A stretch of 49,019 nucleotides of DNA from an uncultured Hyphomicrobiales bacterium (GTDB lineage Bacteria > Pseudomonadota > Alphaproteobacteria > Rhizobiales > Beijerinckiaceae), in the NCBI GenBank assembly GCA_903897875.1, contig CAIUDK010000159.1, positions 1 to 49,019 of the forward strand, written 5' to 3'. A model generated the notes under the pieces. That model worked only from the letters and a program-made list of their open reading frames with translations, did no database searches and had not been told where the DNA came from. Made by a program: the position numbers and the translations under genes. Shown here one piece after another: positions 1-49,019 of the stretch. Position 1 is the stretch's first letter. Each line of letters begins with the position of its first letter.

Positions 1-895
1 ATTGCCAAAACACATCCAAATCACGCGCCGCACCCAATTGTGCCGACAGCCAACATAATTCATCGCGCATCGGGGCGGCAAAGGAGGTCGCTAGCAGAGG
101 TTTGAAAAACCAAAGAGCAGAGCGCAAACGACGAATGGCAATCCGCGCTTGATGCGTGGCTTCAACATCGCCCGTCGCAATGAGCACATGCGCATTCCAC
201 TCAAAGTGTTGAAGGCAATTGAAGACGATGGTTTGGAACGCATCCAACGCCAATTGATTGCGCGACATAATTGGCGCGCCGACTTTAAAGGGTTGATGAA
301 TAAGGCCATCCGCCAAGCGCTGACCACGATCATCCTTGCTGATCATCGAGAGGCGCAACGCATAGCGTTTTGAAAACTCTTGCGCCAAACTGAAAAGCGG
401 TGCGAGCCCGCCCTGCGACTTGAGCTCAAACTCGATTTCGCACACGGGCAATTGATAAGCATTGGCTAGAATGGCGCCTTCATCCAGCGCCACTTCAATC
501 TGCGCGCCTTGCCATTCAATCTGCCAAACATGGCGCTCCACATGGGTGGCAAAAATCACCTGCAGATCTCTGCGGATTTTAGCTTTGCTTAAAATATCAC
601 GCAGCGGCGTGTCTTTGAGACTGGCAAAGCTTGGTTTGTTTTTTGTGAGCGTGCAATTCCATTCGGCACGCAGCATCTGAGCATGGGTCGCTTTCACCGT
701 CTGGATAAAGCGATCATTCTCTTTGCGCACACGCAGCACAAACCCACTGCGACGCAAAGACTGATCTGGCGTATCGAAATAAACGGAGTGCAGGTGGATA
801 AGGCGTGGCCGCACTTTTTGCAAAAGCGCATCACGTTTGAATGCGCTCAATTCTGCGGAGGAAATTTGACACTTAAGCTCGCGCTCAACACCCAT
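1..895 (-). CDS. CYTH/CHAD domain protein (inorganic triphosphatase-like), 3' end cut by window
   Basis: The reverse strand is open from an ATG at 895 through base 1 with no stop, about 298 codons, so the ORF track (complete ORFs only) missed it. The product begins MGVERELKCQ, carrying the ExExK signature of CYTH enzymes, which bind triphosphates and divalent metal in a beta tunnel. Further CYTH-like strands follow (VYFDTPDQSLRRSGFVLRVR, and CEIEFELKSQ near residue 150). From about residue 195 the helical His-rich CHAD domain starts, with the segment EATHQARIAIRRLRSALWFF typical of phosphate/polyphosphate-binding CHAD helices. This pairing is known in bacterial inorganic triphosphatases (YgiF type) and polyphosphate-associated proteins. 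There is no strong ribosome site before the ATG, and GTG codons at 904 and 907 are alternative starts. It lies downstream of fumarase on the same strand, separated by a hairpin. The domain call is firm; substrate is inferred. Confidence 0.85.
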   Translation of the reverse strand, partial: MGVERELKCQISSAELSAFKRDALLQKVRPRLIHLHSVYFDTPDQSLRRSGFVLRVRKENDRFIQTVKATHAQMLRAEWNCTLTKNKPSFASLKDTPLRDILSKAKIRRDLQVIFATHVERHVWQIEWQGAQIEVALDEGAILANAYQLPVCEIEFELKSQGGLAPLFSLAQEFSKRYALRLSMISKDDRGQRLADGLIHQPFKVGAPIMSRNQLALDAFQTIVFNCLQHFEWNAHVLIATGDVEATHQARIAIRRLRSALWFFKPLLATSFAAPMRDELCWLSAQLGAARDLDVFWQ

Positions 896-915
896 TCCAT
901 CCACCACTACGCAAA

Positions 916-947
916 CCTATGCAGCAGCAGGATGCTGACTGCATAGG
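916..947 (-). terminator. Nested hairpin between fumarase and CYTH/CHAD genes, possible terminator
   Basis: CCTATGCAG and CTGCATAGG form perfect 9-bp arms. Inside them CAGCA and TGCTG pair around a GGA loop with one bulged A, giving a nearly continuous 14-bp stem. On the reverse strand it follows the fumarase stop and is trailed only by TTTGCG, so the T-run is short. It could be a weak terminator or a processing hairpin. Confidence 0.4.
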
Positions 948-984
948 CCTAACGCGTCACGGCGATGTTAGGATCGACGTTCAA

Positions 985-2601
985 TCAACCCAGATTTAAT
1001 TCTTTGAAGAAATCATTGCCCTTGTCGTCGATGACAACGAAGGCTGGGAAATCTTCCACTTCGATTTTCCAAATCGCTTCCATGCCAAGCTCTGGATATT
1101 CCAGAACCTCAACCTTCTTGATGCAATCTTGAGCGAGGCGCGCAGCCGGTCCGCCAATGGAGCCCAGATAGAAACCACCGTGGCGTCCGCACGCTTCGCG
1201 CACTTCCTTCGAGCGATTGCCCTTGGCCAACATCACCATCGAGCCGCCAGCCGCTTGGAAGGTTTCCACAAAGGAATCCATGCGCCCTGCTGTGGTGGGA
1301 CCAAACGAGCCCGACGCATAGCCGGTTGGCGTTTTGGCGGGGCCTGCATAATAGACCGGATGGTTTTTGAAATAATCAGGCAGACCTTCGCCACGCTCTA
1401 AGCGTTCACGCAATTTGGCATGCGCCAGATCGCGCGCCACAACGATCGTGCCCGTGAGGGATAGACGTGTCTTGATCGGACATTTCGACAAGGTCGCCAA
1501 AATATCTTTCATCGGCTGATTGAGATCGATCTTGACGACAGCGCCGCCCAATTTGCTCTCATCGACGACGGGCAAATATTTGGCTGGATCATGTTCAAGC
1601 TGTTCCAAGAACACACCATCGCGCGTGATCTTACCAACGGCCTGACGATCAGCCGAGCACGAGACGCCCAAACCAATTGGCAAGGATGCGCCGTGGCGTG
1701 GCAGACGAATGACACGCACGTCATGACAGAAATATTTGCCGCCAAATTGCGCGCCGACACCCAATTGCTGCGTCATGCGATGGACTTCTTCTTCCATCGC
1801 TAAATCGCGGAAGGCGTGACCATCTTCACTGCCCTGTGTTGGCAGACCATCGAGATAACGCGCCGAGGCGAGCTTCACTGTTTTCAAACACAACTCAGCT
1901 GACGTGCCACCAATCACAATGGCCAAATGATAAGGTGGGCAAGCAGATGTGCCCAAAGTCAGAATTTTTTCTTTCAAAAATTCCAACAGACGATCATGCG
2001 TCAACAATGATGGCGTTGCTTGATAGAGATAGGTCTTGTTGGCAGAGCCACCGCCCTTGGCCATGAACAAAAACTTGTAGGCGTCTTCGCCTTCCGAATA
2101 AATTTCGATCTGGGCTGGCAGATTTGTTTTGGTGTTCTTCTCTTCGAACATCGACAAAGGCGCGAGCTGCGAATAGCGCAGATTTTTCTTCTCGTAAGCG
2201 TCGCGAATACCTTCCGCAATGGCGCTCTCATCCTCGCCATTGGTCCAGACCAAGCGGCCCTTCTTGCCCATGACGATGGCAGTGCCGGTATCTTGGCACA
2301 TCGGCAGCACGCCGCCAGCGGCAATGTTGGCGTTCTTCAACAGATCATAAGCAACAAAGCGGTCGTTCGAGGTCGCTTCAGGATCGTCGAGAATTTTTGC
2401 CAGCTGCGCGAGATGGCTTGGGCGCAGCAGATGATTGATGTCGATCATCGCCTGCTCTGCCAAAAGACGGATGGCTTCGCGACTGACCGAGATCACGTCT
2501 TGCCCGCCAATGGTTTCCACCTTGACGCCATCCTTGCTCAATTGGCGGTAGGGCGTTGTGTCCTTAGCGAGTGGAAACAGGGGCTTATGTGTGTAGGTCA
2601 T
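985..2601 (-). CDS. fumA: Class I fumarate hydratase (iron-sulfur)
   Basis: The 538-residue product has the length and layout of single-chain class I fumarases. These interconvert fumarate and malate in the TCA cycle using a labile [4Fe-4S] cluster. The N-terminal alpha part contains [18 protein letters not shown], with the cluster-ligand cysteine. Two further cysteine segments follow, [16 protein letters not shown] and [10 protein letters not shown]. The C-terminal beta part contains [13 protein letters not shown] and [17 protein letters not shown], both family hallmarks. The start is ATG at 2601; the region before it has only a weak GAG ribosome site. It appears monocistronic unless a doubtful short ORF ending at 2609 is real. 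No class II fumC is seen in the window. Distinguishing fumA from fumB by sequence alone is not meaningful in this lineage; the class I assignment is secure. Confidence 0.95.
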
Positions 2602-2895
2602 TGCGCGCTCACAGATTTTGGAGAAGCTTTGCTCGTTTTAAAGAAGCTTTGCTTGGCGTTTTACGCCCCTCTGGGATGGTTTCCAAGCCCTCATGGGCGA
2701 CATCGAGCGCTTCGATAGCGCGCACAAACGGGGACAACGGACCTTTGACGCCTTCTGCGCGGGGCAACGGCCGAGGAACCGGAACGCAGCAGGGCACGTT
2801 GCTCGTCAGCTGATCAATTTCGTTTTGATCAGTACGCCAGAGGCCCGGTCGCGGCTGGCTTTGGCGTGTCGCGTCGCGTTGTCGAGAGTTCGCCC

Positions 2896-3807
2896 ATGAT
2901 TGCCCAAACTTGGTCATCACAAACCTTGTCTGCCAGACCTTGGATATCTCCAAACTGGACCGTTCAAGCCGAATCGGACCCAACAAAAGCGATTCTCCAA
3001 GCCTTTGGGGCCCAGGCTGAGATCGACGGGCGCACAATAGCGGTTGTGACCGCCCATCCCGACGATGAGACCATTGGCGTGGGCTCACGTCTGGCCATGA
3101 TGCCCCATGCGCGACTGATTACCGTCACCAATGGCGCCCCCAGTCTGGCTTGCGCTCAGGCGCATGGGTACCGCGATGAGGCGGCCTATGAGGCACAGCG
3201 GTGCCGGGAATTGCAGGCGGCCCTTCGCGTGGCTGGCGTGCGCCCTGAACAGCACATTCAATTGGGCATGACCGACCAGCAGGTGACCCGCGATCTGATC
3301 GGCCTGACCCGCGAACTCACCAAGATTTTTATACGTCACAATATCAGGGCTGTTTTGACCCATGCCTATGAGGGCGGCCATCCTGACCATGATGGCGTGG
3401 CCTTTGCCGTCCATGCCTGTGCTGACCTGCTAGCCCGCAGAGGCCGTCGGCTGGGGGTGATTGAAATGCCCTTCTATCATCTGGGTGAAGAGGGCTGCGT
3501 GCGTCAGCGTTTCCCCAATATTGTGGAAGCCTCATCGGCCCAGCCCGAGCTGGTTTTATGCCTTGATGCGCATGATCAGGCCCGCAAACGCGCCATGTTC
3601 GATGCCTATCCCTCGCAATCGAGAACTTTGGCTGATTTTTCGCCAAGCTTTGAACGCTTTCGCCGTGCGGGCAAAGTCAATTTCTGTCGGCTGCCCAATG
3701 CCGGGCGCTTGCTCTATGAGCAGCGCAGCTGGGGGATGAACCGCCATCGCTGGCATAAGGCCGTGCAGCAGGCTTATGACAGTTTGGAGATGGCAGCTGT
3801 GGCCTAA
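2896..3807 (+). CDS. PIG-L (LmbE-type) deacetylase family protein
   Basis: The 303-residue product carries the PIG-L metal-binding motif AHPDDE at about residues 53-58 and the second ligand segment HAYEGGHPDHDG near residue 155. This is the arrangement of zinc-dependent N-acetylglucosamine-type deacetylases. The family acts on N-acetyl sugars in glycolipid, mycothiol/bacillithiol or antibiotic pathways; nothing nearby identifies the substrate. The track begins at GTG 2866. I prefer ATG 2896, because the extra ten residues (SRRVVESSP) look like read-through. Neither start has a strong ribosome site. It stands alone, divergent from fumarase and upstream of the ribosomal protein genes, without sugar-transferase neighbours. 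The family is certain, the specific reaction is not. Confidence 0.85.
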   Translation: MIAQTWSSQTLSARPWISPNWTVQAESDPTKAILQAFGAQAEIDGRTIAVVTAHPDDETIGVGSRLAMMPHARLITVTNGAPSLACAQAHGYRDEAAYEAQRCRELQAALRVAGVRPEQHIQLGMTDQQVTRDLIGLTRELTKIFIRHNIRAVLTHAYEGGHPDHDGVAFAVHACADLLARRGRRLGVIEMPFYHLGEEGCVRQRFPNIVEASSAQPELVLCLDAHDQARKRAMFDAYPSQSRTLADFSPSFERFRRAGKVNFCRLPNAGRLLYEQRSWGMNRHRWHKAVQQAYDSLEMAAVA

Positions 3808-3838
3808 AGCTTGGCTTTGATTTTTTCAAGCGCCGCAT

Positions 3839-3873
3839 ATTTAGGCCATAGATTTAGGCCACAGATTTAGGCC
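3839..3873 (+). repeat. Short tandem repeat, about 2.7 copies of a 13-bp unit
   Basis: ATTTAGGCCATAG is followed directly by ATTTAGGCCACAG and then ATTTAGGCC. The array lies just after the PIG-L stop. It is AT/GC mixed and non-coding, with no obvious role. Confidence 0.6.
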
Positions 3874-3914
3874 TCTTGCCACGGCCCCACCTTGCCAGTA
3901 TAAGCACGCTCTCT

Positions 3915-3954
3915 GAACCGCCCGGCTGATAGGGCTGCCGTGGCGGTTCTTTTT
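3915..3954 (+). promoter_or_regulatory. Leader hairpin with T-run upstream of rpmI-rplT (attenuator candidate)
   Basis: GAACCGCC (3915-3922) pairs with GGCGGTTC (3942-3949). An inner CGGC/GCCG stem stacks on it, and TTTTT follows, so it has the form of an intrinsic terminator. It lies about 80 bases before the rpmI start and over 100 bases after the PIG-L stop. It could end PIG-L transcription, or act as an attenuator in the ribosomal-protein leader, where L20 is known to autoregulate in other bacteria. The choice between these is inference. Confidence 0.55.
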
Positions 3955-4036
3955 CGCTCATTTCGATGCGAACCGGACAGGACCGCCTGTTTGGGTCTAA
4001 AAATTTCGGATGGCAACATCCGGCAAGGAGAGCAAA

Positions 4037-4237
4037 ATGCCCAAGTTGAAGACCAAGTCAGGCGCCAAAAAGCGCTTCAAAATCACTGGCACCGGTAAGG
4101 TCGTCTATGCTCATCGCGGCAAGCGCCATGGCATGATCAAGCGGACGAAAAAGCAGATCCGGAACCTGCGTGGCACCAATATTCTGTTCAAAACAGACGG
4201 TGAAAACGTCAAGAAGTACTTCCTGCCTAACGGCTGA
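4037..4237 (+). CDS. rpmI: 50S ribosomal protein L35
   Basis: The 66-residue, very basic product starts [14 protein letters not shown] and contains [20 protein letters not shown], which is diagnostic of L35, a small protein of the large ribosomal subunit. The track ORF opens at 4010, but the ATG at 4037 has the ribosome site AAGGAG at a good distance and gives the family's usual N-terminus, so the upstream nine residues are rejected. It is followed after 47 bases by rplT and shares its transcript. infC, often first in this operon elsewhere, is not in the window. Confidence 0.97.
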
Positions 4238-4284
4238 AGTCCCGCATCGCTCAATACAATCCGTTTGATTTCAGGAGATAGCCT

Positions 4285-4653
4285 ATGGCACGCGTTAAAC
4301 GCGGCGTAACAGCCCACGCCAAGCATAAAAAGACACTCGAAAAGGCGAAGGGCTTTTATGGCCGTCGCAAAAATACCATTCGCGCCGCAAAGGCCGCTGT
4401 CGATAAGGCGATGCAATACGCCTATCGCGATCGCAAGAACAAGAAGCGCACGATCCGCGCTCTTTGGATTCAGCGTCTCAACGGTGCTGTGCGTGAATTG
4501 GGTATTACATATTCACGCTTCATCAACGGCCTAGCTTTGGCTGGCATTGAAGTGGATCGTAAGGTTCTTTCAGAGCTCGCGATCACTGAGCCAGAGGCCT
4601 TCAAGGCCATTGTTGAAAAGGCAAAGGCAGCGCTTCCAGCGACTGTGTCTTAA
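4285..4653 (+). CDS. rplT: 50S ribosomal protein L20
   Basis: The 122-residue product begins [24 protein letters not shown] and contains [27 protein letters not shown], both signatures of L20, which binds 23S rRNA early in large-subunit assembly. In other bacteria L20 also represses its own rpmI-rplT mRNA. The start ATG is preceded by CAGGAG. The gene is second in the rpmI-rplT pair and is followed at once by a strong intrinsic terminator. Length and sequence are normal. Confidence 0.97.
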
Positions 4654-4680
4654 TCAACAACTGACTTTTTCAAGATTTCA

Positions 4681-4712
4681 AAAGCCCGCTTTCGAGCGGG
4701 CTTTTTTGTTTT
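4681..4712 (+). terminator. Intrinsic terminator after rplT
   Basis: AAGCCCGCT and AGCGGGCTT form a 9-bp stem around a TTCG tetraloop, followed by TTTTTGTTTT. It lies 28 bases after the rplT stop. Confidence 0.92.
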
Positions 4713-4828
4713 GTGGGATGGTCGCAGACAAATAGGGCTCAGATCATTGCCCAAAGGTCAGTTTAATGTTCAGATGCACGTGACGAGCTAGAAAGCTCTG
4801 CTGAGTATCTATGTATCGAGGACAAAAG

Positions 4829-6163
4829 ATGAGTGCATCTCCGACTGAGACATCGGCCAATCCCGTCGACACGGGATTTGACATGGCCGACACAAAACGC
4901 CGCGTAAAAGCCATTCTCATTGGCTCGATGGGCAATCTGATCGAATGGTATGATGTGTATGCCTATTCGGCTTTCGCCCTTTATTTTGCAGGCTCCTTTT
5001 TTCCAAAGGCTGATCCCGTCGCCCAGCAATTGTCTGCGGCCATCGTGTTTGCGGCGGCCTTTGTTATTCGTCCGCTCGGTGGTGTGATTTTTGGTTGGTT
5101 GGCTGATCGTTTTGGCCGTCGCCAATCTTTGATGATGTCTGTGCTGCTGATGTGCTTTGGCTCACTGCTGATTGCTGTCAGCCCGACCTATAGCGAAATT
5201 GGTATTGGTGCGACGATCCTGCTCGTGGTGGCACGCCTTCTTCAAGGCCTGAGCCAGGGTGGTGAATATGGCGCGAGCGCGACCTATTTGAGCGAAATGG
5301 CGCATCCCAATCGTCGTGGTTTTTATTCTGGCGTTTGGTACATGACATTGATCGGCGGCCAGCTGGCAGCCATCATGGTTTTGTTCGTGCTGCAAAAGCT
5401 ACTTCTGACACCTGAGCAATTGGTTGCTTGGGGCTGGCGCATTCCCTTCGCCATTGGCGCGGGCGTGTCTGTGCTTGTTCTGTTTATGCGCCGCGATATG
5501 CATGAAACCGAACATTTCAAAGAAGCTGCCAAGACCACCAAAAAGGTTGGTTCTTTCACCACTTTCTTCAGCCATTGGCGTCAGTTGCTGCTGGTGGTTG
5601 GTATTACGGTTGGTGGCACGTCTGCCTTCTATACCTACACAACCTATATGCAGAAGTTCCTGAAACTGTCGGTGGGTCTGACGGACGATCAGACAACTCT
5701 GGTGGTATTGGGCTCGCTGCTTGTGGCCATTCTCCTGCAGCCAATTTACGGCGCGCTGTCGGATAAGATTGGACGCAAGCCTATGCTGATTTATTTTGGC
5801 ATTGCTGGCGTGATCTTCACCTATCCGCTGCTCTCCACATTGCAGCAGACCAAGAGCCCGCTGACAGCCTTCTTCCTGATCTGCGGCGCTTGGGCGATTG
5901 TGTCGGGCTATACGTCCATCACCGGCATTGTGAAGGCTGAGCTGTTCCCAACCTCGATCCGCGCTTTGGGCGTGGGCGTGCCCTATGCACTCACCGTCTC
6001 GATCTTTGGCGGCACGGTGGATACGGTGGCCCTCACCTTCAAACAGGCAGGCCATGAGGATTGGTTCTACTGGTACGCCACGGCCTGTATCTTCATCTCC
6101 CTGCTCGTCTATCTGGGCTTGAAGGACACGAAGAAACATTCCCGCATGGATGACCACGAATAG
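4829..6163 (+). CDS. MFS transporter, alpha-ketoglutarate/dicarboxylate (KgtP-like) type
   Basis: The 444-residue product has about twelve hydrophobic segments and matches the metabolite:H+ symporter branch of the major facilitator superfamily. The N-terminal GSMGNLIEWYDVYAYSAFALYF and the loop 2-3 motif GWLADRFGRRQSL are characteristic, as is RLLQGLSQGGEYGAS in helix 4. Relatives of this branch import alpha-ketoglutarate, citrate or other organic acids with protons. Transport of a TCA-type acid fits the nearby fumarase but is inference. ATG 4829 is preferred over the track's 4811 because GAGG sits at the right distance before it. It has its own terminator downstream and looks monocistronic. 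Confidence 0.85.
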   Translation: MSASPTETSANPVDTGFDMADTKRRVKAILIGSMGNLIEWYDVYAYSAFALYFAGSFFPKADPVAQQLSAAIVFAAAFVIRPLGGVIFGWLADRFGRRQSLMMSVLLMCFGSLLIAVSPTYSEIGIGATILLVVARLLQGLSQGGEYGASATYLSEMAHPNRRGFYSGVWYMTLIGGQLAAIMVLFVLQKLLLTPEQLVAWGWRIPFAIGAGVSVLVLFMRRDMHETEHFKEAAKTTKKVGSFTTFFSHWRQLLLVVGITVGGTSAFYTYTTYMQKFLKLSVGLTDDQTTLVVLGSLLVAILLQPIYGALSDKIGRKPMLIYFGIAGVIFTYPLLSTLQQTKSPLTAFFLICGAWAIVSGYTSITGIVKAELFPTSIRALGVGVPYALTVSIFGGTVDTVALTFKQAGHEDWFYWYATACIFISLLVYLGLKDTKKHSRMDDHE

Positions 6164-6204
6164 GTCCCAATAGGGCATTGCTCCCTTGGCATCATTACGA
6201 CAGA

Positions 6205-6232
6205 AAGCCCGCCAAGTTGGCGGGCTTTTTTG
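6205..6232 (+). terminator. Intrinsic terminator after MFS transporter gene
   Basis: AAGCCCGCC and GGCGGGCTT form a 9-bp stem with a short AAGTT loop, followed by TTTTT. It lies about 40 bases after the transporter stop. Confidence 0.9.
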
Positions 6233-6395
6233 TGGGCTTTGGCGTGATAATCATCTCATCCAAATCTTAAGCATCGTTTTGCCGAGCGACTTGGATCTTG
6301 GACAGAGTGTCGACATTTTGCCTCGTCCATGGCAAAACCGCCGCACTGCTTGGGGAGCGCTCGATTGAGCGCCCCATCCTCCCGACGGGTTTACA

Positions 6396-7478
6396 ATGTC
6401 CGATTTATCAAAGCTTGAAACCGAGCTTCTGTCATCCATCGCCAACGCCGCTGACGAAGCGGGCCTAGAAGAGGTCCGCATCGGGTCGCTGGGCAAAAAA
6501 GGCTCCGTCTCGGCGCTACTTGCCACGCTTGGCAAAATGTCGCCCGACGAGCGCAAAACGGCTGGCGCTGCCATCAATGCGCTCAAAGATGTCGTCACGA
6601 CAGCCTTGGGTGAGCGCCGCAGCGTGCTCAAAGACGCATCGCTGAATGCGCGCCTTGCCAGTGAATTTGTCGATGTGACTTTGCCCGTGCGCGAAAGCGG
6701 CGTGGAGTCTGGACGCGTTCATCCCATCAGTCAGGTGATGGATGAATTGACCGCGATCTTTGCTGATCTGGGATTTTCCATCGCGGAAGGTCCAGACATT
6801 GAAAGCGACGACACAAACTTCACCAAGCTGAATTTCCCGCTCGGCCATCCGGCGCGCGAAATGCACGACACATTCTTTTTCCAGCCTGACGAAAATGGTG
6901 AGCGCAAGCTTTTGCGCACGCATACCAGCCCCGTGCAGGTGCGCACGATGATGTCGCAGACGCCACCCATTCGCGTCATCTGTCCGGGCCGCACTTATCG
7001 TTGTGATTCCGACCAAACTCATACGCCGATGTTCCATCAGGTTGAAGGTCTTGTCATCGACAAGAACGCCAATCTGGGACATCTCAAATGGGTGTTGGAA
7101 GAATCCTGCAAAGCCTTTTTTGAAGTGCCGCATGTGAAAATGCGTTTCCGCCCGTCCTTCTTCCCCTTCACCGAACCCTCAATGGAAGTCGACATTCAAT
7201 GCTCGCGCAAGAATGGCGAAATTCGTTTTGGCGAAGGCGATGATTGGTTGGAAATTTTGGGCTGCGGCATGGTGCATCCCAATGTGCTGCGCAATTGCGG
7301 CGTTGATCCAGATGTCTATCAAGGCTTCGCTTGGGGCATGGGCATCGACCGGATTGCAATGTTGAAATATGGCATGGCCGATCTGCGCCCGTTCTTTGAG
7401 GCCGATGTGCGCTGGCTAAACCATTATGGATTTAGGCCGCTTGATTTGCCCACCCTTGCTGGTGGCTTGAGCGCTTGA
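6396..7478 (+). CDS. pheS: Phenylalanine-tRNA ligase alpha subunit
   Basis: The 360-residue product is the catalytic alpha chain of the (alpha beta)2 enzyme that charges tRNA-Phe. It has an N-terminal coiled-coil region (about residues 1-90) for tRNA contact. The class II core includes the motif 2 region ([35 protein letters not shown]) and the motif 3 region ([18 protein letters not shown]). It lies ten bases before pheT and is surely cotranscribed with it. The leader (about 6234-6395) contains a GGGGAGCGCTC/GAGCGCCCC hairpin at 6352-6375 without a T-run. I see no Phe-rich leader peptide or T-box, so no attenuation mechanism is claimed. Length is normal. Confidence 0.97.
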
Positions 7479-7488
7479 GGATTATGTT

Positions 7489-9906
7489 ATGAAATTCACA
7501 CTCTCCTGGCTCAAAGATCATCTTGAGACCGATGCTTCACTCGAAACCATTGTCGAGACGCTGACGCGCATCGGATTGGAAGTTGAGCATGTGCACAATC
7601 CTGCCGATGCGCTGAAAGACTTCGTCATTGCGCATGTCATCTCAGCCACGCAGCATCCCAATGCAGATCGGCTGCGCGTCTGCATGGTGGACACAGGCGA
7701 TGGTGTGCCTTTGCAAGTTGTGTGCGGTGCGCCCAATGCGCGCAGTGGATTGAAGACCGTCTTCTCGCCACCGGGCACTTATATTCCGTCCAAAAATATC
7801 ACAATCGCCAAGGGCGTAATTCGTGGTGTCGAATCCAACGGCATGATGTGTTCTTTCGAAGAGCTCGGTCTGTCGGCGGAGTCTGAAGGCATTATCGAAG
7901 TGCCTGACGATGCGCCTGTTGGCACGCGCTATATTGATTTTGCTGGGCTCAATGAGCCCGTGATTGAAATCAATCTGACGCCCAATCGTGCAGATGCGAC
8001 AGGCGTGCATGGCATTGCGCGCGATTTGGCTGGCGCTGGTTTGGGACGTTTGAAAGATCGCCCGATCAAGCCTATCCCCGCAAGCTTTGCTTGTCCTGTT
8101 GGTGTGAAGATTGCGCCTGATGTCGCTGAGCTTGCACCCATGTTTGCCTTGCGTCTTGTGCGCGGCGTAAAAAATGGCCCCTCGCCTGACTGGATGCAAA
8201 AGCGTCTGACCGCCATTGGTCTGCGCCCGATCAATGCACTCGTCGACATCACCAATTATCTGACTTTCGATCGCGGGCGGCCTTTGCATGTGTTTGATGC
8301 TGCCAAAGTGAAAGGCGCGTTGACTGTGCGCCGCAGCCATGGCGAAGAGATCGTGGCGCTGGATGGCAAGACCTACAAGCTTGATGATCATACGCTTGTG
8401 ATTTGCGACGAGGCAGGTGTTGAATCTGTTGCTGGCATTATGGGTGGCCAGACAACTGGCTGCGATGAGTCGACAACAGATGTGTTGATTGAATCAGCGC
8501 TTTGGGACCCAATGACCATTGCGCGCTCTGGCCGCAATTTAGGCATCGTGTCTGATGCACGCTATCGCTTTGAGCGCGGCGTTGATCCAGCCTTCTGTGT
8601 GGCTGGTGCCGAATTGGCCACACATCTTGTGATGGATTTGTGCGGCGGCACGGCGTCTGAGCTTGTGATTGCTGGTGCTGAGCCTAAACGCGACGCCGTG
8701 ATTGATTTCCCATGGTCCGAGGTCAAGCGCCTCACAGGTCTTGTTGTCACCGTGGAAGAGATGACGCGCATTTTAGAAACGCTGGGCTTTGAGCTCAGCG
8801 CAAAGACGGCTGAGCGCGTAAACGTTCGCGCACCCTCATGGCGCAATGACGTTGAAGGCAAGGCTGATCTTGTTGAAGAGATCATGCGCATTGTGGGCGT
8901 GGATAATATTGTCTCGACACCTTTGGAGCGCGATGAGGCTGGCATTCCAAAACCCATTCTGACGCTCTTGCAAAAGCGCACGCGTTTGACACGTCGCGCT
9001 TTGGCGGCCCTTGGTTTGGTGGAGGCTGTGACGTGGTCGTTCATTTCCAAAGCACGCGCGGAAATGTTTGGTGGCGGCAAGCCTGAATTGGCGCTCGCCA
9101 ATCCAATTGCTGCAGAACTCTCCGACATGCGCCCGTCGCTTTTGCCGGGCCTAATGGCAGCGGCGCAACGCAATGCTGATCGCGGACTAGGCGATGTGGC
9201 TTTGTTTGAAGTGGGCCAAGTGTTTAAGGGTGCTGGTGAGTCTGACCAGCGCATGAGCGCAACCGCTATTCGTCGTGGCACCGCTGGCCCCTTGGGGCGT
9301 GGGCGTCATTGGTCGGGCAATGGATCTAAGGTGGATGTATTCCACGCCAAAGCCGATGTGCTGGCCTTGCTGGCGGCCCTTGGTGTGCCAGCTGCTGCCG
9401 TCCAATTGATTCCCGGTGCCCCTGATTATTTCCATCCCGGTCGTTCAGGCACTTTGCAATTTGGCCCTAAAAACATCATCGGCTATTTTGGTGAATTGCA
9501 TCCGCGTGCTTTGGAGGCGCTCGATGTGCAAGGCCCGATGGTTGGTTTTGAAATTCTGCTCGATGACATTCCAGCACCTAAGGCAAAGCCAACGCGCGCC
9601 AAGGGCAAATTGGAATTGGCCGAATTGATGCCGCTGGAGCGCGATTTTGCTTTCGTGGTGGATCGCACTGCAAAAGCCGCTGACATTGTGCGCGCAGCCC
9701 TTGGTGCTGATCGCGCTTTGATCACGGGCGCCAATGTGTTCGACGTCTATGAAGGTGCTGGCATTGCTGAGGGCAAAAAATCCGTTGGCATTGCGATCAC
9801 TTTGCAGCCACGCGACAAAACGCTGACCGATGTTGAGATTGAGGCCGTGGGCGCCAAGATCGTGGCTGAAGTGGGCAAGAAGACGGGCGGCGTGTTGCGC
9901 GGCTAA
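7489..9906 (+). CDS. pheT: Phenylalanine-tRNA ligase beta subunit
   Basis: The 805-residue beta chain partners PheS. From N to C it shows the EMAP-like tRNA-binding domain ([21 protein letters not shown] near residue 45), B3/B4 editing region segments ([20 protein letters not shown] near 250, [12 protein letters not shown] near 325), the B5 DNA-binding-like fold, a catalytically inactive class II-like core and the C-terminal ferredoxin-fold anticodon-binding domain ([13 protein letters not shown] near 710). The beta chain edits mischarged Tyr-tRNA-Phe. The gene starts ten bases after pheS. Its stop overlaps the converging dnaE2 stop by four bases, leaving no room for a terminator between them. 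Confidence 0.97.
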
Positions 9907-12900
9907 TGAAAATCCCGGCTCTTGGGCAAAACGCGCATATCGCGTGGGTGGCTTTTGGGGGCGGGAGACTCACCGCGATACACTGGCGTTTGAATTTCAT
10001 CTGCGCGCGACAAGCGCGCAGACAAATTCTCTTCTTGCGAGAGACGCGATAAATCACCAGAGCGGTCGGTGAGTTTTTGCGCAACAAAATGAACAATGCC
10101 TTCAGCACTTTTTTGCACACGGCCTTGAATTTCTAACAGGCGCGCGCCCATCACTTCGCGCCGATACTGCTCAACCAATTTTGGCCAGACGACCAGATTG
10201 GCAATGCCGGTCTCATCTTCAATGGTGATGAAGACAACACCCTTGGCACTACCGGGGCGCTGGCGCACCAACACAAGCCCCGCCGTCTTCAACCATTTGC
10301 CATCCGTGGCATTCATCACATCTTGGCATGTCACAAGACCTGCGCGCGCAAGACTGGCGCGCAGGAAGGACATGGGATGCGCTTTGAGTGACAAAAACGT
10401 TGTTTGATAATCAGCCACAACATGTTCGCTCAATTGCATATCGGGCAGACGCGCTGGCTCGCTCTCATGAGCGAGTTCAGCCGCATTGGCGGCGGCAAAC
10501 AAAGGCAAAGCATCATCATCAGGCAAACGCCGCACAGCCCATGCCGCCTCGCGCCGATCAAGCCCGATGGAGCGCATGGCATCCGCATCAGCGAGCTTCA
10601 CAAGGGCTGCTTTTGAAATCTGCGCTTGACGCATCAAATGTTCGGGGCTGCAATAACCTGCGCCACGTTTGGCAAAAAGAGCTTGCGCCCAATCATGACG
10701 AAAGCCTTCCAATTGGCGCAGCCCCAAACGCAGCGCCAAGGCACCATCCTCTGTGCGCTCAAGCGTGCAATCCCATGCGCTGTGATTGATATCAACGGCA
10801 CGCACGTCCACACCATGCTCGCGCGCATCGCGCACGATTTGGGCTGGCGCATAAAATCCCATCGGCTGCGAATTGAGCAAAGCGGCCGCAAAGACTGCTG
10901 GATGATGGCATTTGATCCAAGCCGACACATAGACAAGATGCGCGAAGGCTGCGGCATGGCTTTCTGGAAAACCATAAGTGCCAAAGCCTTCGATTTGGCG
11001 AAAACATCGCTCGGCAAAATCGCGCTCATAGCCACGCGTCACCATGCCTTCAATCATTTTGGTTTGAAACAAATGAATGAGACCCACTTTGCGGAACGTC
11101 GCCATAGCGCGGCGCAAACGATTGGCCTCTTCGGGTGAAAAACACGCCGCCACCATGGCGATGCGCATCGCTTGTTCTTGAAACAGCGGTACGCCCAATG
11201 TTTTGCCCAGCACATTTTGCAATTCGTCACGCGGGCCGTGCTGGGGCGCTGGACCCGGCAAGATAATCGGCTCAGCTGCTTGTCTGCGCCGCAGATAGGG
11301 ATGCACCATATCGCCTTGAATGGGACCGGGGCGCACGATAGCGACTTGGATCACCAGATCATAAAAACAAGCGGGCTTAAGACGCGGCAGCATATTCATC
11401 TGCGCGCGGCTTTCCACTTGAAACACGCCTAACGAATCGCCGCGCGAGAGCATTTGATAAACATTTTTATCTTCACGCGGAATCGTCGCATGGGTGAGAT
11501 GAATGTCATCATGCTGCGCCATGAGATCAAAGGCGCGTCGAATACAACTCAACATGCCAAGCGCCAGCACATCCACTTTCATAATGCCCAAAGTGTCGAT
11601 GTCGTCCTTATCCCATTCGATAAAGGTGCGCTCGGGCATAGCACCATTGCCTATGGGCACGATGGTGTTGAGCGGTCCGCGTGTCAGGACAAAGCCGCCC
11701 ACATGCTGCGACAAATGACGCGGAAAGCCGATCAATTGCGTGGACAGATCAATCGCACGTCGCAAATCTGGATTGGTCGGATCAAGCCCAATCTCAGCAA
11801 TTTGCGCATCCGCAATTGCACTGCCCCACGGCCCCCAGACAGTGCCAGCCAAGGCTGATGTTGTGTCTTCACTCAAGCCCAAAGCTTTGCCCACATCGCG
11901 AATAGCAGAGCGCGGACGATAGGTGATGACCGTGCCACACAGGGCTGCGCGATGACGCCCGTAACGCCGATAAATATATTGAATGACTTCTTCGCGCCGC
12001 TCATGCTCAAAATCGACATCAATATCGGGCGGCTCGCGGCGCTCGGCTGAAACGAAACGTTCAAACAACAAATCGATCTGTGTGGGATCAACGCCCGTAA
12101 TGCCCAGCACAAAACACACAGACGAATTGGCCGCCGACCCGCGCCCCTGACACAAAATGCCTTGCGAGCGCGCAAAGGCGACGATGTCATGAACGGTCAA
12201 AAAATAAGGCGCGTAATCGAGCTTTTCGATCAGAACCAATTCATGTTTGAGAATGGCTTCGATCTTGGGTGGGACACCATCGGGAAAACGCTCGGCTGCA
12301 CCCGCCCATGTCAGATCAATCAAATGCTGCTGAGGCGTCTTGCCTTTTGGGATCGGCTCATCAGGATATTCATAGGCAAGATCGCTGAGTGAAAATTGAA
12401 TCTGGCCCACCATACGCGCGCTTTCAGCCACAGCCTCAGGGCAATCGCGAAACAGATGCAGCATTTCATCTGCAGGTTTGAGATAGCGCTCGGCATTGCT
12501 CTCCAATCTCTGCCCGATGTCTTGCAGATTGGTTTTCTCACGAATACAGGTGAGCACATCTTGCAGAGCGCGCTGCTCAGGCTCGTGATAGAGCGCATCA
12601 TTGATAGCGAGTAATGGCACGCCAACAGAGCGCGCAAAATCCACATAGGCCAACAGGCGTCTGCGATCATCGCCGTGACGATTGAGACTCAAAGCCAAGC
12701 GCACACGCTGGGGTGCGATTTTTTTTAACCGCTCCAGACAGGCACGCAAGTCATCATCGGGACGTCGGCCTGCAATGGGGCACAGCAACAGACCATCGGA
12801 AAATTTTTCCAAATCTTCAAAGGTGAGATGGCAGTCGCCCTTCTTTTCATGAACGCGGCCCAGTGTGAGCAATTGACACAGATGCCCCCAAGCTGTGCGA

Positions 12901-13163
12901 TCTTTTGGATAGGCCAAAATATCTGGCGTACCATCGGCAAAGATCAAACGACTGCCCACCACCAAACGAAATTGATCTGATGAGATGCCTTGTTCTTTGA
13001 GTGCTGCATAGGCCCGCACCACACCAGCCACAGAATTGTGATCGGCAATACCAATGCCGATATGACCAAGCTCTAGCGCGCGCGCCACACAATCTTCAGG
13101 ATGCGAAGCACCATAAAGAAAAGAGAAGTTTGTGGTTGTCGCGAGTTCAGCAAAATCGGTCAT
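9903..13163 (-). CDS. dnaE2: Error-prone DNA polymerase DnaE2 (ImuC)
   Basis: The 1086-residue product is a C-family polymerase alpha subunit of the DnaE2/ImuC branch. It makes translesion, mutagenic synthesis with ImuA and ImuB in the SOS response. The PHP domain is N-terminal ([21 protein letters not shown], then IADHNSVAG). The polymerase core has the catalytic aspartate segment [13 protein letters not shown] near residue 380. A C-terminal OB-fold region includes [19 protein letters not shown]. It is shorter than replicative DnaE1, as expected. I chose ATG 13163 over the track's 13196, since [10 protein letters not shown] matches the family start and it lies five bases after the imuB stop. 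It is the last gene of imuA-imuB-dnaE2 and should be LexA-controlled. Confidence 0.95.
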
Positions 13164-13168
13164 CGGAT

Positions 13169-14728
13169 TTACGCAAACAAACCATGCATGAACCAAGACG
13201 GCGCGCGCGTTTCGCGCAATTGCACGCCATCACGAAACACCCAGAAGCGATGACCATCGCGATCTTCAATGCGGAAATAATCGCGCGTGAGACTTGCCGC
13301 CTCATGCTTCCACCATTCTGGCGCAATGCGTTCTGGCCCTTCGGCGCGTGTCACATCATGCAAAGCGCGTCGCCAACGAAAGCGCAACGGGTGACCATCG
13401 GGCACTTGCGCCATCACTTCAATGCGCTCAGGCCGTTCAAACAAACGCAAAGGTCGCGTCGGCGGCTCATAGGGCAATTTATTCGTGGTAAGAGGTGTCA
13501 GATCTTTGGCCTGTTGGGCTGGCATCAAATGCGATTGTGCTTCAGGCCAATGGGTTTGCGCACTCACAAAGGATTGCACAGCATGCGCGCCAAAACGCGC
13601 CGAGAGTTGATCAATCAATGCGCTGATGTCGGCTTGCGTTTGTTCATCGCCATCAAAGCTCACCAACACAGCCGTGACAGGCGTCCGGCCATAGGCTTCA
13701 AGACGAATGACATCAAAACCAAAACCGGGATCGAGCGGATCACTTAAGCGATCAAGCTTTTGCGACAAAAGACGCGTGACAAGTTTTGGATCGCGCACGG
13801 GGCGTGATGTGGTCACCGCAATGCGGCGCACTTGACCATCGGTGCGAAAGAAACTCGCCTCCCAGACGCGCGCGCCCTCGCCTGCCCGCTCCAACACGCT
13901 TTCAAGATCAGCAGCCAGACGCTGCAACATATCTGGCAAAGGAGCCGTGTGTGTGAGCGGCTCCATAAAGCGGCGCTCGGCCAAGCAATCTGGCACGGCA
14001 CGACGCGGCGCAATCGGTTTGGCGCGACGGCCCAACACATCATCTAACGCATCGGCAAATTGCGCACCAAAGCGCGCCACCAAAGCTTTGCGCGGCTGGG
14101 TGGCGAGCGCACCGATATGGGTGAGGCCCGCGCGCATGAGACCTGTGATGATTGATGCGTTTAATTTGAGTGCAGACACTGGCAACCGTGCCACGGCAGA
14201 TTCTTCTTCGCCTGCAGGCACAATGCGGCCAAGGCCCGCTTCACACAAAGCGCGCGCTGTGCCCGGCTTTGACGCAATGGTGGCGTGCACATCAAAGCCC
14301 CAGCGCGCCATCAAGCGCACCAGCGCATCGCGCAATGCGACCTCGCCACCAAACAAATGCGCGCAACCTGTGATGTCGAGAACGATTCCGTGCAAACCAT
14401 CGAGCGCAACAAAAGGTGTGAAGCGTTCGCAGCCATCGGCAAGACGATTGAGACAATCCGCATCGCCTTGCGCGTCATAATCGCCCACTGCAAGTTTGGG
14501 CACACGCGCCCGCGCCTCAGCCAAAGACAGGCCGGGCATCAATCCAAGTTTGAGCGCAGCAAGATTGGCAGCCGCGATCAAACGCATTTGCGAGCACACA
14601 TCGGTCAGCACAAAGGGCGTATCAGCCAACATGCCTGCGGGCAGCGCTGAGCCGCGCAGGCGCTGCGTCGACAGAAGCGGAAAGTGCAGACTGAGGTAGC
14701 GACGAGAGATGTCGAAAAACGCAACCAT
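13169..14728 (-). CDS. imuB: ImuB, Y-family polymerase-like mutasome protein
   Basis: The product (about 519 residues from ATG 14728) resembles Y-family polymerases but lacks clear catalytic acidic residues, as ImuB proteins do. In the known mutasome ImuB is the hub that binds ImuA, DnaE2 and the beta clamp. Diagnostic pieces are the N-terminal RRYLSLHFPLLSTQRLR, the palm-region IVLDITGCAHLFGGEVALRDAL near residue 125, and the C-terminal LRFRWRRALHDVTRAEGPERIAPEWW. Starts at GTG 14767 and ATG 14755 are also open, so the true overlap with imuA is 107-146 bases. Either way translation is probably coupled. It is the middle gene of the SOS operon. Confidence 0.93.
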   Translation of the reverse strand: MVAFFDISRRYLSLHFPLLSTQRLRGSALPAGMLADTPFVLTDVCSQMRLIAAANLAALKLGLMPGLSLAEARARVPKLAVGDYDAQGDADCLNRLADGCERFTPFVALDGLHGIVLDITGCAHLFGGEVALRDALVRLMARWGFDVHATIASKPGTARALCEAGLGRIVPAGEEESAVARLPVSALKLNASIITGLMRAGLTHIGALATQPRKALVARFGAQFADALDDVLGRRAKPIAPRRAVPDCLAERRFMEPLTHTAPLPDMLQRLAADLESVLERAGEGARVWEASFFRTDGQVRRIAVTTSRPVRDPKLVTRLLSQKLDRLSDPLDPGFGFDVIRLEAYGRTPVTAVLVSFDGDEQTQADISALIDQLSARFGAHAVQSFVSAQTHWPEAQSHLMPAQQAKDLTPLTTNKLPYEPPTRPLRLFERPERIEVMAQVPDGHPLRFRWRRALHDVTRAEGPERIAPEWWKHEAASLTRDYFRIEDRDGHRFWVFRDGVQLRETRAPSWFMHGLFA

Positions 14729-15398
14729 CGGACTCCCATTCCAATAACCAGACATCAGACTGACCACGGCGGTTCAACACCAACCGGGCCTCAAAACTCA
14801 TAGCGCCCGGCCCCAGACGCGAATCACCCTTTGAGGGCACCGCGCGCACCACCCAGCGCGTGAGCGCAGGACTGGGGGCTGGCTCTGCCGCTAAGCGCAA
14901 ACAAAAGGCCGGCACGCCAGAGCTGCGCGCGGTCAGTGCCAATTTGCGCAAAGCCGTCAGATCAAACACTTTCGCCTGCCCCCAAGGCTCGACCACCACG
15001 GCTGAAAGCACCGCGCAGGTCAGACCATCATGGGCGGCGCGCAGCAGATCGGCGGGGCGCGACAGATCGATACAGATGACGCGGGCGGGATCGAGGCCCA
15101 GATCGGCCAGACCCGGCCCATACAGGCCGCCGCCCTCTTGGGCCGAAAAGGACTGCCGCACCCAAAGAATGGGGCCGGGCCGACTGCGGACAGCCAAAGC
15201 CGCCACAAAGCCAGTGGCGGTGGCCACATCGCTGGGTTTGGCCGCATAAATCTCATGCAAAGCGCCAGACGCCAGCCCGCCACCCAGCCGCTCATCCAGC
15301 AAGGACAGGCCAAAGCTGAGCGGCTGAGGGCGACGCACGCCCTCTAATTCGATTGCGGCAATAGTCTGCCGCAAGGCGGCAAGCCGGCCTTCTGTCAC
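14622..15398 (-). CDS. imuA: ImuA, RecA-like mutasome protein
   Basis: The 258-residue product matches alphaproteobacterial ImuA, a shortened RecA-fold protein needed for ImuB/DnaE2-dependent mutagenesis. Typical segments are SFGLSLLDERLGGGLASGALHEIYA near the N-terminus, PILWVRQSFSAQEGGGLYGPGL, and a C-terminal SDVWLLEWESDGCVF. The start is GTG at 15398 with GGAGAG about seven bases upstream. It is first in the operon; its 3' end overlaps imuB by over 100 bases. A promoter with an embedded LexA box lies immediately upstream, so induction by DNA damage is strongly expected. Confidence 0.93.
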   Translation of the reverse strand: MTEGRLAALRQTIAAIELEGVRRPQPLSFGLSLLDERLGGGLASGALHEIYAAKPSDVATATGFVAALAVRSRPGPILWVRQSFSAQEGGGLYGPGLADLGLDPARVICIDLSRPADLLRAAHDGLTCAVLSAVVVEPWGQAKVFDLTALRKLALTARSSGVPAFCLRLAAEPAPSPALTRWVVRAVPSKGDSRLGPGAMSFEARLVLNRRGQSDVWLLEWESDGCVFRHLSSLPQSALSASVDAAPARLSAARRHVG

Positions 15399-15415
15399 TG
15401 TAACTCTCCGGAATT

Positions 15416-15430
15416 GTTCTTCTTTTGTTC
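15416..15430 (-). promoter_or_regulatory. LexA (SOS) box of the imuA-imuB-dnaE2 operon
   Basis: GTTCTTCTTTTGTTC is an exact GTTC-N7-GTTC, the LexA operator known in Alphaproteobacteria. It lies 18 bases before the imuA GTG and overlaps the predicted -10 element, so LexA binding would block transcription. Confidence 0.92.
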
Positions 15431-15456
15431 TAGTGCGAGTCCCAAGGAAGAGTCAA
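15427..15456 (-). promoter_or_regulatory. Predicted sigma-70 promoter of imuA-imuB-dnaE2
   Basis: On the reverse strand TTGACT (15456-15451) and TAGAAC (15432-15427) are separated by 18 bases. The -10 hexamer contains the upstream half of the LexA box. A reading by eye, but supported by the operator position. Confidence 0.65.
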
Positions 15457-15493
15457 TTGGGGTTTATGGAGGTGCCAGATAAAATGCATTGGC

Positions 15494-16258
15494 TCAGGAT
15501 TTGACCGCAAACACGATCAGACTCAGCAAAAACAAACCGCCAAAAATCGCTAGCCGCCGCATGGGACGTGAAAAGGTCAAAGGCCGATCATTGCGCACCC
15601 GCGCATCAATCACCATTGGCAGACGTGGCGGAAACAAGCCGGAGGCCAAACCCGCGACGGGATCAATGCCAAAGGTTTCCACATGCAGCGGGCCATTGGC
15701 AAAAGGAAAGCTGCCAGTGGGGGCAGCATCTTGGCGCGCAAACACACTCACCTCAACGGCGTGCCGATTGGCCTTGGCCAAAAACACATCCAGCACCGCC
15801 TCGCGCTCCAAATGATCATAGGCGACGACTGTGGCATGCGCGATGGAATCAGCCAGCGGCGCATTGCCACTGGGGCGCGCCCATTCGGGCACATCGCGCG
15901 CATCCACCAAATATTGCACATCCCTGTCCCCTGCAAAGGCGCGCAAAGTTTCACGCCCCATCGCCGCGACATCTTCACGCGTGAGATTTTGAATGCGCCC
16001 TTGTGGAAACTCGTCTAACTGGCGCAAACCATGCGCGCCATAAATCACATCCGGCGGCAAAGGCTGCTCGGCTGCCGCACCACTTGCGCGCTCAAGACTC
16101 AACAAAAAAAATCCAGCCATCTCGCCATCGGAGGCGAGATCACCCAGACCTTCTGGCAAAGGCAAAACAGGCGACGAACGCACATCAACATTGGACACAT
16201 TGCGAACGCTTGTCCCCAGAGGCAAGCGCACAGGCGTCACCGCACGCACGTCGATCAT
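15494..16258 (-). CDS. Unknown protein with C-terminal membrane anchor
   Basis: I do not recognise this 254-residue product. The first roughly 230 residues look soluble, with no signal peptide, and include SPVLPLPEGLGDLASDGEMAG and LREQ-poor mixed alpha/beta sequence. The last 20 residues (RLAIFGGLFLLSLIVFAVKS) form a single hydrophobic helix with a basic flank (RPMRRL), implying a tail-anchored inner-membrane protein facing the cytoplasm. ATG 16258 is preferred over the track's TTG 16264. It is co-oriented with and upstream of the imu operon, but that operon's own promoter follows its stop, so cotranscription is not required. Codon use resembles the core genes rather than the AT-rich neighbour. 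Confidence 0.6.
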   Translation of the reverse strand: MIDVRAVTPVRLPLGTSVRNVSNVDVRSSPVLPLPEGLGDLASDGEMAGFFLLSLERASGAAAEQPLPPDVIYGAHGLRQLDEFPQGRIQNLTREDVAAMGRETLRAFAGDRDVQYLVDARDVPEWARPSGNAPLADSIAHATVVAYDHLEREAVLDVFLAKANRHAVEVSVFARQDAAPTGSFPFANGPLHVETFGIDPVAGLASGLFPPRLPMVIDARVRNDRPLTFSRPMRRLAIFGGLFLLSLIVFAVKS

Positions 16259-16312
16259 CAGCAATCCATTATGCGAAAAGATGTGACGATGAGTGAGGAG
16301 GCTTGTGTGAGG

Positions 16313-16516
16313 CTAGAGGTGGGAGCGGACGTAACGAAGAGCCTGCAAAATATCCTCACGCTGCAGATAGGGATAATCAGCAAGGATCTCGTCAAAGCTA
16401 TGTCCGGTACCGATCTGTTCGACGATCATACCGACGGTGACCCGCATGCCACGGACACACGCCTTGCCACCCATAATGCCAGGCTCTTGCGTGATGCGAT
16501 CTAATTTTTTAATCAC
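16313..16516 (-). CDS. DUF433 domain protein (antitoxin-like), without visible toxin partner
   Basis: The 67-residue product has the DUF433 pattern: LDRITQEPGIMGGKACVRGMRVTVGMIVEQIGTG, then FDEILADYPYLQREDILQALRY. This small winged-helix-like family (VapB-like) is often paired with a downstream DUF5615 PIN-like toxin gene. Here no such gene follows; the next gene downstream is the tail-anchored protein. The start is GTG at 16516. It sits at the edge of the AT-rich patch, so it may be the remnant of a mobile toxin-antitoxin pair. The family call is good; the antitoxin role is inference. Confidence 0.8.
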   Translation of the reverse strand: MIKKLDRITQEPGIMGGKACVRGMRVTVGMIVEQIGTGHSFDEILADYPYLQREDILQALRYVRSHL

Positions 16517-16684
16517 AGTATTTTCATCAGCTTAGATCATCTCATTTCTACTTTAATTTTTTGCATAACAGACAGATTCCATCAGCTTGACCAAAGAAAA
16601 TACATTAAACACTCTTGATTTTGAAAATATCATTTTAAAAATTTTAGATCAAATTTTCTATAAAAAATTATAAGGAGCGAAGCC

Positions 16685-17959
16685 GTGCACTCAGAATTAG
16701 AACAATTAGCTACGGTTCTTGAACTATTTTCTGTATCAATAATCAAAAATGGACATGCTGAAAATCAATTATCTCAATTTCCTAACACACTCCCAATTCA
16801 TGCATTAAAAATAAAAAAATTCTCTATCGTTCCAATGCGATTGGCAAATGCTATCCGTGCATCAAATGCGGAAAACTTACCCGAAGAATTATTATCTGAC
16901 ATTAAAGAGATGTCAGATTCAATTTCCAATTTTCAAGGTATTTTTATTCATCATATTACTACTGGTTCTGGCATATCCGCAATAATTGGATATCTATTAC
17001 TATTTGAAACTACCTCGGCTCTTATTTCACAGTTTACCACCTGGGTCAAAATCACTGATCGCAATTTATTGCCAACAGCACTATTAACCCGTGCTCAGCG
17101 CGAAGAAAAAGCACTTGATTTATTAATCGTAGATTTTGATAAGTTTGATATCAAAGTCCGTTCTATTAATGATGCATTTCAGACGGCCGAAGAGCTACCT
17201 GCAACTCTTCAAGATTTAAAATTAGCAAGAGAACAGATTGATGCGATTTTAAAGGGCGTTAGAGAATCCGATGTGCACGTCAAGGATGCAGATGCGGACT
17301 CAAAAGCTGTTCTAGCTCGAATATCGGAACTAGAGAAAGAAGCAGCTACGCTTGTCGAAAACTGCGGACAAGCCTATCGAGCGGCGACGTCTCACGGCCT
17401 TGCCGCTTCATTCGAAGAACAAGAAAAAAAATTAAATAATTCAATTCTTTGGTGGATATCGGCACTCATAGCTTCATTACTTGCAGCTATCGTTATCAGC
17501 TATCTTCGTTTTGAACTTATTTCTAGCGCACTGAACTCTTCAGACATTAAAGAACAAACGATATGGATTAAAGTAGCACTGTCTATCCTAAGCCTCGGGC
17601 CTCCAATTTGGTTTGCTTGGCTTGCTACAAAGCAAATTGGGCAACGCTTTCGAATGGCGTCAGATTACGCGTTTAAAGCGTCTGTTGCTAAAGCCTACGA
17701 AGGATATCGCCGTGAAGCAGCTCGAATTGATCCAGAATTTGAAGCTCGTCTATTTAGCTCTGCACTCTCACGGGTTGAGGAAGCGCCTCTCCGCCTCGTA
17801 GAGGTTCACTCGTATGGTAGCCCCTTGCATGAGTTTGCAACATCAGAAGCGTTTCAGAAATTTAAAACCGAATTTCCAGAGGCTACGGACAAACTGCTTT
17901 CCTATATACTTCCGAATAAAGACAAGAAAAGCTCGCTTAAAAAGCCCGAACCTGAATGA
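16685..17959 (+). CDS. Unknown AT-rich coiled-coil membrane protein
   Basis: This 424-residue product belongs to no family I can name. It opens with GTG and has AAGGAG eight bases upstream. Residues 1-95 are soluble-looking; 96-118 are moderately hydrophobic. Residues 135-250 are charged, helical and coiled-coil-like (LQDLKLAREQIDAILK, ARISELEKEAATLVEN). Two clear membrane helices follow at about 254-276 (ILWWISALIASLLAAIVISYL) and 293-316. The C-terminal cytoplasmic part contains ASDYAFKASVAKAYEGYRREA and ends in a basic, Pro-rich tail. Codon use is strongly AT-biased against all neighbours, and 16517-16684 upstream is AT-rich and non-coding, pointing to horizontal acquisition. The coiled-coil plus two-helix layout would suit a sensor or a defence-type membrane effector, but that is speculation. 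Confidence 0.7.
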   Translation: MHSELEQLATVLELFSVSIIKNGHAENQLSQFPNTLPIHALKIKKFSIVPMRLANAIRASNAENLPEELLSDIKEMSDSISNFQGIFIHHITTGSGISAIIGYLLLFETTSALISQFTTWVKITDRNLLPTALLTRAQREEKALDLLIVDFDKFDIKVRSINDAFQTAEELPATLQDLKLAREQIDAILKGVRESDVHVKDADADSKAVLARISELEKEAATLVENCGQAYRAATSHGLAASFEEQEKKLNNSILWWISALIASLLAAIVISYLRFELISSALNSSDIKEQTIWIKVALSILSLGPPIWFAWLATKQIGQRFRMASDYAFKASVAKAYEGYRREAARIDPEFEARLFSSALSRVEEAPLRLVEVHSYGSPLHEFATSEAFQKFKTEFPEATDKLLSYILPNKDKKSSLKKPEPE

Positions 17960-18042
17960 AGCGTTGCACTTGCTCAACACCAAGGGCGGAGACAGTTTTT
18001 CAGCGCGGCAAACAAAGGCGTTCTAACGCTCAGGCCCTGAAC

Positions 18043-18084
18043 TTCTGGATCCCGGATCTGCGCTGCGCTTCGTCCGGGATGACA
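18043..18084 (+). repeat. Dispersed palindromic repeat, copy 1
   Basis: TTCTGGATCCCGGATCTGCG...CGTCCGGGATGACA folds into a hairpin through GGATCCCGGA/TCCGGGAT. It matches the element at 28277-28317 on the opposite strand over about 41 bases with one base inserted. It lies between the AT-rich gene and the NDUFA9-like gene. Confidence 0.8.
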
Positions 18085-18103
18085 ATCGTGGTCTCAACAA
18101 AAC

Positions 18104-19111
18104 TCACGCCAAACGTTGGCGCTCGTACTGGCCCGTCTTGCGATAGCGAATGAGATAGGGTGGTACGATGGATTCAATGGCTTCTGGCTTGATGCCCAAA
18201 CCTTCCAGCGTAAAGCCCTGCGCGCGCGCTTCATCCGAGACGATATTGTCGCGGCCGAGCAATTTGATTTGATCGCGCGTTGTAATCAACATCTCTGGCA
18301 TCAGCCCCAAGCTCAACGTATCGGCGATTTCGGTGGCCAGAGCGACGTAATGACCAATGCTGAGCGGTACGGGAGCCAGAAAGCGTTTGCGACCTGTCTC
18401 GTCACACACAAATTGCATGATCTCGCGCAAAGTCTTGATGGCAGGGCCGCCCAATTCATAGGTGCCGCCAGCCTGCGCTTTGCCATCGAGGGCGAGCGCA
18501 ACGGCTTGCGCAACATCGCCAACAAAGACCGGATGGAATTTTGTATCGCCGCCACCAAACATTGGCAGCACAGGCAGAATACGCGCGAGCGCTGCAAAGC
18601 GATTGAAGAACTGATCTTCCGGCCCAAAAATCACGGATGGACGCAGGATGATTGCATTGGGATTGGCCTCACGCATCGCCTGCTCGCCTTCACCCTTGGT
18701 GCGCGAATAGACCGAGTCGGAGTTTGCATCAGCACCAATGGCCGAGACATGCACAATATTATCAACGCCAGCTTCGCGCGCCGCACGTGCCACAGCGCGC
18801 GCACCAAAAGCGTTGACGGCCTCAAATGTCTGGCGGCCCTTGGGGCGCAAAATGGCAACGAGATTGACCACGGCATCGGAGCCGCGAATGGCGGCTGCCA
18901 CTGAGGCTGGATAGCGCAAATTGGCCTGAACGGCGTGGATCTGACCGACGCGACCCAACGGCTGGAGATAATTGGCCAGATCTGGACGACGGCTCGCGAC
19001 ACGAATCCGCCAGCCTTGGCGGGCAAGGGCGCGCACCACATGGCGACCCACAAATCCAGAACCGCCGAAAACCGTGACGATACGGCCGCTTCTGATCAAT
19101 GTATCCGACAT
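18104..19111 (-). CDS. NDUFA9-like NAD(P)-binding SDR-family protein (complex I-associated type)
   Basis: The 335-residue product is an atypical short-chain dehydrogenase of the NmrA/NDUFA9 type. The N-terminal dinucleotide motif is VFGGSGFVGRHVVRALARQGW. VHVSAIGADANSDSVYSRTKGEGEQAM carries the YxxxK-like segment, and ILRPSVIFGPEDQFFNRFA is typical of the complex I NDUFA9 homologues found in alphaproteobacteria. In mitochondria the relative is an NADPH-binding accessory subunit of complex I; a respiratory or quinone-related role here is inferred from family, as no nuo genes are nearby. The start is ATG at 19111. It is transcribed alone, divergently from mntH. Confidence 0.87.
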   Translation of the reverse strand: MSDTLIRSGRIVTVFGGSGFVGRHVVRALARQGWRIRVASRRPDLANYLQPLGRVGQIHAVQANLRYPASVAAAIRGSDAVVNLVAILRPKGRQTFEAVNAFGARAVARAAREAGVDNIVHVSAIGADANSDSVYSRTKGEGEQAMREANPNAIILRPSVIFGPEDQFFNRFAALARILPVLPMFGGGDTKFHPVFVGDVAQAVALALDGKAQAGGTYELGGPAIKTLREIMQFVCDETGRKRFLAPVPLSIGHYVALATEIADTLSLGLMPEMLITTRDQIKLLGRDNIVSDEARAQGFTLEGLGIKPEAIESIVPPYLIRYRKTGQYERQRLA

Positions 19112-19216
19112 GGGTATGTTCCTAAGTCTGTGTCCATTCCCCTCGATCCATAGTCAAGGATGAGGCGTCTGTATAGTCGCCTGATGCAGGATCGAGGCTG
19201 GTTTTAGGTGCAGTCC

Positions 19217-19245
19217 TTGACAATATGTAGCCAAGGCTACACTTT
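19217..19245 (+). promoter_or_regulatory. mntH promoter with MntR-like palindrome
   Basis: TTGACA at 19217-19222 is a consensus -35. TGTAGCC-AA-GGCTACA (19226-19241) is a perfect inverted repeat immediately downstream, with a loose -10 (CACTTT, 19240-19245). The core resembles the known MntR operator of enterobacterial mntH (ATAGC...GCTAT). Manganese-dependent repression is therefore likely. Confidence 0.7.
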
Positions 19246-19285
19246 TAATCAAAATGTGCATCAGAAGCATAAGGAGTGAAGCAAA

Positions 19286-20599
19286 TTGAGCGATACGCCA
19301 CAGCCAGCACGCATCGACTGGTCGCAGCGCACCATCGCAGCGGGCCAAGAGGTGATGGCTGGCAAACGCACAGGCTTGGCGAGCTTTCTGCCCTTCATTG
19401 GCCCCGCTGTCATCGCCTCCATCGCCTATATGGATCCCGGCAATTTTGCCACCAACATTGAAGCTGGCGCCAAATATGGCATGGGCCTGTTGTGGGTTGT
19501 GCTGTTGGCCAATCTCACCGCCATGTTGTTTCAAGCGTTGTCGGCAAAGCTGGGCATCGTGACCGGCAAAAGTCTGGCGCAAAATTGTCGCGAGCTCTGC
19601 CCCAAATCCGTTTCCATCAGCATGTGGGTGTTTGGCGAAATCGGCGCGATGGCGACCGATATGGCGGAATTTTTAGGTGCTGGTCTCGGCCTCAGCCTGC
19701 TCACTGGTTGGCCGATGATGATCTGTCTTGTGATCACAGGTCTTGTAACCTGGCTCATTCTGGCGCGCTTTAGCTCACGCTTTCGTCCGATGGAAATGCT
19801 GATTGGCATTTTTGTCGCCATTATCGGTGTGAGCTATTTGGCGGAATTGTTTTTAGCGCCACCTGTTTGGAGCGATGTGGCCAAGGGCATGTTCACGCCG
19901 CATCTGGATGGCCCCGATGCCGTGATGCTGACCGTTGGCATTATTGGTGCCACCGTCATGCCCCATGCGCTCTATTTGCATTCAAGCCTCATGCACAATC
20001 GTATTCCACTCAACTCAGCGCGTGATGCCAAACGCGTCATTGCTTTTTCGCATCGGGAAATTTTTATCGCTTTGGGTTTTGCTGGCTTTGTGAATATGGC
20101 GATGGTGATGATGTCGGCCACTGTGTTTCATCCGGGCCATTCAGGTGTCGCGGAAATTGAAACAGCCTACAAAACACTGACACCCTTACTGGGTGGCGCA
20201 GCCGCGCTGATTTTTTTGGTGTCGCTGATTGCCTCTGGCCTCTCCAGCTCCGTGGTGGGCACGATGGCTGGTCAATCAATCATGCAGGATTTTATCAAAG
20301 TGTCGCTGCCCATTTGGCTGCGTCGCTGCGTGACGATGGCACCAGCCTTTGTTGTGGCGGGCCTTGGTCTTGGCATCACACAATCGCTGGTGGCCTCGCA
20401 GGCCGTGCTTAGTCTTGTGCTGCCCGTGCCGATGATTTCGCTCGTCTGGCTCACGTCTCGTCGTGACGTGATGGGCGATTATGTCAACAGCCGCTTAGTG
20501 TTTTGGCTTTCAGTGCTAGCCACAACCATCGTGCTCAGCTTGAATTTTCTTCTGCTGGCACTGACGGCGGGCGTGCCTTTACCGGGGCTAGAACGCTAG
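19286..20599 (+). CDS. mntH: Nramp-family divalent metal (Mn2+/Fe2+) transporter
   Basis: The 437-residue product has eleven to twelve hydrophobic helices and the Nramp signatures: YMDPGNFATNIEAGAKYG in helix 1 (DPGN metal site) and TVMPHALYLHSSLMHNR in helix 6 (MPH motif). Such proteins import Mn2+, and less well Fe2+, with protons across the inner membrane, supporting oxidative-stress defence. The start is a TTG at 19286 with AAGGAG ten bases upstream; no ATG lies nearby in frame. An MntR-like palindrome in the promoter supports manganese as the substrate. It converges on lepA with two bases between the stops. Confidence 0.93.
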   Translation: MSDTPQPARIDWSQRTIAAGQEVMAGKRTGLASFLPFIGPAVIASIAYMDPGNFATNIEAGAKYGMGLLWVVLLANLTAMLFQALSAKLGIVTGKSLAQNCRELCPKSVSISMWVFGEIGAMATDMAEFLGAGLGLSLLTGWPMMICLVITGLVTWLILARFSSRFRPMEMLIGIFVAIIGVSYLAELFLAPPVWSDVAKGMFTPHLDGPDAVMLTVGIIGATVMPHALYLHSSLMHNRIPLNSARDAKRVIAFSHREIFIALGFAGFVNMAMVMMSATVFHPGHSGVAEIETAYKTLTPLLGGAAALIFLVSLIASGLSSSVVGTMAGQSIMQDFIKVSLPIWLRRCVTMAPAFVVAGLGLGITQSLVASQAVLSLVLPVPMISLVWLTSRRDVMGDYVNSRLVFWLSVLATTIVLSLNFLLLALTAGVPLPGLER

Positions 20600-20601
20600 C
20601 C

Positions 20602-22407
20602 TCAGCTATCCATTTTAAGAGCGGCAATAAACGCCTCTTGCGGAATTTCAACGCGACCAAACTGCCGCATTTTCTTTTTGCCCTCTTTCTGCTTTTCCAG
20701 CAGCTTGCGCTTACGCGACACGTCGCCGCCATAACATTTGGCGGTCACGTCTTTGCGCAGTGCGCGCACCGTTTCACGCGCAATGATCTTGCCACCAATC
20801 GCTGCTTGAATCGGAATTTGGAACATGTGAGGCGGAATCAAATCTTTCAATTTTTCCACCATCGCGCGGCCACGCATATCGGCGCGGCCACGATGCACAA
20901 GCATGGAGAGTGCATCGACAGGTTCAGCATTAACCAGCACCGACATTTTCACGAGATCGCCGGCGCGATAATCGGTGATGTTGTAATCGAAGCTCGCATA
21001 GCCTTTGGAAATCGACTTCAAACGATCATAGAAATCGAACACAACTTCGTTGAGCGGCAGATCATAGACAACCATCGCGCGCTTGCCGACATAGTTGAGA
21101 TCAATCTGCAAACCGCGACGATCCTGACAAAGTTTGAGCACTGAGCCCAGATATTCATCCGGCGTCAAAATGGTGGCGCGAATCCAAGGCTCTTGAATTT
21201 CGGCAATCTTCATCACATCAGGCATATCAGCCGGATTGTGCAATTCGATCACGTCGCCAGCCGACATGCCAATTTTGTAGACAACGCTTGGCGCGGTCGC
21301 GATGAGATCGAGATTAAACTCGCGCTGCAAACGCTCTTGAATAATTTCCAGATGCAGCAGACCCAAGAAGCCGCAACGGAAACCAAAACCAAGAGCGGCT
21401 GAACTTTCCATCTCATAAGAGAAGCTGGCATCGTTCAAACGCAAACGGCCCATGGCCGCGCGCAAATCATCAAACTGAGCCGCATCAACCGGGAACAGGC
21501 CGCAGAACACAACGGGCTGGGCAGGCTTAAAGCCAGCCAACACGTCCGTGCAGCTCTTGCGCTCGTCGGTGATGGTGTCACCAACGCGGGTATCGGCCAC
21601 TTGCTTGATCTGGGCGGTGATAAAGCCAATTTCGCCCGGACCCAATTGGGGCACATCGAGCATTTTGGGCTTAAACACGCCAATTTTGTCGATCTCATAA
21701 TGGGCATTCGTGCCAATCATTTTGATCTTCTGGCCCTTCTTCATTGAGCCATCAATGATGCGCACGAGAACCACAACGCCCAAATAGGCGTCGTACCAGC
21801 TATCGACCAGCAAAGCCTTCAACGGGGCTGACTCATCGCCCTTTGGCGGCGGCAGGCGCGTCACAATGGCTTCCAGCACCAAATCAATGCCGATGCCGGT
21901 CTTGGCGGAAATGGGCACAGCATTGGAGGCATCAAGGCCGATCACATCTTCGATCTGCTGCTTGATACGGTCTGGCTCGGCGGCGGGAAGGTCGATCTTG
22001 TTGAGGACGGGCACGATCTCATGGCCAGCATCCAGCGCATGGTACACATTGGCCAAGGTCTGGGCTTCGACGCCCTGTGAGGCATCCACCACCAACAGCG
22101 AGCCCTCGCAGGCGGCCAAGGACCGCGAGACTTCATAGGCAAAGTCGACGTGGCCGGGGGTGTCCATCAAATTCAGAATATAATCTTTGCCATCCTTGGC
22201 GCGATAATCGAGCCGGACGGTCTGGGCCTTGATCGTAATGCCACGCTCACGCTCAATATCCATTGAATCGAGCACTTGCTCGACCATGTCGCGCGCCGCC
22301 ACGGTTCCGGTCTGCTGAATGAGCCGATCCGCGAGGGTCGATTTGCCATGGTCGATATGGGCGACGATGGAAAAATTTCGGATGTTTTCGAAGGTATGGC
22401 TGGTCAT
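20602..22407 (-). CDS. lepA: Elongation factor 4 (LepA), ribosome-associated GTPase
   Basis: The 601-residue product is LepA/EF4, a translational GTPase related to EF-G that acts in back-translocation or initiation fidelity. The G1 motif (AHIDHGKST), G3 (DTPGH) and G4 (NKID) lie in the first 140 residues. The unique C-terminal domain includes [26 protein letters not shown]. The track ORF opens at 22476, but ATG 22407 ([21 protein letters not shown]) is the family start, so 23 residues are dropped. It probably has its own promoter in the roughly 90 bases after the small gene upstream. Confidence 0.97.
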
Positions 22408-22497
22408 AGGTGGGGAATAGCAGGGGCTGGCCTTGGGGGAAAGGGGCAGACGCATAAACTGCCCCGAATCCTGCACTCCAAGGGTTCTTTTGGCCCC

Positions 22498-22740
22498 CTA
22501 TTCGAGGATGACAGAGGCCACGGCATCCTCGCCAGCGCTTTTGGTCAGCTCATCGGCCAGCGCCAGAGCACACAGATCAAGCTCACGCGCGGTGCGCTCC
22601 CAGCCAAAGTCATGGGCGACATCGAGCATCTGAAGAATCATGTGCAGCATATATTGGCCGCACTGGCCCTGCGTGGTGATGGGCTCGGCGGCAAGCGCTT
22701 TAGGCGCGATGATGGGCGTGTTCAAATTGATATTTGTCAT
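22498..22740 (-). CDS. Small unknown protein, 80 residues
   Basis: I do not recognise this product. It starts MTNINLNTPIIAPKALAAEP and continues with GQYMLHMILQMLDVAHDFGWERTARELDLCALALADELTK, likely two amphipathic helices; it has no signal peptide or membrane helix. ATG 22740 is chosen over the track's TTG 22776 because AGGAG lies eight bases upstream. That ribosome site is in the loop of a perfect 9-bp hairpin whose 3' arm runs into the start codon (see next feature). It lies between hrcA and lepA on the same strand and may be cotranscribed with hrcA. Confidence 0.65.
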   Translation of the reverse strand: MTNINLNTPIIAPKALAAEPITTQGQCGQYMLHMILQMLDVAHDFGWERTARELDLCALALADELTKSAGEDAVASVILE

Positions 22741-22762
22741 GTGCGCATCTCCTATGCGCACA
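22740..22762 (-). promoter_or_regulatory. Hairpin enclosing the ribosome-binding site of the 80-residue gene
   Basis: On the reverse strand TGTGCGCAT-AGGAG-ATGCGCACA is a perfect 9-bp stem with AGGAG as the loop. The last stem base is the A of the start codon. Folding would keep the ribosome site exposed but block the start region. Confidence 0.5.
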
Positions 22763-22844
22763 TTGAAGTCTGCCAACCATGCGTGGACAACCTAGGCAAA
22801 ATAGGGAGCGTATGTCGGGGAACTTTTAGTTACAGACCTTTTGA

Positions 22845-23960
22845 TTACAGGCCCGGCAGCAAACGTCCAAACAGCTTTGCGGTGTAATCCACCATCGGCA
22901 CGATGCGCGCATAATTCAAACGCGTGGGGCCAATGACACCCACAACGCCGACAATTTTTTGCGAGCTGTCTCGGAACGGTGCTGCAATCATGGATGAGCC
23001 CGACAGCGAGAACAATTTATTTTCCGAGCCAATAAAAATACGAACACCTTCGCCTTGTTCAGCGCGTGACAAAAGATCGACCACATCCTTCTTGGTTTCC
23101 AAATCTGAAAACAACAGACGGATGCGTTCCAGATCTTCCAACGCCGTCAAATCTTCCAATAGATTGGCCTGTCCGCGCACAATCAATTGCGGCCCTTCAC
23201 CCGTCAGCCCCGCCCATGAGGCAAGGCCCGCATCGACAAGACGCGAGGTGAGTTCATTCAATTCTGCCTGTGTGGTTTTGCGCGCATGCTCAATATCACG
23301 ACGCACATCTTCCAATGTATGGCCGCGGATGCGTGAGTTGAGATAATTACCAGCTTCGACCAAAGCGGAGGCGGGGAGATCGCGCGGAATTTGCAAAACA
23401 CGATTTTCAATCGAACCATCTTCGGCCACCAACACAGCCAAAGCGCGCTCAGCTTCCAAGCGCACAAATTCAATTTGCTTGAGGCGTGCATTTTCTTTGG
23501 AGGTGAGCACAACGGCGGCGCCACGCGACAGGCCCGACAAAAGATTGGAGGCCTCCGTCAGCACAGTTTCCATCGTGCGGTCATGCGATGTGGCTCTGAC
23601 CTGCGCATCAATCTTACTGCGCTCATCATCAGGCAGATCGCCGATTTCCAACAAAGCATCGACGAAAAAGCGCAGCCCCAATTCGGTGGGCAGACGGCCA
23701 GCACTGGTGTGGGGCGCATAGACGAGGCCCAATTCCTCAAGATCTTGCATCACATTGCGCACAGAGGCGGGCGAGAGCGTCATGGGGAGTAGGCGCGCCA
23801 AATGGCGCGAGCCAACCGGATCGCCGGTGGCTAGATAAGAATCAACGATATGTTTGAAAATTTCCCGCGACCGCTCGTTCAGCGCACTCAAAGCGCTTCG
23901 GTTCAGGGATAAATTTTCCAAGGGCGATTTTTTTAGGCCCGGATCATGTGAGGCAACCAT
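22845..23960 (-). CDS. hrcA: Heat-inducible transcription repressor HrcA
   Basis: The 371-residue product matches HrcA, which represses chaperone operons at CIRCE sites and needs GroEL for folding. The N-terminal winged helix includes [31 protein letters not shown] and the recognition region [39 protein letters not shown]. The C-terminal domain ends with the family's [34 protein letters not shown] 23960 has GAGG almost touching it, so the start may lie slightly downstream. Neither grpE nor dnaK is adjacent, and no CIRCE element (TTAGCACTC-N9-GAGTGCTAA) is present in its promoter region, so autoregulation is not evident. Confidence 0.95.
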
Positions 23961-24025
23961 GCCTCAAGGATGGGGGGTGACGCGGCACAAAGCAAGCCCG
24001 TCACCCTATAGTTTGGAACCCGAAG

Positions 24026-24616
24026 CTAAAACCAAGGCACATAAGCAGCTATGCCGCGCCCCACATTGGCCATTTCATCGCTGATGGCGGCAACCATGGG
24101 AAAGCGTTTGGCCTTGGGGCGAAAATCATGCGGTCCATAGCCCTGAGCCAAGGGAATGTCCGCAGGTGGAACAATCGCATCGGCCCGTGCCACAGTTTGC
24201 GGCAAGGTTTGGGGCAAGAGGGGTGCGGCTGGTTGTGAGGCCACGATGATGGTTTCAGGCAATGGGGCCAGAGGTGCTAAGCGCGCCACAGACTGTGGCT
24301 TTGCGGGCGAGCGCACGGCTGCAATTGCCTTAGGCGTGGGCTTCACAACGGGCACTGGTGCAAGCTGGGGCTCGAGGTCGCGCAAAGGAGCGACGTGTGA
24401 CAAAGCGTCGGCGGCAAGCTCAGCGTGACGCAACTCAGTATCAGGCGACACTTGTGCTGGTACGGGGATAACAATTGCTTGAGACGTCTGCGCAACAGGC
24501 TTTTGATCCACGACGCGCGTGAGCACCACCTGCGTCAGCGCAATGGTGATGACGCCAAACACGATGGTCTCCCACATATGATGATGGATGATCCGGGTCT
24601 TGGGCGCCGCGTCCAT
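24026..24616 (-). CDS. Unknown Pro/Ala-rich membrane-anchored protein
   Basis: This 196-residue product has no family I recognise. A single N-terminal membrane helix (about residues 15-33, MWETIVFGVITIALTQVVLTRVV) is followed by a long low-complexity Pro/Ala/Val stretch (about 45-150) that should span the periplasm, and a short C-terminal part with FPMVAAISDEMANVGRGIAAYVPWF. A His-rich patch (IIHHHMW) precedes the helix. The start codon ATG at 24616 has AAAGGAG six bases upstream, and that site is paired in a long hairpin. It lies downstream of transaldolase and upstream of hrcA, all on one strand. Confidence 0.65.
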   Translation of the reverse strand: MDAAPKTRIIHHHMWETIVFGVITIALTQVVLTRVVDQKPVAQTSQAIVIPVPAQVSPDTELRHAELAADALSHVAPLRDLEPQLAPVPVVKPTPKAIAAVRSPAKPQSVARLAPLAPLPETIIVASQPAAPLLPQTLPQTVARADAIVPPADIPLAQGYGPHDFRPKAKRFPMVAAISDEMANVGRGIAAYVPWF

Positions 24617-24624
24617 GAATAGCT

Positions 24625-24660
24625 CCTTTGCGTCTCTCCAAAATGGGAGAAACGCAAAGG
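24625..24660 (-). promoter_or_regulatory. 15-bp hairpin sequestering a Shine-Dalgarno sequence
   Basis: On the reverse strand CCTTTGCGTTTCTCC pairs with GGAGAGACGCAAAGG around a six-base CATTTT loop. The 3' arm ends in the AAAGG of the ribosome site AAAGGAG of the 24026-24616 gene. With one U-G pair the stem is otherwise perfect. No T-run follows, so it is not a typical terminator for transaldolase. Confidence 0.6.
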
Positions 24661-24735
24661 TGAGCTAACTTCACGGCAACAATGTGTCGTCTTGACCACT
24701 TTGGCCAAAAACTTTGCCGTTAACGCTCGAGGCCG

Positions 24736-25683
24736 TTAGCCTTCAAGACGATGCGAGACGAGCTCACGCAAAGCGCGCAAGTCTTTCGTGAACATGCGAA
24801 TGCCTTCAGACAATTTCTCGGTCGCCATCGCATCTTCATTCATCAAGAAGCGGAACGTCTTTTCATCCAAATTCATGCGCGCTGGCACATCGCGTGTGTC
24901 AGACGGCGAGAGACGACGCGTGAGCGTGCCCTCATCCTTGGCCAATTGCTCCAGCAATTGTGGAGAAATGGTGAGACGATCACAGCCAGCCAAAGCTTCG
25001 ATTTCGCCCAAATTGCGGAACGAGGCCCCCATCACAACCGTGTCGATGCCGTGTGCTTTGTAATAGCGATAGATTTGATGCACCGACAACACGCCAGGAT
25101 CCGTCTCAGCCGTATAGGACTTGCCTTCATTCTTGACGTACCAATCAAGAATACGACCCACAAATGGCGAAATCAGATAAGCGCCCGCATCTGCGCAAGC
25201 TGCAGCTTGGGCCAGCGAGAACAGCAAAGTCATATTGCAGTCGATCTTATCTTTTTTCAAAATCTCGGCGGCACGAATACCTTCCCACGTCGCTGCCAAT
25301 TTGATGAGGACGCGACCACGCGGCACACCACGCGATTCATAATCAGCAATCAGCGCGCGGCCCTTGTTGACCATGGCGTCAACATCGAATGACAGATCAG
25401 CATCCACTTCCGTCGACACACGACCGGGTACGATCTTGGCCAACTCAGCACCAAAATTCACCGCCAAACGATCTGTGACTTGGCTGGTGACACGATGATG
25501 GCTCAGGCCCCATTCAATCGCTTCATCAACGATATGCGCATAGGCAGGCATTTGCGCGGCTTTGAGAATCAAAGTGGGATTGGTGGTGCAATCGGTCGGC
25601 TTGAAGACGCCGATGGATTCCATGTCGCCAGTATCGGCAACGATGGTGGTCATGGATTTTAACTGTTCAAGCTTCGATGCCAT
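24736..25683 (-). CDS. tal: Transaldolase
   Basis: The 315-residue product is a TalB-type transaldolase of the pentose phosphate pathway, moving a dihydroxyacetone unit from sedoheptulose-7-phosphate to glyceraldehyde-3-phosphate. Signatures are [18 protein letters not shown] near the N-terminus, [11 protein letters not shown], and the Schiff-base lysine segment [13 protein letters not shown] near residue 130; [30 protein letters not shown] follows. The track opens at 25704, but ATG 25683 ([19 protein letters not shown]) is the usual start. It follows the LysR gene by about 60 bases on the same strand. Family assignment is secure. Confidence 0.95.
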
Positions 25684-25743
25684 TTGTTCTGTTCCTTGAC
25701 CCAACGGGGCCGTTTTACAAAAATCGTCTCAAGCCAATGCACT

Positions 25744-26661
25744 TCAAGCAAATTCTTGCCGATGATCGGCGACTTCTTTTGCGATGAAATCGACCACGGT
25801 TTTCACGCGCAGCATGTCACGCAAATCAGCATGCGTCACGATCCAATAGGCGCGCTTAAAGCTAAGGTCGGGCAAAACCATCTGCAAAGCCTCATCATGT
25901 CGCGCATGATAATCATGCAAAATGCCAATGCCGGCGCCCGTGCGCACCGCCTCGTTCTGCCCCAAAGCGCTGGCACATTCCAGACGCCGGAAGCTTGGCC
26001 CAAAGATTTCGGGCACAAAATTCAGCGCGCTCGAAAACAACAGATCCTGCACATAGGTGACAAGGGGATGGCTGGAAAGGTCCTCAATCGTTTTGGGCTC
26101 CCCATGCTTGGCGACATAAGAGCGGGCGGCGTAAAAATGCAGGCTGTAATCGGTCAGCTTGCGCACATAGAGGCGGCCGCTGTCTGGCTCATCAATGGTA
26201 ATGGCAATATCGGCCTCGCGCTTGGAGAGCGAAAACGTGCGCGGCACTGGCACCAGCTGAATGGTGAGGCCGGGGTGACGCGCCACCAATTTGCCAAGCC
26301 GGGCACTTAAAAACATCGTACCAAAGCCATCAGGCGTGCCAATGCGCACGGTGCCTGCAATTTCAGGCGCATGGCTGCCAAGATCGGCCTGAATCTTCAA
26401 AATTTCAGCCTCAACCCGCTCGGCCACGCTCAAAAACTGCTCGCCAGCCGGGGTCAAAAGGCAGCCATGGGTGCGCCGATCGAACAAGCGCGCGCCCAAT
26501 GCGGTCTCCAAAGCCGTGATTTTCCGGCTGACCGTGGCGTGATCGACCCGCAATTGGCGCGCAGCGGCCAGAAACTGGCCAGCCCGAGCCACACTCAGAA
26601 AAATCCGAGCATTGTCCCAATCCATTGCGGACTGGCCTGCCATCAACGCTCGATTTGCCAT
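25744..26661 (-). CDS. LysR-family transcriptional regulator
   Basis: The product (305 residues from ATG 26661) has an N-terminal LysR helix-turn-helix: MDWDNARIFLSVARAGQFLAAARQLRVDHATVSRKITALE, followed by LGARLFDRRTHGCLLTPAGEQFL. A substrate-binding domain follows, with MFLSARLGKLVARHPGLTIQLVPV. It resembles the branch whose members start MDWD..RIFL, so ATG 26625 is also plausible; 26643 is a third choice. It is divergent from mmsA across about 108 bases, the usual layout for a LysR regulator and its target, so control of mmsA is a reasonable inference. The effector is unknown. Confidence 0.88.
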   Translation of the reverse strand: MANRALMAGQSAMDWDNARIFLSVARAGQFLAAARQLRVDHATVSRKITALETALGARLFDRRTHGCLLTPAGEQFLSVAERVEAEILKIQADLGSHAPEIAGTVRIGTPDGFGTMFLSARLGKLVARHPGLTIQLVPVPRTFSLSKREADIAITIDEPDSGRLYVRKLTDYSLHFYAARSYVAKHGEPKTIEDLSSHPLVTYVQDLLFSSALNFVPEIFGPSFRRLECASALGQNEAVRTGAGIGILHDYHARHDEALQMVLPDLSFKRAYWIVTHADLRDMLRVKTVVDFIAKEVADHRQEFA

Positions 26662-26769
26662 GTTCCCAGACCTGCATTTATGCACAATGGATGCGAGATA
26701 ATTGATCTTGATGTGAAAAAAAGCAAACCTAAAATAAGCCCAAGATTATAATTTTGGGAGAGACGGCAC

Positions 26770-28266
26770 ATGCGCGAGCTTCATCATTTTATCGGCGGCA
26801 AGAAGGTCATGGGCACATCGGGGCGCTTTGCTGACGCCTATCAGCCAATGACCGGCGAAATCATCTCCCAAGTGCCGCTGGCCAACAGCGCCGAAGTGCG
26901 CGCTGCCGTTCTCAACGCCAAGGCCGCTCAGCCCGCATGGGCCGCCGTGAACCCACAGCGCCGCGCGCGTGTGATGATGAAATTTCTCGAATTGATGACG
27001 CGCGAGAACGAAGCGCTGGCTGAATTGCTAGCGCGTGAACATGGCAAGACGATTGCCGATGCCAAGGGCGACATTCAGCGCGGCGTTGAAGTGGTGGAAT
27101 TTGCCGCTGGCATTCCGCATTTGATGAAGGGCGAATTCACCGACGGCGCTGGCCCCGGCATTGATATTTATTCGATGCGCCAAGCGCTGGGCGTTGTGGC
27201 TGGTATTACACCGTTCAATTTTCCAGCCATGATCCCGATGTGGAAATTTGCGCCAGCGATTGCGTGCGGCAATGCCTTTATCTTGAAGCCATCCGAGCGC
27301 GATCCCGGCGTGCCATTGCGTCTGGCTGAATTGATGATCGAAGCCGGTCTGCCCGCTGGCATTCTCAACGTCGTCAACGGCGATAAGGAATCAGTCGATG
27401 CGCTGCTGGATGATCCAGACATTGCAGCCATTGGATTTGTGGGCTCCACACCGATTGCGCAATATATTTATGGACGCGCAGCTGCCACGGGCAAACGCGT
27501 GCAATGTTTTGGCGGCGCTAAAAACCATATGGTGATTATGCCAGACGCCGATATGAAACAGGCCGTCGATGGTTTGATGGGCGCTGGCTACGGTTCTGCC
27601 GGCGAGCGCTGCATGGCGATCTCTGTTGCAGTCCCTGTAGGCGAGGGCACTGCAGAAGAACTCATGCGCCATCTCATTCCGCGTGTTGAATCCCTCAAGA
27701 TTGGACCGTCCACCGATTCATCGGCTGACTTTGGTCCCCTTGTGACGGGCGCGCATCTGCAAAAGGTGCGGGACTATGTTGATATTGGCGTGACAGAAGG
27801 CGCCAAGCTTTGTGTCGATGGTCGCGGTTTCAAAATGCAGGGCTATGAGAACGGCTTTTATCTTGGCGGATGTTTGTTCGATCACGTGACCAAAGACATG
27901 CGCATCTACAAAGAAGAAATCTTTGGACCTGTGCTCTCAGTCGTGCGTGCGCAAAATTACGAAGAAGCGCTGGCTCTTTGCAATGATCATGAATATGGCA
28001 ATGGCGTTGCGATCTATACGCGCGATGGTGATGCTGCGCGTGATTTCACATCACGCGTGCAAGTCGGCATGGTCGGCGTGAATGTGCCAATCCCCGTGCC
28101 GCTCGCCTATCATGGTTTTGGTGGCTGGAAGAAATCCATCTTCGGCGATCTCAATCAGCACGGACCAGATTCAATCCGCTTCTACACCAAAACAAAAACA
28201 GTCACCTCGCGCTGGTCGAGCGGCATCAAGGACGGTGCGAGCTTTATCATGCCAACGATGGGGTGA
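26770..28266 (+). CDS. mmsA: CoA-acylating methylmalonate-semialdehyde dehydrogenase
   Basis: The 498-residue product is an aldehyde dehydrogenase of the MmsA/IolA type, converting (methyl)malonate semialdehyde to propionyl- or acetyl-CoA in valine, thymine and inositol breakdown. It starts MRELHHFIGGKKVMGTSG. The cofactor-binding segment is GITPFNFPAMIPMWKFAPAIACGN near residue 145, with GFVGSTPIAQYIY near 222. FGGAKNHMVIMPDAD and the catalytic cysteine in GSAGERCMAISVAV (near residue 283) are typical of MmsA rather than NAD-only aldehyde dehydrogenases. GGGAGAGAC precedes the ATG. No other valine-catabolism gene (mmsB, bkd) is in the window. Confidence 0.93.
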   Translation: MRELHHFIGGKKVMGTSGRFADAYQPMTGEIISQVPLANSAEVRAAVLNAKAAQPAWAAVNPQRRARVMMKFLELMTRENEALAELLAREHGKTIADAKGDIQRGVEVVEFAAGIPHLMKGEFTDGAGPGIDIYSMRQALGVVAGITPFNFPAMIPMWKFAPAIACGNAFILKPSERDPGVPLRLAELMIEAGLPAGILNVVNGDKESVDALLDDPDIAAIGFVGSTPIAQYIYGRAAATGKRVQCFGGAKNHMVIMPDADMKQAVDGLMGAGYGSAGERCMAISVAVPVGEGTAEELMRHLIPRVESLKIGPSTDSSADFGPLVTGAHLQKVRDYVDIGVTEGAKLCVDGRGFKMQGYENGFYLGGCLFDHVTKDMRIYKEEIFGPVLSVVRAQNYEEALALCNDHEYGNGVAIYTRDGDAARDFTSRVQVGMVGVNVPIPVPLAYHGFGGWKKSIFGDLNQHGPDSIRFYTKTKTVTSRWSSGIKDGASFIMPTMG

Positions 28267-28276
28267 TTTGGTACAC

Positions 28277-28317
28277 TGTCATCCCGGACAAGCGCAGCGC
28301 AGATCCGGGATCCAGAA
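28277..28317 (-). repeat. Dispersed palindromic repeat, copy 2
   Basis: TGTCATCCCGGACAAGCGCA...GGGATCCAGAA is the reverse complement of the copy at 18043-18084, with one base missing. It lies ten bases after the mmsA stop and could also act as a transcript-end hairpin. Confidence 0.8.
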
Positions 28318-28365
28318 GCCAAGGGCAACTGTGCTTCGTTGCGACTAATCGGAAAGTTCGAGCCA

Positions 28366-28395
28366 CTCTGGATCCCGGCTCAAGGCCGGGACGAC
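28366..28395 (+). repeat. Dispersed palindromic repeat, diverged copy 3
   Basis: CTCTGGATCCCGGCTCAAGG...GGGACGACA shares the ends of copies 1 and 2 but has a shorter centre. It is inverted relative to copy 2, 48 bases away, and folds through CCCGGCTC/GGCCGGG. It lies just before the 3' end of ureG. Confidence 0.7.
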
Positions 28396-28422
28396 AATTC
28401 TGGCTACGCCGTTGGCTGTAGA

Positions 28423-29064
28423 TCAGCCTCGCACCAAGCCACCCTTTTCTTCGATGAATGCAATGATGCGATCAACGCCCTCACCGGTTTTCATATTGGA
28501 GAAAACGAAGGGGCGCTGATTGCGCTGCACTTTGGTATCAGCCTCCATCACCTCTAATGACGCGCCCACATGGGGCGCCAAATCAATCTTATTGATGATG
28601 AGCAAATCTGAACGCGTAATGCCAGGCCCGCCCTTGCGTGGAATTTTTTCGCCTCCCGACACATCGATGACATAGAGCGTAATATCAGCGAGTTCTGGCG
28701 AAAATGTTGCAGCCAGATTGTCGCCACCCGATTCAATCAAAATCAAATCGAGCTTTGGAAAGCGCTGGCGCATATCTTCCACGGCGGCCAAATTGATAGA
28801 CGCATCTTCGCGGATAGCCGTGTGAGGACAACCACCAGTCTCCACGCCCATGATGCGCTCGGCAGGTAGTGCGCCAGCCACTGTCAGCAGACGCGCATCT
28901 TCCTTGGTGTAGATATCATTGGTGATGGCAGCGATGTCATAGACATCACGTAGGCGTTTGCACAATTGCTCCATCAGCGCTGTTTTGCCTGAGCCCACCG
29001 GTCCGCCGACGCCCACACGCAAAGGGCCATGTTTAGATGATGATGTTTGTGATGATGATGTCAT
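28423..29064 (-). CDS. ureG: Urease accessory GTPase UreG
   Basis: The 213-residue product is UreG, the GTPase that delivers Ni2+ during urease activation. The P-loop is [19 protein letters not shown], the metal-linked CPH motif lies in [18 protein letters not shown], and [15 protein letters not shown] and [11 protein letters not shown] follow. It is last in ureE-ureF-ureG; its ATG overlaps the ureF stop by four bases, so translation is coupled. Length is normal. Confidence 0.97.
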
Positions 29065-29735
29065 GATCGAAACAACCTCGAATATTGCGTCTCGTGACGC
29101 ATGGATAAAAGATCGGCGCGCAAACTCGAGCCGCCAAGATCGGCAAGTGATGATGTCTCTGCTTGCTCCGCAATGGCGCGCACATCAGCGACACAGGCTG
29201 CTATAATTTTCTGGCCATCCGTTTGGCCAATAGGACCAAGACGCACGGCGGCTGAGACGAGATTGGCCACAAAGGCGAGCAGGGCGGCTTCAAGTGTGGC
29301 GCGTAACGGGCATTGATGCACGCTGGCAGCGGTGGCCAGCGCCACCACATAGGCCACATCCCCATCAGCGCGCTTGAGTTCATCCAACATGGGGCAGGGC
29401 CACGCGCTAGCAATCGCCAAGACAAATGCATTGCCTTGTGAACGCGTCTCCAAATAACGCTCAGCCGATGGCGCCAAAGCCAGAGCCAATTCGTTGACCG
29501 CGCGTAAGCGATCAAAATCTTTCACGCGAGCGGCACTCCACGCCTCAACCAGCAACACGCAATCATTGCGCCCTGAGCCATGATGCAACAGATCATGAAT
29601 CCACATTTGCAGACTTGCCGCATCAGCAATGTCACCTGTCTCCACCGCTTGCTCAAGCCCATGGCTATACGCAAACGCGCCCACAGGAAAAGAGGGCGAC
29701 AACCAGATGAATAACGGCAGGCTCAGATCATTCAT
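29061..29735 (-). CDS. ureF: Urease accessory protein UreF
   Basis: The 224-residue, all-helical product is UreF, which bridges UreD and UreG in the nickel-insertion complex. The N-terminal [31 protein letters not shown] is diagnostic, as is [19 protein letters not shown] near residue 175. It starts six bases after ureE and overlaps ureG. A small gap and coupling make ureEFG one transcript. Confidence 0.95.
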
Positions 29736-29741
29736 CTACAC

Positions 29742-30272
29742 TCAACCGTGTTTATGACCCGCATGATGATCATGCGTGCAAGCGTCCGTGTGCTTATGCT
29801 CATGTGCGTGAGGTGCTGGCGCACGGGGGGCTGGTGTATGGGGAGCTGCATAAGCTCCACCCTCTGGCTCGAAGGGCGCTTCGATCAAGACAATTTTTCC
29901 ACCCAGGCCGCGCGCCATATCTTCAATGATTGGATCGCGCCTGATGCGAATGCGCGTTTCATAAATTTCAGCTGGCAGATGGCGATTGCCCAGATGCCAC
30001 GCCATGCGCGCAACTTGCAGCGCATTGCCACAGCGTATTTCCGATAATTCTTCAGGAGCCGCCACAATTTCCACAAGCCGCCCATCATCAAGCACCAGAG
30101 CATCGCCGTTGCGTAAAGCAGTCGCACTTTCAAGATCGAGCAGGAATGATATGCCCCGCACACCATTGAGTGTTATGCGGCGACGATGACGATCTGTATG
30201 ATCAAGCACAACAACATCATCTATTGTGTGGCCAGCGGCCCCGCCGGGAATTACTCGCAATGCGCGCAACAT
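29742..30272 (-). CDS. ureE: Urease accessory nickel metallochaperone UreE
   Basis: The 176-residue product is UreE, the dimeric nickel-binding chaperone of urease assembly. The N-terminal peptide-binding domain contains [24 protein letters not shown], and the metal-binding domain contains [12 protein letters not shown]. The tail (about residues 140-176) is very His-rich ([22 protein letters not shown]), suited to storing several Ni2+. It heads ureEFG and is read divergently from the AraC-type regulator, so the 112-base gap between them probably holds both promoters. Confidence 0.95.
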
Positions 30273-30281
30273 TTGACTTTA

Positions 30282-30327
30282 CCTTATGTAAGGGTGGTTG
30301 ACACTTTCTATAGCAGCGCTTTAGCTA
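30282..30327 (+). promoter_or_regulatory. Shared control region of ureE and the AraC-type gene
   Basis: CCTTA-TG-TAAGG (30282-30293) is an inverted repeat. It is followed by TTGACA (30298-30303) and, 18 bases later, TAGCTA, a plausible promoter for the AraC-type gene. The palindrome is a candidate operator for either direction. These are by-eye assignments. Confidence 0.35.
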
Positions 30328-30384
30328 ATAAAAATCATATATGTACTGCGTTTTACTCAGTTTAATTCCGGTAAAGTTGATCTC

Positions 30385-31359
30385 ATGTCGCAAGTCTTTC
30401 AGTCGTCCCAAAACTGCGCTTTGCCGCTCGAACGATTTGGTGCGTTACATACGACCAATCTGGACGAGGCGCAGACATTTTTCAAAGCGACCTATGAAGA
30501 TCTTAACCATATTTCCTGCATCCAAGATCCATTTTCTGTGTCTGCCAGCGGCGTGCGTGCGAATTCGGTTCGCTTGCTAGCGGCGCAAGGCCAGAACTTT
30601 TCAGTGACGCGCGGCTCGGCACAGACCTCAACATTTTTCTTCCCCTTCAACGGAAATTTTGCTGCCCAAACCGGTGGCAAAGAGATTTCTATGACCTCTG
30701 GCACAAAGGGCATTTTGTCGGGTGGAGCCAACTTGAATGGACTTGCCATCAATGATGGCACAATCTTGGGGCTCACCATGTCCAATGGGCTGATTGAAGG
30801 CGCGCTCGATCATTTTGGTTGCGAAGCGCCCATTCGGCGCTTGCTGGACGAAGCGTCTTACATTCCCGATTTTCCTGGCATTGAAGATTTGCGCACCGAT
30901 GTTGAGTTTTTTGCGCGCGAATATGATCTGGCCGATTGGGCCTTGCTGAGCCGGGAAGTCTATGACGAGACGTGCGAGCATGTGCTGGCCAATAGCGTAG
31001 CACGCATGTTGGTGTTGGCGGCCCAACGCGGCGATGTTCGGGTGTCTGACTCGGTGCGCCAACATCGCGCCGCAGTCGATTACATCCACGAGCACTTCGC
31101 TGTTGTTCGCACTCTGAGCCAGATTGGCAGTGCGGTGAATATGTCGGTGCCTGCCCTTGATGCCTCGTTCAAGCGACACGAAGGCTGCACGCCGGGACGC
31201 TATTTGGCGCAATTGCGTTTGACCTTTGCGCAAAAATTGTTCGAACTGCATGGCCCCGCTGCCTCGCAGGATTTGGTGGCGGCACAATGCGGTTTCTTGA
31301 ACGCACGTCAAATGCACAAAGCGCACAAAGAAGTCTACCACACTGAGCTGGTTCACTGA
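30385..31359 (+). CDS. AraC-family transcriptional regulator embedded in the urease cluster
   Basis: The 324-residue product has a C-terminal AraC/XylS DNA-binding domain (about residues 215-320) with two helix-turn-helix units: VRTLSQIGSAVNMSVPALDASFKRHEGCTPGRYLAQLRL, then DLVAAQCGFLNARQMHKAHKEVY. The N-terminal part (about 10-200) resembles the AraC-binding-like domain of the OphC/FeaR-type regulators (FSVTRGSAQTSTFFFPFNG). The gene is on the strand opposite to all urease genes: convergent with ureC (three bases apart) and divergent from ureE. By position it may control ureEFG or all the urease genes, as AraC-type UreR does in enterobacteria, but it is not an obvious UreR homologue. The effector is unknown. 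Confidence 0.85.
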   Translation: MSQVFQSSQNCALPLERFGALHTTNLDEAQTFFKATYEDLNHISCIQDPFSVSASGVRANSVRLLAAQGQNFSVTRGSAQTSTFFFPFNGNFAAQTGGKEISMTSGTKGILSGGANLNGLAINDGTILGLTMSNGLIEGALDHFGCEAPIRRLLDEASYIPDFPGIEDLRTDVEFFAREYDLADWALLSREVYDETCEHVLANSVARMLVLAAQRGDVRVSDSVRQHRAAVDYIHEHFAVVRTLSQIGSAVNMSVPALDASFKRHEGCTPGRYLAQLRLTFAQKLFELHGPAASQDLVAAQCGFLNARQMHKAHKEVYHTELVH

Positions 31360-31362
31360 CGG

Positions 31363-33075
31363 TTAGAACATGAAATAGCGCTGCGCCATGGGCAGCACAT
31401 CGGCGGGCTCACAGGTCAGCAACACGCCATCAGCCGTCACCGCATAGGTTTCTGGATCAACCTTCAATTTGGGTGTCGCATTGTTGCGCACCATATTGGC
31501 CTTGGAAATCTGGCCGCGCGTATTCTCAACGGCCACAAGGGTTTTTTGTACGCCTAGCGCCTGACCAATGCCCTTATCAAGAGCGAGCTGCGATACAAAG
31601 GTCAAAGAAGTTTGTGTGCGCGCACGGCCATAGGCCCCAAACATCGTGCGATAATGCACGGGCTGCGGTGTGGGAATAGACGCATTGGGATCGCCCATGG
31701 GAGCAGCTGCAATCATGCCGCCCTTGAGGATGAGATCAGGTTTGACTCCAAAAAACGCTGGCGTCCACAAGACGAGATCGGCAAGCTTGCCTGCCTCCAC
31801 CGACCCAATGTGACGCGACACGCCATGCGCAATGGCGGGATTGATTGTGTATTTGGCGATATAGCGTTTGACGCGCTCATTATCAGAGCCTGTCTTTTCA
31901 CCCTCTAGCGGTCCGCGCTGACGGCGCATTTTATCGGCTGTCTGCCATGTGCGAATGATAACTTCGCCTACGCGGCCCATCGCTTGGCTGTCGGAAGACA
32001 TCATGGAGAGCGCACCAAGATCGTGCAAAATATCCTCTGCCGCAATGGTTTCTTTGCGAATGCGACTCTCCGCAAACGCAAGGTCTTCAGGAATGGATTG
32101 ATCGAGATGATGACAGACCATCAACATATCGAGATGTTCATCCAATGTGTTGCGCGTGAAGGGGCGCGTTGGATTTGTGGAAGAGGGCAAGACATTGGGT
32201 AGGCTCGCCACGCTGATAATATCAGGTGCATGACCACCACCTGCGCCCTCGGTGTGGAAGGCGTGAATGGTGCGGCCCTTAAACGCCTTGATCGTATCTT
32301 CGACAAAGCCAGATTCGTTGAGCGTGTCAGTGTGGATCATCACCTGCACATCGTGATCGTCGGCAACACTCAAGCAATTATCAATCGCGGCCGGTGTGGT
32401 GCCCCAATCTTCATGGAGCTTGAGTGCGCAAGCACCTGCCGCAATCTGTTCAACTAAACCGCCCGGTGTGGCCGCATTGCCCTTGCCAGCAAAACCAAGA
32501 TTCATGGGGAAGGAATCAGCCGCCTCAATCATGCGCGCAATGTGCCATGGGCCGGGCGTGCATGTGGTGGCAAACGTGCCCGTCGCTGGTCCTGTGCCGC
32601 CCCCCAACATGGACGTGACGCCTGACATCAGAGCTTCTTCAACCTGCTGCGGGCAGATGAAATGAATATGCGTATCAAAACCACCTGCGGTCAGGATTTT
32701 ACCCTCTCCCGCAATGATTTCGGTGCCCGGTCCAATAACGATATCAACATTGGGTTGAATTTCTGGATTGCCCGCTTTGCCAAGTGCAGCAATGCGGCCA
32801 TCGCGCAAACCCACATCGCATTTGATAATGCCCCAATGGTCAATCACGACAGCATTGGTGATGACCGTATCCATCGCGCCTTGCGCGCGCGTCATTTGCG
32901 ATTGGCCCATGCCATCACGAATGACTTTGCCCCCGCCAAACTTCACTTCCTCGCCATAGGTCGTGAAATCTTTTTCAATCTCGATAAAGAGCGATGTATC
33001 AGCAAGGCGAACTTTATCGCCTGTTGTGGGGCCAAACATATCGGCATAAGCGGCGCGTGTGATTTTAGTGGCCAT
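31363..33075 (-). CDS. ureC: Urease alpha subunit
   Basis: The 570-residue product is the catalytic subunit, hydrolysing urea to ammonia and carbamate at a dinickel site. All expected ligands are visible: HIH in [14 protein letters not shown], the carbamylated lysine in [15 protein letters not shown], His in [11 protein letters not shown] and [16 protein letters not shown], the flap cysteine and histidine in MLMVCHHLD, and Asp in [13 protein letters not shown]. Length and sequence are fully canonical, so it should be active once nickel is inserted. It follows the fused ureAB gene by 41 bases on the same strand. A divergently placed regulator gene separates it from ureEFG. Confidence 0.98.
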
Positions 33076-33116
33076 GACACTGCTTCCTGAAATCGGTCGT
33101 CAAATGAGTGGATGTG

Positions 33117-33737
33117 TTAGAGCTTGCCCATGATCTCTTGGCGAAACCCATAGACTTCACGCTGGCCCGTCAGCGGCACAAGTCGGACATCGCGCGTCTG
33201 GCCTGGCTCAAAACGCACGGCCGTGCCAGCAGGAATATCAAGGCGCATCCCACGTGTTTTGGCGCGCTCAAATTTCAAACCCGGATTGGTTTCAAAGAAA
33301 TGATAATGCGAACCCACTTGAATGGGACGATCACCTGAATTGGCGACTGTAAGAGTCAGCGTTTCGCGCCCTTCGTTCATGTGCACATCGCCCTCCCCCG
33401 CCAACACTTCGCCCGGCACCAAAGTGGAATTGGCGCCGCGAATGGGATTGTGAACGGTGACGAGTTTTGTGCCATCAGGGAATGTCGCTTCCACCTGCAC
33501 ATCGTGGATCATATCAGCGATGCCATCCATCACCTGATCGGCGGTGACGACATGCGCGCCCGCTTCCATGAGCTCGGCCACGGTGCGTCCATCACGCGCG
33601 CCCTCAACCACAAAATCCGTGATGAGCGCAATCGCTTCAGGGTGATTGAGCTTGACGCCGCGCTCCAAGCGCTTGCGCGCCACAATGGCCGCCATGGCGA
33701 TGAGTAATTTGTCCTTTTCACGCGGTGTGAGATTCAT
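33117..33737 (-). CDS. ureAB: Fused urease gamma-beta subunit
   Basis: The 206-residue product joins two normally separate subunits. Residues 1-100 are urease gamma ([54 protein letters not shown]). Residues 101-206 are urease beta ([51 protein letters not shown]). The junction [15 protein letters not shown] is in frame without a stop. A gamma-beta fusion is known in Helicobacter and some other bacteria; separate ureA and ureB are the usual state in rhizobia. The gene lies between ureD and ureC. Confidence 0.96.
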
Positions 33738-33749
33738 GACAAACTCCGT

Positions 33750-34616
33750 TTATTGCCAGACGCGCGGCATATCTTGCCCGCGCAGATGAATGAGAGAAGC
33801 CACAATAGCCAGACGCAAGCGCTCTGGCGAGATGGCAAGCATACGCAACACCAACATACCGTTCCACGCGCTCACGCCCCACTCAAACGTATCGTGGGTG
33901 TGCGTATCAAGGAGCGCACGCAGCGTATCAACTTGGGCCGCGGCATTGGGCGATATTTGTAAAATCAGCGCGCTGGCGCGAGCCCCCTTGCCGATGGCGG
34001 ACCGCTTGAGATGATTCACAATTTTACTTTGCATGCCGCCCTCAAGATGGAGCGTATCGGCGAAGATGAGTTTATCCGCACGCTTGATGCGCCAGTTGTC
34101 GCGCATGACACCGCGCGTAATCTCTTCACCCATGGCATGACGACCAAAGATCGTGCTCTCGACAAGGGTAAGCTCGGCGTTCTGCGCCATAGCAATATCA
34201 ACATTGCGCACCAGATTGGCGCCGTTGAACAGAATCATTTCTTGCGGCAGCCATGAGAGGCGGGCCTTGCTGGCCAAAGTCAGGTTCAGCGAGATCTCTG
34301 AGGCTTCGCAATCCGCGCGATAGATTTTCTCAGCCGCCTGACTGGTCAGCGTCACATCGGCCTGAGGGCCCAAATCAAATGACAGCCGCGTTTGATCGCC
34401 GCCCAAAATGCCGCCACCTGTGTTGACGGTGACAACCTCAAGACCATTGGGTGTTTTGGGATGGCGCAAACGCCAGCCGCCGCCCTCATAAGCACGCATG
34501 AGATGGGTGCGGCCATCAATGCAAGCAAAATGAGCGCGGATTTCGCCGCGCGCACGCGCAGAGGCTGGCAAAAGGTCGACTGGCTTTTCCATGATCCCTA
34601 ACGGCATTGCAGACAC
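33750..34616 (-). CDS. ureD: Urease accessory protein UreD
   Basis: The 288-residue product is UreD, which binds the urease apoprotein and, with UreF and UreG, passes nickel to the active site. Typical segments are LEVVTVNTGGGILGGDQTRLSFDLG, VTLTSQAAEKIYR, LSWLPQEMILFNGA and FGRHAMGEEIT. GTG 34616 abuts the urtE stop; ATG 34607 and ATG 34592 are alternatives and would give a slightly shorter N-terminus. It joins the transport genes (urt) to the urease genes in one apparent transcript. Confidence 0.94.
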   Translation of the reverse strand: MSAMPLGIMEKPVDLLPASARARGEIRAHFACIDGRTHLMRAYEGGGWRLRHPKTPNGLEVVTVNTGGGILGGDQTRLSFDLGPQADVTLTSQAAEKIYRADCEASEISLNLTLASKARLSWLPQEMILFNGANLVRNVDIAMAQNAELTLVESTIFGRHAMGEEITRGVMRDNWRIKRADKLIFADTLHLEGGMQSKIVNHLKRSAIGKGARASALILQISPNAAAQVDTLRALLDTHTHDTFEWGVSAWNGMLVLRMLAISPERLRLAIVASLIHLRGQDMPRVWQ

Positions 34617-35312
34617 TCACACCGACATATATCGGCGCACATCCTGCTCCACCATAGAGGCTTTTTCGCCAGAAAGGACAATCGTACCACGATCCATCAC
34701 GACAAAATCATCGGCTAAGTCACGGGCAAATTCAAAATATTGCTCAACCAGAACAATCGCAATATCGCCCTTGGAGCGCAGATACAGAATCGCGCGGCCA
34801 ATGTCTTTGATGACGGACGGCTGGATGCCTTCGGTTGGCTCGTCCAACACGAGCAATTTGGGGCGCGTGACAAGCGCACGGCCAATCGCCAATTGCTGCT
34901 GCTGACCGCCGGACAAATCGCCACCGCGTCGCCAAAGCATGTCTTTCAACACCGGGAACAAATCAAACACTTCGTCGGGCACATTGTGCTCAGAGCGTGG
35001 CAGTGGCGCAAAGCCGGTTTCTAAATTTTCACGCACGGTGAGAAGTGGAAAAATCTCGCGGCCCTGCGGCACATAAGCAATGCCACGCCGCGCGCGTTCA
35101 TGAGGCGGCAATGCGGCAATGTTCTCACCATTCATGAGAATTTCACCTGCCGATATGGATTGAATGCCCGTGATGGCGCGCAACAAAGAGGATTTACCAA
35201 CGCCATTGCGACCCAGCACGCAAGTGATGCGTCCCGGATTGGCTTGCACGGAGACGGAGCGCAGAGCTTGCGCTGCGCCATAATAGAGATCGATATTGTT
35301 CACAGCGAGCAT
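34617..35312 (-). CDS. urtE: Urea ABC transporter ATP-binding protein UrtE
   Basis: The 231-residue product is a LivF-type ATPase, one of the two ATP-binding subunits of the urea importer. Walker A is VLGRNGVGKSSLLRAI, the signature is LSGGQQQQLAIGRAL, and Walker B is KLLVLDEPTEGIQPS, which is characteristic of UrtE. Its ATG overlaps the end of urtD (TAAATG), and ureD begins at its stop. Confidence 0.95.
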   Translation of the reverse strand: MLAVNNIDLYYGAAQALRSVSVQANPGRITCVLGRNGVGKSSLLRAITGIQSISAGEILMNGENIAALPPHERARRGIAYVPQGREIFPLLTVRENLETGFAPLPRSEHNVPDEVFDLFPVLKDMLWRRGGDLSGGQQQQLAIGRALVTRPKLLVLDEPTEGIQPSVIKDIGRAILYLRSKGDIAIVLVEQYFEFARDLADDFVVMDRGTIVLSGEKASMVEQDVRRYMSV

Positions 35313-36080
35313 TTAGCGCCCCAAATACACTTCGATCACACGGGGGTCCGCGCTGACCACATCAAGCGGGCCTTCGGCCAGCACTGAACCTTCATGCAAA
35401 ACAGTCACTTTGACGCCAAGATCGCGTACAAAGGTCATGTCATGTTCAACTACGACAACGGAATGATCTTTAGCAATCTCGCGCAGCAATTCGGCTGTTT
35501 GCGCCGTCTCGGCATCGGTCATGCCAGCCACCGGCTCATCGACCAAAAGCAGCTGCGGATCTTGCGCGAGCAACATGCCAATCTCAAGCCATTGCTTTTG
35601 ACCATGTGAGAGCGCGCCCGCTTGTCGATCACCATGCGCGTGCAAACGAATGATATGCAGCACTTCTTCGATGCGTTGAGATTGCGCTGCTGTTGTGCGT
35701 CCAAACAAAGTAGCCAGCGATTGGCGCGGCGCTTTAAGCGAGAGCAAAATATTATCGGTGACGGTGTGATGTTCGAATACCGTCGGCTTTTGGAATTTAC
35801 GACCAATGCCCAATTCGGCAATCTCGGCCTCATCCAATTTTGTCAGATCATGCTCACCAGCAAAAAACACATCGCCTTCATCAGGCCGTGTCTTGCCCGT
35901 GATAATATCCATCATCGTGGTTTTGCCAGCCCCGTTGGGGCCGATGATGGCGCGCATTTCATTGGGCATGAGCGTGAGCGAAAGACCGCGCAAGGCCTTG
36001 TAGCCATCGAAGCTGACGCTGACGCCATCAAGATAAAGCAAGGACGCGGTGAGTGAGGGATTGTCGCTGGCGAATGCCAT
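35313..36080 (-). CDS. urtD: Urea ABC transporter ATP-binding protein UrtD
   Basis: The 255-residue product is a LivG-type ATPase that pairs with UrtE. Walker A is IIGPNGAGKTTMMDIITG, the signature region is LSHGQKQWLEIGMLL, and Walker B is LLLVDEPVAGMTDAET; LSHGQKQWLEI is the UrtD version of the ABC signature. It lies three bases after urtC and adjoins urtE. Confidence 0.95.
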   Translation of the reverse strand: MAFASDNPSLTASLLYLDGVSVSFDGYKALRGLSLTLMPNEMRAIIGPNGAGKTTMMDIITGKTRPDEGDVFFAGEHDLTKLDEAEIAELGIGRKFQKPTVFEHHTVTDNILLSLKAPRQSLATLFGRTTAAQSQRIEEVLHIIRLHAHGDRQAGALSHGQKQWLEIGMLLAQDPQLLLVDEPVAGMTDAETAQTAELLREIAKDHSVVVVEHDMTFVRDLGVKVTVLHEGSVLAEGPLDVVSADPRVIEVYLGR

Positions 36081-36083
36081 AAT

Positions 36084-37208
36084 TTACTCCGCCGCCATTG
36101 GTTTGCGCTTAGATATGCGACGGCGTTCCATCACATCATCAATCACACCCAGCACGCCCTTGGGCAGGAATAGAGTGACGAGCACAAACAACATGCCCAG
36201 AGCAAACAACCACAATTCAGGCAAAGCACCGGTGAAATAGGTCTTGCCAAAATTCACGATCAACGCGCCAAGCGCTGCACCAATCAAAGTGCCACGACCA
36301 CCCACTGCCACCCAGATCACAGCCTCAATCGAATTGGCGGGCGAGAAGTCGGAGGGATTGATAATGCCCACTTGCGGCACATAGAGCGCACCAGCAATGC
36401 CAGCCATGATGGCAGACAAAACAAACACAACAAGCTTATAGGTCTCGACGCGATAGCCCAAAAAGCGTGCGCGCGATTCGGCATCACGAATGGCAATGAC
36501 CACTTTGCCAAATTTCGACATGGTGACAGCTCGCGCCACCATATAGCCCGCAGCAAGCGCAAGTGCCGACAACATCAGCAGCACAACACGCGTACCATCC
36601 GCCTGCACGTTAAAGCCCAAAATATCTTTGAAATCGGTCAGGCCATTATTGCCGCCAAAGCCCATATCATTGCGAAAGAAAGCGAGGAGCAAAGCATAGG
36701 TGAGGGCTTGCGTGATGATGGAAAGGTAGACGCCTGTGACGCGCGAGCGAAACGCAAACCAGCCAAAGACAAAAGCCAACAGGCCCGGCACCAAAATGAC
36801 CATCAGAAGAGCATAGGGGAAGGATTGAAAACCCCACCATGTCATGGGCAGAACTTTGTAATTCAAGAACACCATGAAGTCAGGCAAGATTGGATCGGCA
36901 TAGACGCCGCGCGTGCCGATCTGGCGCATAAGATACATGCCCATCGCATAACCGCCCAACGCAAAGAAAGCGCCGTGGCCCAGCGACAAAATACCGCAAT
37001 AGCCCCAGACCAAATCAAGTGCCAAAGCCAGCAGCGCGTAGCACAAATATTTGCCCAGCAACGCCACCACATAGGTTGGCATATGGAGCATGGAGCCGGC
37101 TGGGATCAACAATGTGCATATAGGCACAATGATGATGACGGCAGCCAAACAGCCCAGAAAAATACGCCCACGCAGATCGAGAAGGTTGAGAAGGGATTGC
37201 ATCATCAT
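36084..37208 (-). CDS. urtC: Urea ABC transporter permease UrtC
   Basis: The 374-residue product is a LivM-type permease with about ten membrane helices. Diagnostic parts are DLVWGYCGILSLGHGAFFALGGYAMGMYLMRQIG and FFRNDMGFGGNNGLTDFKDILGF; GVETYKL-like segments and IEAVIWVAVGGRGTLIGAALGA follow. It forms the membrane channel with UrtB. Its start overlaps the urtB stop by four bases. Confidence 0.95.
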   Translation of the reverse strand: MMMQSLLNLLDLRGRIFLGCLAAVIIIVPICTLLIPAGSMLHMPTYVVALLGKYLCYALLALALDLVWGYCGILSLGHGAFFALGGYAMGMYLMRQIGTRGVYADPILPDFMVFLNYKVLPMTWWGFQSFPYALLMVILVPGLLAFVFGWFAFRSRVTGVYLSIITQALTYALLLAFFRNDMGFGGNNGLTDFKDILGFNVQADGTRVVLLMLSALALAAGYMVARAVTMSKFGKVVIAIRDAESRARFLGYRVETYKLVVFVLSAIMAGIAGALYVPQVGIINPSDFSPANSIEAVIWVAVGGRGTLIGAALGALIVNFGKTYFTGALPELWLFALGMLFVLVTLFLPKGVLGVIDDVMERRRISKRKPMAAE

Positions 37209-38827
37209 ACCTCCACCGCACGGCCTTTTTGCGCGAACAGACCGCGCGGCCGCTTTTGAATAAAGACGATGATGAAAACCAGCAGAAGGATTTTGCCCAG
37301 AACCGCGCCGACCATCGGCTCAAGAAATTTATTGGCAATGCCAAGCGTGAAGGCGGCCACGAGCGTGCCCCACAAATTGCCCACACCACCAAACACCACA
37401 ACCATAAAACTATCGATGATGTAGCTCTGGCCAAGATTGGGCGACACATTATCAATCTGCGAGAGAGCGACACCGGCGATGCCTGCAATGCCTGAGCCCA
37501 GACCAAAGGCCATGGCGTAGATGCGATTGGTATCAATGCCCATGGCCGACGCCATGCGCCGATTTTGCGTCACAGCGCGCATGCGCAAACCAAAGGACGT
37601 TGTCTTCAGCATCAATTGCAACAGGCCAAACACAAGGATGGTGAAAAACACGATCCACATGCGGCCCGACGTGATCGCAAGCCCGCCCAAATCAAAAGAG
37701 CCCGCCATAAAGCTTGGTGCGCCCACTTCGCGATTGTTAGCGCCAAAGATCGAACGCACAGCCTGTTGCAAAACAAGAGACACACCGAAGGTAGCCAGCA
37801 ATGTTTCTAATGGGCGACCGTAGAGATAGCGAATGACAATACGCTCAATCATCATGCCTACAATAGCGGTGACAAGAAATGCCAAGGGCAAAGCGATGAG
37901 AAGCGAGTAATCAAACAAAGCGGGATTGTGGACCCTGATCCAGTCTTGCACGACAAAGGTCGTGTAAGCTCCTAGCATCACCATTTCGCCATGGGCCATA
38001 TTGATGACGCCCATCACGCCAAAGGTAATTGCAAGACCAATCGCAGCCAACAGCAGGACCGAACCAAGCGACAGGCCGTACCAAATATTTTGCACGCCGC
38101 TCAACAGACTTAAACGCGATTGAATGGCGGTCATACCCGCTTGGGCAGCAGTCTTGATGCGGCCATCAGAACTGGCGGCAATGGCGGATAAATGTCCCAA
38201 GGTGTCTTGATCGGCGCGTTCGCGTAAAACATCAATCGCGGTCAAACGCTGAAGGTCGGTGGCCGTTGTGTCATAAGCAAGAATGGCGGCGCGCGCTTGC
38301 GTGAAAGCCAATTTGACGCGCGAATCTGTCTCACGTGTCAGCGCCAAATCAACAGCAGGCAAAGCGGCAATATCATGTGCTTTGAACACGGCTTCAGCGG
38401 CAGAGCGACGGCGGGCCGGGTCAGCAGCTAACAGGCCCATAGAACCTTGTGCCGATTGCAGTGCGGAGCGCACAGTGTTGTTGAGGCGAACTTTTTTGAG
38501 TGCCGCTGCATTCACGTCGGCAGCTTTAGCGTTTGAGGTTGCGACATAGAGCGCGCCATCAGTGCTTTTGAAATAAACGATTTTTGTGCTGGCGTCGAAG
38601 TACAAACGCCCATCGGCCAAGGCTTCGAGGATTGTGAGACTGTTGGGTGTTGCGCTGGCCGCAAGGCCAACCACAGCTTTTTCGGTGTCTGAAAATTTAT
38701 CGGTCGCGAAATTTGCAAAAATATCGTCGCTCGCATCAGCGCGCGCGGGCGAAAGGCCATGCCCTAAAATCGCAAATATGAAGAAGAATGCCGCCAAAAT
38801 CGGTAGGCTGCGAAATGTCAGGCTCAT
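37205..38827 (-). CDS. urtB: Urea ABC transporter permease UrtB
   Basis: The 540-residue product has a signal sequence and a roughly 230-residue extracytoplasmic, helical N-terminal part (DIFANFATDKFSDTEKAVVGLAAS..., TAIDVLRERADQDTLGHLSAIAAS), as is normal for UrtB, then a LivH-type permease of about eight helices (GLAITFGVMGVINMAHGEMVMLGAYTTFVVQ; VVFGGVGNLWGTLVAAFTLGIANKFLEP). The N-terminal extension is much longer than in amino-acid LivH proteins and identifies the subfamily. A hairpin lies between this gene and urtA. Confidence 0.95.
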   Translation of the reverse strand: MSLTFRSLPILAAFFFIFAILGHGLSPARADASDDIFANFATDKFSDTEKAVVGLAASATPNSLTILEALADGRLYFDASTKIVYFKSTDGALYVATSNAKAADVNAAALKKVRLNNTVRSALQSAQGSMGLLAADPARRRSAAEAVFKAHDIAALPAVDLALTRETDSRVKLAFTQARAAILAYDTTATDLQRLTAIDVLRERADQDTLGHLSAIAASSDGRIKTAAQAGMTAIQSRLSLLSGVQNIWYGLSLGSVLLLAAIGLAITFGVMGVINMAHGEMVMLGAYTTFVVQDWIRVHNPALFDYSLLIALPLAFLVTAIVGMMIERIVIRYLYGRPLETLLATFGVSLVLQQAVRSIFGANNREVGAPSFMAGSFDLGGLAITSGRMWIVFFTILVFGLLQLMLKTTSFGLRMRAVTQNRRMASAMGIDTNRIYAMAFGLGSGIAGIAGVALSQIDNVSPNLGQSYIIDSFMVVVFGGVGNLWGTLVAAFTLGIANKFLEPMVGAVLGKILLLVFIIVFIQKRPRGLFAQKGRAVEV

Positions 38828-38869
38828 TATGTTTCCAACCTCAAACGCCGACGTTGCTTGTCGCCGTAA

Positions 38870-38897
38870 AGATGGAGGCGAAACGCCGCCTCCATCT
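38870..38897 (-). promoter_or_regulatory. Intercistronic hairpin between urtA and urtB
   Basis: AGATGGAGGCG and CGCCTCCATCT form a perfect 11-bp stem with a six-base loop. Only TTT follows on the transcribed strand. In binding-protein-dependent operons such hairpins often stabilise or trim the upstream mRNA, raising binding-protein output; partial termination is the alternative. Confidence 0.6.
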
Positions 38898-38934
38898 ATT
38901 TTGTTATTTCGATCTATACAAGCTTAGCACTCAA

Positions 38935-40236
38935 TTAGCTTTTACCACCGCACTTGCCGGTCTTCACGTTGAAGTTGCCGCAGGCAAGTGGCTTGCGCCA
39001 ATCAGAGATCAGATCCTTAGATCCTTCCAGATATGGCGACCATTCTTGGGCAACCACAGTTCCAGATGTCTGCCAGACTGTGTTGAGCTGGCCGTCTGCC
39101 TGGATCTCACCAATCAAGACTGGCTTGGTGATGTGATGGTTTGGCATCATGGCTGAATAGCCACCAGTCAAGTTTGGAACCGAGATACCAACCATCGCGT
39201 CGATGACAGCATCGGTATCCGTGGTGCCAGCCTTTTCAACTGCCTTCACCCACATATTGAAACCAATCACATGGGCTTCCATAGGATCGTTGGTCACGCG
39301 CTTTGGATTCTTTGTGTAGGCTTTCCACTGCGCAATGAAGGCTTTGTTTTCTGGAGTATCGATCGACTGAAAGTAGTTCCAAGCGGCAAGATGACCAACG
39401 AGTGGCTTGGTATCAATGCCGGCTAGCTCTTCTTCACCCACCGAGAAAGCGACGACTGGAATGTCAGTTGCCTTGATGCCAGCGTTGCCGAGTTCCTTAT
39501 AGAAAGGCACATTGGCGTCGCCGTTGATGGTCGACACAACAGCAGTCTTCTTACCAGCTGAACCGAACTTCTTGATGTCAGCCACAATCGTCTGCCAATC
39601 GGAATGACCGAATGGTGTGTAGTTGATCATAATGTCTTCGGACTTAACGCCCTTTGACTTCAGATAGGCTTCAAGAATTTTGTTGGTTGTGCGTGGATAG
39701 ACGTAATCGGTACCAGCCAAAACCCAACGCTTCACTTCACCGCCGTCTTTCGACATCAGATAGTCGACAGAAGGAATGGCTTGCTGATTGGGAGCCGCAC
39801 CTGTGTAAAACACATTGCGCTGTGATTCTTCGCCCTCATATTGCACTGGGTAGAAGAGGATGGAATTCAGCTCTTCAAACACAGGCAAGACGGACTTGCG
39901 CGACACTGAAGTCCAGCAGCCAAATACGGCAGCGACTTTTTCCTTTGAAATCAGCTCGCGTGCTTTTTCTGCAAACAATGGCCAATTAGAAGCTGGATCT
40001 ACAACAACGGCTTCAAGCTTTTTGCCCAAAACGCCGCCCTTCTTGTTCTGCTCATCGATGAGCATCAACATGACATCCTTCAGCGTTGTTTCGCTGATGG
40101 CCATCGTGCCCGAGAGAGAATGGAGAACGCCAATTTTAATTGTGTCTGCTGCCTGAGCACCAAACGCTGAGAGCGCCATGGCGCCACCAACGGCTGCGCT
40201 GGTCGCGCGCAAAATGGACCGCCGAGAAAAAATCAT
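38935..40236 (-). CDS. urtA: Urea ABC transporter substrate-binding protein UrtA
   Basis: The 433-residue product is the periplasmic urea-binding protein. Its N-terminus has a Tat-like signal (SRRSILRATSAAVGGAMALS, cut near AQAA). The mature part begins DTIKIGVLHSLSGTMAISET, and VFGCWTSVSRKSVLPVFEELN with FYPVQYEGEESQRNVFYTGAAPNQQ are hallmarks of UrtA among Leu/Ile/Val-type binding proteins. ATG 40236 is preferred over the track's 40251 because AAGGGGA lies at proper spacing before it. It is first in the operon, behind a sigma-54-like promoter. Confidence 0.95.
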   Translation of the reverse strand: MIFSRRSILRATSAAVGGAMALSAFGAQAADTIKIGVLHSLSGTMAISETTLKDVMLMLIDEQNKKGGVLGKKLEAVVVDPASNWPLFAEKARELISKEKVAAVFGCWTSVSRKSVLPVFEELNSILFYPVQYEGEESQRNVFYTGAAPNQQAIPSVDYLMSKDGGEVKRWVLAGTDYVYPRTTNKILEAYLKSKGVKSEDIMINYTPFGHSDWQTIVADIKKFGSAGKKTAVVSTINGDANVPFYKELGNAGIKATDIPVVAFSVGEEELAGIDTKPLVGHLAAWNYFQSIDTPENKAFIAQWKAYTKNPKRVTNDPMEAHVIGFNMWVKAVEKAGTTDTDAVIDAMVGISVPNLTGGYSAMMPNHHITKPVLIGEIQADGQLNTVWQTSGTVVAQEWSPYLEGSKDLISDWRKPLACGNFNVKTGKCGGKS

Positions 40237-40308
40237 AAGCTTCCCCTTCATTAGAATTGCATTTCAAAGCAGCGCCCCAATTGGGCTGCTCGGAACTCAA
40301 AGGAGGAA

Positions 40309-40325
40309 AGCAATGCCTATGCCAG
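40309..40325 (-). promoter_or_regulatory. Sigma-54 (RpoN) -24/-12 promoter upstream of urtA
   Basis: The reverse strand reads CTGGCATAGGCATTGCT, close to the consensus YTGGCACG-N4-TTGCW, with GG and GC exactly ten bases apart. It lies about 73 bases before the urtA ATG. This suits nitrogen-limitation control through NtrC, but no clear NtrC palindrome was found by eye. Confidence 0.7.
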
Positions 40326-40361
40326 CGCAGCGTGCCTTGAATCTCCGTTGAGACATTGGCC

Positions 40362-40394
40362 CAAAAGCAAAAATGGCGGCTTCAAGCCGCCATT
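40362..40394 (-). terminator. Intrinsic terminator after the TAXI binding-protein gene
   Basis: AAATGGCGGCTT and AAGCCGCCATTT form a perfect stem; on the reverse strand TTTTGCTTTT follows. It separates the TAXI gene from the urtA promoter, so the urt operon starts fresh. Confidence 0.8.
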
Positions 40395-40439
40395 TGCATA
40401 TTTTATCGCCCTATAATTGGGCAGAGACTATTTATCTGA

Positions 40440-41600
40440 CTAATTTTTAGGCAGACCTGTTGAGCCATCATCGTTTCGGTGGGCGCGCCACCTCTCAAAG
40501 TCCCTAAACAGCGCATCTCGCTTAGCTCGTGACAGTGAGCGCACCCTTCCACCTTGGTCTTGAAGGTAATTATCGAACTCTGCAGCGGCATCACTTGCCC
40601 CGGCTTTGTCAGGGGCGGGCTGAGCAAGCATGTCTTCGGCCACTGAGAAGCGCTGCCATCCTGGCAGAGTGGCTGCCAGATTGATCTCTTTCCATTTGGG
40701 GTGGAAGCTTGAGCCTTGGAAGCGGTCGAATTTTGTCAGCAACGCCCGGGTGAACTTCTCCAGCCGCTTGAACCGATCTGACCCGCGCGGCCAATTATAG
40801 ACTGCTAACACCGTGGGGACGGCAATGGTCTCCACCTTCTCACCAGCAGGAATGAGGTTGGGGTAGTCGCCGTGATTGAGCTCGCCGATGGTATAAATAT
40901 CATCGAACAATTTCATGCTGGGGATTGAGAGAAAGTGCAGGCCAGAGTCGGCAGGCAATTTTGCCAAGGGCTCAATGGGCTTGCCCACAACACGCACAAT
41001 GGCGGAAATCTCACCCTTCTTAAGCGCCTCTAAACTTGCTGTGTGATCGATCAGCAATTCTTCAACTTTGACGCCGAGCCGCTGGAAGATGATGGGACCG
41101 GTCAGCGTGGCCGAATTGCCGGCCGGTCCAAAGCTCACCTTCTTGCCACGCAAATCCGCAATGTTTTTGATGTTAGGCCCCGCCAGAATATGCAGCTCGG
41201 TATTGTAGAGACGAATGAGATATTGCACGCGCTTTTCGAGGCGGGGCGTTTGGCGTTGCGTTTTGAAAAATTCAAAAACATCCGATTGCGTCAAGGCCAC
41301 GTCAACGCCGCGCAGATATAGAAGGTCTTCCAAATTCGAGGCTGCGCCATATCCCAGAATCGGCAGAACGCGCAGGTTGTCACCATCGTCCAAGACTTTG
41401 GCGATCTCAGCTGCAAAGCGCGGATAGAGCCCTTCAAGCTGGCCCGAATCCAAGCCAATCGTCCATGCGTTTTTGCGTTCGCGGATCGCGGCCTCTTTGC
41501 CGCCTTGCTGCAAAGATTGCGGAATTTCTTGTGACCGTGCTGCATTCAGCGGCAGCAGCACAATCATGGCGGCGATGATTGGTTTGACGAAGTTAAACAT
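40440..41600 (-). CDS. TAXI-family TRAP transporter solute-binding protein, orphan
   Basis: The 386-residue product has a cleavable signal (VKPIIAAMIVLLPLNAARSQ) and the TAXI fold of TRAP-type binding proteins: IGLDSGQLEGLYPRFAAEIAKVLDD, LPILGYGAASNLEDLLYLRGVDVALTQSDV, and DLRGKKVSFGPAGNSATLTG. Known relatives bind small acids such as glutamate. The C-terminal 50 residues (APDKAGASDAAAEFDNYLQDQG onward) are charged and helical, and extend the usual fold. No fused permease (DctM/DctQ type) gene is in the window, so its membrane partner must be elsewhere or absent. It is divergent from a second orphan binding protein. Confidence 0.85.
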   Translation of the reverse strand: MFNFVKPIIAAMIVLLPLNAARSQEIPQSLQQGGKEAAIRERKNAWTIGLDSGQLEGLYPRFAAEIAKVLDDGDNLRVLPILGYGAASNLEDLLYLRGVDVALTQSDVFEFFKTQRQTPRLEKRVQYLIRLYNTELHILAGPNIKNIADLRGKKVSFGPAGNSATLTGPIIFQRLGVKVEELLIDHTASLEALKKGEISAIVRVVGKPIEPLAKLPADSGLHFLSIPSMKLFDDIYTIGELNHGDYPNLIPAGEKVETIAVPTVLAVYNWPRGSDRFKRLEKFTRALLTKFDRFQGSSFHPKWKEINLAATLPGWQRFSVAEDMLAQPAPDKAGASDAAAEFDNYLQDQGGRVRSLSRAKRDALFRDFERWRAHRNDDGSTGLPKN

Positions 41601-41762
41601 GAAGCGCTCTCAAGATACAAAACTCAAAACACAAACTTGCAGGGTGCTAGGTGGGCGCTCATCATGTCGAAAGTGAGAATGCAAAGCTTGCGAGCGAGAC
41701 TTATATCGTTGCTCTGCGTTGAGGCTCTAACGATTGGAATGAAATAGCGGATGGAGTTTGTG

Positions 41763-42800
41763 ATGAAAACAGTTTCGCGCCGCCAAATACTAACCTATGC
41801 GGCGGGCTTAGCCGCACCATCTTTTGCAACATGTGCTCTGGCACAGCCGTCAAAGACTTTTCCCGCTCCTCTTTGGAGCGCGCGACAATTTCACAATCAA
41901 CCTGAGCAGAGCCCGCTGCATAGAGCATTGGTAAGACTCTGGGCCAATGTGAAGCGCGAAACAAAAGGGCGTTTGGATGTTACCGTCTATGCGCAAAATA
42001 ATCAGACACAGGGATCAGATCCCGAAGTTCTCAAAATGTTGGTCAATGGCGACCTGCAATTTTACACGCTCATGGGCGGCATTTTAGCTAATCTCGTTCC
42101 TGCCATGGATGTGCAGGGTCTGCCCTATGTTTTCAAATCATCAATGCAAGTCTATCGTGCGATGATTGGACCGCTTGGCGATTATCTTCGCATTGAATGC
42201 GCAAAAAAGGGGGTTTATTGTTTTCGACAAGGCACATTTGAAAATGGCTTTCGTGATCTTAATTTGATTGATCGACGTGTCTACAAAGTAGAGGATATGG
42301 CGGGATTAAAAATACGCGTTCCCAATGGTCAAATGTTTCGAGATTTTTTCACCACCATTGGCGCTGAACCTGTCACGCTTAATATCAATGAGCTTTATTC
42401 TGCGCTCAAAGACCATCGCGTCGATGGACAGGAAAATCCGCTTGTCGTCATCGACACCAATCGTCTTTACGAGGTGACAAAATATATTTCTGTCACACAT
42501 CACATGTGGTCGGGTTTTAATCTTCTGGCCAATGACGCGTTCTGGTCCAAGCTTCCCATAGATGTGCAGCGCATCGTCAACAGCAATATCTGGCTGTCTG
42601 TAACTCAACAAAGAGTTGAGACAATCACACTCAATCAGTCATTGGTAAAAACATTGGTGGCGCGCGGAATGGTACTCAACAAGGCCGATACGAAAAGCTT
42701 TCGCCAAACATTGAGCACAGGATTTTACCAACGTTGGAAAGATCAAATCGGGCAAGAGGCGTGGCGCTTGCTTGAGCAAAGCGTTGGTAAAATAACTTAG
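41763..42800 (+). CDS. DctP-family TRAP transporter solute-binding protein, orphan
   Basis: The 345-residue product starts MKTVSRRQILTYAAGLAAPSFA, a Tat-like twin-arginine signal, and then shows DctP features: TKGRLDVTVYAQNNQTQGSDPEVLKMLVNGDLQFYTLMGG, FRDLNLIDRRVYKVEDMAGLKIRVPNGQMFRDFFTTIGAEPVTLNINELYSALKDHRVDGQENPL. ATG 41763 is chosen over 41751 since GGAG lies six bases before it. Ligands of this family are usually organic acids. It lacks neighbouring dctQ/dctM genes. Its position divergent from the TAXI gene suggests a paired function, but that is inference. Confidence 0.88.
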   Translation: MKTVSRRQILTYAAGLAAPSFATCALAQPSKTFPAPLWSARQFHNQPEQSPLHRALVRLWANVKRETKGRLDVTVYAQNNQTQGSDPEVLKMLVNGDLQFYTLMGGILANLVPAMDVQGLPYVFKSSMQVYRAMIGPLGDYLRIECAKKGVYCFRQGTFENGFRDLNLIDRRVYKVEDMAGLKIRVPNGQMFRDFFTTIGAEPVTLNINELYSALKDHRVDGQENPLVVIDTNRLYEVTKYISVTHHMWSGFNLLANDAFWSKLPIDVQRIVNSNIWLSVTQQRVETITLNQSLVKTLVARGMVLNKADTKSFRQTLSTGFYQRWKDQIGQEAWRLLEQSVGKIT

Positions 42801-42812
42801 CGGGCGGCTAAA

Positions 42813-43739
42813 TTATTTCGCCACGCGCAATTTTGGCAAAGCCTCAGCGGGCAACCAGAACACTTCACCCGAACTGTCTTGCGTGTCGAGCCAGAGGAAA
42901 GGCACGCCTGCGTAATCATTTTCCAACACATCACGATCTTCGCCAATCTCACAGATGATGCCACCATCGGCTGTCAAATGCTGACCAGCTATATTCAAAA
43001 TGCGTCGCACGATATCCAAACCATCGTCACCACCCGCCAAGGCCATTTCGGGCTCATGACGATATTCGGGCGGCAAGTCCGCCATCACGCCAGCATCAAC
43101 ATAGGGTGGGTTGGTGATGATAAGATCGTACATCGTGCGACCAAGCGGGCGAAACAAATCACCCTCGAAGAGCTGAATGCGATCTTCAAAACCACTGTCG
43201 TCAACATTGCGACGCGCCACTTCCAACGCCTGTGGCGATAGATCCACCGCATCAATCTGCGCATTGGGAAACGCACGCGCCGCTAGAATAGCGAGACACC
43301 CTGAGCCCGTGCACAAATCCAACACGCGCGTGACGGCAAATGGATCTTCGATCAATCCGCCCTCTGTGCCGTTGAACAATTCGGTGCGTAGCAATTCGCC
43401 AATGAAGGAACGCGGCACGATCACGCGCTCATCGACATAGAAAGGCACGCCACCGACATAGGCTTTATTGAGAAGATAGGATGCAGGCTTGCGAGTCTTA
43501 ACGCGGGCCTCAATCAGATCTGCCAAACGCTGACGCTCAGAGATGAGTAGGCGGGCATCAAGGAAAGGCTCAAGCTGGTCGATCGGCAAATGCAATGCTT
43601 CTAAGATCAGAAAAGCTGCCTCATCCAGCGCATTGGTCGTGCCATGGCCAAAGACAAGCTCGGCCTCGCTGAAACGCGAAATTGCGTAGCGAAAGAAATC
43701 GCGCAGAGTGAACAGCTCAGAAGCAGAATGGGACGACAT
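42813..43739 (-). CDS. prmB: Ribosomal protein L3 N5-glutamine methyltransferase
   Basis: The 308-residue product is a class I SAM methyltransferase of the HemK/PrmB type. The SAM motif is VLDLCTGSGCLAILAARAFP, and the glutamine-binding NPPY motif is DLIITNPPYVDAGVMADLP. PrmB methylates a glutamine of ribosomal protein L3; PrmA and release-factor methylase PrmC are relatives. The N-terminal FFRYAISRFSEAELVFGHGTTNALDEAAFLILEALHLP and YVDERVIVPRSFIGELL point to PrmB rather than PrmC. ATG 43739 is preferred to the track's TTG 43778. It converges on the DctP-type gene. Confidence 0.9.
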   Translation of the reverse strand: MSSHSASELFTLRDFFRYAISRFSEAELVFGHGTTNALDEAAFLILEALHLPIDQLEPFLDARLLISERQRLADLIEARVKTRKPASYLLNKAYVGGVPFYVDERVIVPRSFIGELLRTELFNGTEGGLIEDPFAVTRVLDLCTGSGCLAILAARAFPNAQIDAVDLSPQALEVARRNVDDSGFEDRIQLFEGDLFRPLGRTMYDLIITNPPYVDAGVMADLPPEYRHEPEMALAGGDDGLDIVRRILNIAGQHLTADGGIICEIGEDRDVLENDYAGVPFLWLDTQDSSGEVFWLPAEALPKLRVAK

Positions 43740-43830
43740 TTGGGAATCCGATGACGATGAGGCGTGGTTTGTAGCCAAGATCAGAGCGTTTTGGGCGAAA
43801 TGGCCTCAATGCGCAAGGAAAAAGCCATAA

Positions 43831-45198
43831 TCACGAGCTTGGCGTCGGCAATTTACTGTCTGTTGTCTTCACAATGCGACGGCGGACACCGCGAATCATC
43901 AAAAATGTGACGCCCATAATCAGCGGAATCAGTGCCGCCTCCACAACACGCGCATTAAAGTGCAACCCGCCATCATGGAGTGCCTCAAGCACATGGCCAA
44001 TCAACGAGATGCCATAATAAGAGATTGCCACAACAGACAGCCCTTCCACCGCATGCTGGAGCTTGAGTTGAGTTGAAGCGGTTTGGTTCATACCACGCAG
44101 CAGTTCTGTGATCTGGCGCTCTTGCACCAGATTGACGCGCGTGCGCAGCAAATCAATGGCGCGCGAAATTCGCTCTGCCAAATCGGATTGGCGTTGTTGC
44201 ACGGTGCGACACGTATCCATCGCTGGCAGCAATCGACGTTCCATAAACTCACCAATGGTGGGCACGCCCTCAATGCGCTCTTCGCGCAATTCGTGAATCC
44301 GCGCCAACACCAATTGGTGATAGGCCTTGGCAGCGCTGAAGCGATTGGCGCCAGCGCTCAGGGCTTCAACCTGCCCAGCCAGTTGCGTCAGGTTCAACAA
44401 AAGATCGGTATCATCCCCACCAGCCTGCTCAGATGTCATGCGCTGCATCACATGACCAAGGGCGGCATCGAGATTTTCAAGCTTGCCAAGCATGTCGCGC
44501 GCAATTGGCAAAGCCAGCAGCGCCATCAAACGATAGGTTTCAATTTCAGCTAAACGCTGAACCAACCGACCCACTTGATTTTCACGAAAGTCGAGGTCGA
44601 GAACGAGGATGCGTGAAAAGCCATCCTTGCCAACTTGCCAATCACACCAGACTTCGCCCCCGCCCAACACACGACTGCCAACAAGACTCCCCGCAGCAAA
44701 CCAATCATGGCGATGCGCGCGTGCGGCTTGGCCTGCGGCGCCCTGCAACACTTCGATTTGGAGTGCCCCCAAACACAGGCCCGACAGGCGCGAATGCCAT
44801 TCGGCCATTGGCACTGGGCTTGCCTCATGCCAATGCGCAAAGGGCTCGCCGCCGCCACTCGCCCCCACCAAAGTTAAGGTGGAGAACTCTGTGTGACGCT
44901 CCCACTTCACCTGTAGGCCGTCAGCGCTGAAGCTCAAATGCCGTGCGCCTAGTTCTGGTGGCGCAATATCAATGGCTGCACAAAAATCCTTCGCCAATTG
45001 AAAATGCAGATTTGGATCGCGCGCAGGCTGACCATCGAAGAGCGCCAGATGCGTGACGCGGGCCGGCGCGGCAATCTGCAAAAAGGGTCGCGCATGAACT
45101 TCGCTGGCAAGCTCACTGCGCGAGGGATGATCGCTGGCAGCAGTCAGACATGACAGCGCTTGTCTGTAACGCCAATTTTGATTTGCAAATTGTGTCAT
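43831..45198 (-). CDS. DUF3422 family protein, predicted membrane-associated
   Basis: The 455-residue product matches DUF3422: an N-terminal SELASEVHARPFLQIAAPARVTHLALFDG, a middle region FSRILVLDLDFRENQVGRLVQRLAEIETYRLMALLALPIAR, and a helical C-terminal half. Two likely membrane helices follow near the C-terminus (GLSVVAISYYGISLIGHVLEAL and AALIPLIMGVTFLMI), with a basic tail (RGVRRRIVKT). Family members are found widely in proteobacteria with no assigned role. The start is ATG 45198 with a weak ribosome site. Downstream on the same strand is prmB. Confidence 0.88.
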   Translation of the reverse strand: MTQFANQNWRYRQALSCLTAASDHPSRSELASEVHARPFLQIAAPARVTHLALFDGQPARDPNLHFQLAKDFCAAIDIAPPELGARHLSFSADGLQVKWERHTEFSTLTLVGASGGGEPFAHWHEASPVPMAEWHSRLSGLCLGALQIEVLQGAAGQAARAHRHDWFAAGSLVGSRVLGGGEVWCDWQVGKDGFSRILVLDLDFRENQVGRLVQRLAEIETYRLMALLALPIARDMLGKLENLDAALGHVMQRMTSEQAGGDDTDLLLNLTQLAGQVEALSAGANRFSAAKAYHQLVLARIHELREERIEGVPTIGEFMERRLLPAMDTCRTVQQRQSDLAERISRAIDLLRTRVNLVQERQITELLRGMNQTASTQLKLQHAVEGLSVVAISYYGISLIGHVLEALHDGGLHFNARVVEAALIPLIMGVTFLMIRGVRRRIVKTTDSKLPTPSS

Positions 45199-45393
45199 GA
45201 GGCAGCCTTAAAAGAGCGTGCAACTCGAAACCTATCGTGATGCCTAAGGGACCCAGCAGATGTTGAAGCTAACGCATGATCGCAACCTTCGCAATCTGGT
45301 GCTATGTCCGTCTAAATTGACAGAGCAAGTTCAATATGGTCGTGTCCTGTCATAAAAACATAAGCACCAGCGTATGCTGGAGGGGAGCGAAAT

Positions 45394-46116
45394 ATGTCAT
45401 CTTTAGAGATTGACCATACGATCCGTGATCTGGTGATCGCCAATCGTATTTTGGCGCGCGAAAATGTGATTGATGATTTTGGTCATGTCAGCATACGCAG
45501 CCCAGTTAACCCAGAACGCTTTTTTCTCTCGCGTTCGCGCAGCCCTGAAGTTGTTGATGCGCCAGACATCATGGAATTCACGCTTGATGGTGAAGCTGTT
45601 GATGCAAAGGGTCGCCATCCTTATGCAGAGCGCGCCATTCACGCCGCATTTTATCAAGCACGCCCCGATGTGAATTGTGTCATTCACCATCACGCACGTT
45701 CGATTCTTCCGTTCACAGTTGCCAAGATTGCATTGAAGCCCCTGTTTCATATGGCAGCAGTCATCGGGCATGAAGTGCCAGTCTGGGATAGCCAAGGAGA
45801 GTTTGGCGATACAAACATGTTGATTGATACGCTACCCAAGGCACATTCCTTGGCGCGTGCCTTAGGTCAAAATCCGACAGTTCTATTGGCGCGCCATGGC
45901 GCATGCTGTGTTGGCAGCAATGTGCGTGAAGCTGTCTTCGTATCCATTTATATGAAAGAAAACGCTGAGCTCATTCTGCAATCGCGCGCCATTGGTGAGC
46001 TGAGCTATTTGACCGCTGGTGAAATCGATCAGGCATCAACCCTGTTGCGTAGCGATTTGTCGCAAACACGCTCATGGGATTACCGTGTCGCGCGCGCTGG
46101 CTTTCGCGGCCTTTAA
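45394..46116 (+). CDS. Class II aldolase/adducin family protein
   Basis: The 240-residue product belongs to the class II aldolase/adducin family, zinc-dependent aldolases and decarboxylases. The metal ligands appear as HHH-type residues in VNCVIHHHARSILPF, and the C-terminal histidine in VLLARHGACCVGSNVREAV. Early sequence NRILARENVIDDFGHVSIR is typical. Such enzymes handle sugar-phosphates or hydroxy-acids; nothing adjacent narrows the substrate. GGAGGGGAGCG precedes the ATG, with a small CCAGC/GCTGG hairpin just upstream. It is divergent from DUF3422 and converges with the DUF302 gene. Confidence 0.9.
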   Translation: MSSLEIDHTIRDLVIANRILARENVIDDFGHVSIRSPVNPERFFLSRSRSPEVVDAPDIMEFTLDGEAVDAKGRHPYAERAIHAAFYQARPDVNCVIHHHARSILPFTVAKIALKPLFHMAAVIGHEVPVWDSQGEFGDTNMLIDTLPKAHSLARALGQNPTVLLARHGACCVGSNVREAVFVSIYMKENAELILQSRAIGELSYLTAGEIDQASTLLRSDLSQTRSWDYRVARAGFRGL

Positions 46117-46131
46117 TATTTGGTGCGACAG

Positions 46132-46620
46132 CTAATGTGCCGTCGCATCTTTAACAATTTGCGCAAAGACGCCATCAAGTTCGCGGCCCAACGCCTTTAT
46201 CGCCTCGCCCTCATAGCGAAGAAAAACGGCGCTGGGCTGATAATATCGAAGGCTGGATGTGCCATCGGCCTCTTGCGTCAAATGAAAGCGGATGGGCGCT
46301 TCAATGCCTGCATCAACATTTGCATCCAGCATACGCAAAGCATAATCGTTTCGAAACACACCAATGACGACGTCGCCACGAATACTCAGACCTCGCCCCT
46401 TTGCGCCATCACTGGCGGATGCGCGATTGACCAAGGTCATAGAATTTTTTGAAATTGCAGCGGCCAGTTGCTCCTCTAATGTCGATATCGTGACGGGCAG
46501 ATGAACGATCTGATACCCAGTCTGGGCGGTCTGGGCGAGGGTGAGTGGTTGAAACCACAAAAAACTGGCAATCGCGATCGCAGCCAAGCGGATATACAAG
46601 CGGATATATTTGGGAAGCAA
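46132..46620 (-). CDS. DUF302 domain protein, exported
   Basis: The 162-residue product has an N-terminal signal (LYIRLAAIAIASFLWFQPLTLAQT) and a DUF302 region with VVIGVFRNDYALRMLDANVDAGIEAPIRFHLTQEADGTSSLRYYQPSAVFLRY. The usual DUF302 family binds small molecules or has sulfur/metal-linked roles, but function is undefined. The start is TTG 46620 with GAGGA about eight bases upstream; no in-frame ATG lies nearby. It is divergent from the YeeE/YedE transporter gene, a plausible link to sulfur metabolism. Confidence 0.8.
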   Translation of the reverse strand: MLPKYIRLYIRLAAIAIASFLWFQPLTLAQTAQTGYQIVHLPVTISTLEEQLAAAISKNSMTLVNRASASDGAKGRGLSIRGDVVIGVFRNDYALRMLDANVDAGIEAPIRFHLTQEADGTSSLRYYQPSAVFLRYEGEAIKALGRELDGVFAQIVKDATAH

Positions 46621-46733
46621 AATGTTTTCCTCTTCAAATTAATAAAATATCCAAATGTTTGTAACAGAACGCGCTCCAGATGAACTGATAGAAACATCGT
46701 CGTTCAAAATACTTTTTAAATGAGCCCCGTTCA

Positions 46734-47927
46734 ATGACATTAACTGTTTCAATCAAGCCCTCAGTCTCAAACGCCATGGCTGATCTGCAAAAGCCGCAGC
46801 GTCACGTCATTATTTGGGCGGCCAGCTTTGGGCTTGGCCTCTTTGCGTTAGCGATTGCTTTTGGTGCCAATTGGCGCGCACCTGCACTCACTTTGGTGGG
46901 GCTAAGTTTAGGCTTTGTCTTGTTTCAATCGACGTTTGGCTTTGCTGGCAGCTTTCGCGCGGCCCTTGTGCAGGGGGATTTTTCGGGCTTTCGGGCGCAA
47001 GCTTTTGCTTTGGCCATATCAAGCCTCATCTTCTTTCCTCTTTTAAATTTGGGCTCCGTGTTTGGAATGCCATTGAATGGCTTTGTCACATCAATTGGCG
47101 TTTCATTTATTTTTGGTGCGATCTTGTTTGGGATCGGCATGCAGATTGGTGGCGGCTGTGCTTCGGGCACTTTGTTTTCCCTTGGGGGCGGCAATATGCG
47201 CCTGCTCGTCACATTGATGTTCTTTATTGTTGGCTCAGCCATTGGAGCTGCACATTTAGATTTTTGGCGCGAGCTTCCAGCCTTTCCTGCCACTACGACG
47301 CAGGACATTTTAGGCTGGCCCTTGGCGCTTGGCGTTCACCTGTGCCTCTTTGCTGCAGTTATAAAATTTGCGCCACGTAAATCCCAAGGTGAGCAAATTG
47401 CACCCAAAAAGACTGACACACCATTTGGACTCTTTGGCAGGCCGTGGTCGTTGCTGTGGGGCGCTGTTGCACTTGGTGTGTTGAACGGGCTGACAATGGT
47501 GTTGGCTGGCAGACCATGGGGCGAGACATCTGGCTTTACTCTATGGGGCTCAAAAATTGCTCTGCATCTTGGTTTTGACGCGGCTAGCTGGCCTTATTGG
47601 CGCGGCAATCCCGGACCGCTATTTGTGAATATTTTTTCTGACATCACCACGCTGATGGATTTTGGAATCATCATCGGAGCCACACTTGCTGCAGCGCTGA
47701 GCGGCCGGTTTGTCCTCCAGCTCGACTGGCGTGGACGCTCAAATCTAGCTGCATGTCTGGGTGGCTTATTGATGGGCTATGGCGCGCGCTTATCGGACGG
47801 CTGCAACATTGGCGCTTATTTTTCTGCGCTCGCTTCAGGCAGCCTATCAGCCTGGGTTTGGGTGGCAGCCGCCTTTATTGGTAGCGCCATTGGAATTCGG
47901 CTGCGCCCCATTTTAAATTTAGCGTGA
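46734..47927 (+). CDS. YeeE/YedE (TsuA-type) membrane transporter of sulfur compounds
   Basis: The 397-residue product has about ten membrane helices in two repeats. Each repeat ends in the family's conserved cysteine motif: GIGMQIGGGCASGTLFSLGGG near residue 140 and GYGARLSDGCNIGAYFSALASGS near residue 350. Characterised members (TsuA, YeeE) take up thiosulfate through such cysteines. By the same architecture this protein probably moves thiosulfate or a similar sulfur species. ATG 46734 is the track start; ATG 46776 is an alternative. It is divergent from a DUF302 gene, and no YeeD-like (TusA) partner is in the window. Confidence 0.9.
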   Translation: MTLTVSIKPSVSNAMADLQKPQRHVIIWAASFGLGLFALAIAFGANWRAPALTLVGLSLGFVLFQSTFGFAGSFRAALVQGDFSGFRAQAFALAISSLIFFPLLNLGSVFGMPLNGFVTSIGVSFIFGAILFGIGMQIGGGCASGTLFSLGGGNMRLLVTLMFFIVGSAIGAAHLDFWRELPAFPATTTQDILGWPLALGVHLCLFAAVIKFAPRKSQGEQIAPKKTDTPFGLFGRPWSLLWGAVALGVLNGLTMVLAGRPWGETSGFTLWGSKIALHLGFDAASWPYWRGNPGPLFVNIFSDITTLMDFGIIIGATLAAALSGRFVLQLDWRGRSNLAACLGGLLMGYGARLSDGCNIGAYFSALASGSLSAWVWVAAAFIGSAIGIRLRPILNLA

Positions 47928-47941
47928 GACTGAACCAGATC

Positions 47942-48223
47942 TTATTGATTAAGGCCCCGGTCAGAGATGCTCCCTCGCGCGACGAGTCTGTTCCAGATAA
48001 AGAGCACAACGACTGCACCCAAGGTCGCTGTTATAAATCCAGCGCCCTGCTCTGGGCCATAATGCCCAATGGCTTGACCAATAAAGGTTGCAAGGAAAGC
48101 CCCTGCGATTCCAAGAACTGTTGTGAGCACAAATCCCGACGGTTCTTTGGGACCGGGCGAGATTAATCGTGCGATGATACCAGCCACAAATCCAACAATA
48201 ACGATCCACAAAATGCCGCTCAT
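47942..48223 (-). CDS. GlsB/YeaQ/YmgE-type small membrane protein
   Basis: The 93-residue product has three membrane helices and the family pattern GFVAGIIARLISPGPKEPSGFVLTTVLGIAGAFLATFIGQAIGHYG, typical of transglycosylase-associated (GlsB/YeaQ/YmgE) stress proteins. The function is not established. GAGGAG lies eight bases before the ATG. It converges with the YeeE gene (14 bases between stops). Confidence 0.9.
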   Translation of the reverse strand: MSGILWIVIVGFVAGIIARLISPGPKEPSGFVLTTVLGIAGAFLATFIGQAIGHYGPEQGAGFITATLGAVVVLFIWNRLVARGSISDRGLNQ

Positions 48224-48257
48224 GGAAAAGCTCCTCTGTCTTCAGGGACGATGTGCC

Positions 48258-48854
48258 TCAAACCCATCGTGACGCTTCCTGCTGCGTCGGCAACCGACCT
48301 TCAGGGGTCAGAGCGTTAACGGCCTCGGGCAAGTGTTGGCTAAGGCCCATGAGAAGCTCCTCACGCGATAGACCCGTCTGAGCCATGAGAGTCTCGATCT
48401 GATCGGGATGAAGAACGCGTGCGAGATCAATGGGAGAAATTTCCCGGTTAGGGCCTTGCGCAACCCAAGACTTCGCCGCTTCGGATTGTCCGCTTTTTTG
48501 AAACTGCTTGATAAGTTCTCCAAGCCCCTCGCTCAGGATGCTGCCCGTGGCACCACTTGCAAGCAAACCGCCCAAGCCACCCTTCAGGAGATCTCCAAAA
48601 GCACCAGAAGGCGTATCGCTGGACGTCACTGTCTGGGGCGAAGGCATTGGCCGCGATTGCGTGTCAGAGGTGGGGAGGTGGGGCTGAGCTGAGGTCAGCT
48701 GCTTGACCGCTTTATAGGCAAGCAAGCCAAACACGGCCATGGTCATAGGCGACATACTGCTTCCTGCGCCGCTTCCACTGGCCGCACTGGTGTTGGACGC
48801 AGGCTCCCCGCGCGGGCCATTTTGCATGCCATTAAGTACATCGAGCAAACCCAT
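48258..48854 (-). CDS. YidB-family (DUF937) protein
   Basis: The 198-residue product matches YidB/DUF937-type proteins: [16 protein letters not shown] at the N-terminus, a glycine- and serine-rich linker, [15 protein letters not shown], and the C-terminal [45 protein letters not shown]. Members have no assigned biochemical role. A strong AGGAGG precedes the ATG. It lies 34 bases upstream of the GlsB-type gene on the same strand, so the two are probably cotranscribed. Confidence 0.9.
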
Positions 48855-48942
48855 CGCAACCTCCTGTTTGTGACAACAATCACGAGGGGACTGGTTAGTT
48901 TCGTTGATGATGAAGCAATCTGTCTAAATGGGAAGGCAGATT

Positions 48943-49019
<77 letters not shown>

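Follow-up and report, generated by a model that had tools for sequence, protein, structure and literature searches.

An AT-rich segment of the window, which here denotes the whole analysed stretch of 49,019 nucleotides from an uncultured Hyphomicrobiales bacterium, carries a gene for a 424-residue protein and raises the question of where this gene came from and what its product could do. The ORF is intact, starting with GTG and ending with a stop codon at position 17959 (Table 1). Its GC content of 0.403 compares with 0.544±0.026 in the 36 further ORFs of the window with a length of 450 bp or more (z -5.4), and its GC3 of 0.300 with 0.578±0.048 in the same set (z -5.8). The codon-use correlation of this gene, 0.66, is the lowest in the window, with values of 0.69–0.95 for the other ORFs. 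The sharply deviating base composition and codon use described in the first-pass annotation, as well as the AT-rich non-coding 5' flank, were thus confirmed, and the normal codon adaptation that had been named there as an argument against recent transfer was not seen. The next most AT-rich ORF of the window is located at 41751–42800 (46% GC, GC3 0.46), and three others (38935–40251, 46734–47927 and 48258–48854) have low codon-use correlation (0.69–0.74) with a GC content of 0.50–0.58, in or near the window range.

Table 1. Features of the AT-rich segment and regions of the 424-residue protein, given as positions in the window.
Feature	Position	Strand	Basis or remark
AT-rich non-coding 5' flank	16517–16684	+	26% GC
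Weak sigma-70-like site in the 5' flank	16606–16633	+	consensus match alone
Shine-Dalgarno-like TAAGGAG	16671–16677	+	ahead of the GTG start
Gene for 424-aa coiled-coil membrane protein, phrog_34659 member	16685–17959	+	ORF call and profile match
N-terminal four-helix bundle, residues 1–120, variable in the family	16685–17044	+	model and alignment
Charged coiled coil, residues 131–253, single helix into TM1	17075–17443	+	model and alignment
TM1, residues 254–275	17444–17509	+	hydropathy and model
TM2, residues 293–315, W309 and T315 invariant	17561–17629	+	model and alignment
Juxtamembrane helix, residues 316–346, highest conservation in the family (0.86), invariant Q317, D327, Y328, K331 and G340	17630–17722	+	alignment
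C-terminal cytosolic segment, residues 347–392, invariant L356, P368, R370, P380 and E383	17723–17860	+	alignment
Dispersed palindromic repeat, genomic, outside the gene	18047–18084	.	bounds the AT-rich segment on the 3' side

A DUF433 antitoxin-like gene (16313–16516; PF04255, 1e-22) borders the AT-rich segment on its 5' side. A second full copy of the palindromic repeat is present at about 28277–28315, and exact matches to its 13-nt core, GTCCGGGATGACA, number 20 across the draft genome versus 0 for the reversed control. The repeat is therefore dispersed, as had been proposed, although it does not lie beside the antitoxin-like gene, the two being located at opposite ends of the island. Several copies of the GTCCGGGATGACA repeat form opposed pairs with a spacing of 75–120 bp (C4, C115, C170 and C283). 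The 424-residue protein, considered as an adjacent PIN-like toxin partner of DUF433, matched no PIN family. The ORF flanking the DUF433 gene (15494–16264; 256 aa) has no Pfam match, and only weak partial matches to its product (residues ~84–217) were found, in 14 of 40 congeners.

Further flanking genes include imuA/imuB/dnaE2-like genes and an NAD-epimerase gene. The dnaE2-imuB-imuA-like mutagenesis cassette, named by sequence and gene order, occupies positions 9903–15398 on the minus strand directly upstream of the island. The window copy is not inside a P2-like prophage and has no adjoining phage gene; no convincing flanking direct repeats or tRNA att site were found around it, and Rfam gave no match between positions 15 and 20 kb of the window. 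Gene order around the epimerase gene was lost in all nine congeners examined, making an empty-site test impossible.

The gene was absent from all 36 genomes of the same genus that were searched, in line with the presence/absence check proposed for sister genomes. At the level of the order, any match was found in 5 of 298 genomes, the window genome included, and a profile of the C-terminal module detected members in 10 of 385 genomes of the class. None of the matches in these ten genomes had the 2TM module fused to a known sensor. In total, 122 relatives were collected, mostly with about 30–40% identity, comprising 80 genome contigs and 42 IMG/VR viral contigs; the latter were matched by an alignment query, while a single-sequence query found none. 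The family is mobile, with members on plasmids of Xanthomonas, Klebsiella, Agrobacterium and Vibrio and in a Providencia temperate phage, and 12 of 5,426 Escherichia coli genomes carry it. Its tree mixes proteobacterial classes and Bacteroidota, with 19 class changes against a least possible number of 5. In this tree the window copy falls among rhizobial relatives and has a long end branch (1.62).

Low GC content is not peculiar to the window copy. At 70 genome loci the GC content of the family gene lies below that of its surroundings by 8.7 points on average, the difference being negative at 67 of them, and the 200 bases upstream are also poorer by 9 points. The control set of 458 other long ORFs averaged +1.9 points (Mann-Whitney p=5e-30); this control mean is approximate due to the crude ORF caller behind it, while the contrast is large. 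AT-richness is thus a family-wide trait observed nearly everywhere, and the AT-rich island of the window is the usual look of this gene anywhere, signalling foreign origin and not necessarily a recent arrival. Family-wide AT-richness would outlast an old transfer, so recency is not deducible from it. The horizontal gain claimed earlier is upheld by the outlying composition, the absence from 36 congeners and the relatives on prophages and plasmids across phyla; this support does not extend to a recent date. Overall, the assignment of the 424-residue protein gene to horizontally gained phage cargo is strongly supported.

The protein matches the profile of phrog_34659 over residues 61–394 (E=6e-65), which makes it a member of this family, and that of the more distantly related phrog_30912 (2.5e-17). 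Both profiles were matched by all 105 aligned relatives, and both have no function assigned in PHROGs. Pfam and NCBIfam contained no match to the 424-residue protein beyond coiled-coil noise, and PADLOC gave weak coiled-coil-type matches instead of a specific defence family. Searching its structure model with Foldseek revealed nothing in the PDB at E <0.001, the best matches being generic long helices, and a single uninformative rank-1 match among viral models (9e-4, TM 0.29). A likeness of the N-terminal bundle to plant Rx-CC domains reached E values of about 0.5–0.8 alone and was set aside. A housekeeping family was rejected for lack of Pfam, NCBIfam, PADLOC and PDB matches beyond coiled-coil noise. 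Open-access literature, searched by accessions and by architecture, contained nothing on the family, nor any report of it having been tested. The conclusion that it is undescribed in the libraries and open-access literature searched is therefore supported.

The most serious known candidate was the group of SLATT 2TM effectors (PF18181, PF18160). As in the window protein, their two transmembrane helices are followed by a helix, and they are thought to act on membranes; unlike them, the window protein has no nucleotide-messenger partner and carries a long N-terminal coil. Profile-profile comparison of the family with retrieved SLATT_1 and SLATT_5 proteins gave hhalign probabilities of 2.1, 1.3 and 0.5%, and no SLATT was among the families listed for a Pfam scan of the 105 members. 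This candidate was rejected.

For the genomic location of the relatives, the type of phage was not preset: neighbouring ORFs were clustered, cluster HMMs were made, and the clusters were assigned to integrase, terminase, portal, capsid and replication endonuclease by size, order and annotated records. At all 15 loci with a P2-type portal the family gene is located directly upstream of the antisense portal gene, at a distance of up to 370 bp in 14 of them, and in 12 of the 15 a gpA-type replication gene is found 0.2–2.3 kb upstream of the family gene. The annotated prophages of E. coli HS and a Klebsiella plasmid have the same arrangement. The relative in E. coli HS is ECHS_RS04510 (WP_001003256). 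Apart from the family gene, most P2-type loci contain only short ORFs in this slot, so that the family gene is the main cargo. The slot is the gpA-gpQ tin/old hotspot, the source of several validated anti-phage systems (PMC9122126; PMC9519451), although part of its cargo is non-defensive, including partition genes and a toxin (PMC9122126). The family thus shares with P2 tin/old and other gpA-gpQ hotspot genes (Rousset 2022; Vassallo 2022) the slot, the antisense portal neighbour and the short one-gene cargo, while the window copy differs from them in lying outside any prophage.

At 31 further loci, outside P2 prophages, the family gene is near tyrosine integrases or resolvases; an integrase gene adjoins the Mesorhizobium relative. 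At a few loci it lies beside genes for an OLD/Gabija-like ATPase, an NERD-UvrD helicase or a type IIG restriction (RM) enzyme. Matches to 323 PADLOC models occurred among adjacent genes versus 82 among distant ones, a count inflated by redundant GajA models, and the control genes, located more than 6.5 kb from the relatives, also include some defence genes. The enrichment of defence genes beside the relatives is therefore at most suggestive. Outside the P2 slot no constant neighbour was found, and a two-gene system was rejected for want of a constant partner gene near the relatives; the family is a single-gene one. An ORF of 779 aa at locus L064, considered as a fusion, proved to be an overlong upstream frame.

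An AlphaFold model of the protein, built from 105 aligned sequences, has a mean pLDDT of 86 and a pTM of 0.50, the latter being expected for a protein modelled as a long rod. Helices 3–21, 43–60, 67–93 and 96–118 form the bundle, helix 131–283 is the coil continuing into TM1, helix 290–345 is TM2 with the juxtamembrane helix as its continuation, and the chain closes with a small helical part. The previously described layout of a long charged coil, two transmembrane helices and the KASVAKAYEGYRREA helix is retained, except that the coil is preceded by the four-helix bundle and is not N-terminal. The KASVAK segment assigned earlier to a soluble C-terminal part is present, and belongs to the juxtamembrane helix, the most conserved part of the family. 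The mean frequency of the majority residue rises from 0.37 (bundle) through 0.44 (coil), 0.54 (TM1) and 0.67 (TM2) to 0.86 (juxtamembrane helix) and then falls to 0.65 (CTD) and 0.30 (tail); the protein is thus most conserved from TM2 to the CTD, and the N-terminus is variable. In the distant relatives L002, L009, L012 and L013 the TM hairpin and the W...Y..K...G pattern are kept and the N-terminal coils differ. The loop between the TM helices, 17 residues long and variable, has a net charge of -0.7, against +0.8 before TM1 and +2.6 past TM2, and both ends of the protein are therefore probably cytosolic (N-in/C-in). A membrane core that is conserved, joined to a cytosolic head that varies, would fit a constant effector combined with a changing sensor, where both terms are applied on the basis of conservation.

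The location in the P2 tin/old hotspot and the anatomy of the protein suggest a role of the family in defence. The earlier proposal of an undescribed system acting as a sensor or effector is accordingly a reasonable lead. The gene could be a horizontally acquired single-gene accessory element (phage moron) coding for an inner-membrane protein whose two ends are cytoplasmic. Its variable N-terminal bundle and coiled coil would probably detect something in phage infection, most likely an incoming phage component, and the conserved TM hairpin and juxtamembrane helix would act on the membrane. Once triggered, the protein may change the state of the membrane, by depolarisation or leak or by blocking a later step of infection, and infection would be excluded or aborted. 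Such a mobile, membrane-anchored, single-gene phage-exclusion or abortive-infection protein acting via the membrane is the most likely reading of the family, with about even chances.

RexAB is a prophage-encoded exclusion system with a membrane component, and is comparable in mode of action only: RexB has more TM helices than the window protein and needs RexA, whereas here one gene provides its own cytosolic coil. No sequence relation of the family to validated PADLOC systems was found. If the family does defend, it is a one-gene membrane system missed by the annotation libraries searched, and phage cargo can then take the form of an orphan AT-rich gene of an alphaproteobacterial chromosome. 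The cargo of P2-type hotspots is mostly unannotated, and one such gene is now placed in a family that has a conserved core and numbers at least 120 loci. A broader proposal, more tentative than the defence role itself, is that these proteins represent a widespread unrecognised class of one-protein anti-phage systems, with a cytosolic bundle/coil sensor and a 2TM/juxtamembrane effector, spread by P2-type and other prophages and by plasmids from Pseudomonadota to Bacteroidota.

Other roles are conceivable. As a single membrane-protein gene carried as a moron by temperate phages, it could act in superinfection exclusion in the narrow sense, blocking DNA entry or replication of related phages with neither cell death nor a pore. 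Cytosolic coils of this length are usually absent from small exclusion proteins, and the window protein is mostly cytosolic or membrane-embedded with a short and variable external loop, which makes this role unlikely. The presence of the family on plasmids and plasmid-like prophages, a ParB-like neighbour near some relatives and the partition genes of P2 hotspots would agree with element maintenance, the coil anchoring DNA or proteins of a prophage or plasmid at the membrane and helping replication or segregation. ParB-like genes, however, occur at 4 loci only, and in many genomes, that of the window included, the gene is an isolated chromosomal one with no replicon to maintain; this explanation is quite improbable.

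The umuC genes adjoining four relatives (L018, L050, L075 and L120), together with the imuA-imuB-dnaE2-like cassette near the window copy, could instead point to a lysogenic conversion factor unrelated to defence, for example a stress or envelope sensor benefiting the host. Such a role is improbable in view of the inconstant neighbours, the absence of a LexA-like box within 16001–18200 and the hotspot location, which favours defence. Whatever the function of the family elsewhere, the window copy itself could be a decaying passenger without function, as its long end branch, its absence in relatives and the lack of any remaining mobile element nearby would allow. Decay seems rather unlikely for an intact ORF that is preceded by a Shine-Dalgarno-like site and deviates from the family consensus in only 3 of 51 conserved columns (family median 1, maximum 7). 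The window copy, intact as it is, could be either active or inactive today.

Besides the family gene, some P2-type hotspots contain other recurring genes. Four of them carry, immediately ahead of the family gene, a second unannotated gene encoding 264–280 aa (L104:1591–2388, L113:8629–9471, L114:8715–9509 and L117:8717–9514); the two of these tested had no Pfam match. In the P2-like prophages of E. coli HS and Klebsiella, a gene for a 225-aa lipoprotein-like protein (WP_000700647) is found upstream of the family gene (L015:7038–7715 and L006:6730–7407).

What the first reader, a model, noticed from the sequence alone, without database searches (positions are those of the whole stretch)
24614..24660. 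Long hairpin that hides the ribosome-binding site of a membrane protein gene
A 15-bp stem with a six-base loop ends in the AAAGG of AAAGGAG, six bases before the ATG. Such sequestration is the design of RNA thermometers and other translational switches. The gene lies directly upstream of the heat-shock regulator gene hrcA. The stem looks very stable, so a simple thermometer would need help to open.
Basis: partly seen in the sequence, partly recalled or inferred. Interest (0 to 1): 0.5.

Follow-up and report, generated by a model that had tools for sequence, protein, structure and literature searches.

The report
Hairpin hiding a gene's ribosome-binding site
In an uncultured Beijerinckiaceae bacterium, the messenger RNA is predicted to fold into an exceptionally long hairpin that buries the ribosome-binding site and start codon of a little-known membrane protein gene, so it probably keeps that gene's output very low; it does not behave like a temperature sensor, and its position beside a heat-shock gene looks accidental.

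Summary
The hairpin is real and longer than reported. In the minus-strand mRNA a 15-pair stem (24625-24660) continues, past two 2-nt bulges, into a 27-pair stem (24613-24676) that buries the Shine-Dalgarno (SD) sequence, the spacer and the AUG of a 196-aa one-TM protein gene ("X", 24616..24026). Among 454 SD-preceded starts in 1.05 Mb of this genome (39%), it is the least accessible and has the most negative local folding energy. It is not an intrinsic terminator, not a repeat, and has no Rfam match.

X is a fast-evolving family found almost only in this genus, usually just downstream of transaldolase (tal). No sequenced relative shares the leader sequence, so base-pair covariation could not be tested. 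X starts in 17 relatives are less accessible than the tal starts of the same genomes (p = 0.003, relatedness not corrected). A few relatives have strong, unrelated SD/AUG hairpins; several have none.

A thermometer is not supported: the SD stays about 97% paired at 60 C. Direct hrcA adjacency is peculiar to this genome, and the HrcA operator lies elsewhere. Most likely a strong translational silencer of X on tal-X transcripts; whether anything opens it is unknown. No expression data exist.

The parts
24625..24660 (-). Core hairpin: 15 contiguous pairs, 6-nt loop (24640-24645), 3' arm ends in the AAAGG of the SD
24613..24676 (-). Extended hairpin: 27 pairs in three blocks (15+5+7) with two 2-nt bulges on the 5' arm (24661-24662, 24668-24669); buries SD, spacer and AUG
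   Evidence: accessibility of -15..+3 is 0.03
24623..24629 (-). Shine-Dalgarno sequence AAAGGAG, fully paired in the predicted structure
24026..24616 (-). Gene X: 196-aa protein, one N-terminal TM segment, Pro/Ala-rich linker, ALSHVAPLR-type motif; no Pfam or NCBIfam match
24736..25683 (-). tal, transaldolase (PF00923), upstream gene on the same strand; its stop codon lies 59 nt before the 5' arm of the extended stem
24677..24735 (-). tal-X intergenic stretch upstream of the stem: no terminator-like or sigma-70-like site found by the scan
22845..23960 (-). hrcA, directly downstream of X in this genome only

Best explanation
The hairpin is a cis-acting RNA silencer of translation. When RNA polymerase reads from tal into X (no terminator is seen between them), the 5' arm emerges before the ribosome-binding site and the two fold together, so that SD and AUG lie in a 27-pair helix and 30S subunits seldom bind. 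X, a membrane protein, is thereby made at a much lower level than transaldolase from the same message. Shown: sequence, position, extreme rank in this genome, tal-X synteny. Inferred: co-transcription, folding in the cell, repression. A conditional opening step (RNase III cut of the long helix, an sRNA or a protein, or a second promoter inside the 5' arm) is possible but has no evidence.
For: A 27-pair stem covers SD and AUG. It is the least accessible of 454 starts in 39% of the genome. There is no terminator tail and no scanner terminator, no second copy in the genome and no Rfam family. The tal-X gene pair is kept in about 18 genomes while the X proteins have diverged to 17-30% identity with the window's. 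X starts are less accessible than tal starts in 17 relatives (paired Wilcoxon p = 0.003), with strong SD/AUG hairpins of unrelated sequence in L014, L076 and L110.
Against: No transcript, ribosome-profiling or reporter data. The leader is not conserved in sequence, so there is no covariation. Several relatives' X starts are ordinarily accessible (L091, L093, L094, L095, L224, L225). The p value ignores shared ancestry; collapsed to six groups, the X start is clearly lower than the tal start in about three or four. The MAG is fragmented (351 contigs).
Confidence: 0.55

Rival explanations
1. Conditional switch that is opened: RNase III cleaves the long helix and frees the SD, or an sRNA or protein remodels it, turning X on under some condition.
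For: A 27-pair helix is of a size RNase III can cut (general knowledge). With an SD this tightly paired, X would need some help to be made at more than a trace level.
Against: No known ligand-binding or regulatory element, no Rfam match, no shared sequence in relatives.
Confidence: 0.15
2. Read-through guard: X has its own promoter within or just before the 5' arm. Messages from tal fold and are silent, while messages from the proximal promoter lack the 5' arm and are translated.
For: This design is known from phage and transposase genes (from memory). It would make sense of a nearly absolute block.
Against: The scan finds no sigma-70-like promoter in the leader, although other promoter types are not covered.
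Confidence: 0.12
3. 3'-end or processing hairpin of the tal message (stability or RNA cleavage); burying the SD of X is a side effect.
For: The stem lies in the tal-X gap. Hairpins at gene ends are the usual site of long stems in this genome, and tal in several relatives without X is followed by a strong terminator.
Against: No U-tract. The pairing runs precisely through SD, spacer and AUG. The stem begins 59 nt beyond the tal stop.
Confidence: 0.12
4. RNA thermometer controlling X in heat shock.
For: SD in a hairpin; hrcA is the next gene.
Against: SD stays paired up to 80 C in the model. Direct hrcA adjacency is specific to this genome. No Rfam thermometer family matches.
Confidence: 0.02
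5. Chance or neutral inverted repeat, or a DNA-level operator palindrome.
For: Absent at sequence level in all relatives searched.
Against: No shuffle comes near. Both non-Watson-Crick pairs in the extended stem are G-U in the sense RNA, whose fold is about 7 kcal/mol more stable than the antisense. The bulges lie on one side only, which is awkward for a DNA operator.
Confidence: 0.04

Closest known systems
Cis-acting SD-sequestering hairpins (for example the inhibitory hairpin of E. coli glmS mRNA, opened by the sRNA GlmZ; PMC8346122)
   Same: SD buried in a local hairpin just upstream of the AUG
   Different: Here the stem appears longer and buries the AUG too (from memory of glmS), and no activating partner is known
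ROSE-type and other RNA thermometers (PMC8346122)
   Same: SD paired in the 5' region; thermometers are known from alphaproteobacteria (from memory)
   Different: Thermometers rely on loops and weak bonds at the ribosome-binding region; this stem is nearly perfect and does not melt at living temperatures in the model
Read-through-blocking hairpins of phage T4 late genes and IS10/IS50 transposases (from memory)
   Same: Messages from an upstream promoter fold so that the SD is hidden
   Different: No proximal promoter found here; an ordinary chromosomal gene pair
RNase III-activated messages such as E. coli adhE (from memory; no paper found in the library)
   Same: Long structure over the SD that cleavage could relieve
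   Different: No evidence of cleavage

Membership tests
SD-sequestering translational silencer | SD and/or AUG base-paired in the mRNA leader | tested here: met
   Predicted accessibility 0.03, lowest of 454 starts; prediction only
SD-sequestering translational silencer | Translation rises when the stem is broken and falls again when pairing is restored | not testable with these tools
   Needs a reporter
SD-sequestering translational silencer | Pairing kept by compensatory changes in relatives | tested here: inconclusive
   No alignable leader in the 99 family genomes searched; group-level accessibility test only
RNA thermometer (ROSE, fourU and others) | SD pairing loosens in the physiological temperature range | tested here: not met
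   SD unpaired 0.019 at 37 C, 0.029 at 60 C
RNA thermometer (ROSE, fourU and others) | Match to a described thermometer family | tested here: not met
   Only microRNA-precursor noise far below gathering scores
Intrinsic terminator | GC-rich stem followed by a U-tract | tested here: not met
   Tail AGCTATTCA; terminator scan negative at this place
Palindromic repeat (REP/RPE-like) | Several copies in the genome | tested here: not met
   One copy only
HrcA/CIRCE regulon | CIRCE operator near the gene | tested here: not met
   None in the window; one elsewhere in the genome

The most novel reading that the evidence does not exclude
Start-site occlusion of X is a conserved regulatory trait of the tal-X gene pair in this genus, kept by selection on structure while the sequence turned over completely, so that unrelated hairpins (as in the window, L014, L076 and L110) do the same job.
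Probability: 0.15. Interest if true: 0.5.

Novelty: new member of a known kind. Interest (0 to 1): 0.3.

Why it matters
It gives an unusually clean natural example of near-complete burial of SD and AUG inside what looks like a two-gene message, and flags an undescribed, lineage-restricted membrane protein family next to transaldolase. If the tendency to occlude is real across the genus, it would be a case of structure-level conservation without sequence conservation, testable with simple reporters.

Tried and rejected
Terminator (no U-tract). Repeated element. Rfam element. HrcA operator. Upstream ORF coupling: two GTG/TTG frames run through the stem but none has a convincing SD. Covariation: no alignable leaders. 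X protein alone in genome contigs found nothing. A repeat finder and a pattern call (20) were malformed and gave nothing.

Full report
Observation. On the minus strand the sequence between tal and the next gene reads GCCGUGAAGUUAGCUCACCUUUGCGUUUCUCCCAUUUUGGAGAGACGCAAAGGAGCUAUUCAUGG. The 15-pair core is as described; the SD AAAGGAG and the AUG lie in the 3' arm of a longer 27-pair helix with two 2-nt bulges on the 5' side. The core folds at -24.8 kcal/mol and the extended hairpin at -38.3; the antisense strand gives -21.6 and -31.3.

Chance and genome context. In 304 kb of this genome, shuffles gave no stem above 13 pairs. In 1.05 Mb, 15 stems have 15 or more pairs; most long stems carry A/T tracts and sit at gene ends, as terminators do, and seven of the 15 lack a T-rich tail. 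Among 454 SD-preceded starts this one has the lowest accessibility (0.026) and the lowest folding energy (-39.2). The second least accessible (L297) looks like a terminator next to a doubtful GTG start. Milder cases of SD-pairing hairpins exist at other genes of this genome (for example L278, L266, L159), so the device itself is not unique here.

What the gene is. X has no Pfam or NCBIfam match of its own. Downstream of tal in other genomes of the genus there is often a diverged protein of the same plan: N-terminal TM segment, Pro/Ala-rich linker, ALSHVAPLR-like motif and a C-terminal amphipathic-looking tail. A profile finds it in 19 genomes of this genus and, weakly, in 3 others among 397 of the family; a few of these copies are not next to tal. 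A second, longer group at the same place (L088, L093, L094, L102, L107) is probably related by position and C-terminus. Named relatives are mostly Beijerinckiaceae or Hyphomicrobiales metagenome assemblies. hrcA is directly next to X only in the window's genome.

Conservation of the structure. No genome shares the leader; DNA matches stop within tal. Each leader was therefore tested on its own. For 17 relatives, accessibility of -15..+3 averages about 0.36 against 0.48 for their tal starts; paired Wilcoxon p = 0.003, and X against its own shuffles p = 0.015 over 20 relatives. By group the mean z is -1.8 (L014, L076), -1.5 (L126), -1.3 (L075, L078, L087), -0.5, -0.2 and +0.1. tal is as inaccessible as X in L126 and in one other group. 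So there is a tendency, not a rule, and it does not reach the window's extreme. Start choice in relatives was by hand, usually the first ATG with a plausible N-terminus; this is a source of error.

Mechanism. SD unpairing is predicted to stay at 0.02-0.03 between 20 and 60 C, which excludes a simple thermometer in the model. No promoter or terminator is seen in the gap. The simplest reading is a strong translational silencer on a tal-X message. How X is made at all, whether by leak, cleavage, a remodelling RNA or protein, or a second promoter, is open.

Known kinds. SD-masking hairpins and thermometers are reviewed in PMC8346122: glmS is an SD-masking hairpin opened by the sRNA GlmZ, and thermometers depend on loops and weak bonds near the ribosome-binding site. 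The window's hairpin works like the first kind on prediction and fails the defining temperature feature of the second.

Limits. There are no expression data; folding is predicted for naked RNA with standard parameters; the genome is a fragmented MAG; phylogenetic dependence was handled only by rough grouping.

Noticed in passing
window 32634-32923 (+): Rfam RF02514 (5_ureB_sRNA) at 91 bits, far above its gathering score of 40, in an alphaproteobacterium near urease accessory genes; the family may simply overlap ureB coding sequence.
   Followed up: no
window 23949-23966: Inverted repeat TGAGGCA-ACCA-TGCCTCA directly over the first ATG of the hrcA ORF (23960); the true hrcA start may lie further in.
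   Followed up: no
L278 near 13286 (-), L266 near 780 (+), L273 near 8246 (+), L159 7961-7994 (+): Other genes of the same genome with a hairpin pairing the SD, weaker than the one studied.
   Followed up: partly
L014, L076, L110 leaders of the X gene: Strong hairpins of unrelated sequence over the SD of the X gene in relatives; in L014 and L076 the AUG is paired as well.
   Followed up: partly
L033, L038, L040 (same genomes as L094, L102, L093), between tal and the X-like gene: A shared leader stretch (stem around TTCATTTTGGGACAAAG, with CTAGAGC...GCTCTAG in L038) between tal and the longer X-like gene, not overlapping the SD.
   Followed up: no
L017, downstream of tal: Long palindromes of the TTCTCCCAATGGGAGAAG type, looking like a mobile palindromic repeat; that type is not present in the window's genome.
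   Followed up: partly
L314 (G000:C345:5291-5317): The only CIRCE-like HrcA operator found in this genome (1 mismatch).
   Followed up: no
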